A stretch of DNA of 44,099 nucleotides from Clostridiales bacterium (lineage in GTDB: Bacteria > Bacillota > Dethiobacteria > Dethiobacterales > Dethiobacteraceae). This document shows, in pieces, positions 1 to 44,099 of the stretch; the stretch's first letter is position 1; each line of letters starts with the position of its first letter. Under the pieces are notes generated by a model. That model was not told the origin of the DNA. It did no database searches and saw only the letters and a list, made by a program, of their open reading frames with translations. The DNA lies in assembly GCA_018335855.1 (NCBI GenBank), contig JAGXRM010000056.1, positions 1 through 44,099 on the forward strand, written 5' to 3'. The position numbers and the translations under genes are program-made.

Positions 1-167
1 ATGCAGACTTCTTCATTAAAATTGTTTAACCCGTTAATCTTCATGTATTTCATAAGCCCATTTAGAATACCTCGCTGAACTTTAACTGTATTCTGTGAAT
101 ACATTTGATCTTGCAGCGCTTTTAGTACCGCTTCGATAGCAGCCTGAACATCCGGTAATTCATTCAT
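1..167 (-). CDS. Tyrosine recombinase/integrase, N-terminal part (cut by window edge)
   Basis: The gene reads leftward off the window, so only about 55 residues are visible. They start MNELPDVQAAIEAV and include YSQNTVKVQRGILNGLMKYM. This is the helical core-binding (SAM-like) N-terminal pattern of tyrosine site-specific recombinases, which bind DNA arms before the catalytic domain cuts. The start ATG (167-165) has a GAGAGGATGG-type ribosome binding site just upstream on the minus strand. The catalytic R-H-R-Y residues lie outside the window, so activity cannot be judged. The gene sits beside four inverted copies of TTATGGTGAG (213-323), which may be its binding sites. The family call is inferred from a short fragment. 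Confidence 0.6.
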   Translation of the reverse strand, partial: MNELPDVQAAIEAVLKALQDQMYSQNTVKVQRGILNGLMKYMKINGLNNFNEEVC

Positions 168-212
168 AATAACCATCCTCTCATTTTTATTCTGATAGGA
201 TAATTATAAATA

Positions 213-279
213 ATTATGGTGAGTGTTCCACAAAAAAAAGCCCTTAAATTGGGCATAAATTAGAATCACTCACCATAAT
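213..279. repeat. Inverted repeat, 13-bp arms, upstream of the recombinase
   Basis: ATTATGGTGAGTG (213-225) is repeated as the exact reverse complement CACTCACCATAAT (267-279). The arms flank a weak hairpin with a T-run on the minus strand. The 10-mer TTATGGTGAG inside each arm recurs twice more at 300-323. The position just upstream of the recombinase start suggests recombinase arm sites or an autoregulatory operator. That role is inference. Confidence 0.8.
231..254 (-). terminator. Weak hairpin plus T-run in the recombinase leader
   Basis: On the minus strand GCCC (254-251) pairs with GGGC (243-240), followed by eight T residues (238-231, copied from A8). The stem is only 4 bp, so this is a weak terminator or attenuator. 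It lies between the 13-bp repeat arms and ahead of the recombinase start. Confidence 0.3.
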
Positions 280-299
280 CTAACACTCTACATAATGAC

Positions 300-323
300 G
301 CTTATGGTGAGCTCACCATAAGC
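300..323. repeat. Perfect 24-bp palindrome
   Basis: GCTTATGGTGAG (300-311) is followed directly by its reverse complement CTCACCATAAGC (312-323), with no spacer. Each half contains the TTATGGTGAG 10-mer also found in the 213-279 repeat. A spacerless palindrome of this length is a typical dimeric DNA-binding site or recombination core. The tract 324-382 next to it contains a degraded copy of the ACTGCAACCC repeat but no gene. Confidence 0.85.
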
Positions 324-382
324 GGCACTTCTTTGCAACTGCAACCCTGGGTACCCTCGCGCGGACAGGCGGTTCTCTTTAT

Positions 383-478
383 ACTGCAACCCGGGACGGT
401 TCTCGAGTTGCATTAATACTAATTTAATAAATTACAGCTATACGATTGTAACTTGAGAACCGTCCCCGGGGTTGCAGT
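383..478. repeat. REP-like imperfect inverted repeat with GGGACGGTTCTC motif
   Basis: The left arm 383-412 contains CCCGGGACGGTTCTCGAG. The right arm 447-478 reads as its near-exact reverse complement (CTTGAGAACCGTCCCCGGGG). About 34 bases separate them. A third, degraded partial copy (ACTGCAACCCTGGG...GGTTCTC) lies at about 341-377. GGGACGGTTCTC hairpins are dispersed repeats of the REP type in many clostridial genomes, often linked to Y1/RAYT transposases. That family link is from general knowledge; no transposase is present here. Confidence 0.75.
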
Positions 479-676
479 CACAATGGCTCGTATATAATAG
501 TGCCAATATTGCCTCTGCTGTATAAATAGGGGAGAATTTAATATATATACCAATGAAATAAATAGGAATAATTTAATAACCTGAGATAAAGGGTACTATT
601 ATCCAACAAAAGCCATTTGGCATTGAATTTGCACAAAAATGGCGTTAGCCAGCCAGTATTTAATATGGTACTATAG

Positions 677-710
677 AATTGGCTTAAGCCATAATGCCAA
701 TTCAATTGGC
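677..710. promoter_or_regulatory. Inverted TTGGC/GCCAA repeats before the GntR gene, possible operator
   Basis: GAATTGGC (677-684) and GCCAATTC (695-702) are perfect inverted arms, and AATTGGC appears again at 704-710. The cluster ends about 17 bases before the GntR start codon. Further GCCAA/TTGGC pieces occur at 502-513 and 612-620. GntR-family regulators commonly bind such dyads in their own promoters, so autoregulation is the simplest inference. No convincing -35/-10 pair was placed. Confidence 0.4.
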
Positions 711-727
711 CTGAATGAGGTGGTACC

Positions 728-1678
728 ATGGATCTGGAAATGGATAAAAGTAGTGGTGTTCCGCTTTATATTCAGATTAAGGATCAAATTATCAGGGACA
801 TAAATAATAAAAAGTTCATTTCGGGTCAGAAAATGCCAACCGAAAGAGAGTTGGCTAAAAGACTGCTCATTAGCAGAAATACGATAAGCGCTGCTTATAA
901 ATTGCTTATTAAGGATGGCGTACTTGTCTCTTACCAGGGCAGAGGTACGTTTGTTGCACAAGAAGACAGCATGGAAAAGGCACAACGCTTTTACAACCGG
1001 ATAGACTCACTTATGGATGATGCACTGGAAAAAGGCTTTAGTCCGGATGAATTTCTCCAAATCGTCCAGGTACGGGTCAAGGAAAAAGAAGAAGAACAAA
1101 AAAGAGTCACAGCTTTATTTGTTGAGTGCAATGTGGAACAGGCCAGGGTCTTCGCCAGGGAGTTAGCGGAAATAACCAATGTGAATATACGTCCATTAGT
1201 CTTAAAAGAACTCAGGGAGAATGACGGAACGATTGAACATTTACTGGACCGCGTTCAATGTGTGTTTTCTACGTTTAATCATGCTTTAGAAGTGCGTGAG
1301 TTAATTTCCAACCGGAACATAGAAGTACACGGTGTCGCTGTTAAACCTTGCCTGGAGGGGATTGTGAGAATAGCCAGATACCCTGCCGGTACAAAATTCG
1401 GCCTTATTTCCCTCTCAGATGAGTTTCGTTCCAAGTTTGAAAGAAATTTAAATTCTGCCGGGCTGGCAAGCCTGAACCTAACATCCACGATAAGCCGGAA
1501 TGAACAGGATATCAAGAGACTCATTGATGAATCAGATGTCATTATCGTGTCTCCTGGCCGGTGTGAGGAAATAACCAACACTGTTGCCGGACAGAAGGAT
1601 GTAATTATTTTCAACACGACTCTTGATCTTGCATCCGCAAAGACTGCAATCGCAAAGTTTGCCACAGGAAAGCAGTAG
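728..1678 (+). CDS. GntR-family transcriptional regulator upstream of kor operon
   Basis: This 316-residue protein has an N-terminal GntR winged helix-turn-helix at about residues 8-78 (GVPLYIQIKDQIIRDI; MPTERELAKRLLISRNTISA; YQGRGTFV). A C-terminal region of about 220 residues follows. It is neither the UTRA nor the aminotransferase type and may bind a small ligand. The start is ATG 728, with GAGGTGG 4 bases upstream; a second ATG at 740 is too far from that site. The gene ends 27 bases before the kor ferredoxin gene on the same strand, so it probably controls the 2-oxoacid oxidoreductase operon and itself. The ligand is unknown; a 2-oxoacid or acyl-CoA would be logical. Confidence 0.85.
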   Translation: MDLEMDKSSGVPLYIQIKDQIIRDINNKKFISGQKMPTERELAKRLLISRNTISAAYKLLIKDGVLVSYQGRGTFVAQEDSMEKAQRFYNRIDSLMDDALEKGFSPDEFLQIVQVRVKEKEEEQKRVTALFVECNVEQARVFARELAEITNVNIRPLVLKELRENDGTIEHLLDRVQCVFSTFNHALEVRELISNRNIEVHGVAVKPCLEGIVRIARYPAGTKFGLISLSDEFRSKFERNLNSAGLASLNLTSTISRNEQDIKRLIDESDVIIVSPGRCEEITNTVAGQKDVIIFNTTLDLASAKTAIAKFATGKQ

Positions 1679-1705
1679 CTTTACTATACAGGGAGGTGTG
1701 GAAGA

Positions 1706-1960
1706 ATGGGAAGATTGGCCAAGATTCATGAACCTTATGAAATTAATGTGAAGAACGAGTGGTGCAAGGGATGTGGAATTTGTGTGGGTTTTTGTTCCAG
1801 GAATGTTCTGGCTATGAACGCAGACGGGAAAGCATATGCGCAGCACCCGGAGAAGTGTGTAGGATGCAACAAGTGCGAAATTTATTGTCCTGACTTTGCA
1901 ATTAGCCTGGGAGGTCTTACAGATGGGGCAGATAGAAAAGACAAGGTTATTTCAAGGTAA
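1706..1960 (+). CDS. korD: 2-oxoacid:ferredoxin oxidoreductase, delta (2x[4Fe-4S] ferredoxin) subunit
   Basis: An 84-residue ferredoxin-type subunit with two complete [4Fe-4S] motifs: C20-x2-C23-x2-C26-x3-C30 (CKGCGICVGFC) and C51-x2-C54-x2-C57-x3-C61 (CVGCNKCEIYC). It carries electrons from the TPP active site of the KorAB dimer to free ferredoxin in the cytoplasm. GGGAGG lies just upstream of ATG 1706. Its 3' end overlaps the alpha gene by 38 bases, indicating translational coupling. The order delta-alpha-beta-gamma is that of Kor/Vor-type four-subunit enzymes. Confidence 0.93.
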   Translation: MGRLAKIHEPYEINVKNEWCKGCGICVGFCSRNVLAMNADGKAYAQHPEKCVGCNKCEIYCPDFAISLGGLTDGADRKDKVISR

Positions 1961-3056
1961 TGAAGCCTGTGTGGCAGGGGCCATCGCTGCCGGAGCCAAT
2001 TTTTATGCCGGCTATCCAATCACTCCTTCCACAGAGATAGCTGAATTGGCTGCAAGGAAGCTCCCTGAAACAGGGGGAAAATTTATTCAGATGGAGGACG
2101 AGATTGGCAGTATGGCTGCCGTGATTGGCGCATCCATAGGTGGGGCTAAATCTTTTACCGCCACCAGTGGCCCGGGTTTTTCCTTAAAACAAGAAAATAT
2201 CGGCTATGCGATGATGGCGGAAATCCCCTGTGTGATTGTCAATGTCCAGAGGTTGGGGCCAAGTACCGGCATTGCCACAGCACCGGCACAGGGAGATATA
2301 ATGCAAGCCCGCTGGGGAACCCATGGTGATCATCCTGTTATCGCGTTTGCTCCTTCTTCTGTAAGAGAAACGTTTGACCTCACAGTGAAAGCGTTTAATC
2401 TAAGTGAGAAGTTGAGGCAGCCGGTCTTTATCCTGCTTGACGAAATAGTCGGTCATATGCGGGAAAATATCCACATTCCACACCAGGATGAGTTAGAAAT
2501 TATCAACAGGGAAAAGCCTTTGCCCGACCAACCATATAAACCCTATGATGAGGAGAAAGAAGTCTCACCGCTTGCTTCGTTTGGTGAAGGGTTCTCTTAC
2601 AATATCACCGGACTGGTTCATGATGAGTATGGCTTCCCAACCACAGACAGTGAAAAAACAAAAAAATTGTTATCCAGACTTCAAAGAAAAATCGATAATC
2701 ATCTGGAAGAAATTATTCTTACTGAAGAGTTTGGTATGGATGATGCCAGTCTGGTTGTTGTTAGCTACGGCTGTACCGCCCGCTCAGTGCGGCAGGCTGT
2801 AAAGATGGCACGCAAAAATGGTCTTCCGGTTGGGTTTTTCCGCACGGCAACCATCTGGCCGTTTCCATACGAAAAAATCTCTGCCTTTGCAGACAAAACG
2901 AAGACTTTGCTTGTCCCGGAAATGAATATGGGTCAGATTTTCGGAGAAGTGGAAAGAGCTGTTCATGGTCAGGCCCGGGTTGTAGGGCTTAACCGATTTG
3001 ATGGTGAAATGATAACGCCTGACGAGATCTTGCAGAAGATACTGGAGGTGATTTAA
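1923..3056 (+). CDS. korA: 2-oxoacid:ferredoxin oxidoreductase, alpha subunit
   Basis: This 377-residue alpha subunit has the pyrimidine-binding family signatures FYAGYPITPSTEIAE, TATSGPGFSLKQENIGYA and CVIVNVQRLGPSTG. With beta it forms the catalytic core that converts a 2-oxoacid plus CoA to acyl-CoA, CO2 and reduced ferredoxin. ATG 1923 is the start because TGGGAGGT (1908-1915) lies at proper spacing; an in-frame start at 1896 would lack a ribosome site. Sequence alone cannot separate a 2-oxoglutarate enzyme from a branched-chain 2-oxoacid (Vor) enzyme. The ptb-buk pair at 25655-27660 makes the branched-chain option worth considering. Confidence 0.92.
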   Translation: MGQIEKTRLFQGNEACVAGAIAAGANFYAGYPITPSTEIAELAARKLPETGGKFIQMEDEIGSMAAVIGASIGGAKSFTATSGPGFSLKQENIGYAMMAEIPCVIVNVQRLGPSTGIATAPAQGDIMQARWGTHGDHPVIAFAPSSVRETFDLTVKAFNLSEKLRQPVFILLDEIVGHMRENIHIPHQDELEIINREKPLPDQPYKPYDEEKEVSPLASFGEGFSYNITGLVHDEYGFPTTDSEKTKKLLSRLQRKIDNHLEEIILTEEFGMDDASLVVVSYGCTARSVRQAVKMARKNGLPVGFFRTATIWPFPYEKISAFADKTKTLLVPEMNMGQIFGEVERAVHGQARVVGLNRFDGEMITPDEILQKILEVI

Positions 3057-3857
3057 ATTCACGCGCTGCATAATAACTATCTGCGGGAAAGCCGTTTACC
3101 ACATATGTGGTGCTCGGGTTGCGGAAACGGCCTTGTAACGGGATCACTTTTACGGGCTATTGAAAATTTAGATATAGACACATCAAAAATTGCAATCGTT
3201 TCCGGAATTGGCTGTTCTTCACGGGCAGCAGGATATCTAAACTTTCAGACGCTGCATACAACCCACGGCAGGGCTCTGGCCTTTGCGACCGGGCTGAAGA
3301 TGGTTCGTCCCGAATTGACGATCTTTGTAATTATGGGTGACGGAGATGCTATGGCCATTGGTGGAAACCATTTCATCCATGCTTCCAGGCGCAATATTGA
3401 TTTAAATGCCATTATTTTTAATAATAATATCTATGGAATGACGGGCGGGCAGGCTTCTCCGCTAACCCCTCAGGGGGAAAAAGCGACCACTGCTCCATAC
3501 GGGGCGGAAAGAAACTTTGACATTATGAAAGTGGCTGTTGCCACAGGCGCAACCTTTGCAGCACGGGCCACTACGTATCACCTGCCCCTTTTAGATAAAC
3601 TGATCGAAAAAGGAGTAAAGAATAAGGGATTTAGCGTAGTCGAAGCCCTTACCTACTGTCCTGTGGGGTATGGCAAGCTAAATAAAAAGGGCGACGCAAC
3701 GGCAATGCTGAACTGGTATAAAGAGAATTCTATTCCCGTAGAAAAATGCACAACTGTTGACCATGAGGGGAAAATCACGGTGGGTATTCATCACCATCAA
3801 GCGGCGCCGGAATTTGTAGAAGAGTATACCCGGCGGACCCAAGGGGTAAAGCGATAG
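3057..3857 (+). CDS. korB: 2-oxoacid:ferredoxin oxidoreductase, beta subunit (probable AUU start)
   Basis: TPP-binding beta subunit, 266 residues if started at ATT 3057. It has a WCSGCGNG motif near the N terminus and the Mg-TPP motif GDGD (about residues 94-97) followed by NNNIYGMTGGQ. The family's conserved N-terminal segment YLRESRLPHMWCSGCGNG is encoded upstream of the first ATG (3105). The only in-frame stop above it is korA's TAA (3054-3056), and no ATG, GTG or TTG lies between. GGAGGTGAT (3044-3052), a near-perfect Shine-Dalgarno, ends 4 bases before ATT 3057. I therefore take AUU as the start, with CTG 3066 as a weaker option. Starting at ATG 3105 would lose conserved residues and has no ribosome site. 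Confidence 0.88.
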   Translation: MHALHNNYLRESRLPHMWCSGCGNGLVTGSLLRAIENLDIDTSKIAIVSGIGCSSRAAGYLNFQTLHTTHGRALAFATGLKMVRPELTIFVIMGDGDAMAIGGNHFIHASRRNIDLNAIIFNNNIYGMTGGQASPLTPQGEKATTAPYGAERNFDIMKVAVATGATFAARATTYHLPLLDKLIEKGVKNKGFSVVEALTYCPVGYGKLNKKGDATAMLNWYKENSIPVEKCTTVDHEGKITVGIHHHQAAPEFVEEYTRRTQGVKR

Positions 3858-3896
3858 TGCTTACAGCAAATGCATACTTTGAAAAGAGGGAATATG

Positions 3897-4460
3897 ATGA
3901 ACGGTCGCAGTGAAATCAGGTTAAGTGGGAGTGGAGGGCAGGGCTTAATTCTGGCCGCAATTATTTTAGCGGAAGCTGTGGCGGACGAAGGCGGTTATGT
4001 CGTCCAGACTCAGTCATATGGCCCTGAAGCCCGGGGCGGTGCCAGCAAGGCGGAAGTTATTACCGATGTGGAAGAGATCAGCTACCCGAAGGTAGGCTCG
4101 CCGGATTTTGTCTTAACAATGAGTGAAAACTCTTATCTCAAATATGGTAGTGATTACAAGGAAGACGGTATTCTTCTGGTTGATACAACATTTGTCAAGA
4201 ACGTTGTGTCAAACGGTAAAAATGTAGTAGCGCTCCCTATCACCAGATACGCGAAAGAAGAGCTGGGCAGGGATACAGTAGCAAACATTATTGCCTTAGG
4301 TATTCTTAATGGCTTAGCAAACATAGTTATTCATGATACTTTAAAAAAAGCTGTGCTCAGCCGGTGCCCAAGTGGTAGCGAAGAAATAAACACAAAAGCA
4401 TTGGAATTGGGATTGAGTTTGGCCAAAGAGACCCGGAGCACGGCCTCACGGCTCGCGTAG
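3897..4460 (+). CDS. korC: 2-oxoacid:ferredoxin oxidoreductase, gamma subunit
   Basis: This 187-residue gamma subunit has the signatures GSGGQGLILAAIILAEA and QTQSYGPEARGGASKAEVI of the POR/KOR gamma family. It completes the four-subunit KorDABC enzyme and helps bind CoA. GAGGG (3886-3890) best fits ATG 3897; ATG 3894 is adjacent, and ATG 3870 has no ribosome site. It follows korB by 39 bases and is the last gene of the operon. No strong terminator is visible before the next promoter at 4486. Confidence 0.92.
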   Translation: MNGRSEIRLSGSGGQGLILAAIILAEAVADEGGYVVQTQSYGPEARGGASKAEVITDVEEISYPKVGSPDFVLTMSENSYLKYGSDYKEDGILLVDTTFVKNVVSNGKNVVALPITRYAKEELGRDTVANIIALGILNGLANIVIHDTLKKAVLSRCPSGSEEINTKALELGLSLAKETRSTASRLA

Positions 4461-4485
4461 TCTTTTCCTTAATTGCAGATAATTC

Positions 4486-4515
4486 TTGACAATTTCCAGT
4501 AAACCAATATATTAT
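4486..4515 (+). promoter_or_regulatory. Sigma-A promoter (TTGACA-18-TATTAT)
   Basis: A consensus -35 TTGACA (4486-4491) and a -10 TATTAT (4510-4515) are separated by 18 bases in an AT-rich gap. It drives the small gene at 4563 and starts a unit separate from kor. Confidence 0.75.
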
Positions 4516-4562
4516 AAAGATAGTTAAATATAGGTAATTTTATTCGATTAGGTATATTTCAA

Positions 4563-4865
4563 TTGATAAGTAACTGGCAAACCTCCAAATCCACATATGC
4601 TAGGACCTTTATCAACTATTTTGATACCCTTCCAGCACATTTACTGCAGGGATATTTTAATACTCTGGATCACCAGACTCAAATAGAGTTTAGAAATACA
4701 ATGGTGCAAAAAGATCAGTTAAAAAATGAATTGTTTATCGAGCGCTTCAATGAATGGGCGTTGCATGAATGCATAAATGCAGTAGCTCCCTTCGAAAGGA
4801 GCCAGGGCTCAGACGACCATATGACGGAAGAAATGAATCATAAAGGTAGTATCAACGTATTCTAA
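4563..4865 (+). CDS. Hypothetical 100-residue protein
   Basis: I do not recognise this protein. It is 100 residues, predicted mostly helical and soluble, with no cysteines other than one at about residue 70 and no signal peptide. The likely start is TTG 4563 (MISNWQTSKSTYARTF) behind a weak ribosome site; no in-frame ATG gives a better start. A consensus promoter (4486-4515) upstream and a hairpin terminator (4864-4898) right after the stop frame it as a one-gene transcript. That supports it being a real gene. Confidence 0.6.
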   Translation: MISNWQTSKSTYARTFINYFDTLPAHLLQGYFNTLDHQTQIEFRNTMVQKDQLKNELFIERFNEWALHECINAVAPFERSQGSDDHMTEEMNHKGSINVF

Positions 4866-4898
4866 CAGCCACTCCGATCCAGACGGGGTGGCTGTTTT
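4864..4898 (+). terminator. Rho-independent terminator
   Basis: AACAGCCAC (4864-4872) pairs perfectly with GTGGCTGTT (4888-4896), followed by T residues. It starts at the stop codon of the small gene. Confidence 0.8.
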
Positions 4899-4976
4899 AC
4901 TTTAGTGCTATATATGCTGTTTTTAAAGTGCCCTTTTATGGTATCATAAAGGAAAATGGCTTATCAGGAGGTTTTT

Positions 4977-6284
4977 ATGGGCGATTTGACGTTTGATTAT
5001 AGTATGGCCGATGCATTTGTTAGCGAGCAGGAACTGGAGAATCTGCAAACAAAGGTTGACTTGGCTCATGAGTTGTTAGAAAGTGGACAGGGTCCCGGGA
5101 GTGAATATGCCGGTTGGCTGAACTGGCCCGAAACCTACGACCGGGCTGAATTTGCCAGGGTAAAGGAAGTGGCGGCTACAATCAGAGAGAAAGCAGATGT
5201 ATTTGTAGTCATCGGTATCGGCGGCTCCTACCTGGGGGCTCGCTCGGCGCTGTCGCTGCTGACTCATGCTTTTTCTAACCAGCTTCCCCGGGACAAGAGG
5301 GGCGGCCCGGAGATTTACTTTGCCGGCCAGAATGTGAGTCCTGACTATTTGACTCAGTTGCTGGATATAGTGGGTGACAGAGAGCTGTACATAAATGTGG
5401 TTTCCAAATCAGGCACAACATTGGAACCGGCTTTGGCTTTCCGGGTGTTTCGTCGTTTACTGGAGGAGCGTTACGGGCGCGAAGGGGCAGGAAGAAGAAT
5501 TATTGCCACCACAGACCGGGAAAAGGGTGCTCTAAAAAAGCTGGCCGATGAAGAGGGTTATGAAACGTTTGTAGTGCCGGACGAAGTAGGAGGCAGATAT
5601 TCGGTCCTCACCCCGGTGGGACTGCTGCCCATTGCCGTAGGTGGGATTGACCTTGATGCGGTCATGGCCGGAGCGGCAGATGCCCAAAGGCTCTATAAGG
5701 TAAAAGAACTGGGGAATAATCCTGCTTACCGCTATGCAGCGGTGCGCAATCTACTATACAATAAAGGGAAGACAGTGGAGCTTCTCGCCACGTATGAGCC
5801 ATCCTTTTCTTACTTTACAGAGTGGTGGAAGCAACTGTTTGGGGAAAGTGAAGGCAAGGAAAACAAGGGGATATTTCCTGCTGGAGTTAACTTTACCACC
5901 GACCTGCATTCACTGGGGCAGTACATACAGGATGGTTACCGGCATCTTTTCACCACCACGGTGTGGGTAGACAAGCCTGCGGCGGATATGACTATTATCG
6001 ACGAAGAAGGGAATCCAGATGGTCTAAACTACCTGACAGGAAAAAGTTTGCATGAGGTTAACCTAAGGGCGCGGGAGGGTACGATGCTTGCTCACACAGA
6101 GGGGTCTGTACCAAATTTATTGATTAGTGTGCCGGAAATAAGCCCTTACTGGTATGGCAGAATGGTTTACTATTTTGAGAAGGCCTGCGGAATCAGCGGG
6201 TATCTGCTAGGCGTTAATCCCTTTGATCAACCGGGAGTGGAGGCATACAAGAAGAATATGTTTCGATTATTAGGGAAGATGTAA
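4977..6284 (+). CDS. pgi: Glucose-6-phosphate isomerase
   Basis: This 435-residue cytoplasmic enzyme interconverts glucose-6-phosphate and fructose-6-phosphate in glycolysis and gluconeogenesis. Family motifs are intact: [66 protein letters not shown] and the C-terminal [11 protein letters not shown]. Its length fits the short bacterial (Bacillus-type) form. ATG 4977 is chosen because AGGAGG (4966-4971) lies 5 bases upstream; an in-frame ATG at 4956 has no ribosome site. It is a single gene, followed by a new promoter at 6330. A small inverted repeat (TATACGAT, 6305-6312/6316-6323) lies after the stop. Confidence 0.95.
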
Positions 6285-6329
6285 CATATTTCTGCAGTGT
6301 CGTTTATACGATAATATCGTATATATATC

Positions 6330-6359
6330 TTGATAATCAGTAATAAATCGCGATACTAT
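6330..6359 (+). promoter_or_regulatory. Promoter of the riboswitch transcript (TTGATA-18-TACTAT)
   Basis: TTGATA (6330-6335) and TACTAT (6354-6359) are 18 bases apart. The expected transcription start (about 6366) falls just before the c-di-GMP aptamer, as expected for an intact riboswitch unit. Confidence 0.6.
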
Positions 6360-6371
6360 AAAAGTAGCTAA

Positions 6372-6457
6372 ATATGGTAATAAAGGCAAACCTGTTGAAA
6401 AACAGGGACGCAAAGCACGGGCCTAAAGCTTTGCTATGGCAGCCGGTTGCTGGTGTG
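6372..6457 (+). promoter_or_regulatory. Cyclic di-GMP-I riboswitch (GEMM)
   Basis: The conserved aptamer elements appear in order: AAAGGCAAACC (6382-6392), a CCTGTT-GAAA-AACAGG stem with a GNRA loop (P2), GGGACGCAAAGC (6405-6416), GGGCCTAAAGC (6420-6430) and the GCAGCCGGTTGCTG tetraloop-receptor-side stem ending near 6455. This matches the c-di-GMP-I consensus (GGCAAACC, GACGCAAAGC, GGCCUAAA). It lies directly behind a promoter at 6330. No clear terminator follows, and the gene below is decayed, so the expression platform may be lost. Family recognition is strong; current function is uncertain. Confidence 0.9.
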
Positions 6458-6498
6458 TAATCACGCTTTATCAAGCTGTGCCGCCGCCGGAGCCGGGT

Positions 6499-7560
6499 AT
6501 GATACGGTCGTTTGTTTTAATACCCTGGGCATATTACAAAGAGCTCAAGAACGCAGTTGTTGAGCCTATGCCCTTTAGGGGCATGGATATGTCCCTTTTC
6601 CCTGACTCTCTGGGTGAATATCCGGAAGAGTTAAAAAAATACATCGAAGAGTGGAATACCAGAGTCCATCCTGAGACTGAAGTTATTGTTCAGGATAAGG
6701 GACTACTGGAATCAGTCACGCATTTTTTCAAACATATGTTTAACCGCATCCGTGATTTCTGGCAGAGCTTGTTTGCATCTGATTTTACTGCAGGTAATAA
6801 ACCTACAGAATCTTTCTTTGTATCAGGAGCGGCCTCTATTGAAAGCAAGGGACAGCTTCACTATTCTCTGAACACAAATTATCTTGAACTGGAAATAGAA
6901 AGTACAATTGAAACAGTTACTGACGGCTACTGTTCCAACTGTCATGCGGTTCACGGCAGCAGCGGTGTACCAAAACAGCTGAAAAGTAGCGTCTTTGAAA
7001 CCTGCTTTGGCAGCGGTACAGGGTGTCACACTAACGCGGAAAACTCCGCTATCGGCTCCATGTCAGCGGTAAACTTTTCCGGGGCAGCCGGCCCACTTTC
7101 GCGTCACAGCAGCCCTATTCCGAGTCGGATAGTTTTATCCATGTCGGTACATTCTCCTGTCCTGTTCTTTATGCATGGAACGGTGAAAAATATGTCTTTG
7201 TAACCGATATCGTAGGAGGCAATTTCGGCCTGGAGACAGCTCCCGGAAGATACATTAACCCATCACCCGGTGATCAATTGGTTATACCGGGTGACATGCT
7301 GGTTGAGAAAGACGGTTATTATCAACTTAAAATTAAGAATGAACTGGATGAGATTGACTATATAGATAACCTGGTGCTACAGATTGTAGACCATCCGATG
7401 GGAACGAAAATAGCGCTTAATGATTTTGTTCGTGGAACAAAGCCCTATAAGATTTATACCTTCAGCGAAGATGCCTGTCCCCTGTCCCGGGAATTAAAGG
7501 AATTTTATGTATTGGCAGCGAAATTCTACAATTATCTGCATACATTGTCGGGGGAGAGGT
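6499..7560 (+). pseudogene. Remnant of a secreted doubled-CxxCH haem/surface protein, frameshifted
   Basis: The first part (to about 7085) reads in one frame and ends with YCSNCHAVHGSSG...CFGSGTGCHTN. This is a doubled CxxCH-type haem-binding motif with its usual GSGTGCH partner. Coherent protein then continues in another frame (from about 7089): PYSESDSFIHVGTFSCPV, LYAWNGEKYVFVTDIVGG and on to PYKIYTFSEDA. That is a pattern seen in large secreted bacterial proteins. No signal peptide or good start exists; ATG 6499 has only GGAG nearby, and ATG 6436 lies inside the riboswitch. I read this as a once larger exported haem protein shortened by deletions and one frameshift. It was probably the riboswitch's target. 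Confidence 0.7.
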
Positions 7561-7563
7561 GTA

Positions 7564-7839
7564 TTGGCTTTGACAGAGGGTGGAGCAAAGAAAGTACTTA
7601 TTTGCGATGATTCAATGTTAATCAGGAAGCAATTCCAAACAGATAGTGAAGCGGTTGTGATTATGCTTTCTTCCGTGGGCACAAAGGAAAATCTGCGCGA
7701 AGCTTTGGAGTTGGGGGCAACTGATTTTATTCAGAAACCTTGGAAAGAAGAGCAGTTGGTTAACGCAATTTCCCGTATTGCGAATAACTACAGAAAGTTT
7801 TTGGCACTTTGGAGCCCTGACATCCGTGACGTATACTAA
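7564..7839 (+). pseudogene. CheY-like receiver domain with internal deletion
   Basis: The N-terminal block KKVLICDDSMLIRKQFQ (acidic pocket DD) is joined directly to the C-terminal block SEAVVIMLSSVGTKENLREA and LGATDFIQKPW. About 55 residues of the normal roughly 120-residue fold are missing between them, including the phosphorylated aspartate segment (the MDITMPxMDG region). The start is a TTG at 7564 or 7570 behind GGGGGAGAGGTG. Without the phosphosite it cannot act as a receiver, so I call it a pseudogene. It follows the decayed CxxCH gene. Confidence 0.8.
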
Positions 7840-7877
7840 TACGCCTGCGGTGCCGGGGCTCTTTGCTAAGGCAGGAG

Positions 7878-7906
7878 TTAGCATTAGAAGATAGAAATAG
7901 TATAAT
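7878..7906 (+). promoter_or_regulatory. Sigma-A promoter (TTAGCA-17-TATAAT)
   Basis: A consensus -10 TATAAT (7901-7906) lies 17 bases after TTAGCA (7878-7883). It lies about 115 bases upstream of the S8 protease start, giving a long leader without a recognised riboswitch. Confidence 0.6.
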
Positions 7907-8021
7907 GAGAAGCGGGTACGCATAGAGCTGTTTCAAATTCATTAACTACGAGGTTGGCAATGTTAGCGTAGCTTGAGAAATCAGAAAATTCAATTAATAT
8001 GGTTCCCGAGGGAGGATTGCA

Positions 8022-11000
8022 ATGGGTCATAGAGCGATTCTTAGCAGTTTGGTTAAGGCAGAGACGGACGAAGAAGTCGGTAATGCGGCCAGGCAAGAGG
8101 GTTGCGCTGTGGAATTTATTCTGCCGTATGGGACTCTGATAACGGGCAGTCGGCGTCAACTGGCCGGGTTGGAGAAGAAAGGCTATAGAGTTAAAATACT
8201 CACGGGAACGGACTCTTTACAGGTTGGGGAATGCTCTATAAAAACTGATAATGCAGAGCAGAGTGTGTCCCCACTATCTTTGGAGCAAGAGAAAATATGG
8301 TCACATTATTTGCTTCAATTGATTGCGCCTCCTGCACTGGAATGGGTGGAAGAACTGGGGCGTATGGGTGTGGATGTGGTGGAGCCTGTTTCCGCGTACG
8401 GGCTGTTTGTTGTGTGCGGCCAACGAGAATTGGCTGAAGTGCAGAAATTACCTTATGTAATTTGGAGCGGTCCGTTTTTACCTGAATATCGGGTTCACGG
8501 CAGCCTGCGGGGACTAAGCGGAGTAATTAAGTATGTAAACATTGCCGTATATCCGCCACAGGGTGTGGACGCGGTTATGGATGCTGTGATAAGAGCGGGA
8601 GGTAATGTAGAGAGGATGACTGTTCCGCCTGCTTTTTACTGTGGGGAATATGGGGAATTACTGGTGGAGGCGGAGGCAGCGGTCATTCACGAACTGGCCG
8701 GATTGCCGGATGTCCGCTGGCTGGAGTATGCGCAGCCGCGTCCCGGTATGGAGGGAGAACGGGAAGTGCAAATCGCGGCCGGCAGCCTGGATAGCACCCC
8801 ATTCCCAGACAGGGCTCCGCTGCCGGGATATGATGGATGGCTGCAGGGATTGGGACTGAAAGGGGGTAGCGGAGTAAGAATTGCGGTCTGTGATTCAGGA
8901 GTCGATGCCAATCAGGATAATAATAAAACGGGTCACATGGATTTGCGCGGACGTCAGCATTCCTTTGTTAATTATAGCAAAGAGCAATACCCCAATGATT
9001 TTCTCCGGCATGGTACTCACATTGCTTCTATAGCGGTGGGAGGAGCCGTCACAGGGCAGAAGGATGACGGCGGATTTCTATGGGGACAAGGAGTCGCTCC
9101 CCGGGCGGAATTCATAAACCAAAATGTCCTGGTGGGTCCGTGGCCGCCTGACTGGACAACTGTTGTTCGGGATGCGGCAGCAAGGGGAGCATTGATTATG
9201 AACAATAGTTGGTGCACAGGCAGCAATCCCGGGAGCGGCTATACCCTGGCAGCGCGTACATTTGACCGCCTGATACGTGACGCTATTCCCGGCACCGCCA
9301 CTTCATTGTCCATAACTATTGTTTTTTCTGCAGGTAATGCTGGTCCCCATGTTTCTTCCATTACACCACCGAAGGAAGCCAAGAATGCTATCGTGGTGGG
9401 AAATTCTCTTACATATCGTCCGCATAAGCGTTTCCGCTGTGGCGATATCCGTGGTATCTTTGGAACATCCAGCCGCGGGCCTGCCCGGGACGGCCGCCTT
9501 TTACCAACTTTAGTGGCACCGGGGACCGATGTGGCTGCGGCCCTTTCCCGCGGATCCCGGCGAACTCCCATTACCGGCACAGGAGGGACGGACGTAGCAA
9601 GCCCGGACAGAATGTTGAACCAGTATGTATATATGACAGGCTCATCCATGTCGGCAGCGCTGGTCAGCGGCGCCTGCGCTCTGCTGACAGAATGGTGGCG
9701 CCGTCGTACAGGAGGACAGAGTCCAAGTCCAGCTTTGCTGAAGGCACTGCTGGTTAACGGAGCGGAAGACCAGGCCGGCGGACAGGACTGGCGCTGTCTG
9801 AACGGTGAAAGTAATAAGTTATGGGAGCAGCTCGAAGATGGAAGATACTGTTGTGAACTGGACTTTTGGCCGTTGACGTTGATGAGCGGCTTTAAACCAC
9901 TCTTTACAAGCGGGGAAAAAGATGTGTTGCGGGAAGGAGAGTGGCATTACAGCGGGGAGGAGAAATTGCTTTATGTACGTACTTTCGGTGGCTGTGATCC
10001 GCAAGCGTCTGATGCTCCTTTACTTAATGCGTTGGCGACGCAGCCTTTGGGGCATCTGCCTGACAGCACCCAGGGTTGGGGCCGGGTTAATCTGAATAAT
10101 ATTCTACTGCAGTCACCGGCAACTGGTCGGGGAAGTAAAATCGTCATCGACGGGGAATACCATTTTACCGCCAGCGGCCAGGAGTTTATAATCAAAGTGG
10201 CGCCTGTGGATTCCAGGCTGCCTCTGCGGGTTACACTGGTCTGGACCGACTCTCACGCAGCAGTGGGGAGTGGTAGGGTTCTAGTAAACGACTTGGATTT
10301 GGAAGTGCGGGAAATTGGGGAAAAAAAGCGTCTATATAAAGGGAATGTAATGACCGGAGGGTACTCCCGGGCAGGTGCTGATTATGACAGCATGAATAAT
10401 GTGGAATGTGTTTATCTACGGGAGCCCCGGGGACTCTATGAGGTCAGAGTTGTAGCTGCGGCACTGAGGGCTCTGGCAAGGCCTCCCTTTGGCTGTACAC
10501 TACAGTGGCAGGATTTTGCACTGGTTATTGATAATGCGGAACAGGTAACTGAGGATTCGGTAACTGTTATCCCGGTCATAGAGCATTGCGAACGGGCAGA
10601 TGATACAAAGAAAAATTACTCGCTAAAGATTGCCTGTAAACAGTTATTGGTTTCACTTCGTGCAGGAGACAGGGTAGGATTGACTGGGTTGGATGGCAAT
10701 TTCTGTTTAGCTGACTTTGCTTTGGCGTTACAGACAATAACGGGCAAGTCTGTGAGGAAAAGTACCGGTTCCAGGATTCTGGCGATACGTAAGCGGGGTT
10801 GTATTTCTCAGGCTACCGGTGTCGCGGCGGCACAGGCATTACTTACGACAGTGCCAGGACGTAAAGCTGTGCTTCTTTTTTCCGGGGGCAGAAACAATGA
10901 CTGTCCCCGGTGTGATGACCCCAAAACAGTATTGGAGTATGGTGGGAATATTACCGTTCACACGTGTTCTATGGGCCCGCTGGCACGGCACGGTATGCTG

Positions 11001-11744
11001 GCAGAACTGGCCACATCCCATGGAGGCAACTATTACTACGTACCGGATACTTTCCGACTGGCTGAAGTTTGTAATTATCTGCGGGCGGATATTACCGGGG
11101 AGAGCGTGGTGCTAAACGAAACCATGGTTGCAAATAGCGGTTATTCTGTAGCTTTAGTTGACAACGATGCAGAAGAAGTTTCGTTTATCTTCTCCTGGCC
11201 TGATGTTCCGAAGAAGCTGGTATTCGAACCAACTGGTGCTAACGAAATAAGTGTACGGTTGCGCGACCCCGACGGATTTTATGTTCATCCTAACAGCAGT
11301 TGGTTATATAGGCTAAACGGAGCGGGGCATGTGATGTATAAAATCAGAAGGCCACCTGCCGGTATCTGGCAGCTGGAGATGCTGACAGCCGAAGGGAAGG
11401 AAATTCAGTATACCGTTAGCGCCTATGTGAAATCTTCTCTTCGCCTGATTGTGGAACCATTAGAATCGGGAAAGCCCTTCACTGTCAGGGCCACTGTGAT
11501 GGAAAATGAAAAGCCCGTTGGCGGGTGGCATGCTACGGCTCGCATACATGCTTCATTCATGGGTCATACTGAAGTACGTCTGCGTAAAAATGCTATCGGC
11601 AGTTGTCAGACGGCAAGTATAGAGCAACCTGACAACTTTGTGCCATTTAACGTGACTGTCCGGACCGACGGGATTTCTGCTTTTACAGGGACACCATTTT
11701 GCCGCTACAGACTGATAAGTGTGCCACCCAGAGAAATCGGCTAG
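8022..11744 (+). CDS. Large S8 (KP-43-like) subtilisin-family peptidase with vWA-like C-terminal region
   Basis: A 1240-residue serine protease. The catalytic triad is intact: D291 (AVCDSGVD), H330 (RHGTHIAS) and S542 (GSSMSAALVSG), with oxyanion N439 (FSAGNAGP). Residues about 85-245 resemble the prodomain-like region of KP-43-type subtilases (YLLQLIAPPALEWVEEL, LPDVRWLEYAQPRP). Residues about 700-855 resemble the KP-43 beta-jelly-roll (TLVWTDSHAAV, VLVNDLDLEV, MNNVECVYL). Residues about 862-1022 look like a von Willebrand A fold (LRAGDRVGLTG, RKAVLLFSGG) whose DxSxS metal site I cannot find. The last 200 residues are a beta-rich tail. There is no signal peptide, which is odd for this family. 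ATG 8022 follows GAGGGAGG. It is a single gene between its own promoter and terminator. Confidence 0.88.
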   Translation: MGHRAILSSLVKAETDEEVGNAARQEGCAVEFILPYGTLITGSRRQLAGLEKKGYRVKILTGTDSLQVGECSIKTDNAEQSVSPLSLEQEKIWSHYLLQLIAPPALEWVEELGRMGVDVVEPVSAYGLFVVCGQRELAEVQKLPYVIWSGPFLPEYRVHGSLRGLSGVIKYVNIAVYPPQGVDAVMDAVIRAGGNVERMTVPPAFYCGEYGELLVEAEAAVIHELAGLPDVRWLEYAQPRPGMEGEREVQIAAGSLDSTPFPDRAPLPGYDGWLQGLGLKGGSGVRIAVCDSGVDANQDNNKTGHMDLRGRQHSFVNYSKEQYPNDFLRHGTHIASIAVGGAVTGQKDDGGFLWGQGVAPRAEFINQNVLVGPWPPDWTTVVRDAAARGALIMNNSWCTGSNPGSGYTLAARTFDRLIRDAIPGTATSLSITIVFSAGNAGPHVSSITPPKEAKNAIVVGNSLTYRPHKRFRCGDIRGIFGTSSRGPARDGRLLPTLVAPGTDVAAALSRGSRRTPITGTGGTDVASPDRMLNQYVYMTGSSMSAALVSGACALLTEWWRRRTGGQSPSPALLKALLVNGAEDQAGGQDWRCLNGESNKLWEQLEDGRYCCELDFWPLTLMSGFKPLFTSGEKDVLREGEWHYSGEEKLLYVRTFGGCDPQASDAPLLNALATQPLGHLPDSTQGWGRVNLNNILLQSPATGRGSKIVIDGEYHFTASGQEFIIKVAPVDSRLPLRVTLVWTDSHAAVGSGRVLVNDLDLEVREIGEKKRLYKGNVMTGGYSRAGADYDSMNNVECVYLREPRGLYEVRVVAAALRALARPPFGCTLQWQDFALVIDNAEQVTEDSVTVIPVIEHCERADDTKKNYSLKIACKQLLVSLRAGDRVGLTGLDGNFCLADFALALQTITGKSVRKSTGSRILAIRKRGCISQATGVAAAQALLTTVPGRKAVLLFSGGRNNDCPRCDDPKTVLEYGGNITVHTCSMGPLARHGMLAELATSHGGNYYYVPDTFRLAEVCNYLRADITGESVVLNETMVANSGYSVALVDNDAEEVSFIFSWPDVPKKLVFEPTGANEISVRLRDPDGFYVHPNSSWLYRLNGAGHVMYKIRRPPAGIWQLEMLTAEGKEIQYTVSAYVKSSLRLIVEPLESGKPFTVRATVMENEKPVGGWHATARIHASFMGHTEVRLRKNAIGSCQTASIEQPDNFVPFNVTVRTDGISAFTGTPFCRYRLISVPPREIG

Positions 11745-11804
11745 AACATGTGATCGCTAGGAGGCCTCTATTTTAGGAGACTCTATTTAATGGAGAAACG
11801 AGGC

Positions 11805-11843
11805 AAAGCAAACAACCACGTAAATCCCGTGGTTGTTTGCTTT
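11805..11843. terminator. Bidirectional terminator, 16-bp perfect stem
   Basis: AAAGCAAACAACCACG (11805-11820) pairs perfectly with CGTGGTTGTTTGCTTT (11828-11843) around a 7-base loop. It serves the protease (plus) and the convergent LysM gene (minus). The A/T tracts suit both directions. Confidence 0.85.
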
Positions 11844-12446
11844 CTATATTCTTCTGACTTCTGTTTCATTTGGCGGCCCGCAAACAAATTCGTTGCAGCC
11901 TACAATAAAGAGGGAGCCTCGCGTACCTGCGGGTACATCCCACACGAAACGCGCAACTCTTTGCTTGGGAACAAGTGTTTCAACGCCAATTAGTTGTCCG
12001 GGTAAAAAGGTAAGTGTACCTGACGGTGCAAGGAAGAAGAAAGCCTGGATGACAGGCCTGGAAAAAATGACGCGGATAAATGTACGAGCTGCGAGTTGGA
12101 CGGAGCCGTTCGCTACGGGGAGGGTTTCTCCAAACGGCCCGAAAAATTCTTTGAATAAAACTCTTGGTGCCAAAGGGAAAAACTGTTTGAACGGTAATAC
12201 TTTAATTACTGGTATACAGATTATTTGTCGGACAAAAATAGTGCCGTTTCTGATATGCGGGTTTGCCGAGATGACATCATGAATAGAACAACGAAATCTT
12301 CTGGTGATGGAATGGAGAGTGTCGCCTGGTTGGACGGCATAGAGAAAGCCTTTACAGGTGAGGGGGGCTTCCGGGATAATTAAGTGTGAGGTAGGTTGTA
12401 TTGCCGTACGGAAGCCAATTTCATTCGTTTCCCAATCAGGGGGCAT
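11844..12446 (-). CDS. LysM-domain protein
   Basis: A 200-residue protein with one LysM domain at about residues 34-82 (FLYAVQPGDTLHSITRRF, VISANPHIRNG, IICIPV), the peptidoglycan/chitin-binding fold of cell-wall and spore-coat proteins. The C-terminal ~110 residues are beta-rich (VFFLAPSGTLTFLPGQLIGV region) and unrecognised. It has no signal peptide. Spore-associated LysM proteins often also lack one, so a coat role is possible but unproven. ATG 12446 is preceded by GGAGGAGGTG. It is convergent with the S8 protease and shares its terminator. Confidence 0.8.
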   Translation of the reverse strand: MPPDWETNEIGFRTAIQPTSHLIIPEAPLTCKGFLYAVQPGDTLHSITRRFRCSIHDVISANPHIRNGTIFVRQIICIPVIKVLPFKQFFPLAPRVLFKEFFGPFGETLPVANGSVQLAARTFIRVIFSRPVIQAFFFLAPSGTLTFLPGQLIGVETLVPKQRVARFVWDVPAGTRGSLFIVGCNEFVCGPPNETEVRRI

Positions 12447-12475
12447 TATTGCACACCTCCTCCGATATATATTTC

Positions 12476-12505
12476 AGTATATGAAGAGCTGAAGCAGAAT
12501 GTGAA
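12476..12505 (-). promoter_or_regulatory. Putative promoter of the LysM gene (TTCACA-18-TATACT)
   Basis: On the minus strand TTCACA (12505-12500) and TATACT (12481-12476) are 18 bases apart, about 30 bases ahead of the LysM start. The rest of the 12447-12626 gap shows no other gene. Confidence 0.45.
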
Positions 12506-12626
12506 TACTGAGCAGTGATTAGTTCTGTATGACTCTGTTAACGAAGAGAATGTTAATATTAAACAATCTTGAGCGATAGTGTTTAACCCTATCATTTATG
12601 GCTTATAATAACAGAGGGGTTAAGCT

Positions 12627-12917
12627 ATGGCTTTTATTGTCTGGGTTTTAGGTGCGGTTGATATACTCTTAACTCACCTTGGTTTAACACTGGGTGTAAT
12701 TAGTGAAGGGAATCCGCTAATGGCATATTTGTTTGAACTCTCGGTGCCGGCGGCAATCTTATTTGCCCTTGTCCTGCCGGGAGCCGGACTGTATTTCCTG
12801 CATAGCCAGGCAACCCGCTGCCGGCTGGCTTTACAGGCGTTACGGGGATTATTGTTCGTACGAATTGCTGTGTTTCTGCTCCATCTGAACTGGATGATAC
12901 GAGTCTTCTCCGGGTAA
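12627..12917 (+). CDS. Small integral membrane protein (DUF5658-like)
   Basis: A 96-residue protein with three hydrophobic segments: about residues 3-27 (FIVWVLGAVDILLTHLGLTL), 38-58 (VPAAILFALVLPGAGLYFL) and 68-90. The pattern VDxxLTxxGLxxGxxxEGNPLM at the start is typical of the DUF5658 group of small membrane proteins of unknown function. GAGGGG precedes ATG 12627. TATAAT at 12604-12609 is close enough to be a -10, but it would place the transcript start at the ribosome site, so I leave the promoter open. A terminator follows at 12940. Confidence 0.75.
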   Translation: MAFIVWVLGAVDILLTHLGLTLGVISEGNPLMAYLFELSVPAAILFALVLPGAGLYFLHSQATRCRLALQALRGLLFVRIAVFLLHLNWMIRVFSG

Positions 12918-12939
12918 ATTTATTTGAGTAGAATACATA

Positions 12940-12963
12940 AGGCACCCATACCGGGTGCTTTGT
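12940..12963 (+). terminator. Rho-independent terminator
   Basis: GCACCC (12942-12947) pairs with GGGTGC (12953-12958), extended by flanking A/T pairs and followed by TTT. It closes the small membrane protein gene. Confidence 0.65.
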
Positions 12964-13101
12964 GAATTGCAAAAATATTTTCATTTTTTAAAGGAATCGT
13001 GTAAATTATGGCGAAATTCTTCATAAGTATTTATCAATAGATAAAATTTACAATTGCAAGCAAATTCAGTCTGTTTAAATTTTGAAAAGGGGATGAGCTC
13101 T

Positions 13102-15024
13102 ATGCAGAGAAACTGGCCTAAAGAGATGACGGACTCAATTGTTTCAGTTTTCCACACTCAGGTTCAGAAATACGGCGACCGTGCACTGTTAATGGAGAAG
13201 GTAGACGGTGTTTATCAGCCAAAAAGCTGGCGTGAAGTGGCGGATGAAGTAAAAAATCTATCCTTGGGTTTAATGTCATTGGGAGTGGCACCTAAAGACC
13301 GGGTTGCACTGATGATGACGACCCAGGCGAATTGGGCGATATCCGACTTGGCTATTCTGTCCGCCGCCGCCGTTAATGTGCCTGTTTACCCCACGAACAA
13401 AGGGGAGCAGATTGCTCACATTCTCAATGACTCGGAGGCCGCCGTAATTATTGCGGGATGCGAGGAAATATTTTGGGAAGTTCACTCTGCCTGGCCGAAA
13501 ATTGAAAAGCTTAAAGCGGTTATTGTTCCAGACAATGTCATGGACGGAGAAAAACTAAAAGAGTTATCGAGCAGTTTACAGTTCCCCAGGCAAGTATTGT
13601 ACATGCAGGAAGTAAAGAAGATGGGGAAAGAGTACGGAGAGAAGCACCCAAGTCTGTACGAGGAGAGATGGCAAAGCGTTAAACAGAATGATTTGGCATC
13701 TGTGCTGTATACTTCGGGTACAACGGGAAACCCCAAAGGTGTAATGTTATCCCATAACAACTTTTTGTCCAATGTCCGGGCTGGTTTGGAAAAGGTGCCT
13801 GTTTATGACCATTATATCAGCCTATCATTCCTGCCATTAAGCCATGTGCTGGAACGCACCGCAGGTTACTACCTGCCGCTGGTTATCGGGTCGACAATCG
13901 CCTATGCTGAAGGAATTGATGAGTTAGCAGCCAACATGGTGGAAGTCCGCCCGCATTTTATGGTATCCGTCCCCAGGGTCTACGAGAAAGCATATCAGCG
14001 TATTCTGGATAATGTATATGAAACGGGTGGTTTTAAAAAGAAGATATTCCTGTGGTCAAAAGGTGTGAGTAGAAGTAACGCAGAACTAATTGCCCGGGGA
14101 GAAAAGCCTGCGGGACTCTTTAAGATAAAGTTTAAAGTTGCTGACGCTCTTGTGTTTAAAAAAGTCCGTGAAAAATTTGGCGGAAGGTTGGAATTTTGTA
14201 TTTCCGGAGGAGCACCACTGGGGAAAGAACTGGCTGAATTTTTCAACGGAATGCAAATCCGGATTCTCGAAGGATACGGTTTAACTGAAACATCCCCGAT
14301 TATTACTTTCAACACTCTTGATGAAATCCGTTACGGTTCAGTAGGTCGCGTTATACCCGGCGGCGAGGTGCGGATCGCGGAAGATGGCGAAATATTAAGC
14401 AAAGGGCCTCAGAACTGTTTAGGGTATTTTAACAATGTCACGGCTACAGAAGAATTGTTTGAGGATGGTTGGCTGAAAACCGGCGACATCGGCTATTTAG
14501 ATGAGGATAAATATTTATTTATAACAGACAGGAAGAAGGACATCATTGTAACGTCCGGCGGTAAGAATATTGCCCCGCAACCGCTGGAGGCGCTTCTGAC
14601 GGCAGACAGGTATATATCACAGGTGGTTATTCAGGGAGATCAGCGTAATTTCCTTGTGGCCGTGCTTGTACCTAACATGGAGTCACTGGGGCAGTATGCT
14701 GCAGAAAAAGGGTTAGTTTATAAGAAGCCGGAGGAACTGATGGCAATGCCGGAAATCAGAGATTTCTTCGCCAAACGGGTTGCAAGTGCTTTAAGTGAGC
14801 GACCCCGCTTTGAACAGGTAAAACGAGTTTATCTGATGGCACGGGAGTTTACCCTGGAAGAAAAAGAACTGACACCAACATTAAAAATAAAGCGTCGTTT
14901 TATTTTTAACAAATACCTTGATATATTTAACGGGCTGTATGCGGATGGCGGAGATTTTATTGAAATTCAGTACGGTATTGGCACTGTCCCCATATCTTCT
15001 GCTAATAAAAGCACTTCAGCGTAA
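13102..15024 (+). CDS. Long-chain acyl-CoA synthetase (AMP-forming)
   Basis: A 640-residue ANL-superfamily enzyme that activates fatty acids with ATP and CoA. The P-loop-like motif YTSGTTGNPKGVMLSH lies near residue 205. The A5/A8-type motifs GYGLTETSPIITFN and LKTGDIGYLDEDKYLFITDRKKD are intact, as is the C-terminal lysine region (LTPTLKIKRR). The subfamily is the long-chain FAA1/FadD type. ATG 13102 is chosen since AAAAGGGG (13085-13092) lies 9 bases upstream; a TTG at 13054 and ATG 13093 are poorer. It is a single gene with its own terminator. Its product feeds beta-oxidation or lipid synthesis; no partner genes are adjacent. Confidence 0.92.
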   Translation: MQRNWPKEMTDSIVSVFHTQVQKYGDRALLMEKVDGVYQPKSWREVADEVKNLSLGLMSLGVAPKDRVALMMTTQANWAISDLAILSAAAVNVPVYPTNKGEQIAHILNDSEAAVIIAGCEEIFWEVHSAWPKIEKLKAVIVPDNVMDGEKLKELSSSLQFPRQVLYMQEVKKMGKEYGEKHPSLYEERWQSVKQNDLASVLYTSGTTGNPKGVMLSHNNFLSNVRAGLEKVPVYDHYISLSFLPLSHVLERTAGYYLPLVIGSTIAYAEGIDELAANMVEVRPHFMVSVPRVYEKAYQRILDNVYETGGFKKKIFLWSKGVSRSNAELIARGEKPAGLFKIKFKVADALVFKKVREKFGGRLEFCISGGAPLGKELAEFFNGMQIRILEGYGLTETSPIITFNTLDEIRYGSVGRVIPGGEVRIAEDGEILSKGPQNCLGYFNNVTATEELFEDGWLKTGDIGYLDEDKYLFITDRKKDIIVTSGGKNIAPQPLEALLTADRYISQVVIQGDQRNFLVAVLVPNMESLGQYAAEKGLVYKKPEELMAMPEIRDFFAKRVASALSERPRFEQVKRVYLMAREFTLEEKELTPTLKIKRRFIFNKYLDIFNGLYADGGDFIEIQYGIGTVPISSANKSTSA

Positions 15025-15046
15025 AAAGTAACGTAGAAGTAAAAGT

Positions 15047-15076
15047 AAAAGCCTCAGCTTTGCAGCTGCGGCTTTT
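15047..15076. terminator. Bidirectional terminator
   Basis: AAAAGCC-t-CAGCT (15047-15059) pairs with AGCTG-c-GGCTTTT (15064-15076) with one mismatch. It serves the acyl-CoA synthetase and the convergent minus-strand gene. Confidence 0.7.
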
Positions 15077-15485
15077 ATAATTTATACAGGCTTCTTGTAA
15101 AGTCTGTTATATAGTTTTTGTAGTCACAGTCCCAGTTTTCACAACTGTTAAAGTAAATATTGTCACCACTGGTAAAATGTATGGTCAGTTCCTGGTTCTC
15201 TTCGGTTGAGCGTACCTCTACAGATTCAATATCCGCGGTGTCGAGGATTGTTATTACGGCAGCTTTTTCTGCAAGTAGATATTTTGCCACGATCAATTTT
15301 TCTTTTTCACTGAGAATATATAGTTCCAATTCATTATTATCATCACTGAATAGATGCTTAACGTATGCGTTTACAAAGTCGTCTTCGTCGATAATCTCAA
15401 AAACTTTTTTCAGTAGAATATGCAGCAGCCGGGATTTTTCCCAGTTTGTCTGCCGGGCAAGCCTGCGTAAGTCCTCATAGGTCAT
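15075..15485 (-). CDS. Hypothetical 136-residue acidic protein
   Basis: I do not recognise a named family. It is a soluble, acidic protein of 136 residues beginning MTYEDLRRLARQTNW, with a helical N-terminal half and a beta-rich C-terminal half (ADIESVEVR, LTIHFTSGDNIYF). It resembles the layout of small DUF3908-like Firmicute proteins, but this is a guess. ATG 15485 is chosen because AAAGGA lies at 15501-15496 on the minus strand; a TTG at 15503 would include that ribosome site in the coding region. It is convergent with the acyl-CoA synthetase. Confidence 0.65.
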   Translation of the reverse strand: MTYEDLRRLARQTNWEKSRLLHILLKKVFEIIDEDDFVNAYVKHLFSDDNNELELYILSEKEKLIVAKYLLAEKAAVITILDTADIESVEVRSTEENQELTIHFTSGDNIYFNSCENWDCDYKNYITDFTRSLYKL

Positions 15486-15635
15486 ACTTCCACGTCCTTT
15501 CAACTATATAATTCGCCTGCGAACATAACTTTCCTGCCTATATTTTGGGTGGAAACTGTGTAAGTTTTAGCACATATACTTTATAAGCAGCAATTGTCTA
15601 AAGGTATAATTAAAAGACGATAAGCTTGCGTCGAT

Positions 15636-15664
15636 TTGACATATGACAGAGTTTGGTAGATTAT
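15636..15664 (+). promoter_or_regulatory. Probable sigma-A promoter for phoH-like gene (TTGACA-17-GATTAT)
   Basis: A consensus -35 TTGACA (15636-15641) has GATTAT (15659-15664) after 17 bases. It lies about 100 bases ahead of the PhoH-like start. Confidence 0.5.
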
Positions 15665-15767
15665 TGGTTGTTTTGCCAGTTCTCAAAGGTAAAAGGGCAT
15701 ACATGTAGAATTATCTTAGAGAAAGGACGGTCCAGGGTTCGCATCTAATGTAAAGGAGTGGCTTGCT

Positions 15768-17090
15768 CTGAAAAAAACATATATACTCGACACTAGCGTT
15801 CTGTTGCAGTCACCTTACTCATTATTAGGATTTAAGGAAAACACGGTTGTTCTTCCTGAAGTGGTGCTAGAGGAGCTGGATAATAAGAAAAAAGACCCAA
15901 ACTTTGAGATCCGTGCTAATGTACGTTGGGTCGCCCGGTTCCTGGACGAACTGAGGAAAAAGGGGAATTTGTATCAAAGTGTGTCTTTGCCTAACGGCGG
16001 GGAACTTAGGGTGGAGATGAATTGTCTGGATGATATTCAACTGCCCCAAACCTGGCTGGAGGCGAAGGGGGACAACAGGATACTGGCGGTTGCCAAAAAT
16101 CTTCAAAAGCACAGGCAGCCGGTCATTGTAGTCACAAAAGATGTCTTTCTTCGCATTAAAGCAGATGTACTGGGCATACCTGCTCAGGACTACCGGAATG
16201 AGCAGGTTGAGTATGATATTGACGAGCAGTACTGCGGTTGGGCTGAGGAGTTTGTGACGGAGCAGGCAGTAGACGCACTTTACAGCCAGGGCAGTATTCC
16301 CTGGAACAGGGAGATCCATCCCAATCAATTTTATCTGCTTAAAGCAGATACCAATCCGCAGAAAACGGCGCTGGCGCTTTTTAGCAATGGCCAGCTTTCT
16401 TTGTTGAAGGATACAAAACCTGATTTTTACAGTTTCAAATTAAACCTTTTACAAAAGTTTGCCAGGGAAGCCCTGCGAGATGACAGTATTCCGCTGGTCA
16501 CGATTATGGGCGCCACCGGCAGCGGCAAAACACTACTGGCCTTGGGAGTAGGTCTGGAAAAAACCCTGGATGACAATGCTTACCGACGTATGCTCATTTG
16601 TCGTCCTTATGTAAGTATGGGTGAGGACATTGGATTTTTGCCGGGAGATGAAAAGGAAAAAATTGCACCATATATGCGTCCCATTTATGATAATTTGGAA
16701 CAATTGATTCATTCCCGCACGGATCGCCTGGAAAACGAGAAAGAAATGGATAGCAAAATCTCCTATTTGTTTATGAGCAGAAAGATTGTCACCGAGGCCA
16801 TTGCCTACCTACAGGGACGCTCTATTGTTGGCCAGTATATTCTTATCGATGAAGCGCAGAATTTAACGCCGAAGCAGGCTAAAGGAATTATTACCAGGGC
16901 TGGGGAAGGAACGAAGATTATCCTTGTGGGTGATCCTGAACAAATTAATAACCCCTTTCTTGATTCGAGGACAAACGGCCTTTCCTGGGCGGTCGAAACA
17001 ATGAAAGGAAGTTCGCTCCATGCCCATATTACTTTAACGGAAACAAAACGCTCGCCCCTGGCGATGGAAGCGGGTAAGTTAATGAAATAA
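15768..17090 (+). CDS. PIN-PhoH family ATPase (probable CUG start)
   Basis: A 440-residue protein with an N-terminal PIN nuclease domain (KKTYILDTSVLLQSP with the metal-binding Asp, residues 2-16) and a C-terminal PhoH ATPase domain. Walker A GATGSGKT is at about residues 247-254; Walker B is ILIDEAQNL near residue 358, then VGDPEQIN. PhoH2-type PIN-PhoH proteins are RNA helicase/nucleases. The first TTG (15804) falls after the PIN motif. The only upstream candidate in frame is CTG 15768, which has GGAG (15755-15758) at ideal spacing, so a CUG start is inferred. Monocistronic, with a promoter at 15636. The CBS gene converges on it. Confidence 0.88.
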   Translation: MKKTYILDTSVLLQSPYSLLGFKENTVVLPEVVLEELDNKKKDPNFEIRANVRWVARFLDELRKKGNLYQSVSLPNGGELRVEMNCLDDIQLPQTWLEAKGDNRILAVAKNLQKHRQPVIVVTKDVFLRIKADVLGIPAQDYRNEQVEYDIDEQYCGWAEEFVTEQAVDALYSQGSIPWNREIHPNQFYLLKADTNPQKTALALFSNGQLSLLKDTKPDFYSFKLNLLQKFAREALRDDSIPLVTIMGATGSGKTLLALGVGLEKTLDDNAYRRMLICRPYVSMGEDIGFLPGDEKEKIAPYMRPIYDNLEQLIHSRTDRLENEKEMDSKISYLFMSRKIVTEAIAYLQGRSIVGQYILIDEAQNLTPKQAKGIITRAGEGTKIILVGDPEQINNPFLDSRTNGLSWAVETMKGSSLHAHITLTETKRSPLAMEAGKLMK

Positions 17091-17110
17091 ATTGCAAACG
17101 TGGTGAGAGC

Positions 17111-17530
17111 TTAACAGCCGCAATCTTTTTCGAGTAATTGGCTTGCGAAATATTCAATGATTTCCCTCCGACGGATAATGCCGATAAAAGTACCATTGTC
17201 GTCGACGACGGGGACAAAGTTTTGCGTAATCGCCAGGCAGAGTAAACTGTCAATACGAGCATCAATGCTGACGGGTTCGTTTTCTATTCGCCGGGGGATA
17301 TCTTTTATTGAAATTTTCTCCGTATTTTCAAAGGACAGGTCCGGTGTATTTTTCATTTTCCAGAGCAAGTCGCCTTCAGTTATTGTTCCGGCGTATTTCC
17401 CCTCATGGTCAACGAGAGGGACTGAAGCGTATCTGTGGTATTCCATGCGCTCTATCGCCTGTCGCATCGTACAGGTGATGGGCAGACATACAACTTCTTT
17501 TTTTGGTAGTAGGAAAAAAGCGATATTAAT
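17111..17530 (-). CDS. CBS-domain pair protein (probable AUU start)
   Basis: A protein of 139 residues made of two CBS motifs (HRYASVPLVDHEGKYAGTIT at about residues 33-52; NFVPVVDDNGTFIGIIRR near 105-122). These are adenosine-nucleotide-sensing domains. Starting at the first ATG (17467) would cut off the conserved N-terminal stretch NIAFFLLPKKEVV. That stretch is encoded upstream in the same frame down from ATT 17530-17528. GAAAGGGG lies 7 bases before this ATT, and the frame is closed by TAA a few codons higher with no ATG, GTG or TTG. The protein ends in CGC and may bind metal. It is convergent with phoH. Confidence 0.8.
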   Translation of the reverse strand: MNIAFFLLPKKEVVCLPITCTMRQAIERMEYHRYASVPLVDHEGKYAGTITEGDLLWKMKNTPDLSFENTEKISIKDIPRRIENEPVSIDARIDSLLCLAITQNFVPVVDDNGTFIGIIRRREIIEYFASQLLEKDCGC

Positions 17531-17662
17531 GAGATTACCCCTTTCTGGAAAACGTTGTTAGGACAAGCTGGTATTGGCCTGTATATAAAATTCGCAAAAA
17601 TGGGGCGTTTCCCTGCTGCCTGCACAGTAAAAATTTATAAGAGCTACAGGAAAGGGATGCCA

Positions 17663-18145
17663 ATGCTGCCTACTGTAAACGATCTATATATATTATATGA
17701 TTTATTTAACAGACAGTACTTCCAAAATTGCTTGCCTTCCCGTGCCGATGTGACAATTGAATATTCGAACCGACTAACCGCTTCTGCCGGACTGTGCTAC
17801 CCGCAGAAACGCCTGATTCGATTGTCAAGCCATTACCACGGGAAATATCCCGAAGAGGCACGGCTTACCCTGCTCCACGAGATGATTCATCTTCTTGTTC
17901 CCAACCACGGCACTCAGTTTAAGATGTGGGTGGAAAGAATAAGACAAATGGGCGGCGACGTAGACGTCCGGGCTAAAGAAAGGGCAACATCAGCTGTCTT
18001 TCGCTGGCAATATACATGTGAAAGCTGTAATCGAATATACCTGCGTAAAAGAAGGCTTTCCGGAAAAGGGGTATTATATCGCTGCAGTCTTTGCCAAAGT
18101 AAACTTGCAGAGCTAGAACTCAGGAAAATTTCCGAAAAAAAATAA
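17663..18145 (+). CDS. SprT-like zinc metalloprotease-fold protein
   Basis: A 160-residue protein with the SprT/Spartan-like zinc motif HEMIHLLVPNHG (HExxH plus a later H) at about residues 71-82. A C-terminal zinc ribbon follows (CESCNRIYLRKRR...YRCSLCQSKL, two CxxC knuckles). Bacterial SprT-like proteins are poorly defined; eukaryotic relatives cut DNA-protein crosslinks. ATG 17663 has GGG at 17654-17656 and AGGAAAGGG upstream; ATG 17657 is an alternative. It is divergent from the CBS gene and followed by the peptide transporter genes. Confidence 0.85.
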   Translation: MLPTVNDLYILYDLFNRQYFQNCLPSRADVTIEYSNRLTASAGLCYPQKRLIRLSSHYHGKYPEEARLTLLHEMIHLLVPNHGTQFKMWVERIRQMGGDVDVRAKERATSAVFRWQYTCESCNRIYLRKRRLSGKGVLYRCSLCQSKLAELELRKISEKK

Positions 18146-18233
18146 TTATGGAAATTCTTACTCCCTAAGCAGGGAAAAGCAACCTTTGGGTGAAATTACA
18201 AACGTTAAAATATATGTCGAGGGGGCGGTTAAA

Positions 18234-19865
18234 CTGTCTAAAAAAGTACACGTTCTTCTCTTAGTGCTACTACTCGTTGCCGTTGTTACAGTCTCATGCG
18301 GCCCTAAAGAGGCTGTTCAGCCAACAAAGCCTCTGGTATGGGGATTATCTGCCGATATTGAAACATTAAATCCAATTCTTACGGAGTCGTCTTATGAGAC
18401 TGATGTGTTAAATGGTGTATTTTCAACGCTGATAAAAGTGACTGACGAATTGGCATTCATACCGGATTTGTTGGTTGATTTACCTGAAATCAGCCCGGAC
18501 GGTTTAACGTACACGTTTACGCTAAGGGATGGTGTTACGTTTCACGATGGTGTGGAACTAACTGCGGAAGATGTAAAGTTTACATTTACTATGAAAACAG
18601 CGGAAGGCAATAATGTTCCCTTTCGCCTAATCTACAATAACGTTGATACTTTCACCATAAACGGCCCCTACGACTTTCAAATCAGATTGAAAGAATTAGA
18701 TGTGAACTGGCTTCAGTACCTGGCATATGCGGATGCCAGTATTGTACCGAAGCATATTGTGGAACCGGAATTTATTGCTGGAGGAAATTCACTGTCCAAG
18801 GGGGGAGAGTTTTCCCGGAATCCTATTGGTACAGGCCCATATAAATTTGTCGAGTGGCAGCCAACAGAATACATATCACTGGAAGCCTATGACGGATATT
18901 TCCGTGGTGAACCGAAGATTAAGAAGATGGTTTACAAGATTATTCCCGATTCAAATACAATGTTTGTACAGTTTAACAACGGTGAAATTGATGTGTTTGA
19001 CAGTGTGCCGGACAATCAATACAGGGAACTGTTGGCTCTTAAAGAGCAGGGTATGCCGATTGAGGTTTTTAACTATCCCGGCTTTACCTATATGCATGCC
19101 AGTTTTAACATGCGTCTGCCCGTTTTTCAGGATAAGGCTGTGCGCCAGGCGCTTAACTACGCATTCCCCAAGGAACTGTATGTTGAAACCGTGCTTGATA
19201 ATGTCGGCAGTGTAGCGCATGCCAATACACCTCCGATGAGTTGGGCGTATAATCCTGATGCGAAACAGTATGAATATAATCCTGCCAAGGCTGAGGAACT
19301 GTTGGATCAGGCCGGCTGGTTACCAGGACCGGACGGCGTCCGTACAAAAGACGGCGTCCGGCTGGAATTTACCATGACCACCATCTCGGGATTTAAGATC
19401 CGGGAAGACTTTCAGGAGATTGCCAAACAGGAATGGGAAGCCATCGGCGCTAATGTTTCCATTGAAAACTTAGAAGGACCGTCTTTTGGCGGGGCAATTC
19501 AAAATAATAATTTCGACATCATTATTTTTGCCTGGGGCGGCGGCTTTGACCCTGACAGTAAAGCATTGTGGCATTCTTCGCAAATTCCCGATGAAACCGG
19601 TGAAGGCCAAAATATTGTGGGGTATAAGAACGAACGCCTGGATCAACTCCTTGATGCCGGTTTAAAAGAAACGGATATGAATGAACGGAAAAATATATAT
19701 ATGGAAGTTCAGGAAATTCTCTCAGAAGATGTACCGTCCATATTCGTTTACTTCTACAATTTTATTACTGCAGTACCGTCATCTTTGCAAAACTTCAGGC
19801 CAAACCCGACCCAGGCGAATAACACCTGGAATATGTATGAATGGGAAATGACCGACGGTAAATAA
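18234..19865 (+). CDS. Oligopeptide ABC transporter substrate-binding lipoprotein (probable CUG start)
   Basis: A 543-residue family-5 extracellular solute-binding protein. It has a basic-hydrophobic signal (SKKVHVLLLVLLLVAVVTVSC) with a lipobox cysteine at about residue 21. SBP-5 signatures follow (YTFTLRDGVTFHDGVELTAEDV; RQALNYAFPKELYV). It is the lipid-anchored receptor that delivers peptides to the permease genes below. CTG 18234 is favoured because GAGGGGG (18219-18225) lies 8 bases upstream and it gives a normal signal length. A TTG at 18186 with a weaker AGGGA site would add 16 residues. A strong hairpin at 19878 separates it from the permease genes, which usually keeps receptor levels higher. 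Confidence 0.9.
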   Translation: MSKKVHVLLLVLLLVAVVTVSCGPKEAVQPTKPLVWGLSADIETLNPILTESSYETDVLNGVFSTLIKVTDELAFIPDLLVDLPEISPDGLTYTFTLRDGVTFHDGVELTAEDVKFTFTMKTAEGNNVPFRLIYNNVDTFTINGPYDFQIRLKELDVNWLQYLAYADASIVPKHIVEPEFIAGGNSLSKGGEFSRNPIGTGPYKFVEWQPTEYISLEAYDGYFRGEPKIKKMVYKIIPDSNTMFVQFNNGEIDVFDSVPDNQYRELLALKEQGMPIEVFNYPGFTYMHASFNMRLPVFQDKAVRQALNYAFPKELYVETVLDNVGSVAHANTPPMSWAYNPDAKQYEYNPAKAEELLDQAGWLPGPDGVRTKDGVRLEFTMTTISGFKIREDFQEIAKQEWEAIGANVSIENLEGPSFGGAIQNNNFDIIIFAWGGGFDPDSKALWHSSQIPDETGEGQNIVGYKNERLDQLLDAGLKETDMNERKNIYMEVQEILSEDVPSIFVYFYNFITAVPSSLQNFRPNPTQANNTWNMYEWEMTDGK

Positions 19866-19877
19866 AAAAGGCGGGGG

Positions 19878-19908
19878 GGGGTAGCATTCCGCTACCCCGT
19901 CTTTTTTT
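19878..19908 (+). terminator. Intra-operon terminator after the binding-protein gene
   Basis: GGGGTAGC (19878-19885) pairs with GCTACCCC (19891-19898) and is followed by GTC and seven T residues. A run of nine G residues (19873-19881) is part of the left flank. It is placed between receptor and permease genes, so partial read-through is likely. Confidence 0.8.
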
Positions 19909-19920
19909 AGGAGGCAAGTT

Positions 19921-20910
19921 ATGAGCGCGATAATAGTCAAGCGGGTGGCGGTTGCGCTACTTTCCTTACTGATTATCTCAGCCCTGTCGTTTACTCTTAT
20001 GGAACTTGCGCCGGGAGACGCTCTGGCCCGCTATGCTGAAAACCCCAGAATCTCCAGGGCCGACAGGGAGAAAATTGCTGCCAATCTCGGGTTGGATAAA
20101 CCAGCCTATGTTCGGTATGTGTTGTGGTTAACACATATTGTCCGGGGAGATATGGGACTTTCCTTTATGACGGGACGCCCGGTTTCTGAGGAGATACTTT
20201 CACGGCTACCGGCAACGTTAAAGCTGATGGGGTTTTCATTATTCCTTTCTTTAGCGGTGGCGGTCGCGCTGGGAGTCTATTCCGCCATGCACAAAAATAC
20301 TCTTGTGGATCATATGATCTCCTTCGGTTCATTTCTGGGTATTTCTATTCCTTCTTTCTGGTTTGGATTGCTAATGATCTATATCTTCGCACTCTGGCTG
20401 CGGATTTTACCGGCCGGCGGTTATTCAACGCCCTGGTTTGACCCTGGTGTATATCCAGTACTGATTCGGCCGTTTGTTATATTCTGGGACCAACTGCGGT
20501 ATATGTTAATGCCTGCTATTGTGCTCAGTCTGACAAATATAGCCGGTTGGAGCCGGTATGTACGCTCTGCCGTTTGGGATGAACTGCAACAGGATTATAT
20601 TCGGTCTGCCCGTGCCAACGGGCTACCTGAAAAGCAGGTTATTTACAGACACGCATTGCGTAATGCTTTAACGCCAATGGCAACTTTAATTGGTCTGGAA
20701 CTGCCGCAACTTTTTGCCGGAGCTGTCGTGACGGAACACATCTTTGCCTGGCCCGGAATGGGACGTCTGTTTATTACAGCGGTACATAACAGGGATTATC
20801 AAGTCTTAATGGGGATTATCATGATTACTGCTGCCCTGGTCATCCTGGGTAATTATCTTGTTAACATTCTGTATAAGCGATTGGATCCCAGAGTCAGATA
20901 TAACGGATAG
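19921..20910 (+). CDS. dppB: Oligopeptide ABC transporter permease, DppB type
   Basis: A 329-residue inner membrane protein with about six membrane helices. The BPD-transport EAA-like loop is RANGLPEKQVIYRHALRNAL and the C-terminal motif is AVVTEHIFAWPGMGRLF. The N-terminal VAVALLSLLIISALSFTLM helix and the LAPGDA motif are typical of DppB/OppB. AGGAGG lies 8 bases before ATG 19921. It pairs with the DppC-type protein to form the channel. The substrate (peptide versus nickel or another ligand) cannot be decided from sequence. Confidence 0.92.
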   Translation: MSAIIVKRVAVALLSLLIISALSFTLMELAPGDALARYAENPRISRADREKIAANLGLDKPAYVRYVLWLTHIVRGDMGLSFMTGRPVSEEILSRLPATLKLMGFSLFLSLAVAVALGVYSAMHKNTLVDHMISFGSFLGISIPSFWFGLLMIYIFALWLRILPAGGYSTPWFDPGVYPVLIRPFVIFWDQLRYMLMPAIVLSLTNIAGWSRYVRSAVWDELQQDYIRSARANGLPEKQVIYRHALRNALTPMATLIGLELPQLFAGAVVTEHIFAWPGMGRLFITAVHNRDYQVLMGIIMITAALVILGNYLVNILYKRLDPRVRYNG

Positions 20911-20922
20911 CAGGTGTTTATT

Positions 20923-21861
20923 ATGGCGGATATGCAACGGTTGGCACAGGAATCAGAGGTGCAAAAGATTGGCAGTACTGTACTTACACACCCGCAGAGG
21001 CGGTTTAATGTGTCGGTTGGTTTCTGGCGGGTATTTCGCCGTAATCGTTTCGCCGTAGCGTCCGCTGGCGTATTAGTTATGATTATCATAGCGGCCGTTT
21101 TTGCACCAATCCTTGCGACCCATGACCCGTCCCGAATTACTTTATCCAGTGAATTTATCAAGCAAAGCCCTTCTGTCAGCCATTATTTTGGTACCGATCA
21201 TTTAGGAAGAGATCTCTGGAGTCGGATGGTATATGGTGCGAGAGTATCGTTAACGGTAGGCTTTCTCACCATGTTCATTACCGTTTTTATTGGTACAGTC
21301 TATGGCGCCGTATCCGGATATTACGGAGGACGGTTAGACTCATTGCTGATGATGTTGGTTGATATTTTCCTGTCCATCCCGACATTATTTCTGCTCATTG
21401 TACTTGCTGTTTTTATCAAGCCGGGGTACTTGGGGATTGCAGTCATTATCGGGCTAACAAGCTGGATGCGGGTTGCCCGACTGGTACGGGGAGAGTTTCT
21501 TCGTCTAAAAGAGCGTGAACACGTACTTGCGTCCCGGGCACTTGGCTTCTCTGACAGCAGGTTGATATTTGGCCACATACTGCCAAACACATCGGCCTTA
21601 ATTGTTGTTAACGCCACACTGACCGTGGCTTCAGCGATTCTGGCCGAATCTGTCCTTGGTTTCTTGGGGTTGGGCATCCAACCGCCGCAGTTTAGCTGGG
21701 GGAGTCTACTTAGTAATGCCCAGGATTTGATTCTTGTTAAAGAAGCTCCATGGATAGTCTTTTTCCCGGGCATGGCTATTTTTGTCACAGTGTTAAGCTT
21801 GAATTTTGTCGGTGAGGGGCTACGCGATGCTCTGGATTCCAGGTGTCAAAATATAAAGTAA
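20923..21861 (+). CDS. dppC: Oligopeptide ABC transporter permease, DppC type
   Basis: A 312-residue membrane protein with an N-terminal helix (FAVASAGVLVMIIIAAVFAPIL), the HYFGTDHLGRDLWSRMVYGAR motif and the EAA loop (ASRALGFSDSRLIFGHILPN). These are all hallmarks of DppC/OppC. ATG 20923 has CAGGTG 6 bases upstream; a GTG at 20914 would add three residues. It follows dppB by 12 bases, so the two are translated from one transcript. Confidence 0.92.
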   Translation: MADMQRLAQESEVQKIGSTVLTHPQRRFNVSVGFWRVFRRNRFAVASAGVLVMIIIAAVFAPILATHDPSRITLSSEFIKQSPSVSHYFGTDHLGRDLWSRMVYGARVSLTVGFLTMFITVFIGTVYGAVSGYYGGRLDSLLMMLVDIFLSIPTLFLLIVLAVFIKPGYLGIAVIIGLTSWMRVARLVRGEFLRLKEREHVLASRALGFSDSRLIFGHILPNTSALIVVNATLTVASAILAESVLGFLGLGIQPPQFSWGSLLSNAQDLILVKEAPWIVFFPGMAIFVTVLSLNFVGEGLRDALDSRCQNIK

Positions 21862-21880
21862 AAAGAAAAGCGGTGAACCG

Positions 21881-22864
21881 GTGTCTATGTCTCTGCTTGA
21901 CATTAAAAATTTAAGAACTGTTTTCCATACGGTTGACGGGACAGTCAGAGCCGTGGACGGGGTAGACCTGATGTTGCACCGCGGGGAAATTGTGGCGGTG
22001 GTCGGCGAATCTGGATGCGGGAAAACTACCATGGGCCTAAGTATCATGGGTTTGACTCCGTCCCCTGCCGGGCATGTTTGTGCTGACTATATTCGTTTTA
22101 ATGAAAAGGATTTATTGGGTTTATCAAAAGAAGAGGTGCGAAAAATCAGGGGCAATGAGATTTCTATGATTTTTCAGGACGCACTGTCGGCATTTAATCC
22201 GGCATATACTGTGGGAAAGCAGATTACGGAGCCGTTGCGCATTCATCACCAGATGGATTTTGCAAAAGCCCGCTTAAAGGGTATTGAAATGCTAACGCTG
22301 GTTTCCATGCATGATCCTGTCGGAAATTTTGACCGTTACCCGCATCAACTGAGCGCAGGAATGCGTCAAAGGGCATTAATTGCCATGGCCCTGTCCTGTA
22401 GCCCGTCCCTTGTAATTGCCGATGAGCCCACAACTGCTTTGGATGTAACTACCCAGGCGCAAATTCTCGACCTTCTGCAAACTTTGTGCCGTGACCTAAG
22501 CATGTCTGTACTTTTTATCACCCATGATCTAAGTATTGTGGCGGAAATCGCCGACCGGGCTGTTGTTATGTATGCCGGCTTGATTCTTGAAAATGCGTAT
22601 GTAGAAGATTTGTTTGTAAAACCATTACATCCGTATACCCAGGGATTAATTGCTTCGTTACCCCATCATGAAATTAAAAGGAAACGATTGTCGGCTATTG
22701 CCGGAGCGGTACCTAATCCGATTCAACTACCGGCTGGATGCCGCTTCCATCCACGGTGTCCAAACTGTATGCCAATCTGTCGTCAGCAGGAGCCTGCCTT
22801 GAAAAGGAAAGAGCGGGGAGAGGTGCGCTGCTGGCTGTACGCGGACGAGGTGCGGTATGAATGA
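21881..22864 (+). CDS. dppD: Oligopeptide ABC transporter ATP-binding protein, DppD type
   Basis: A 327-residue ATPase with Walker A GESGCGKTTMG, signature LSAGMRQRALIAMAL and Walker B VIADEPTTALD. The C-terminal oligopeptide-type extension ends in the cysteine cluster CRFHPRCPNCMPIC. Such clusters can bind an iron-sulfur centre in DppD homologues. The start may be GTG 21881 or ATG 21887; the ribosome site (GCGGTG) is weak. Its 3' end overlaps the next ATPase gene by 8 bases. Confidence 0.92.
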   Translation: MSMSLLDIKNLRTVFHTVDGTVRAVDGVDLMLHRGEIVAVVGESGCGKTTMGLSIMGLTPSPAGHVCADYIRFNEKDLLGLSKEEVRKIRGNEISMIFQDALSAFNPAYTVGKQITEPLRIHHQMDFAKARLKGIEMLTLVSMHDPVGNFDRYPHQLSAGMRQRALIAMALSCSPSLVIADEPTTALDVTTQAQILDLLQTLCRDLSMSVLFITHDLSIVAEIADRAVVMYAGLILENAYVEDLFVKPLHPYTQGLIASLPHHEIKRKRLSAIAGAVPNPIQLPAGCRFHPRCPNCMPICRQQEPALKRKERGEVRCWLYADEVRYE

Positions 22865-23795
22865 TTTTCTTAAGGTTCAGGATGTTAAGAAATACTTTGG
22901 CGCTGTCCGCGCCGTGGATGGCATTAGTTTTAACGTGGCACGGGGTGAAACGCTGGGACTGGTAGGTGAGAGCGGTTGCGGAAAGACTACATTAGGCCGG
23001 ACAATTCTCCGTCTCGTACCGGTAACGGACGGTGAGATATATTTTGCAGGTGAAAACATTACAACTTTGTCTGAGAGGCAACTACTCCCGTATCGCAAAA
23101 AAATGCAGGTTGTCTTTCAGGATCCGTATGAATCCTTAAATCCGCAAAAAAGTATCGGCAGCACCTTGTCTGAACCTATCCACGTTCACCGTCTGATAAA
23201 AACAAGAAAAGAAGCCGGTGAGCGTGTAGATGAACTGTTGGAACTGGTAGGCCTTAACTCCGGTCACAGGGAACGATATCCTCATGAGCTCAGCAGCGGT
23301 CAGCGGCAGCGAGTTGTGATAGCCCGTGCCCTGGCCCTGGAACCTTCATTTATTATCTGCGACGAACCAGTTTCTGCGTTGGATGTTTCTATCCAGGCTC
23401 AGATTCTTAATCTGTTGATGGACCTGAAAGAGAAAATGAACCTGACTTATATCTTTATTTCCCATGATCTTAGCGTGGTGAAACAGATGAGTGACCGCAT
23501 TGCCGTCATGTATCTGGGCAAGATTATGGAAATAGCCGACTACACTGCTCTTTATCAATCACCTCAACACCCCTACACACAAGCGCTGTTATCGGCTGTT
23601 CCCGTGCCTGATCCCACGTTAAAGAGGGAGCGAATTATTCTCAAAGATGATGTGCCCGGTGCCGCCAACTTGCCGTCAGGCTGCCGCTTTCGCACCCGCT
23701 GCCTATATGCGTTTGAGCGGTGTACCCATCAGGAGCCGAACCTGCAGCTTGCGTCACCCGGCCACTATGCCGCTTGCCACCTGCTTAGCCGTTGA
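22857..23795 (+). CDS. dppF: Oligopeptide ABC transporter ATP-binding protein, DppF type
   Basis: A 312-residue partner ATPase with Walker A GESGCGKTTLGR, Q-loop VVFQDPYESLNPQ, signature LSSGQRQRVVIARAL, Walker B IICDEPVSALD and a C-terminal oligo_HPY-type tail (CRFRTRCLYAFERC). GAGGTG sits in the end of dppD, giving tight coupling to ATG 22857. It is the last gene of the transporter operon, closed by the terminator at 23833. Confidence 0.93.
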   Translation: MNDFLKVQDVKKYFGAVRAVDGISFNVARGETLGLVGESGCGKTTLGRTILRLVPVTDGEIYFAGENITTLSERQLLPYRKKMQVVFQDPYESLNPQKSIGSTLSEPIHVHRLIKTRKEAGERVDELLELVGLNSGHRERYPHELSSGQRQRVVIARALALEPSFIICDEPVSALDVSIQAQILNLLMDLKEKMNLTYIFISHDLSVVKQMSDRIAVMYLGKIMEIADYTALYQSPQHPYTQALLSAVPVPDPTLKRERIILKDDVPGAANLPSGCRFRTRCLYAFERCTHQEPNLQLASPGHYAACHLLSR

Positions 23796-23832
23796 GGCCG
23801 TTGAAAACGGTATGACTTTGGCGCTCATTAAG

Positions 23833-23865
23833 AAACGTGCGCAGCCTTGATGGCTGTGCACGTTT
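23833..23865. terminator. Convergent terminator
   Basis: AAACGTGCgCAGCC (23833-23846) pairs with GGCTGtGCACGTTT (23852-23865) with one mismatch. It lies between dppF and the convergent DUF885 gene and serves both. Confidence 0.7.
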
Positions 23866-23868
23866 CGC

Positions 23869-25500
23869 TTAGTTAAATAGTTGTTCGGCCAGCAGTTTTG
23901 GCGTAAGAGAACCGCAGAGCAAAATGTCATCATGCATTTCTTTCATGGATGCGCCGGGATTCCTGTGCCGGTATTGATCCACAATTTTCAGGATTTCCAG
24001 TTTTCCCATCAGATACGACTGCGGTTGGGTGGGCATCATCGTATACCGTCTCACTTCAGCCAGAGCATTACCCGGATCCAACTGACAGCGCTCCACAAGG
24101 AAGTCCACGGCCTGCTGGACACTCATTCCCTTTGTGTGCAGACTGACATCTAAGATAATTCTTGCTGCCCGCCACAGTTGGTCGTGGAGCCTGCCCAGGC
24201 GCTGAGCGGGCTGATTGATATATCCTTCCTGCTCCATTAATTCTTCACAATAAAACGCCCAGCCCTCGATGAACAGAGAGGAGAGCGACATCCCCAGTTT
24301 GCGGGCTGTTGTTCCGTATTTCGCTGCGACCACCAGTTGCAGGTGATGACCAGGATATGCTTCATGGAGGGCGGTTATTGGAAGTTTGGCATAATGTTGT
24401 CCACGCAGCTTACTTTCAGCAATTTCAGGCGGGTCTTCAGGGCTTGGTGGTGTAACTAAGAATATGCCTGAAAGATCTTGCTCATAAATTCCCGGAGGAA
24501 GATAGGCGGCAAAAGGAATCAGTGGCCGCATGAAGGGAGGAGTCTCTATTACAGACAATGTTTCACCCTCAGGAATGGTGGCAATCTCGTGTTCGACCAC
24601 AAAACGACGGGCCGATTCCATCGCCTCCCTGTGCGCGTCCAGCAGACCTTCAGCAGTTGGGTGGTCGGCTTTGGCATCTTCAATGATTTCTTCTATTGTT
24701 TTTTGTGAATTCATAGTAAGGGCAAGTTTATCCATAAGCTCTTTTGTTTCCTGAAAGAGGGACCACCCCGTTGCCAGCAGTTCTTCGCTGTCGTAATTTA
24801 CCATATGGTTTTCGCGGAGCAGTTCATTAAACAACGATTCTCCGGCGGCAAAATCTCCGGCTGCTACAGGGATAACTTTTTCTTTCAGGAATGTTGCGAA
24901 GCTATCCATCGCTGCGACGGCGGATTTTCCAGCAGACATAAGTTCCTGCTTTAATTCATCGGTTTCAGCGATGGCGGGGATAATATTCAGGAACAACATT
25001 TCCCCCATATCAGCCTGCTCTAGGGCTACTTCCGCCCAAACCAGGGGGACTCGGGACGGTTGCAGATTATTTTGCGCTTCTCTAAGTACGCGGGGAACGG
25101 CTGTTACCCTCTGCAAAAGGTTAGTAAGACGCTCTGACAGAGGGGCAAAGTCCTTCATTATCAGACCGAACACGCCGTTCATAACTTCATCGAGGTAGAA
25201 ACCAGGATTGCGCAGATAGGGCTCATTAACAGCAATGTCGCGAATCAGGCTCTTTACCAACTGAACGGCCAGTGTATAATCAATACGGGCGTCTTTGCTG
25301 AAATTACGGGAATTGTAACGCAGAAAGGATGTCAGGAAGCCCTGTAATTCTGAGTGGAAGAGCACCATCGTGTCGTTACTGCAGTCCATAAGCCGGTCAT
25401 CCCAGGTATGAATGCCCATTTGTGTGGCCATTGCCGGAAATTGTTCCAGCAACCACATAGTAAATTGTTCAAAATGCTTATTGAATTCATTCTCCTGCAA
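23869..25500 (-). CDS. DUF885 family putative metallopeptidase
   Basis: A protein of about 543 residues with the family motif ALHEAYPGHHLQL (HExxxGHH zinc-like site) and the downstream GWAFYCEELM glutamate motif. DUF885 proteins are predicted soluble zinc carboxypeptidases related to M32/M3 folds. The start is unsettled. TTG 25500 follows GAGAGGGG but at 12 bases. ATG 25530 has no ribosome site and would lie only ~11 bases from the transcript start. ATC and ATA codons stand at 6 and 9 bases from that site. Its neighbour, the peptide transporter, suggests intracellular peptide turnover. Confidence 0.85.
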   Translation of the reverse strand: MQENEFNKHFEQFTMWLLEQFPAMATQMGIHTWDDRLMDCSNDTMVLFHSELQGFLTSFLRYNSRNFSKDARIDYTLAVQLVKSLIRDIAVNEPYLRNPGFYLDEVMNGVFGLIMKDFAPLSERLTNLLQRVTAVPRVLREAQNNLQPSRVPLVWAEVALEQADMGEMLFLNIIPAIAETDELKQELMSAGKSAVAAMDSFATFLKEKVIPVAAGDFAAGESLFNELLRENHMVNYDSEELLATGWSLFQETKELMDKLALTMNSQKTIEEIIEDAKADHPTAEGLLDAHREAMESARRFVVEHEIATIPEGETLSVIETPPFMRPLIPFAAYLPPGIYEQDLSGIFLVTPPSPEDPPEIAESKLRGQHYAKLPITALHEAYPGHHLQLVVAAKYGTTARKLGMSLSSLFIEGWAFYCEELMEQEGYINQPAQRLGRLHDQLWRAARIILDVSLHTKGMSVQQAVDFLVERCQLDPGNALAEVRRYTMMPTQPQSYLMGKLEILKIVDQYRHRNPGASMKEMHDDILLCGSLTPKLLAEQLFN

Positions 25501-25547
25501 TATGATGATATTCCCCTCTCTAAAGTTCATGGTGTGGGTATATCTAT

Positions 25548-25577
25548 GTTATACCATAATTCCCCTGTTTAAGACAA
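25548..25577 (-). promoter_or_regulatory. Promoter of the DUF885 gene (TTGTCT-18-TATAAC)
   Basis: On the minus strand TTGTCT (25577-25572) and TATAAC (25553-25548) are 18 bases apart and directly precede the coding region. Confidence 0.55.
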
Positions 25578-25654
25578 AAAGTTGGTAAATTGACTAAAGG
25601 AATTTTTATCTTATCGCAGAATAAGAGTACGGAGATATTGAGGTGGTGATATGA

Positions 25655-26734
25655 ATGTATAAGATTCTGGCCATTAATCCAGGTTCAACATCTACGAAGT
25701 TAGGCCTTTATCAGAATGAAGAATGTATTGCACAGCATGTTATCCGTCACTCTCAGCAGGAATTGGAACAATTTACTTCGGTCATGGAGCAGGTTGAGTT
25801 TCGACGCAAGTCAGTTCTGACGTTCCTTATCAATCAGGGCATAAAGCTTGATCAGTTATCCGCAATTGTAGTACGGGGAGGACTGTTGAGGCCTGTAGAG
25901 GGGGGCGTATATCGGGTGGATACCGCGATGATGGAAGACTTATCCCGGTGTCAGTATGGTTGTCATGCTTCTAATTTAGGCGCTGTAATGGCACTGCCGT
26001 GGGCCGCGAAATTGGGTATCCCGGCATTCACCGTTGATCCGGTAACGGTGGATGAGTTGGTCGATACTGCCCGTTTATCCGGTCTTAAGGGTATACCCCG
26101 ACTAAGTATGTCACACGCGTTAAATATGAAGGCTGCTGCCAGATCGGCAGCAGTGCACTTGGGTAAAGACTATGAAGCGATTAATTTAGTTATCGTCCAC
26201 CTGGGCAGCGGGATTTCCGTTTCTGCCCATCGTCGCGGCCGGATGATAGATGTTAATAATGCCAATAACGAGGGTCCGTTCTCCCTGGAGCGGAGCGGGA
26301 CATTACCTGCGCTGGCGTTAATTGATTTATGTTTTACTGGAGAGTATTCCCGCCAGGATATGATAGAACTTGTGACAGCTAAAGGCGGTCTTTATTCATA
26401 CCTGGGTACAAAGGACTTCAAAGAGGTCGAAACCAGGGTAGAAGAAGGAGATGACCGGGCTAAACTTGTGGTAGAATCAATGGCCTACCAGGTGAGCAAG
26501 GAAGTCGGTGCCATGGCAGCAGTTTTAGACGGTGAGGTGGATACTGTTGTTCTTACCGGCGGAATGGCGTATTCGCAATTGCTTACCGCTTTAGTACGTA
26601 AAAAAGTTTCTTTCATCGCGCCAGTGATGATTCTGGCCGGGGAAGAAGAATTGGATGCTTTAGCTAAAGGAGCATTCCGTGCTTTACGTGGAGAGGAAGA
26701 AATTAAAAGCTACGGAGTACAAGCATCCGAATAG
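25655..26734 (+). CDS. buk: Butyrate kinase
   Basis: A 359-residue ASKHA-fold kinase that converts butyryl phosphate (or branched acyl phosphates) plus ADP to the acid plus ATP. Motifs: INPGSTSTKLGLY (phosphate 1), VVRGG, IVHLGSGISVSAHRRGRM (phosphate 2), NANNEGPFSLERSGTLP and VVLTGGMAYS (adenosine site). GAGGTGGTG precedes it. ATG 25651 is out of frame and stops at once, so ATG 25655 is the start. It forms an operon with ptb (11-base gap). With a 2-oxoacid oxidoreductase in the window, the pair may make ATP from branched-chain or butyryl-CoA. Confidence 0.93.
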   Translation: MYKILAINPGSTSTKLGLYQNEECIAQHVIRHSQQELEQFTSVMEQVEFRRKSVLTFLINQGIKLDQLSAIVVRGGLLRPVEGGVYRVDTAMMEDLSRCQYGCHASNLGAVMALPWAAKLGIPAFTVDPVTVDELVDTARLSGLKGIPRLSMSHALNMKAAARSAAVHLGKDYEAINLVIVHLGSGISVSAHRRGRMIDVNNANNEGPFSLERSGTLPALALIDLCFTGEYSRQDMIELVTAKGGLYSYLGTKDFKEVETRVEEGDDRAKLVVESMAYQVSKEVGAMAAVLDGEVDTVVLTGGMAYSQLLTALVRKKVSFIAPVMILAGEEELDALAKGAFRALRGEEEIKSYGVQASE

Positions 26735-26745
26735 GAGGGTTTAAT

Positions 26746-27660
26746 TTGAGTTTTGAAAACTATCATCAGGTCTTTGCCGCAGTAAAGAAATTCCCAAAGT
26801 GCCGGATGTGCATTGCTGCTGCAGCAGAAGAAACAGTTCTGCAAGCAGTTAGGGATGCCAGGAAAGAGGATATTGTCGATTTCGTCCTGGTGGGAGATGA
26901 GGAAAGGATTTGGCGGATGGCGATGACCGCCAGTCTTAATCTGCATGGGATTGAAATCATTGATATAAAAGAACCGCTTGCTGCGGTAGAGCGGGCAGTA
27001 AAAGAAGTGGCTGACGGTAAAGCGGATATCCTCATGAAGGGCATGGTAAACAGTTCTGATTTCCTTCGCGTTGTATTGTCTCCTTCCGGGGGACTGAGGA
27101 CAGGCCGCATTCTCAGTCACTTGGCTGCTTATGAAATACCCGGCTATTATCGGTTGATTTACATGACGGACGGCGGGCTCAATATAAGTCCTGACCTGGA
27201 ACAGAAGATAGGGATTACTAAAAATTCCGTAGAGTTTCTGCAAAGCATCGGTATGGAAGAACCGCATGTAGCAGTGTTGACTGCAAATGAAAAAGTAAAC
27301 CCTAAAGTACAGTCGACCGTAGATGCTCAGGAGTTGAAGTTGGTAGCGCTGAGGGGGGAGATTCCCGGAGCCGTAGTAGACGGTCCTATGGCATTGGACG
27401 TAGCCATTAGTTTGGAGGCGGCCACACATAAAGGGATTAAAAGTGAAGTGGCGGGGAAAGCGGATTTGCTGGTCGTGCCCAACATAGAGGCAGGCAACCT
27501 GCTTGGGAAAGCCATTATATATTTTGCTTCGGGAAAAATGGCCGGATTGGTACTGGGTGCTGCCAAACCGGTTATTTTGACATCCAGGAATGAATCATCT
27601 TATGGAAAAATGGCGTCCATTGCCCTGGCAGCGTATTCCATCGTCCGTAACAAAGCATAA
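26746..27660 (+). CDS. ptb: Phosphate butyryltransferase (TTG start)
   Basis: A 304-residue Pta/Ptb-fold enzyme that swaps CoA for phosphate on butyryl-CoA. Motifs: DILMKGMVNSSDFLRVVL, ARPG-like LSHLAAYEIPGYYRLIYMTDGG, VVDGPMALDVAIS and NIEAGNLLGKAI. GGAGGG lies 6 bases before TTG 26746, the only sensible start (MSFENYHQVF). The order buk-ptb is reversed from the classic clostridial ptb-buk. No terminator is evident right after the stop, though the AT-rich gap 27661-27789 precedes a new gene. Confidence 0.93.
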   Translation: MSFENYHQVFAAVKKFPKCRMCIAAAAEETVLQAVRDARKEDIVDFVLVGDEERIWRMAMTASLNLHGIEIIDIKEPLAAVERAVKEVADGKADILMKGMVNSSDFLRVVLSPSGGLRTGRILSHLAAYEIPGYYRLIYMTDGGLNISPDLEQKIGITKNSVEFLQSIGMEEPHVAVLTANEKVNPKVQSTVDAQELKLVALRGEIPGAVVDGPMALDVAISLEAATHKGIKSEVAGKADLLVVPNIEAGNLLGKAIIYFASGKMAGLVLGAAKPVILTSRNESSYGKMASIALAAYSIVRNKA

Positions 27661-27789
27661 TGTGAAATTCGCCGTTTCTACTGCAATCTGTAAACTTTTT
27701 TATTAATATTTTATTTATGTATCTCTTAAAAAATAGGAGTAGAATTAATATTAATATTATAGTTAATCAGCTTTTAAGGAGGCTCAATA

Positions 27790-27954
27790 ATGGAGAAGTG
27801 GGTTTGCACGTATTGTGGCTACATCTATGATCCCGAGAAAGGCGATCCCGATAATGGAATTGCCCCAGGTACTTCTTTTGAATCGCTTCCCGATGACTGG
27901 AGATGCCCAGACTGCGGTGCAGAAAAGGAAGATTTTGAAAAGTATGCTGGCTAA
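27790..27954 (+). CDS. Rubredoxin
   Basis: A 54-residue electron carrier with the two canonical knuckles CTYCG (Cys6/Cys9) and CPDCG (Cys39/Cys42) that bind one Fe(SCys)4. The hallmark [18 protein letters not shown] and [11 protein letters not shown] stretches are present. AAGGAGG lies upstream of ATG 27790. In anaerobes, rubredoxin feeds oxygen- and superoxide-detoxifying enzymes. A ferritin remnant converges on it, hinting at a former iron/oxygen stress cluster. The upstream tract 27661-27780 is very AT-rich and contains repeated TTAATA units that could be a promoter or regulator site. Confidence 0.96.
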
Positions 27955-27970
27955 TTTAATAATGAACAAA

Positions 27971-28007
27971 AAATTACCCGTCCACAGACAGGACGGGTAA
28001 TTTTTTT
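27971..28007. terminator. Bidirectional terminator, 13-bp perfect stem
   Basis: AAATTACCCGTCC (27971-27983) pairs perfectly with GGACGGGTAATTT (27991-28003), followed by a T-run. It ends rubredoxin and the convergent ferritin remnant. Confidence 0.85.
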
Positions 28008-28473
28008 ATGCTTGTGCCGGAGGTGTAAATATTCTGCCGGCAAGTTCCTGGTCAATGAGCAGAATGCCATAGCCTTCGCCGCCCACACGCTTAATGTTAC
28101 GTAAGATTTTTGACATATTCGCTTCTTCCTCAACTTGTTCGTCAATAAACCACTGCAGAAAACTGACCGTCTGGTGATGGTTTTCCTGGCGAGCCATATC
28201 CATCAGCATATGTATACGTTTGGTGACAAACTGTTCGTGCTCCAATGCGAGCTCAAACAATTCCTGTACAGATGAAAATTCATTCTTTGGATCTTCAAAT
28301 CCCGTGATAATTGGCCGTTGCCCCAAATCACCAATCAGGGTGAAAAACTTCATAGCGTGAAAACGCTCTTCTTCAGCCTGAACGATAAAGAAATTAGCGA
28401 AACCGTCTAATTCTTCCTCAGCGCAGTAGGCTGCCATGGCGAGATAGTAGTGAGCCGAAAAAAATTGTTTTAA
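28006..28473 (-). pseudogene. Ferritin, 5'-truncated
   Basis: From the first ATG (28437) a 143-residue ferritin body is readable (MAAYCAEEELDGFANFF, EEERFHAMKFF, QWFIDEQVEEEANM), with the later ferroxidase residues EEERFHA and EQVEEE. Homology continues upstream of the ATG in frame (KQFFSAHYYLA) to a TGA (28476-28474). The normal first ~17 residues, including the helix-A start and the first ferroxidase glutamate, are missing; Q stands where that glutamate is expected. No ribosome site precedes either point. I infer a 5' deletion. A shortened product from the internal ATG is possible but would lack helix A. Confidence 0.7.
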
Positions 28474-28505
28474 TCAGGGGTATATGTTATTATGTTTCAC
28501 AAGAG

Positions 28506-28559
28506 ATAAGCGTGAAGTTGCGCTTATGCACATGTGGCCACGTTTATAGTGGCTTTTTT
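28506..28559 (+). terminator. Two stem-loops, the second with a T-run (leader or terminator)
   Basis: ATAAGCG (28506-28512) pairs with CGCTTAT (28521-28527). GCCAC (28537-28541) then pairs with GTGGC (28549-28553), followed by TTTTTT (28554-28559). The pair resembles an attenuator-like leader, but I match it to no known riboswitch. It lies between the broken ferritin and a stub ORF. Confidence 0.55.
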
Positions 28560-28617
28560 ATTTCTGTTTTGTGTGAATGGGTATTATAAATTATTATTAC
28601 TTAAAGGAGTGTAAAAA

Positions 28618-28716
28618 ATGCTCGATAAGAAGGATGCACCTCGGGGAAACAGAGTAATTAACAGATACGGGGTCAGGTTTGTGCTATGTCAAATGTTAAA
28701 CCTGACCCCGAAGTAG
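28618..28716 (+). CDS. Stub ORF, 32 residues, possible hydF 5' remnant
   Basis: ATG 28618 has a strong AAAGGAGTG site. The product begins MLDKKDAPRGNRVI and then runs straight into a palindromic repeat (28668-28710) that encodes its remaining codons and ends at TAG 28716. The start resembles the N terminus of HydF-type GTPases (xTPRGNRxxI, just before the P-loop). I infer that only the ribosome site and first ~14 codons of an old gene remain. Low certainty on identity. Confidence 0.3.
   Translation: MLDKKDAPRGNRVINRYGVRFVLCQMLNLTPK
28668..28710. repeat. Palindromic REP-like element (CGGGGTCAGGTTT arms)
   Basis: CGGGGTCAGGTTT (28668-28680) and AAACCTGACCCCG (28698-28710) are perfect 13-bp inverted arms around a 17-base loop. 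GGGGTCAGG-type hairpins are dispersed repeats in clostridial genomes. It lies inside the stub ORF, which it probably interrupted. Confidence 0.8.
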
Positions 28717-28740
28717 AAATTTAGTTAGGATGGGAAAAGA

Positions 28741-29739
28741 ATGTTTAAACGATTTCGCCTCGGGGGCCGGGTGTTAAAAACATCGCTGGCTGTGGGGCTA
28801 ACTATTTATATTTTGCAAAGTATAGGCATTGAACGGGTTAGTCTGGCAGCTATTGTCGCCGTTGTTACAGTGCAGCGGACGTTCTATCGTTCTATACAAC
28901 AAAGCCTGGCAAAACTGGGCAGTGTCCTGCTGGGGGCGGTTGTGGGAACCGTTTTTGGCATGGTGATGGGACCGACACCCCTGGCGTATGCACTGGTTGT
29001 TTATATTGTAATCATCAGTTGCCTGCGGTTGCGTTGGCAGGACAGTATTGCAGTTACTGCGGTGACGGCTATTGGGGTAATCGCCAGTCAGGCGCAAAGC
29101 CTTACCATATATTCTTTACAACAAATATTCTCAGCATTGTTAGGCGGAATTGTTGCTTTATCAATTAATTTTCTCTTTACACCGAACCACAAAAATGAAG
29201 TTGTGGAGCACGTGCTCCATGTAGACGAGTCTATCAGGGATATAATGCTACTGGTGGCCGGGGAAATTCTCCACCCCAGCGAGTTCTCTGAAACTTTTTA
29301 TGAGCAGGTTGAACATATCCAAAGTGAGATAATAGTAGGGCTGGAAATGTCTAAACTTTTCCGTGAGGAGCAGCGCTTTAATCTGTCCGAGGAAACGTTG
29401 GCAGACCGTTACCGGGAAATCTTTCGCATCTTTGAATCTCAGATAGACCGATTACAGGAAATGCATAAATTAGCAAAACGTATGGTGACAGAAGTTCCTC
29501 AGGCAGTACCTGTGGCCAAACTGTTGCGAATACTCGTACGAGTACAGAAGAAGCAACTCCAGGGAAAGATGAAGCATTACGAAATGCTGGACCGGGCTAT
29601 TGCCAATCTTGAGACTTCCTTTGTTAAAATGGACCTGCCCGTAACACGGGATGAGTTCATCAGCCGCTCTTCTCTCGTTCATCTTTTCAGAGAGACTAAA
29701 AAATATTACTCTCGAATCAGGAAGATGCCGTATTTGTAG
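28741..29739 (+). CDS. Aromatic acid exporter-like (FUSC/DUF939 type) membrane protein
   Basis: A 332-residue protein with four to five N-terminal membrane helices (about residues 12-150: TSLAVGLTIYILQSIG, SLAAIVAVVTVQRTF, GSVLLGAVVGTVFGMVMG, YALVVYIVIISCL). A helical cytoplasmic C-terminal half follows. This is the half-size FUSC/ArAE family of putative exporters (YqjA/YgaE-like DUF939). AGGATGGG precedes ATG 28741. Substrate unknown. It stands alone, ending about 110 bases before the GGDEF gene. Confidence 0.85.
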   Translation: MFKRFRLGGRVLKTSLAVGLTIYILQSIGIERVSLAAIVAVVTVQRTFYRSIQQSLAKLGSVLLGAVVGTVFGMVMGPTPLAYALVVYIVIISCLRLRWQDSIAVTAVTAIGVIASQAQSLTIYSLQQIFSALLGGIVALSINFLFTPNHKNEVVEHVLHVDESIRDIMLLVAGEILHPSEFSETFYEQVEHIQSEIIVGLEMSKLFREEQRFNLSEETLADRYREIFRIFESQIDRLQEMHKLAKRMVTEVPQAVPVAKLLRILVRVQKKQLQGKMKHYEMLDRAIANLETSFVKMDLPVTRDEFISRSSLVHLFRETKKYYSRIRKMPYL

Positions 29740-29852
29740 GAAAGTTCTAGAATACTACACTGTTTTAACAGAAGGTGTCAAAAAAAAGCAGGAAAAAGGG
29801 AAATATTAGCGAAAAAACCACGTAGCTAAATTATTCCGCAAGGAGTGGCAAG

Positions 29853-31058
29853 GTGAGAAAGCTCGGCAAGTTAGGCAAGTTCAGAAATTATTTTGTCATA
29901 AGACTAACTCTATACTACGTTTTTTTCGCCGGGGCGTGGATTACTTTTTCCGATCGAATACTTGCGTCGGCAGTGACGGATATTCATTTACTAACCCAGT
30001 TGCAGACATATAAGGGTTGGCTTTTTGTCATTGTTACAGGGTCGATTCTTTTTCTTATTCTACATCTGGCTTTTCAGTCCCGTATACGGACAGAACATCA
30101 GCTGCTGGAAGCCAATGAAAAACTAAGTGCGTTAATTCAGGCCACACCGCTTGCTATCATCACCCTGGATCCGCAAGAACGGGTGATGAGCTGGAATTCG
30201 GCGGCAGAGACGATGTTCGGTTGGAAGGAGAAAGAGGTTCTTGGTTGCAGAAATCCAATTGTTCCGGAAGATGAGTGGTTGGCGTTCCGTAAGCTCCATC
30301 GCCAGGCTCTGGCCGGCAAGACGGTTTATGGTACTGAAGTTACACGGCAAAAAAAAGATGGCACCACCATTGAACTCAGTTTGTCCAATGCCGTTATCCG
30401 TAACGCTCAGGGTGATATCAGAGGGATAGTGGTGGTTCTGGCCGATATCTCGGAGCAGAAGGTAAAAGAAGAACAGCTAAAGTATTTAAGCCTGCACGAT
30501 TCTCTGACCGGCATTTATAACCGGGCATATTTTGAACAGGAAATGCAACGACTGGAAGCAGGGCGCTATCTCTCCGTCGGAATGATTGTCTGTGACGTAG
30601 ACGGCCTGAAGCTATATAACGACAGTTTTGGGCATAGTGTCGGTGACGCGTTGCTTAAAGCAGCGGCAGAGGTTATTAAAGGCTGCTTCCGGGATAGCGA
30701 CATGGTGGCCCGGATTGGCGGAGACGAATTTGCCATACTATTGCCCGATTCAGATAAGTCTGCTGTTGAACAGGCGTATCTCAGAATTCGCAAATCAATC
30801 GCTAGCTTTAATGAGGAGAGCAGAGGGCTTTATCTGAGTATGTCTATCGGTTACGCTGTCAGCGAAGGTCAGATCAGAATGGCGGATCTATTTAAAGAAG
30901 CGGATGATAATATGTACAAAGAAAAATATCAACATAATAATAATTCAGGTAATGAAAAAATTATACATGAGCTGGCTTCCCGTAATTTAATTCCCTATAG
31001 AAATATTGAGCGCAAGGAAGCGATGCCTAATCTGAAACCCAGGGATACAGCATCATAA
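29853..31058 (+). CDS. Membrane-bound PAS-GGDEF diguanylate cyclase (GTG start)
   Basis: A 401-residue protein. Two membrane helices (about residues 13-32 and 55-74) frame a short external loop. A PAS domain lies at about 88-205 (LDPQERVMSWNSAAETMFGW) and a GGDEF domain at about 210-375. The active-site motif GGDEF is intact at 289-293, and the inhibitory I-site RxxD (RDSD, 280-283) stands five residues upstream. Active c-di-GMP synthesis with product feedback is therefore expected. GTG 29853 follows AAGGAGTGG. It may supply the ligand for the c-di-GMP riboswitch at 6372; that link is inference. Confidence 0.92.
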   Translation: MRKLGKLGKFRNYFVIRLTLYYVFFAGAWITFSDRILASAVTDIHLLTQLQTYKGWLFVIVTGSILFLILHLAFQSRIRTEHQLLEANEKLSALIQATPLAIITLDPQERVMSWNSAAETMFGWKEKEVLGCRNPIVPEDEWLAFRKLHRQALAGKTVYGTEVTRQKKDGTTIELSLSNAVIRNAQGDIRGIVVVLADISEQKVKEEQLKYLSLHDSLTGIYNRAYFEQEMQRLEAGRYLSVGMIVCDVDGLKLYNDSFGHSVGDALLKAAAEVIKGCFRDSDMVARIGGDEFAILLPDSDKSAVEQAYLRIRKSIASFNEESRGLYLSMSIGYAVSEGQIRMADLFKEADDNMYKEKYQHNNNSGNEKIIHELASRNLIPYRNIERKEAMPNLKPRDTAS

Positions 31059-31145
31059 CAATGTGACCAGAAGTTACCAATTAATATGTAGAGGAGTTTT
31101 TCCCCAATCTGTTGAATGTAGCAGTAAATGCAAGGGGGGAGAGCT

Positions 31146-31292
31146 GTGTTTTACTTGGAAGTCGTCGGTTGTGACGGGGGCGAAGAGTGTCGCTCAGGGC
31201 ATTTATTCGCCAGTTACGAAGGTGTGAAGGAAGCATTAGCTGAGACTGAATGGGTACGCTATGTTATTACTGAACTGGTAGTAAACACGTAG
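31146..31292 (+). CDS. Small unknown protein, 48 residues (GTG start)
   Basis: MFYLEVVGCDGGEECRSG... with two cysteines (Cys9, Cys15), no signal and no known family. GGGGGGAG lies right before GTG 31146. A clean terminator hairpin follows 14 bases after the stop, so it looks like a deliberately bounded gene. It may be co-transcribed with the GGDEF gene upstream. Function unknown. Confidence 0.5.
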   Translation: MFYLEVVGCDGGEECRSGHLFASYEGVKEALAETEWVRYVITELVVNT

Positions 31293-31305
31293 AGATACAT
31301 AAACT

Positions 31306-31331
31306 GCAGGGACAATTTGTCCCTGCTTTTT
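31306..31331 (+). terminator. Rho-independent terminator
   Basis: GCAGGGACA (31306-31314) pairs perfectly with TGTCCCTGC (31318-31326), followed by five T residues. Confidence 0.85.
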
Positions 31332-31439
31332 CTTTATATTTGTCTTAAATTCGTGAAAAAAGGGAGATATCAAAGAAAATCGCTAGTAAATGTACATATA
31401 ACAACAAAAACAGCTTGCTACGGTGTAACATTTACGGCA

Positions 31440-31576
31440 GCAATTTATTTCCAAAGGGCAGGATTTGATACTGTTCGTTTCCTGCCTCAGGCCATGCAAT
31501 CTGGAGAGGCATCTTTAAGTCTTGTTTCCCCCAGAATTGACGAGGCAGCACGGAGTCTCGGATATCCTCCCTGGAA
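31440..31576 (+). pseudogene. Relic of an iron-type ABC transporter permease (FbpB-like)
   Basis: A coherent segment reads VRFLPQAMQSGEASL and SPRIDEAARSLGYPPWKV. It matches the cytoplasmic EAA loop of FbpB/PotB-like permeases, where the ATPase docks. Upstream residues and all membrane helices are missing. The relic runs straight into ATPase-derived sequence in another frame at about 31577. Deletion of most of an fbpABC-type operon is inferred. Confidence 0.65.
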
Positions 31577-31876
31577 GGTCATGCCCTCTTTCCTCATCTG
31601 AATGTTTATCATACACATGACCACGCCCCTGGGGCCAAGGTTAAAATATCGGTGCGGCCGGACAGTTTTGAGCTAGATATAAACGGGGAGATATCCGGTA
31701 AAATCCTGGAGACAACATATGGCGGCGAATCAGTGGAAGCAGTGCTTCGCGTATCTTTACCCCAGGGGGAATCCCAGGATCTCATCGTTCATATCCACCC
31801 TGAGGATGAAGTGATGCGAGGACAAACGGTACGATTTAAAGTTTTGCCCCATTTTGTAGCGGTTATCAGACACTGA
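31577..31876 (+). pseudogene. Relic of an iron-type ABC transporter ATPase (FbpC-like)
   Basis: In frame, ALFPHLNVY (the stretch after the Q-loop of ABC ATPases) is joined directly to a C-terminal TOBE domain (KVKISVRPDSFELD, VEAVLRVSLPQ, DLIVHIHPEDEV, RFKVLPHFVAVI). Walker A, the signature and Walker B are all gone. Two internal deletion joints are thus visible. GTG 31652 gives an open frame of 74 codons, but no ribosome site was seen. Confidence 0.75.
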
Positions 31877-31894
31877 CAAATGTTGATAAAGAGG

Positions 31895-31921
31895 GATTCG
31901 CGCCCAGTGCGCGAATCTTTT
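31895..31921 (+). terminator. Rho-independent terminator
   Basis: GATTCGCGC (31895-31903) pairs perfectly with GCGCGAATC (31909-31917), followed by TTTT. It is a surviving terminator of the lost transporter operon. The leader 31922-32129 holds AT-rich promoter-like sequence, a GCCAC/GTGGC mini-hairpin and no gene. Confidence 0.8.
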
Positions 31922-32129
31922 ATGTTAACAAGAGAATAAATTTAGAACAATATGAACAAAAACTTGTCCGAATAATCTGTATATGATTAAATATAAATAG
32001 TATTAATTTTGCGATAATTTGTTTTCATTCGCCACAATGTGGCGTTATAAAAAAGTGGAGGAGGGATGAGCTAGATAATTCTGAAGTCCACAAAAGAAAG
32101 AATTAAAATTTAGGAGGGGTTTTAAAGTA

Positions 32130-33185
32130 ATGAGAAAGAAAAGTTTACTGATTGTATTCTGTATATCGATGTTAGTTCTGATGCTGGCTTTGGCCGGTTG
32201 TGGGAAGACAACAGCACCACCAGTAACTCCCCCGGTGCAAGAGCCCGAAGTACCTGATTTTGAAACTGTAGCACCCAGCAACCTGACTGTCGGTACTGCT
32301 TCCGTTGGCGGCACGTACTACCTGTATGGACAAGGTTGGGCCAATGTGGCTCAGGAAGCCCTTGGCATTCCCGTATCCGTTGAAGTAACCGACGGCCCGA
32401 ACCACAACCTGATTCTGATTCAGGACGGGGAAATTATGCTGGGCATGACCACTATGGGACCTGCTTATGAAGCATGGAACGGCCTGGAAGCATGGACCGG
32501 CGGACTTGAGCATACCGATGTTCGTTCACTGTTCCCGATGTACAACACTTACGTTCATTATATTGCTGACGCCGGCAAAGGTATCAACAGCCTGCGCGAC
32601 ATGGAAGGCAAACGAGTTGGTCTTGGGCCCTCCGCCGGTACCATCGGCACATTTGGCCCCCGTTTCTTTGATCTTCTTGGTATTAACGCCAATGTACAGC
32701 ATGGCGGTATCGGCGACCTGGTAGAAAACCAGGGCGACGGCCTGCTGGATGCCAACGGTTTCGCCGCCGGTATTCCGGTTTCCGCTTTTGTACAGTATGA
32801 AGTTACCAAAGGACCCCAGAACGTTGTATTTATCGGTATTGACGGTGAAGACCGCGAAACCATTAAAGCAGAATACCCATACTTCTCCAACGCCATCATT
32901 CCGGCAGATAAATATGCTTCGCTGAATGAAGACCTGCAAACAATTGGCGTATGGAACGTGGCGATTGCCAGCAAGTTCCTGGATGAAGAATATGTTTACA
33001 AGATTGTTAAAGCTACTTTGGAAAACAATCAGGCTATGATGGACGGACATGCCGCTGCAGTTGAAACACTTGCAGAAAACTTCGAGTACATGGACATTAT
33101 TCCTCTGCACCCCGGTGCAATGCGGTACTTCCAAGAAAAAGGCTATACCATTCCTGCACACCTGATTCCCCCTGAAGCTAAGTAA
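32130..33185 (+). CDS. TAXI-family TRAP transporter solute-binding lipoprotein
   Basis: A 351-residue exported receptor. The lipoprotein signal ends in LALAGC (Cys24). The mature part shows TAXI features (LTVGTASVGGTYYLYGQGWANV; KRVGLGPSAGTIGTFG). TAXI proteins bind small organic acids such as glutamate-type ligands, but the ligand here is unknown. TTTAGGAGGGG precedes ATG 32130. It is the first gene of a two-gene transporter. A hairpin at 33202 between it and the permease probably lowers permease expression relative to the receptor. Confidence 0.93.
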   Translation: MRKKSLLIVFCISMLVLMLALAGCGKTTAPPVTPPVQEPEVPDFETVAPSNLTVGTASVGGTYYLYGQGWANVAQEALGIPVSVEVTDGPNHNLILIQDGEIMLGMTTMGPAYEAWNGLEAWTGGLEHTDVRSLFPMYNTYVHYIADAGKGINSLRDMEGKRVGLGPSAGTIGTFGPRFFDLLGINANVQHGGIGDLVENQGDGLLDANGFAAGIPVSAFVQYEVTKGPQNVVFIGIDGEDRETIKAEYPYFSNAIIPADKYASLNEDLQTIGVWNVAIASKFLDEEYVYKIVKATLENNQAMMDGHAAAVETLAENFEYMDIIPLHPGAMRYFQEKGYTIPAHLIPPEAK

Positions 33186-33201
33186 GGCATCTGTAAAAAT
33201 T

Positions 33202-33242
33202 CCTTCCTGTCGCCCACAGACGGGTGACAGGAAGGGTTTTTA
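33202..33242 (+). terminator. Intra-operon terminator between TAXI receptor and permease
   Basis: CCTTCCTGTC (33202-33211) pairs perfectly with GACAGGAAGG (33226-33235), with GCCC/GGG pairing in the loop and TTTTT after it. Partial read-through into the permease is expected. Confidence 0.8.
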
Positions 33243-33258
33243 TGAGAGGAGGTTTCCA

Positions 33259-35259
33259 ATGACGAAGGACCTGGAAAAAGAAACTTGCGCAGCAGAAGTA
33301 CCTGAGCTCCCCATGGAGTTGGCGCCGGATACAGAGGCGGAGGTATCGAATCAAAGAGACTTCCAAGGGAGAATCGGTAAGGTCCTTGTATACTTCGCGG
33401 CTGCAGTTTCCGTTTTCCATATTTACTTTCTTGTCTTCTCACCTATGGAACAATTGCTGTTCCGGGGTTACCACCTAATGTTGCTTGGTGTTCTTGGCTT
33501 TGCCTATTTCCCCGGCTGGGTAAAAGCAAAAGAAAAAATTCACTGGATCGATTATTTAGGTATGGCCGCTATATCGGCGGTTACAATTTATATTGTATTG
33601 AATTTCAGCCGCGTACAATACTTTTTCGGTACGAACCGCGCGTCTGATTTAGACATGTGGGTTGCCTTGCTTGGAATTATCATTGTTTTGGAGTTAACTC
33701 GTCGTACGAGTGGGAATTCGCTGCCTATTCTCGCGTTAGTTTTTCTGATTTATCCTTTTGTCGGAAAATATTTGCCAGGGATTTTTATAACCCCGGCCTA
33801 TTCAGCAAAGCGCATCCTGACGTATGTTTATACTACAAACGGTATCTTCAGTGCGCCGTTGGCTATTTCCGCTAAATATATCATCCTCTTTATTATTTTT
33901 AGTTCCTTTTTGACCGTATCAGGTGTAGGCACCTATTTTGTTGAGTTTGCATTTGCCATCAGTGGTTTTGCCCGTGGCGGCCCCGCCAAGGTAGCTGTTA
34001 TTTCCAGCGCTTTGATGGGTATGATGAATGGCACATCCGCCGGTAACGTAGTTGCCACAGGAAGCCTTTCTATTCCTTTGATGAAGCGGGTTGGCTACAG
34101 TCCAACGTTTGCTGCTGCTACAGAAGCAGTCGCTTCAACAGGCGGTCAGATTATGCCGCCTATTATGGGCGCCGGTGTGTTTATTATGGCAGAAATTACC
34201 GGCATTAAGTACGAACGGATTATGATTGCCGGAATTATACCTGCTATCCTTTACTTTTTCTCGTGTTACATGATGGTTGACTATGAGGCCATTAAGCTGA
34301 AACTTTACGGCGTACCCCGCCATCTGTTACCCAGTATCCCCCAAACACTAAAGAGGGCCTATCTTTTCATCCCGGTAGTTGTGCTAATTTATGCGCTGTT
34401 GGCCGGATATTCCGTGATTATGGCAGGTTTTTGGGGAATTGTTTCCAGTTTCCTTGTCAGCTTAATATCCAAGGAAACCAGGATGGGCCCCAAACAGATT
34501 ATTGAAGCTTTGGAAAAAGGCGCCCGTGGTTCAATTCAGTTGGCCGCCGTTTGTGCCGCGGCCGGTATTATCATGGGTGTTATCGTGTTGACAGGTATCG
34601 GCGGCCGGTTTGCCGGCGTTTTGTTAGCCATTGCTGATACCAACATCCTGCTGGCCATGATTTTTACCATGGGTGTATGTATTCTTCTTGGTATGGGCAT
34701 GCCCACGACAGCAGCTTACGCTGTGGCTGCATCTGTTATGGCACCCGGTCTGGTCGTAATCACCAGGTCGAGTCCGGCTTTTGCCCATGTACCAGCTGAT
34801 ATTATTGTACTCTTGCCGCATATGTTTGTATTCTACTTCGCCTGTGTATCATCGATTACGCCTCCGGTGGCTCTCGCCGCATATGCCGGGGCGGGTATAT
34901 CCGGAAGCGATCCCATGCGGACAGGTGTAATGTCTTTCCGTCTGGGTATTGCAGCATATATTGTACCTTATATGTTCTTCTATGCTCCGGAAATTCTCGG
35001 CATCGGTTCTCCGGCTATGATTGCTTTCCGCACAGCAACGGCACTTTTGGGGATCTTAGCTCTTGCATCAGCAGTGCAGGCTTATTTCAGAGGGCACTTG
35101 AATTTGTTACAAAGGGTGCTGATGTTTGCTGCCGCAATTTCGCTGGTATCACCAAACGAAATATTCGATATCTTAGGCGTCAGCCTGATGGCCTTTGTCT
35201 TCATCTCCCACAGTCTGCCATTCTTCAAGAAGGATAAGGATGTCCCTGAAGCAGCCTAA
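33259..35259 (+). CDS. TRAP transporter fused permease (DctQM, 4TM/12TM type)
   Basis: A 666-residue membrane protein combining the small DctQ-like part (helices in about residues 35-150) and the large DctM channel. DctM signatures: MGMMNGTSAGNVVATGS, EAVASTGGQIMPPIMGAG, MGMPTTAAYAVAASVMAPG. It pairs with the TAXI receptor for Na+ or H+ driven uptake of an organic acid. GAGAGGAGG precedes ATG 33259. Perfect hairpin and T-run end the operon at 35293. Confidence 0.95.
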   Translation: MTKDLEKETCAAEVPELPMELAPDTEAEVSNQRDFQGRIGKVLVYFAAAVSVFHIYFLVFSPMEQLLFRGYHLMLLGVLGFAYFPGWVKAKEKIHWIDYLGMAAISAVTIYIVLNFSRVQYFFGTNRASDLDMWVALLGIIIVLELTRRTSGNSLPILALVFLIYPFVGKYLPGIFITPAYSAKRILTYVYTTNGIFSAPLAISAKYIILFIIFSSFLTVSGVGTYFVEFAFAISGFARGGPAKVAVISSALMGMMNGTSAGNVVATGSLSIPLMKRVGYSPTFAAATEAVASTGGQIMPPIMGAGVFIMAEITGIKYERIMIAGIIPAILYFFSCYMMVDYEAIKLKLYGVPRHLLPSIPQTLKRAYLFIPVVVLIYALLAGYSVIMAGFWGIVSSFLVSLISKETRMGPKQIIEALEKGARGSIQLAAVCAAAGIIMGVIVLTGIGGRFAGVLLAIADTNILLAMIFTMGVCILLGMGMPTTAAYAVAASVMAPGLVVITRSSPAFAHVPADIIVLLPHMFVFYFACVSSITPPVALAAYAGAGISGSDPMRTGVMSFRLGIAAYIVPYMFFYAPEILGIGSPAMIAFRTATALLGILALASAVQAYFRGHLNLLQRVLMFAAAISLVSPNEIFDILGVSLMAFVFISHSLPFFKKDKDVPEAA

Positions 35260-35292
35260 GAGCTTTTTTAAGGTACGAAACCGAAAATGATT

Positions 35293-35335
35293 AAAAAAGG
35301 CGCAAATTCTTATCAGGAATTTGCGCCTTTTTTTT
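35293..35335 (+). terminator. Rho-independent terminator, 17-bp perfect stem
   Basis: AAAAAAGGCGCAAATTC (35293-35309) pairs with GAATTTGCGCCTTTTTT (35317-35333), with further T residues. It ends the TAXI-TRAP operon. Confidence 0.9.
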
Positions 35336-35338
35336 ATA

Positions 35339-35509
35339 GGCAAGGAAATTATAACGCTCAGGGAAGCTACGATCCTTGCCGTGGGGGTTGTAAGGGGGTG
35401 TTCCCCCTTACTCTTGCGGGGTGCTCAGGGTCCTCAGACCCGCCGAAGGGGCGGCAGCCCCTAGCGGAATAAAAAAGACGTTCATCTGAAAACGCGTAGC
35501 GTCTTTTTT
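35339..35509 (+). other. Chain of stem-loops ending in a terminator, candidate structured RNA or repeat element
   Basis: Five perfect stems follow one another: GGCAAGGA (35339-35346)/TCCTTGCC (35373-35380); GTAAGGGGG (35390-35398)/CCCCCTTAC (35403-35411); GGGTC (35428-35432)/GACCC (35437-35441); GGGGC (35448-35452)/GCCCC (35457-35461); and a terminator AAAAAAGACG (35471-35480)/CGTCTTTTTT (35500-35509). There is no open reading frame of note and GC is much higher than the flanks. No promoter is visible inside 35334-35338, so it may be read from upstream, be read on the other strand, or be a dispersed GC-rich repeat. The stretch 35510-35639 beyond it holds no gene. Confidence 0.5.
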
Positions 35510-35639
35510 AGGCTTCAGCTTCACTGTTCGCTGGCAGAATTGTGTAACGTTAAAAACCGGAGAAAAACAGACATATACAAGGGTAAATCGTGGAAAACGA
35601 AGGTAGACACTAAAAATAAAAATAAATTTCCAAAAAACA

Positions 35640-35667
35640 TTGACTTTTCCCAGGAATTTGTTACAAT
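35640..35667 (+). promoter_or_regulatory. Sigma-A promoter for speD (TTGACT-16-TACAAT)
   Basis: TTGACT (35640-35645) and TACAAT (35662-35667) are 16 bases apart, about 65 bases ahead of the speD start. Confidence 0.7.
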
Positions 35668-35732
35668 TTAACTTGATGTTCAATGGACAGAGCTTATTGT
35701 TTTCAAAAAAAATATAAAGGAGGCTTCAGAAA

Positions 35733-36113
35733 ATGAGCGCATTAGGTCGTCACGTTCTGGCTGAATTCTACGGATGTCCCACAGAAATTTTAAATGATAT
35801 ACAAAAGATAGAGCGAACGATGGTTGACGCCGCGTTAGAAGCTGGCGCTGAAATCAGGGAAGTGGCATTCCATAAATTTAGTCCTCAGGGCGTAAGCGGG
35901 GTTGTGGTAATTTCAGAATCACACCTGGCGATTCACACTTGGCCCGAATTAGGCTATGCAGCTGTGGATGTATTTACTTGCGGAGACACAGTGGATCCTT
36001 GGGTGTCCTGTAATTATCTTAAAGACCATTTTTCCGCCGAGCGTTTGTCAGCTCAGGAAATAAAGCGCGGTATTTTTGAAATTGAAGTCTCCCATAAAGC
36101 GGCAAACTTCTAA
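35733..36113 (+). CDS. speD: S-adenosylmethionine decarboxylase proenzyme
   Basis: A 126-residue class 1B proenzyme. Autocleavage between Glu62 and Ser63 ([13 protein letters not shown]) creates the pyruvoyl cofactor from Ser63. Conserved HxxP-type residues HTWPE and the VDVFTCG motif (Cys at about 82) are intact. The product, decarboxylated SAM, is the aminopropyl donor for the spermidine synthase gene just below. AAAGGAGG precedes ATG 35733. Confidence 0.96.
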
Positions 36114-36130
36114 ATAGAGGGGGGTTACGC

Positions 36131-37045
36131 TTGAGTGTACCAACCTGGAAATGGTTCATCGAATATACCCATCCTACACAGGCCCATATGCACGGTGTGG
36201 AGCGGTTCGTATTCAGTAGCAAGACTAAGTACCAGGTGGTAGAGATTATCGACACCGAATTTTATGGCAGATGCCTTGTACTGGACGGAAAAATCCAGTC
36301 CTCGGAACATGATGAATATATCTATCATGAAACACTGATCCAGCCAGCTATGATTCTGCATCCTGAACCAAAAAGCGTGATGATTATCGGCGGCGGGGAA
36401 GGAGCGGTGTTACGGGAAATCCTTCGTCACCCCAGTGTGGAACAGATTGTGATGGTAGATATCGACAGGGAAGTGGTGGAGCTTTGCAAAGAATATCTTC
36501 CCTCCTGGCACCAAGGCTCATTTAATGACCCAAAAGTTAAAGTGCTTTACATGGATGCACGCAAGTACTTACAGAAAACAGATGATGTATTCGACATTAT
36601 CTATATGGACCTGACAGAACCAATTGATGATGGCCCGTCATATCTTCTTTTTACGAAACAGTTTTATCAACTGGTTTCAGACAGACTGGCTGACGACGGT
36701 ATTATCGCACTGCAGGCAGGTTCTTTTAACCCGAGATTGTTGGAATGTCATGCGGCAGTCTGCAACACTCTGGCGACAAGCTTCCCGGTGGTTCGCTCCT
36801 ATCATTCATTTATTCCGTCTTATGACGCTGTTTGGGGCTTCGCCCTCGCTTCAAAGGTTCACGATCCTTTGGAATTAAGTATTTCTGAAGTGGACAAGCG
36901 TATAACTGCCAGGGGAATCGAAGAACTTAAATATTATGACGGCGAGACGCATCAGACGATGTTTTCCATACCCAAAGATGTCAGGACGGCCAAGGAGAAG
37001 GAAAAGCGGATTATTGCTGATGACCGCCCGTTAATTACTTACTAG
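36131..37045 (+). CDS. speE: Spermidine synthase (TTG start)
   Basis: A 304-residue aminopropyltransferase with a small N-terminal beta domain and a Rossmann fold. The motif [14 protein letters not shown] (about residues 82-95), acidic VMVDIDREV and [14 protein letters not shown] mark decarboxylated-SAM binding. TTG 36131 follows GAGGGGGG. The protein contains [11 protein letters not shown] near the C terminus, as in bacterial SpeE. It lies 17 bases after speD and upstream of ndk. Confidence 0.95.
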
Positions 37046-37064
37046 TAAACGAAGGAGTGCAGCT

Positions 37065-37517
37065 ATGGAAAAGACTTATATTATGGTTAAACCTGATGGA
37101 GTGCAGCGCAATCTGGTCGGAGAGATCGTCGGCCGTTTTGAAAAGAAAGGTCTCCGGCTTGTCGGCATGAAGCTAATGCAAATATCCCGGGAGTTAGCCT
37201 CCCGGCATTACGGCGAGCATGAAGGCAAGCCTTTCTTCGGAGAACTGATTGGTTTTATTACATCCGGGCCGGTTGTGGCCATGGTTTGGGAAGGATTAAA
37301 CGCCATAAGCGTTGCCCGTACCATGATGGGTAAGACGAATCCTGTCGAGGCGGCTCCCGGGACAATCCGTGGTGACTTTGCTTTGTTTATGGGCAATAAT
37401 GTGGTGCACGGCTCCGATTCACCGGAAAGTGCCGAGAGAGAAATCAATCTCTTTTTCTCTCCGGATGAACTGGTGGATTATACAAAAGCAAGTGATTTTT
37501 GGCTGAATGGAAAATAA
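37065..37517 (+). CDS. ndk: Nucleoside diphosphate kinase
   Basis: A 150-residue kinase that keeps NTP pools balanced through a phospho-His intermediate. Signatures: [39 protein letters not shown] and the active-site [16 protein letters not shown] (catalytic His). GAAGGAG precedes ATG 37065. It is probably co-transcribed with speDE and ends at the terminator 37522. Confidence 0.97.
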
Positions 37518-37521
37518 TAAG

Positions 37522-37549
37522 AGAGCGCCGCTTTGTCGGCGCTCTTTTT
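37522..37549 (+). terminator. Rho-independent terminator
   Basis: AGAGCGCCG (37522-37530) pairs perfectly with CGGCGCTCT (37537-37545), followed by TTTT. Confidence 0.88.
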
Positions 37550-37571
37550 ACAATGATAAGGTGTGAACGTT

Positions 37572-38012
37572 ATGAGAAAGCTTATGATATTGCTGTTGGT
37601 AATGGTTTTTCTGGCCGGTTGCGGCAGGGGGAACTCTGATAGTGCAGCCGCTCATCTGGGCAAACCTACTGTTATTCAAGTCCAGGCAGAAGATTTTTTT
37701 CCGGTTAGTATACAAAAAAGAGCGGAAGTAAACCAGTTCATGAATATACTGGAGAAAATTAAAGTAAGACCGCTCAGCGTGGAAGAAGAGCTGAATCTTG
37801 TGCTGGTACAGGGTAAGACGCTGGATGCCGTTGAACTTCGCTTCAAGGACTCAACGGGTGCCATATATAAAGCGTTGTTGCTTTCCGATGACTCTGTCCT
37901 CGTGGTGGACGGTGCCCGCGGTGAAAACGACGGACGTCGCGAGACTTTTCTCTCGGAGCCGGGGCAAATAAAACTTCGGGATCTGGTGAATCAATTTCTT
38001 GCCGGACATTAA
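37572..38012 (+). CDS. Small lipoprotein of unknown function
   Basis: A 146-residue protein with a short lipoprotein signal, MRKLMILLLVMVFLAGC (lipobox LAGC, Cys17). The mature domain (MNILEKIKVRPLSVEEELNL, VELRFKDSTGAIYKALLLSDD) is of an unrecognised beta-rich type. ATG 37572 is chosen because AAGGTG is 8 bases upstream and the signal then has normal length; a GTG at 37563 would add three residues. Stand-alone gene convergent with the HemZ-like gene. Confidence 0.8.
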   Translation: MRKLMILLLVMVFLAGCGRGNSDSAAAHLGKPTVIQVQAEDFFPVSIQKRAEVNQFMNILEKIKVRPLSVEEELNLVLVQGKTLDAVELRFKDSTGAIYKALLLSDDSVLVVDGARGENDGRRETFLSEPGQIKLRDLVNQFLAGH

Positions 38013-38041
38013 TCATCTTTTATTGCAAAAGCAGGCTGTAT

Positions 38042-39211
38042 TTAATCAGCCTGCTTTATTATTTCCACTCCGCGACGCTCTATCAGCTGAGGGATCCGTT
38101 CCAGATAAATACGTACATCTTTTGGTGTGCTGATATTTGTCAGGGAAACATCCTGCGTAACAAATTTACTGGTAGCGCCTCCGCCTAAACCAATGATATT
38201 ATGTCGCTCCTCAATCATTAAGATGTTGTAGAGACACTGATGGTCGGGAAGGGTATAGCCGATGTTTTCCAGGCCGCCCAGAATGTCACGCTGCCGGTAT
38301 AAATAGTATGGCTGGTATGTGCCATTAACCATCTCTGTGACCTTACTGTGCATCTCTGTTGCCTCAGAAGCATCAGGCAGTGAATATGCAATCTGCTGAT
38401 CGTTAAAACGGGAAGCACGCTTCCGGGCAAAAACATGCATCGTAATATTTTCAGGTTGAAGGGCCAGGATTTGGTTTGCCGTTTCTTCAACCATCCCGGC
38501 ATCTTCCCCGGGTAACCCGATGATTACATCCATATTTACAATCTCTATGCCGTAATTTCTCGCCTTTTTTACGGCCGATATCACATCATCCGGGCTGTGC
38601 TTTCTGCCAATAAGCGCCAGCGTTGAGCTATGCATAGTCTGAGGATTTATACTGATACGCTCTACGCCGTTTTGTTTAATAACCTGAAAATGATCGTCTG
38701 TAATTGTCTCCGGCCGGCCTGCTTCAACCGTAAATTCCCGCCACACTCCAGGGAACGATTCTCGTAGTGACGTTAAAACCCGGTTTAACTCTTCCGGTTC
38801 CAGAGCAGTCGGAGTGCCGCCCCCTATATAGACTGTAAACGGGCGCATACCAGCAGCAGCCGTTTGTCTTCCTGTTTCAGAAATTTCGTGAATTAAAGAC
38901 TCAACAAATTGGCTTCTGTATTTACCTAAATCGGTAAGAGAGTGGGAAGGGAATGAGCAATAAAGGCAGCGCGAAGGGCAGAAGGGAATACCTACATATA
39001 CACTGAATAACGCAGGATCGCTGCTTTCTGCCAGCACAGGCCTTGCTGTATTCGCAACCTGCCACAGCAGGTCAAACTTGTCCCTGCTTATCCCGTAGCG
39101 GCCCTGCATGGCTTCCAGCGCATCTTCGTAGCTAAGCCCCCGGTCAAGCAAAGAATGGAGTGGTTTGGTCGGACGAACGCCCACTAAATTTCCCCAGGGT
39201 TTTACAGTCAT
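38042..39211 (-). CDS. hemZ: HemZ-like radical SAM coproporphyrinogen III oxidase family protein, short form
   Basis: A 389-residue radical SAM protein with CPSRCLYCSF (CX3CX2C cluster motif) at about residues 77-86, YIGGGTPTAL and VEAGRPETI, as in the HemN/HemZ group. It begins MTVKPWGNLVGVRPTK, which in HemZ proteins of about 500 residues lies near residue 110-120. The usual N-terminal domain is therefore missing. A good site (TTAGGGGGTG) precedes ATG 39211, so it may be a natural short form. Role in haem synthesis is family-based; the substrate is unproven. Confidence 0.82.
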   Translation of the reverse strand: MTVKPWGNLVGVRPTKPLHSLLDRGLSYEDALEAMQGRYGISRDKFDLLWQVANTARPVLAESSDPALFSVYVGIPFCPSRCLYCSFPSHSLTDLGKYRSQFVESLIHEISETGRQTAAAGMRPFTVYIGGGTPTALEPEELNRVLTSLRESFPGVWREFTVEAGRPETITDDHFQVIKQNGVERISINPQTMHSSTLALIGRKHSPDDVISAVKKARNYGIEIVNMDVIIGLPGEDAGMVEETANQILALQPENITMHVFARKRASRFNDQQIAYSLPDASEATEMHSKVTEMVNGTYQPYYLYRQRDILGGLENIGYTLPDHQCLYNILMIEERHNIIGLGGGATSKFVTQDVSLTNISTPKDVRIYLERIPQLIERRGVEIIKQAD

Positions 39212-39306
39212 AATAGCACCCCCTAATCACTATTATATACCAGAACCGGTTGTTTAAAGCTGCAATATTCAACATTAAATATGAACGTATTATGGGGGTG
39301 TGGTAA

Positions 39307-39714
39307 ATGAGGAGAGTCATCTTTCTTGTTATTCTGACAGTGGTTATTTTCGCAGCGTATGGTTATGTTGCCGTTTATTTACCGCAAACGGCTGAACACA
39401 AGCAAGTAAGAGATATGATTATCCAGGATGTGGATCTGGAGCAGATTCCCGATGGCACATACCAAGGCTCATTCAACTATGCGTCCTTTACGTATTTGGT
39501 AGAAGTAAAAATCACAGATCACAAATTTGAAAATATCAAAGTTTTACAGAACAGAGAAAGCAAACACGCCAAAGAAGCTGAAGGAGTCATCACCCGTGTC
39601 CAGCGGAACCAGACACTGCAAGTCGATACAATCAGCGGCGCCACTACCACCAGCAAAGCGCTGCTCAAAGCGATTGAAAACGCCCTGACCCTGGCGTCAC
39701 AAAAGCAAAACTAA
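39307..39714 (+). CDS. Membrane-anchored FMN-binding domain protein
   Basis: A 135-residue protein with an N-terminal membrane anchor (VIFLVILTVVIFAAYGYVAVYL) and an exported FMN_bind domain. The flavinylation-type motif DTISGATTTSKAL lies at about residues 105-117; the threonine in SGAT(T) is the usual site of covalent FMN attachment by ApbE. Likely an extracytoplasmic electron carrier (NqrC/RnfG-like fold). GGGGGTGTGG precedes ATG 39307, divergent from hemZ. No apbE is visible here. Confidence 0.88.
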   Translation: MRRVIFLVILTVVIFAAYGYVAVYLPQTAEHKQVRDMIIQDVDLEQIPDGTYQGSFNYASFTYLVEVKITDHKFENIKVLQNRESKHAKEAEGVITRVQRNQTLQVDTISGATTTSKALLKAIENALTLASQKQN

Positions 39715-39717
39715 CGT

Positions 39718-39745
39718 AAAAACCTCCAATATATTGGAGGTTTTT
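39718..39745 (+). terminator. Rho-independent terminator
   Basis: AAAAACCTCCAAT (39718-39730) pairs with ATTGGAGGTTTTT (39733-39745). Perfect stem, after the FMN-binding gene. Confidence 0.85.
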
Positions 39746-39817
39746 AAGGTAAAATTGGGAAAATATTTGAATTCTAGCAGGAGTATTTATTTTTTTATGG
39801 AACATGTTATACCATAA

Positions 39818-39832
39818 TACTGGTCATACCAG
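39818..39832. promoter_or_regulatory. Palindrome ACTGGTcatACCAGT, possible GntR/FadR-type operator
   Basis: ACTGGT (39818-39823) and ACCAGT (39827-39832) are inverted around CAT. Additional half sites ATACCA (39810-39815) and GACCA (39836-39840) flank it. The TGGTnnnACCA form suits FadR/VanR-type regulators. It lies directly before the lyase start codon, overlapping AT-rich promoter-like sequence. Confidence 0.4.
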
Positions 39833-39840
39833 TTAGACCA

Positions 39841-40944
39841 ATGATTTATCAGACTTCCACCTTTACTTTTGAGAATGTTGAACAGGGAGCCCGCAGGTTT
39901 GCAGGCCTTGAGCCGGGATATATCTATACCAGGATAGGCAACCCCAACATGACTGAACTCCAGGAGAGGATGGCCTCACTGGAAAATGGTGAGGATGCAG
40001 TATCGGCATGTTCCGGCATGGCCGCCATTTCAACCGCACTGCTGTCAATCCTAAAACAGGGTGACCATATTGTTGCTTCCAATATGCTCTATGGATGTAC
40101 CTATGATTTAATCAGCCAGATGTTGCCTGACTTTGGCATTGAGGCTTCTTTTGTTGATGCGTCAGACACAAATGCGCTGCGGGCAACCATGAGACCGAAT
40201 ACTAAAGCGCTGTATATCGAAACACCGGCTAACCCCACCATGAAAATAATTGATATCAGGGCTGCAGCAGATATTTCCCATGAGTACGGAGCGTACCTTG
40301 TTGTGGATAACACCTTTATGACCCCGTATTTACAGAGGCCGCTGGAACTGGGAGCCGATATTGTAGTCCACAGTGCGACTAAATATCTGGGGGGACACGG
40401 AGACCTGGTATCCGGGGTAATTGTGGGTCCGGAACACCTAACAAGTAAGATGAAAAAACGCTATCTGAAAGACTTGGGCGGTATCCCGAGCCCATTTGAT
40501 ATCTGGCTGCTGGCCAGGGGTATAAAAACATTGGGAGTCAGGATGGACCGGCACTGCCAGAATGCCATGTTGGTTGCCGAATTCCTGGTTAACTGTCCCC
40601 AAGTTGCCACCGTCTACTATCCCGGGCTTCCTTCTCATCCCCAGCATGAATTAGCTAAAAAACAAATGGATGGTTTTGGCGGTATGGTCTCCTTTGATTT
40701 AAAAGGCGGGCTGGATGCCGGGTGCACTCTGATGAATAACGTAAGAATGATTTCCCTGGCTGTCAGCCTGGGTTCAGTCGATTCACTGATTGAACACCCC
40801 GCCTCCATGACCCACGCCTGTGTCCCACAAGTAGAAAGGCATGCCGCTGGTTTAACGGACGGTCTTGTTCGCCTTTCCGTCGGGATTGAGGATGTGGAAG
40901 ATATTATTTCCGACTTAAAGCAGGCTCTAGATAACATTAAATAG
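39841..40944 (+). CDS. Cys/Met metabolism PLP enzyme, methionine gamma-lyase type, short N terminus
   Basis: A 367-residue fold-type I PLP enzyme. Motifs: EPGYIYTRIGNPN (substrate/PLP Tyr-Arg), IETPANPTMKIIDI, VVDNTFMTPYLQRPLELGAD and the Schiff-base Lys181 in HSATKYLGGHGD. Related gamma-lyases are near 398 residues with the lysine near 211, so about 30 N-terminal residues are missing. It begins MIYQTSTFTFENVE, where homologues still have a leading stretch ending PPIYQTSTF. No ribosome site precedes ATG 39841. Either 5' truncation or a leaderless start is possible. Substrate (Met, cystathionine, homocysteine) is not decided. Confidence 0.8.
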   Translation: MIYQTSTFTFENVEQGARRFAGLEPGYIYTRIGNPNMTELQERMASLENGEDAVSACSGMAAISTALLSILKQGDHIVASNMLYGCTYDLISQMLPDFGIEASFVDASDTNALRATMRPNTKALYIETPANPTMKIIDIRAAADISHEYGAYLVVDNTFMTPYLQRPLELGADIVVHSATKYLGGHGDLVSGVIVGPEHLTSKMKKRYLKDLGGIPSPFDIWLLARGIKTLGVRMDRHCQNAMLVAEFLVNCPQVATVYYPGLPSHPQHELAKKQMDGFGGMVSFDLKGGLDAGCTLMNNVRMISLAVSLGSVDSLIEHPASMTHACVPQVERHAAGLTDGLVRLSVGIEDVEDIISDLKQALDNIK

Positions 40945-41031
40945 CAAACCCGGCATGTAAGATGGCACCGGCTTAAAAGAGTGACTTCCGCAATCAGTGG
41001 CACAAAATAATCTAAAAATCAACAAAACAAA

Positions 41032-41052
41032 GCCTCCCGAAAACCGGGAGGC
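41032..41052 (-). terminator. Terminator of the tRNA cluster (minus strand)
   Basis: GCCTCCCG (41032-41039) and CGGGAGGC (41045-41052) form a perfect stem. On the minus strand it is followed by TTTGTTTTG. It ends the leftward tRNA transcript. Confidence 0.8.
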
Positions 41053-41063
41053 CTTAATTTTAT

Positions 41064-41150
41064 TGGTGCGAGAGGGGGGATTTGAACCCCCACAGGCGTA
41101 TTGCCCACTAGATCCTGAGTCTAGCGTGTCTGCCGTTCCACCACTCTCGC
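41064..41150 (-). tRNA. tRNA-Leu(CAG)
   Basis: Minus-strand gene with acceptor GCGAGAG/CTCTCGC, discriminator A and encoded CCA (41066-41064). The anticodon loop CTCAGGA gives CAG. The long variable arm is typical of leucine tRNAs. Last of five tRNAs. Confidence 0.92.
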
Positions 41151-41156
41151 AAATTA

Positions 41157-41232
41157 TGGTGAGCCATGATGGACTCGAACCATCGACACCCTGATTAAAA
41201 GTCAGGTGCTCTACCGACTGAGCTAATGGCTC
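41157..41232 (-). tRNA. tRNA-Lys(TTT)
   Basis: Minus-strand gene with acceptor GAGCCAT/ATGGCTC, discriminator A and encoded CCA. The anticodon loop CTTTTAA gives TTT. Its 3' end plus flank (CTCACCATAATT) matches the recombinase-proximal repeats at 212-223 over 12 bases. Confidence 0.93.
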
Positions 41233-41278
41233 ATACGTTAAAAGAAAGGTGGAATAAAATCCACCCAGATAATATCGT

Positions 41279-41354
41279 TGGCTGGGGCGGCTGGACTCGA
41301 ACCAACGCATGCGGGAGTCAAAGTCCCGTGCCTTACCGACTTGGCTACGCCCCA
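41279..41354 (-). tRNA. tRNA-Gln(TTG)
   Basis: Minus-strand gene with acceptor TGGGGCG/CGCCCCA, discriminator G and encoded CCA. The anticodon loop CTTTGAC gives TTG. Confidence 0.92.
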
Positions 41355-41373
41355 ACACAAAAGAAATTAAAAT

Positions 41374-41459
41374 TGGTGGAGAGGACTGGATTCGAACCAG
41401 TGAAGTCTGAGACAACAGATTTACAGTCTGCCCCCTTTGGCCGGCTTGGGTACCTCTCC
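41374..41459 (-). tRNA. tRNA-Tyr(GTA)
   Basis: Minus-strand gene with acceptor GGAGAGG/CCTCTCC, encoded CCA and a long variable arm. The anticodon loop CTGTAAA gives GTA. Confidence 0.92.
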
Positions 41460-41479
41460 ACGTAAACTGATATTAAGTT

Positions 41480-41555
41480 TGGAGCCGACGATGGGACTCG
41501 AACCCGCAACCTGCTGATTACAAGTCAGCTGCTCTTCCAGTTGAGCTACGTCGGC
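41480..41555 (-). tRNA. tRNA-Thr(TGT)
   Basis: Minus-strand gene with acceptor GCCGACG/CGTCGGC, discriminator T and encoded CCA. The anticodon loop CTTGTAA gives TGT. First tRNA of the operon, 20 bases after the promoter -10. Confidence 0.92.
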
Positions 41556-41577
41556 ATGGTCATTTGCGACAATACAT

Positions 41578-41606
41578 AGTCTAACATATTTTAAATGGCA
41601 AGTCAA
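41578..41606 (-). promoter_or_regulatory. Promoter of the tRNA operon (TTGACT-17-TAGACT)
   Basis: On the minus strand TTGACT (41606-41601) and TAGACT (41583-41578) are 17 bases apart and directly precede tRNA-Thr. Confidence 0.8.
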
Positions 41607-41692
41607 CACTTTGACCGTTCTGGCAGAATGTATGTTTTTCCTGTATGTTGTGAAAACCTAGGGAAGGAGATACGATTAAGGAGGCAAATTAA

Positions 41693-42682
41693 ATGAAGGA
41701 ACAAGATTTTACAAAAATATTCGCCGACCTGGAGCGGGTAGAAAAAGAATTGAAAAAAGTGGGCAATAATCAGGAAAAACGCCAGGCTTGTTACGAACGA
41801 CTCCTGGATCTACGTAAGCGGATGGATCGTTATGTTGAGCATTGGCTGGTTTTTGAAGAAAAAATTAACGATTTACAGGAAAAATATGATTTTCTCCTTC
41901 CTGACGAACTGCCGGAATCTTTTCTACAGGCCTTTACCAGTGTTATGTCCGAAACTGAAGGTTCATATGAACAAACACCGCAACCGGAGAAGAGAGGAGT
42001 AACACCGATGGTTTTACAAGTTGAAAATGAAGCGTGCATTCGTTCATTTAGAAGAGGTTTGGGTTTTTTGGAGTTAGCCATGATGGACGAAGCAATTACG
42101 GAGTTTAGACAGGTAGTAAATCAGGAACCGGATCTTCTGCTTGCCCATTTATGCCTTGGGGTGGCTTATGCTGAGCGGGGCAAAGCGGATGAGGCAATGC
42201 GGGAACTGAGATTGGTCCAGGCTCTGACGCAGGAACCGCAGACCAGTGCGATTGTGCATAATGCATTGGGTAATCTGTACGCGGATAAGGAGCAGTATGA
42301 AAATGCTCTTCAGGAATTTGAAAAAGTGGTTGAGCTTGATCCGGAATTCTCTGTGGCTTATTTTAACCTTGGTGCAGTATATTATAATTTAGGGCATTAT
42401 GAAAAGAGCCTGGCCGCTTTTGAAAACGTGAAGAAAAAATTTCCCCGGGACTGGGAAGTCTATTTCTATCTGGGGAAAACCTATAAAAAGCTGGATAATG
42501 ATGAAGCTGCCCTAATAAACCTTCTTAAAGCTTCCCACCTGGCTTCGCATATTCCGTTTGTCGCTTTTGAGCTGGGATTGCTCTACGACCAACTGGGAGA
42601 AATCCGTAAAGCATTGGAATGCTACTATAAAGCACGTAAGCTTTTTTTAGAGCAGGAAGACCAGTCCATTGCAGGAAAATAA
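41693..42682 (+). CDS. TPR-repeat protein
   Basis: A 329-residue protein. The N-terminal ~100 residues are a charged helical/coiled-coil region (FADLERVEKELKKVGNNQEK). About six tetratricopeptide repeats follow from residue 115 to the end (AMMDEAITEFRQVVNQEPDL; YENALQEFEKVVELDPEF; YEKSLAAFENVKKKFPRD). It probably acts as a protein-protein scaffold. AAGGAGG precedes ATG 41693. It lies 60 bases before ahcY and may be co-transcribed with it. Partner unknown. Confidence 0.88.
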   Translation: MKEQDFTKIFADLERVEKELKKVGNNQEKRQACYERLLDLRKRMDRYVEHWLVFEEKINDLQEKYDFLLPDELPESFLQAFTSVMSETEGSYEQTPQPEKRGVTPMVLQVENEACIRSFRRGLGFLELAMMDEAITEFRQVVNQEPDLLLAHLCLGVAYAERGKADEAMRELRLVQALTQEPQTSAIVHNALGNLYADKEQYENALQEFEKVVELDPEFSVAYFNLGAVYYNLGHYEKSLAAFENVKKKFPRDWEVYFYLGKTYKKLDNDEAALINLLKASHLASHIPFVAFELGLLYDQLGEIRKALECYYKARKLFLEQEDQSIAGK

Positions 42683-42742
42683 AGCCGTATGAAGAAATTA
42701 AAACGGTTAAGGCTGGAATTGCGGTCACAAGGAGGTAAACAA

Positions 42743-43981
42743 ATGAGCACAATACGAAATCCAAACCTGGCAGCTGACGGGAAACTAAAAATTGACTGGG
42801 TCAAAGAACACATGCCTGTTTTAAATGAACTTGCGGCGGAATACAGGGAAACCAAGCCGTTTTCCGGATTGCGTGTAAGCATTTGCCTGCACCTGGAAGC
42901 AAAAACCGCGTATATGGCAAAAGTAATTCAGGATAGCGGTGCCCAGGTGACGATTACGGGTAGCAATCCACTGTCTACCCAGGATGACGTGGCAGCGGCC
43001 CTGGTGGCAGACGGACTCACCGTCCATTCCTGGCATGGCGCCACCGATGAGGAATATGACGAACATCTGCGTAAAACACTGGAGAGCAAGCCACATCTGA
43101 TTATTGATGACGGCGGAGATTTGGTGGCCATGCTGCACACCCGGTATCCACAACTGATAGAAAATGTCCGTGGCGGTGCTGAGGAGACAACGACGGGTCT
43201 GATTCGTCTGAGGGCAATGGCTGCTGACGGTGCACTGAAAATTCCTATGATGGCAGTTAATGATGCCTATTGTAAGTATCTTTTTGACAACCGCTATGGA
43301 ACAGGCCAGTCTGTCTGGGACGGCATCATGCGCGCTACCAATCTGGTTATTGCAGGTAAAACGGCAGTGGTTATCGGTTATGGTTGGTGCGGCAAAGGGG
43401 TGGCAATGCGTGCCCGCGGCCTGGGTGCCCGGGTCATCGTCTGTGAAGTTGACCCCATTAAGGCGGTTGAAGCAGTGATGGACGGCAATGCTGTGATGCC
43501 CTTGACCGAAGCGGCTGCCCAAGGAGATATATTTATCACTATTACCGGCTGCCGCGATGCCCTGGGTAAAGAGCACTTCTTAAACATGAAAAGCGGTGCG
43601 ATACTCTGTAATGCCGGCCACTTTGATTTGGAAATCAACAAGAAAGAACTGGCGGCCCTGTCTGACGTGAAGAGACTGGCGAGGCGCGGCGTGGAAGCAT
43701 ATGAGTTCGACGGGAAGAAAATCTACCTGATTGCCGAAGGGCGGTTGGTTAATTTAGCCGCAGCTGATGGACATCCCGCCGAAATTATGGACATGACCTT
43801 CGCGCTGCAGGTGGAAGCATTAAACTATTTAAACAGCAACCACGGCAAACTTCCCAATGATGTGATGGCACTTCCCTCAGCAGTTGACGAGAAAGTGGCA
43901 AAAAGAAAACTAAAGGCTCTTGGTATAACCATAGATGAACTTTCACATTCCCAGCAGTGTTACCTAACCAGCTGGAACTAA
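42743..43981 (+). CDS. ahcY: Adenosylhomocysteinase
   Basis: A 412-residue NAD-dependent enzyme that splits S-adenosylhomocysteine into adenosine and homocysteine. Motifs: CLHLEAKTAYMAKVI, GSNPLSTQDDVAAAL, the catalytic K/D pair in NDAYCKYLFDNRYGTGQS, and the NAD-binding GYGWCGKGVAMRARGLGA. It is the shorter form without the C-terminal extension of eukaryotic enzymes. ATG 42743 is chosen since GGAGG lies 9 bases upstream; an in-frame ATG at 42689 lacks a site. It fits with speDE and the gamma-lyase in SAM/methionine recycling. Confidence 0.95.
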   Translation: MSTIRNPNLAADGKLKIDWVKEHMPVLNELAAEYRETKPFSGLRVSICLHLEAKTAYMAKVIQDSGAQVTITGSNPLSTQDDVAAALVADGLTVHSWHGATDEEYDEHLRKTLESKPHLIIDDGGDLVAMLHTRYPQLIENVRGGAEETTTGLIRLRAMAADGALKIPMMAVNDAYCKYLFDNRYGTGQSVWDGIMRATNLVIAGKTAVVIGYGWCGKGVAMRARGLGARVIVCEVDPIKAVEAVMDGNAVMPLTEAAAQGDIFITITGCRDALGKEHFLNMKSGAILCNAGHFDLEINKKELAALSDVKRLARRGVEAYEFDGKKIYLIAEGRLVNLAAADGHPAEIMDMTFALQVEALNYLNSNHGKLPNDVMALPSAVDEKVAKRKLKALGITIDELSHSQQCYLTSWN

Positions 43982-43984
43982 AAG

Positions 43985-44099
43985 AGGGGGCAGGCTGTTG
44001 AAAAGCGGCGCCTAGACTTCGTTGCTCAACCTGTTGGCTTCCTCAACGTATAGACATACGCCTGCAGAGCCATCAGGTCTCGCGCCTCGCTATGCTTGC
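43985..44099. repeat. GC-rich non-coding tail, possible dispersed repeat arm cut by window edge
   Basis: After ahcY there is no open frame. The segment begins GGGGCAGGCTGTTGAAAAGCG and runs in GC-rich sequence to the edge, ending GCGCCTCGCTATGCTTGC. It resembles one side of a long repeat whose second arm (CGCTTTTCAACAGCC) would lie just outside. I see no ahcY terminator. Low certainty. Confidence 0.3.

Follow-up and report, generated by a model that had tools for sequence, protein, structure and literature searches.

A chain of hairpins behind a TRAP transporter terminator is very probably one copy of a small multicopy mobile element with relatives in several Bacillota families

A gene-free gap in the genome of a Clostridiales bacterium of the family Dethiobacteraceae carries a GC-rich chain of hairpins behind a transporter gene, which raises the question of whether the chain is a regulatory RNA belonging to this locus or a repeat that has arrived there. 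The window analysed is the whole stretch of 44,099 nucleotides of contig JAGXRM010000056.1. An earlier note had described five consecutive perfect stems at 35339–35509, the last of them terminator-like, in a gap between two terminated operons. All five stems were recovered from the sequence within these positions, and the last is indeed terminator-like, while the inner part of P5 is imperfect. The best bounds are 35337–35510, which extend the earlier ones by 2 bp on the left and 1 bp on the right. The features of the locus are as follows.

35293–35336, + strand: target of the insertion, the intrinsic terminator of the TRAP gene, consisting of a hairpin (35293–35333) and the T8 tract TTTTTTTTA, with the element directly behind it
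35337–35510, + strand: whole element, very probably mobile, 174 bp, TAGGCAAGG...CGTCTTTTTTA, delimited by copy alignment, boundaries and empty sites
35339–35345/35374–35380, + strand: P1, left-end hairpin GGCAAGG...CCTTGCC, 7 bp with a 28-nt loop, covarying across nine families
35376–35453, + strand: stretch similar to Clostridiales-2 (RF02937), consisting of P2, the conserved TTGCGGGGTGCTCAG, P3 and CGAAGG (45 bits, E 1e-9)
35390–35398/35403–35411, + strand: P2 hairpin GTAAGGGGG/CCCCCTTAC, 9 bp, covarying
35428–35432/35437–35441, + strand: P3 hairpin GGGTC/GACCC, covarying
35448–35452/35457–35461, + strand: P4 hairpin GGGGC/GCCCC, followed by the conserved TAGCGGA, with a C-G to G-C switch at pair 5
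35471–35480/35500–35509, + strand: P5, right-end bidirectional terminator-like hairpin AAAAAAGACG/CGTCTTTTTT, borne by the element and ending in TTTTTTA at 35510

The upstream gene (33259–35259) encodes the large subunit of a TRAP-type transporter and is closed by its own terminator hairpin, the stem of which is also listed on the minus strand in the promoter and terminator scan of the window. The downstream genes, the first of which starts at 35733, are presumably speD and speE, and a promoter-like site at 35640–35667 precedes them. The gap therefore has a terminated operon on one side and the promoter of the following genes on the other, rather than two terminated operons, and at this locus the element would place a second predicted terminator downstream of the TRAP operon and ahead of the speD promoter. 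The minimum free energy of the segment is −73.5 kcal mol−1 compared with a mean of −61.6 kcal mol−1 for shuffled sequences (z = −2.7), and one of the 200 shuffles was as good. Elsewhere in the window, a c-di-GMP-I riboswitch aptamer lies at 6375–6454 (+ strand, 70.8 bits), and five tRNA genes are clustered at 41067–41555 (− strand).

The chain is not unique to this locus. The DNA search of its own genome gave 21 matches, about ten of them near full length. Besides the window copy there are three others with an identity to it of 98% or higher and a fifth that runs off the end of its contig; a second subfamily includes two copies identical to each other. Identity within the subfamilies is mostly 97–100%; the two subfamilies in this genome differ chiefly in P1 and P2, where the pairing is kept in both. 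The DNA search of relatives gave matches in 14 of 40 genomes, every one of them in the family of the window. The covariance model, which has 131 positions, matched 14 times in the own genome, 59 and 65 times in two genomes of the same family (G013 and G019), 29 times in the single 3.72 Mb contig of G172, which belongs to another Bacillota family, and 21 times in a further genome; G012 and G015 carry 19 and 25 copies. Most of these genomes are metagenome-assembled drafts with contigs broken at repeats, and the number of copies close to contig ends is uncertain. Relatives of the element exist in several families of Bacillota, and no match was obtained in the plasmid and phage records.

Several related forms were also observed. 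At L050–L053, L083 and L115 there are short copies with little beyond the P1 hairpin, also behind terminators, which are either decay products or a separate mini-form. At L270, L271, L285 and L286 (family f17), near-identical related elements share P1 and P2, have a different core, GGGGGTAACAGGAGCGAAGCGACGTCATAGGGGG, and end in the terminal hairpin CAAGAAAATTGAC/GTCAATTTTCTTG; several of them lie behind terminators. Core-only matches in G004 and G017 were considered as the ends of a larger coding element and proved to be another non-coding subfamily with similar ends.

The insertion of the element can be followed by comparison with orthologous sites. The window site is empty in a Dethiobacter record, where the orthologous terminator is present without the element, and searches with joined flanks gave empty orthologous sites for five insertions in G017. 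The occupied site at L057 has the sequence GCCTTTTTCA, then the element TAGCATAGG...GCGTCTTTTTTA, then GAGAGG, and the empty relative reads GCCTTTTTCAGAGAGG, in which GCCTTTTTCA is followed directly by GAGAGG. The left tract at this site is TTTTTCA and the right tract TTTTTTA. Comparison of the flanks with the empty relative shows no visible target duplication, a result that rests mainly on this one informative site; in general, the T-runs make the position of the junction ambiguous by a few bases. Among the copies of the subfamily in the own genome, the right end is constant and the left T-tracts vary, which assigns the left T-tract to the target and the right hairpin with its TTTTTTA to the element. 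For the same reason, a T-tract supplied on the right by the target, through priming on AAAAAA, was dropped. In tandem copies, the second copy starts at the TTTTTTA of the first.

Insertion is precise and falls 3′ of a T-tract, which in most cases is part of an intrinsic terminator, with the element in the same orientation as that terminator. Over 69 sites, whose shared ancestry is uncorrected, the upstream sequence folds with a minimum free energy of −8 or lower in 65% of cases (25% in control windows), and an average of 6.0 T falls within the 8 nt at the junction (2.1 in controls). About two thirds of the copies lie behind a stable hairpin in the terminator's orientation, and about one third of the sites have a T-tract only. 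The eight copies examined in G172 start directly after T-rich tracts, most of them behind an evident terminator hairpin. Two copies (L122, G004:C130:45158; L322, G172:C1:269100) lie directly behind the terminator of leaders, GGTGGTACCGCG..., that look by eye like T-boxes, where they could disturb the antitermination switch.

The interior of the element has the properties of a folded molecule. In 22 diverse copies, changes on both sides were found for 12 of the 26 pairs, and 51 compensatory cells were counted compared with 14.4 in shuffles; none of the 500 shuffles reached the observed value, and sliding the partners gave 4–20 cells. For P1 alone, across nine families, there were 35 compensatory cells compared with 9.6, again with none of 500 shuffles as high. 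The strong covariation of the stems indicates that the fold is under selection. On the + strand, 13 G-U pairs were found against three A-C mispairs, small numbers which suggest that this is the strand that folds.

The near-identical copies together with the abundant compensatory changes identify the chain as a repeat with a conserved fold. The earlier note had left the choice between a regulatory RNA and a mobile palindromic repeat, and it had set a lack of expression together with many near-identical copies, or a lack of compensatory changes in homologues, against an RNA. Counting copies gave the many near-identical ones that a repeat predicts, while compensatory changes, far from lacking, were plentiful; the near-identical copies and the empty orthologous sites favour the mobile repeat and leave a regulator bound to this locus unsupported. 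Taken together, the chain very probably belongs to a multicopy family of small mobile elements that are non-coding and non-autonomous.

The chain had also been thought to match no known RNA. This holds at the gathering threshold, at which no Rfam family was found over the element, but its middle part matches Clostridiales-2 at E 1e-9, with all model positions from 1 to 82, the full length of the model, aligned at 45 bits. The gathering cut-off of this family is 58.6 bits, and the best score in any genome searched was 56.5. Since the alignment is full-length and the score is below gathering, the element is regarded as a diverged relative of Clostridiales-2 and not as a member by the curators' criterion. 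The likeness comprises the P2 hairpin, GGGUGCUCAGG, the P3 hairpin and CGAAGG in the same order; the family as defined has only these 82 positions, without P1, P4, the terminal hairpin and the insertion behaviour of the element. The Clostridiales-2 RNA motif was reportedly described in one earlier paper, and in the open-access literature, whose coverage makes this a weak negative, nothing was found on Clostridiales-2 as an RNA or on small repeats targeted to terminators.

The next question is how such an element moves. Group IIC introns are known for inserting behind terminators (PMC7923331). In eight of the genomes studied here (G004, G017, G012, G010, G019, G168, G172 and G153), group II introns start with GTGCGCCCGG directly behind a hairpin followed by TTTTTA, TTTTA, TTATA, TTTTTG or a similar tract, with the target and polarity of the element. 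As with these introns, about two thirds of the element copies lie behind a terminator hairpin and a T-rich tract (IBS1) in the same orientation, the rest having the T-tract only; the comparison is one of position and polarity, with no shared molecule. The 5′ ends differ (TAGC or TTGC in the element, GTGCG in the group IIC intron), and the element, at 174 bp, has neither the group II ribozyme domains (V, D1–D4) nor an intron-encoded reverse-transcriptase gene, which excludes it from the group IIC introns themselves. With a limit as lax as E 10, neither RF00029 nor RF02001 matched the element, although the same library finds real introns, and no coding sequence was found in it. Because introns of the same organisms occupy the same kind of site, we infer that the element has the same target preference as group IIC introns but neither their ribozyme nor their reverse transcriptase.

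One specific version of the mobile-element reading, which we hold as a tentative possibility, is a SINE-like retroelement: group IIC introns or a relative would provide the reverse transcriptase that moves its RNA in trans. The common target and polarity, the precise insertion without visible target duplication, and the RNA-like, covarying interior are consistent with it. So is a copy in G013 (L085, G013:C84, at 45562 of the contig) in which the 26 bases immediately before the element are the beginning of a group IIC intron (GTGCGCCCGGCATGGGCGATAACTTG followed by TAGCATAGG), as if the element had inserted into the 5′ remnant of the intron. However, searches for RVT_1 and RF02001 were negative both in the own genome and in G013, despite its 59 copies, the element has no ribozyme core, the spacing from stem to junction looks longer by eye (about 8–9 nt compared with 5–6), and 3′-truncated copies are more numerous than 5′-truncated ones. 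Introns are present in 12 of 24 element-bearing genomes compared with one of seven element-free genomes of the family, an association that is only suggestive. In G001, an RT-18 RNA (RF03021) was observed just upstream of a short reverse-transcriptase gene (L195, 1416–1486).

A second specific form, which we consider slightly less likely than the first, is single-strand DNA transposition by a Y1 transposase of the IS200/IS605 type, with the element as a PATE- or REP-like derivative. The element has hairpins near both ends and no terminal inverted repeats, it inserts on the 3′ side of a short T-rich stretch similar to its own 3′ end, and the own genome has two Y1_Tnp genes. Insertion of the IS200/IS605 type would occur without duplication behind a short fixed target; here the one informative site shows no duplication, and the target is T-rich yet not fixed. 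Both Y1 genes of the own genome, however, are flanked by a different REP-like repeat of their own, of the GGGACGGTTC type. No Y1_Tnp occurs in G012 or G015 despite their 19 and 25 copies; conversely, it occurs in G005 and G010, where the element is missing or almost missing. The conservation of the interior fold would also be unexpected for such derivatives. Y1 transposases are therefore the poorer candidate, given the other repeat at their flanks and a distribution that differs from that of the element. No convincing copy was seen at loci with Y1_Tnp or RVT_1; missing genes for a multicopy transposase prove little, since most of the genomes are metagenome-assembled.

REP/RAYT elements are short, palindromic, non-autonomous repeats associated with IS200/IS605 (PMC3733652), and the element is likewise short, palindromic and non-autonomous. 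It differs from them in having no conserved GTAG/CGTC tag at the hairpin end and a longer, multi-hairpin fold, and its copies are not beside Y1 genes, nor does its presence track Y1_Tnp; with no association with a Y1 transposase gene, it was not assigned to REP/RAYT or to IS200/IS605 derivatives. The Y1_Tnp genes at L205 and L208 (G000) are RAYT-like and flanked by GAGAACCGTCCCC(TG)TCGC repeats, a different REP-like family. By description, the element also resembles bcr1–bcr18 of Bacillus cereus, which are multicopy, non-coding repeats of 100–400 bp with possible mobility resembling site-specific recombination at a T-rich TTTAT motif (PMC6542083). The likeness covers size class, copy number, lack of coding sequence and the T-rich site; the hosts differ, and the available part of that description gives the bcr repeats as specific to the B. 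cereus group and does not mention terminator targeting (PMC6542083).

The remaining explanations are weaker. That the chain is a conserved trans- or cis-acting regulatory RNA of the Clostridiales-2 family, with the repeats as dispersed sRNA genes, would fit the RF02937 similarity and the strong covariation, but it is improbable because orthologous sites lack the element, its presence follows T-tracts and not gene function, it lies behind a terminator, and the promoter scan found no promoter-like site inside it. A classical MITE, which would likewise be small, multicopy and non-coding, is very unlikely, since the left end TAGGCAAGG and the right end CTTTTTTA are not inverted repeats and the informative site shows no target duplication.

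For the mobile element, the following course of events is proposed. An enzyme supplied in trans would recognise the folded element, as RNA or single-stranded DNA, and also a target of hairpin and T-tract that resembles the element's right end. The element would be joined behind the T-tract. Its own terminal terminator-like hairpin can become the target of later copies, as in the tandem copies. With a target position and polarity like those of group IIC introns, intron-like (reverse-transcriptase-assisted) and single-strand transposition are the leading candidates; an intron-like reverse transcriptase is conceivable and a Y1 transposase a little less so, and on balance an enzyme of some other class is slightly favoured. 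Joined behind the T-tract, the element would leave the upstream gene intact and give it an additional, bidirectional terminator as a cap, and this would account for the tolerance of insertions. With a landing place downstream of a stop signal and a bidirectional terminator-like hairpin of its own, the element is probably near-neutral or insulating for the host when it inserts.

Small bacterial repeats are usually confined to one genus or species group, and their hairpins usually serve only as DNA signals. In the present case, no fewer than nine families of Bacillota retain the same chain of hairpins, with compensatory changes. It is a speculative, rather doubtful extension that such elements form a bacterial counterpart of SINEs, that is, phylum-wide short structured RNAs with their own terminator that retrotranspose into other terminators, with group IIC introns lending them both target recognition and reverse transcriptase. 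As a caution for similar cases, covariation and many copies do not by themselves make a dispersed regulatory RNA. If the mobile-element reading is right, Clostridiales-2, labelled as an sRNA family, would be at least partly the core of a mobile element, terminators would be landing sites for a second, non-intron element, and the machinery acting in trans would become a concrete object to search for.
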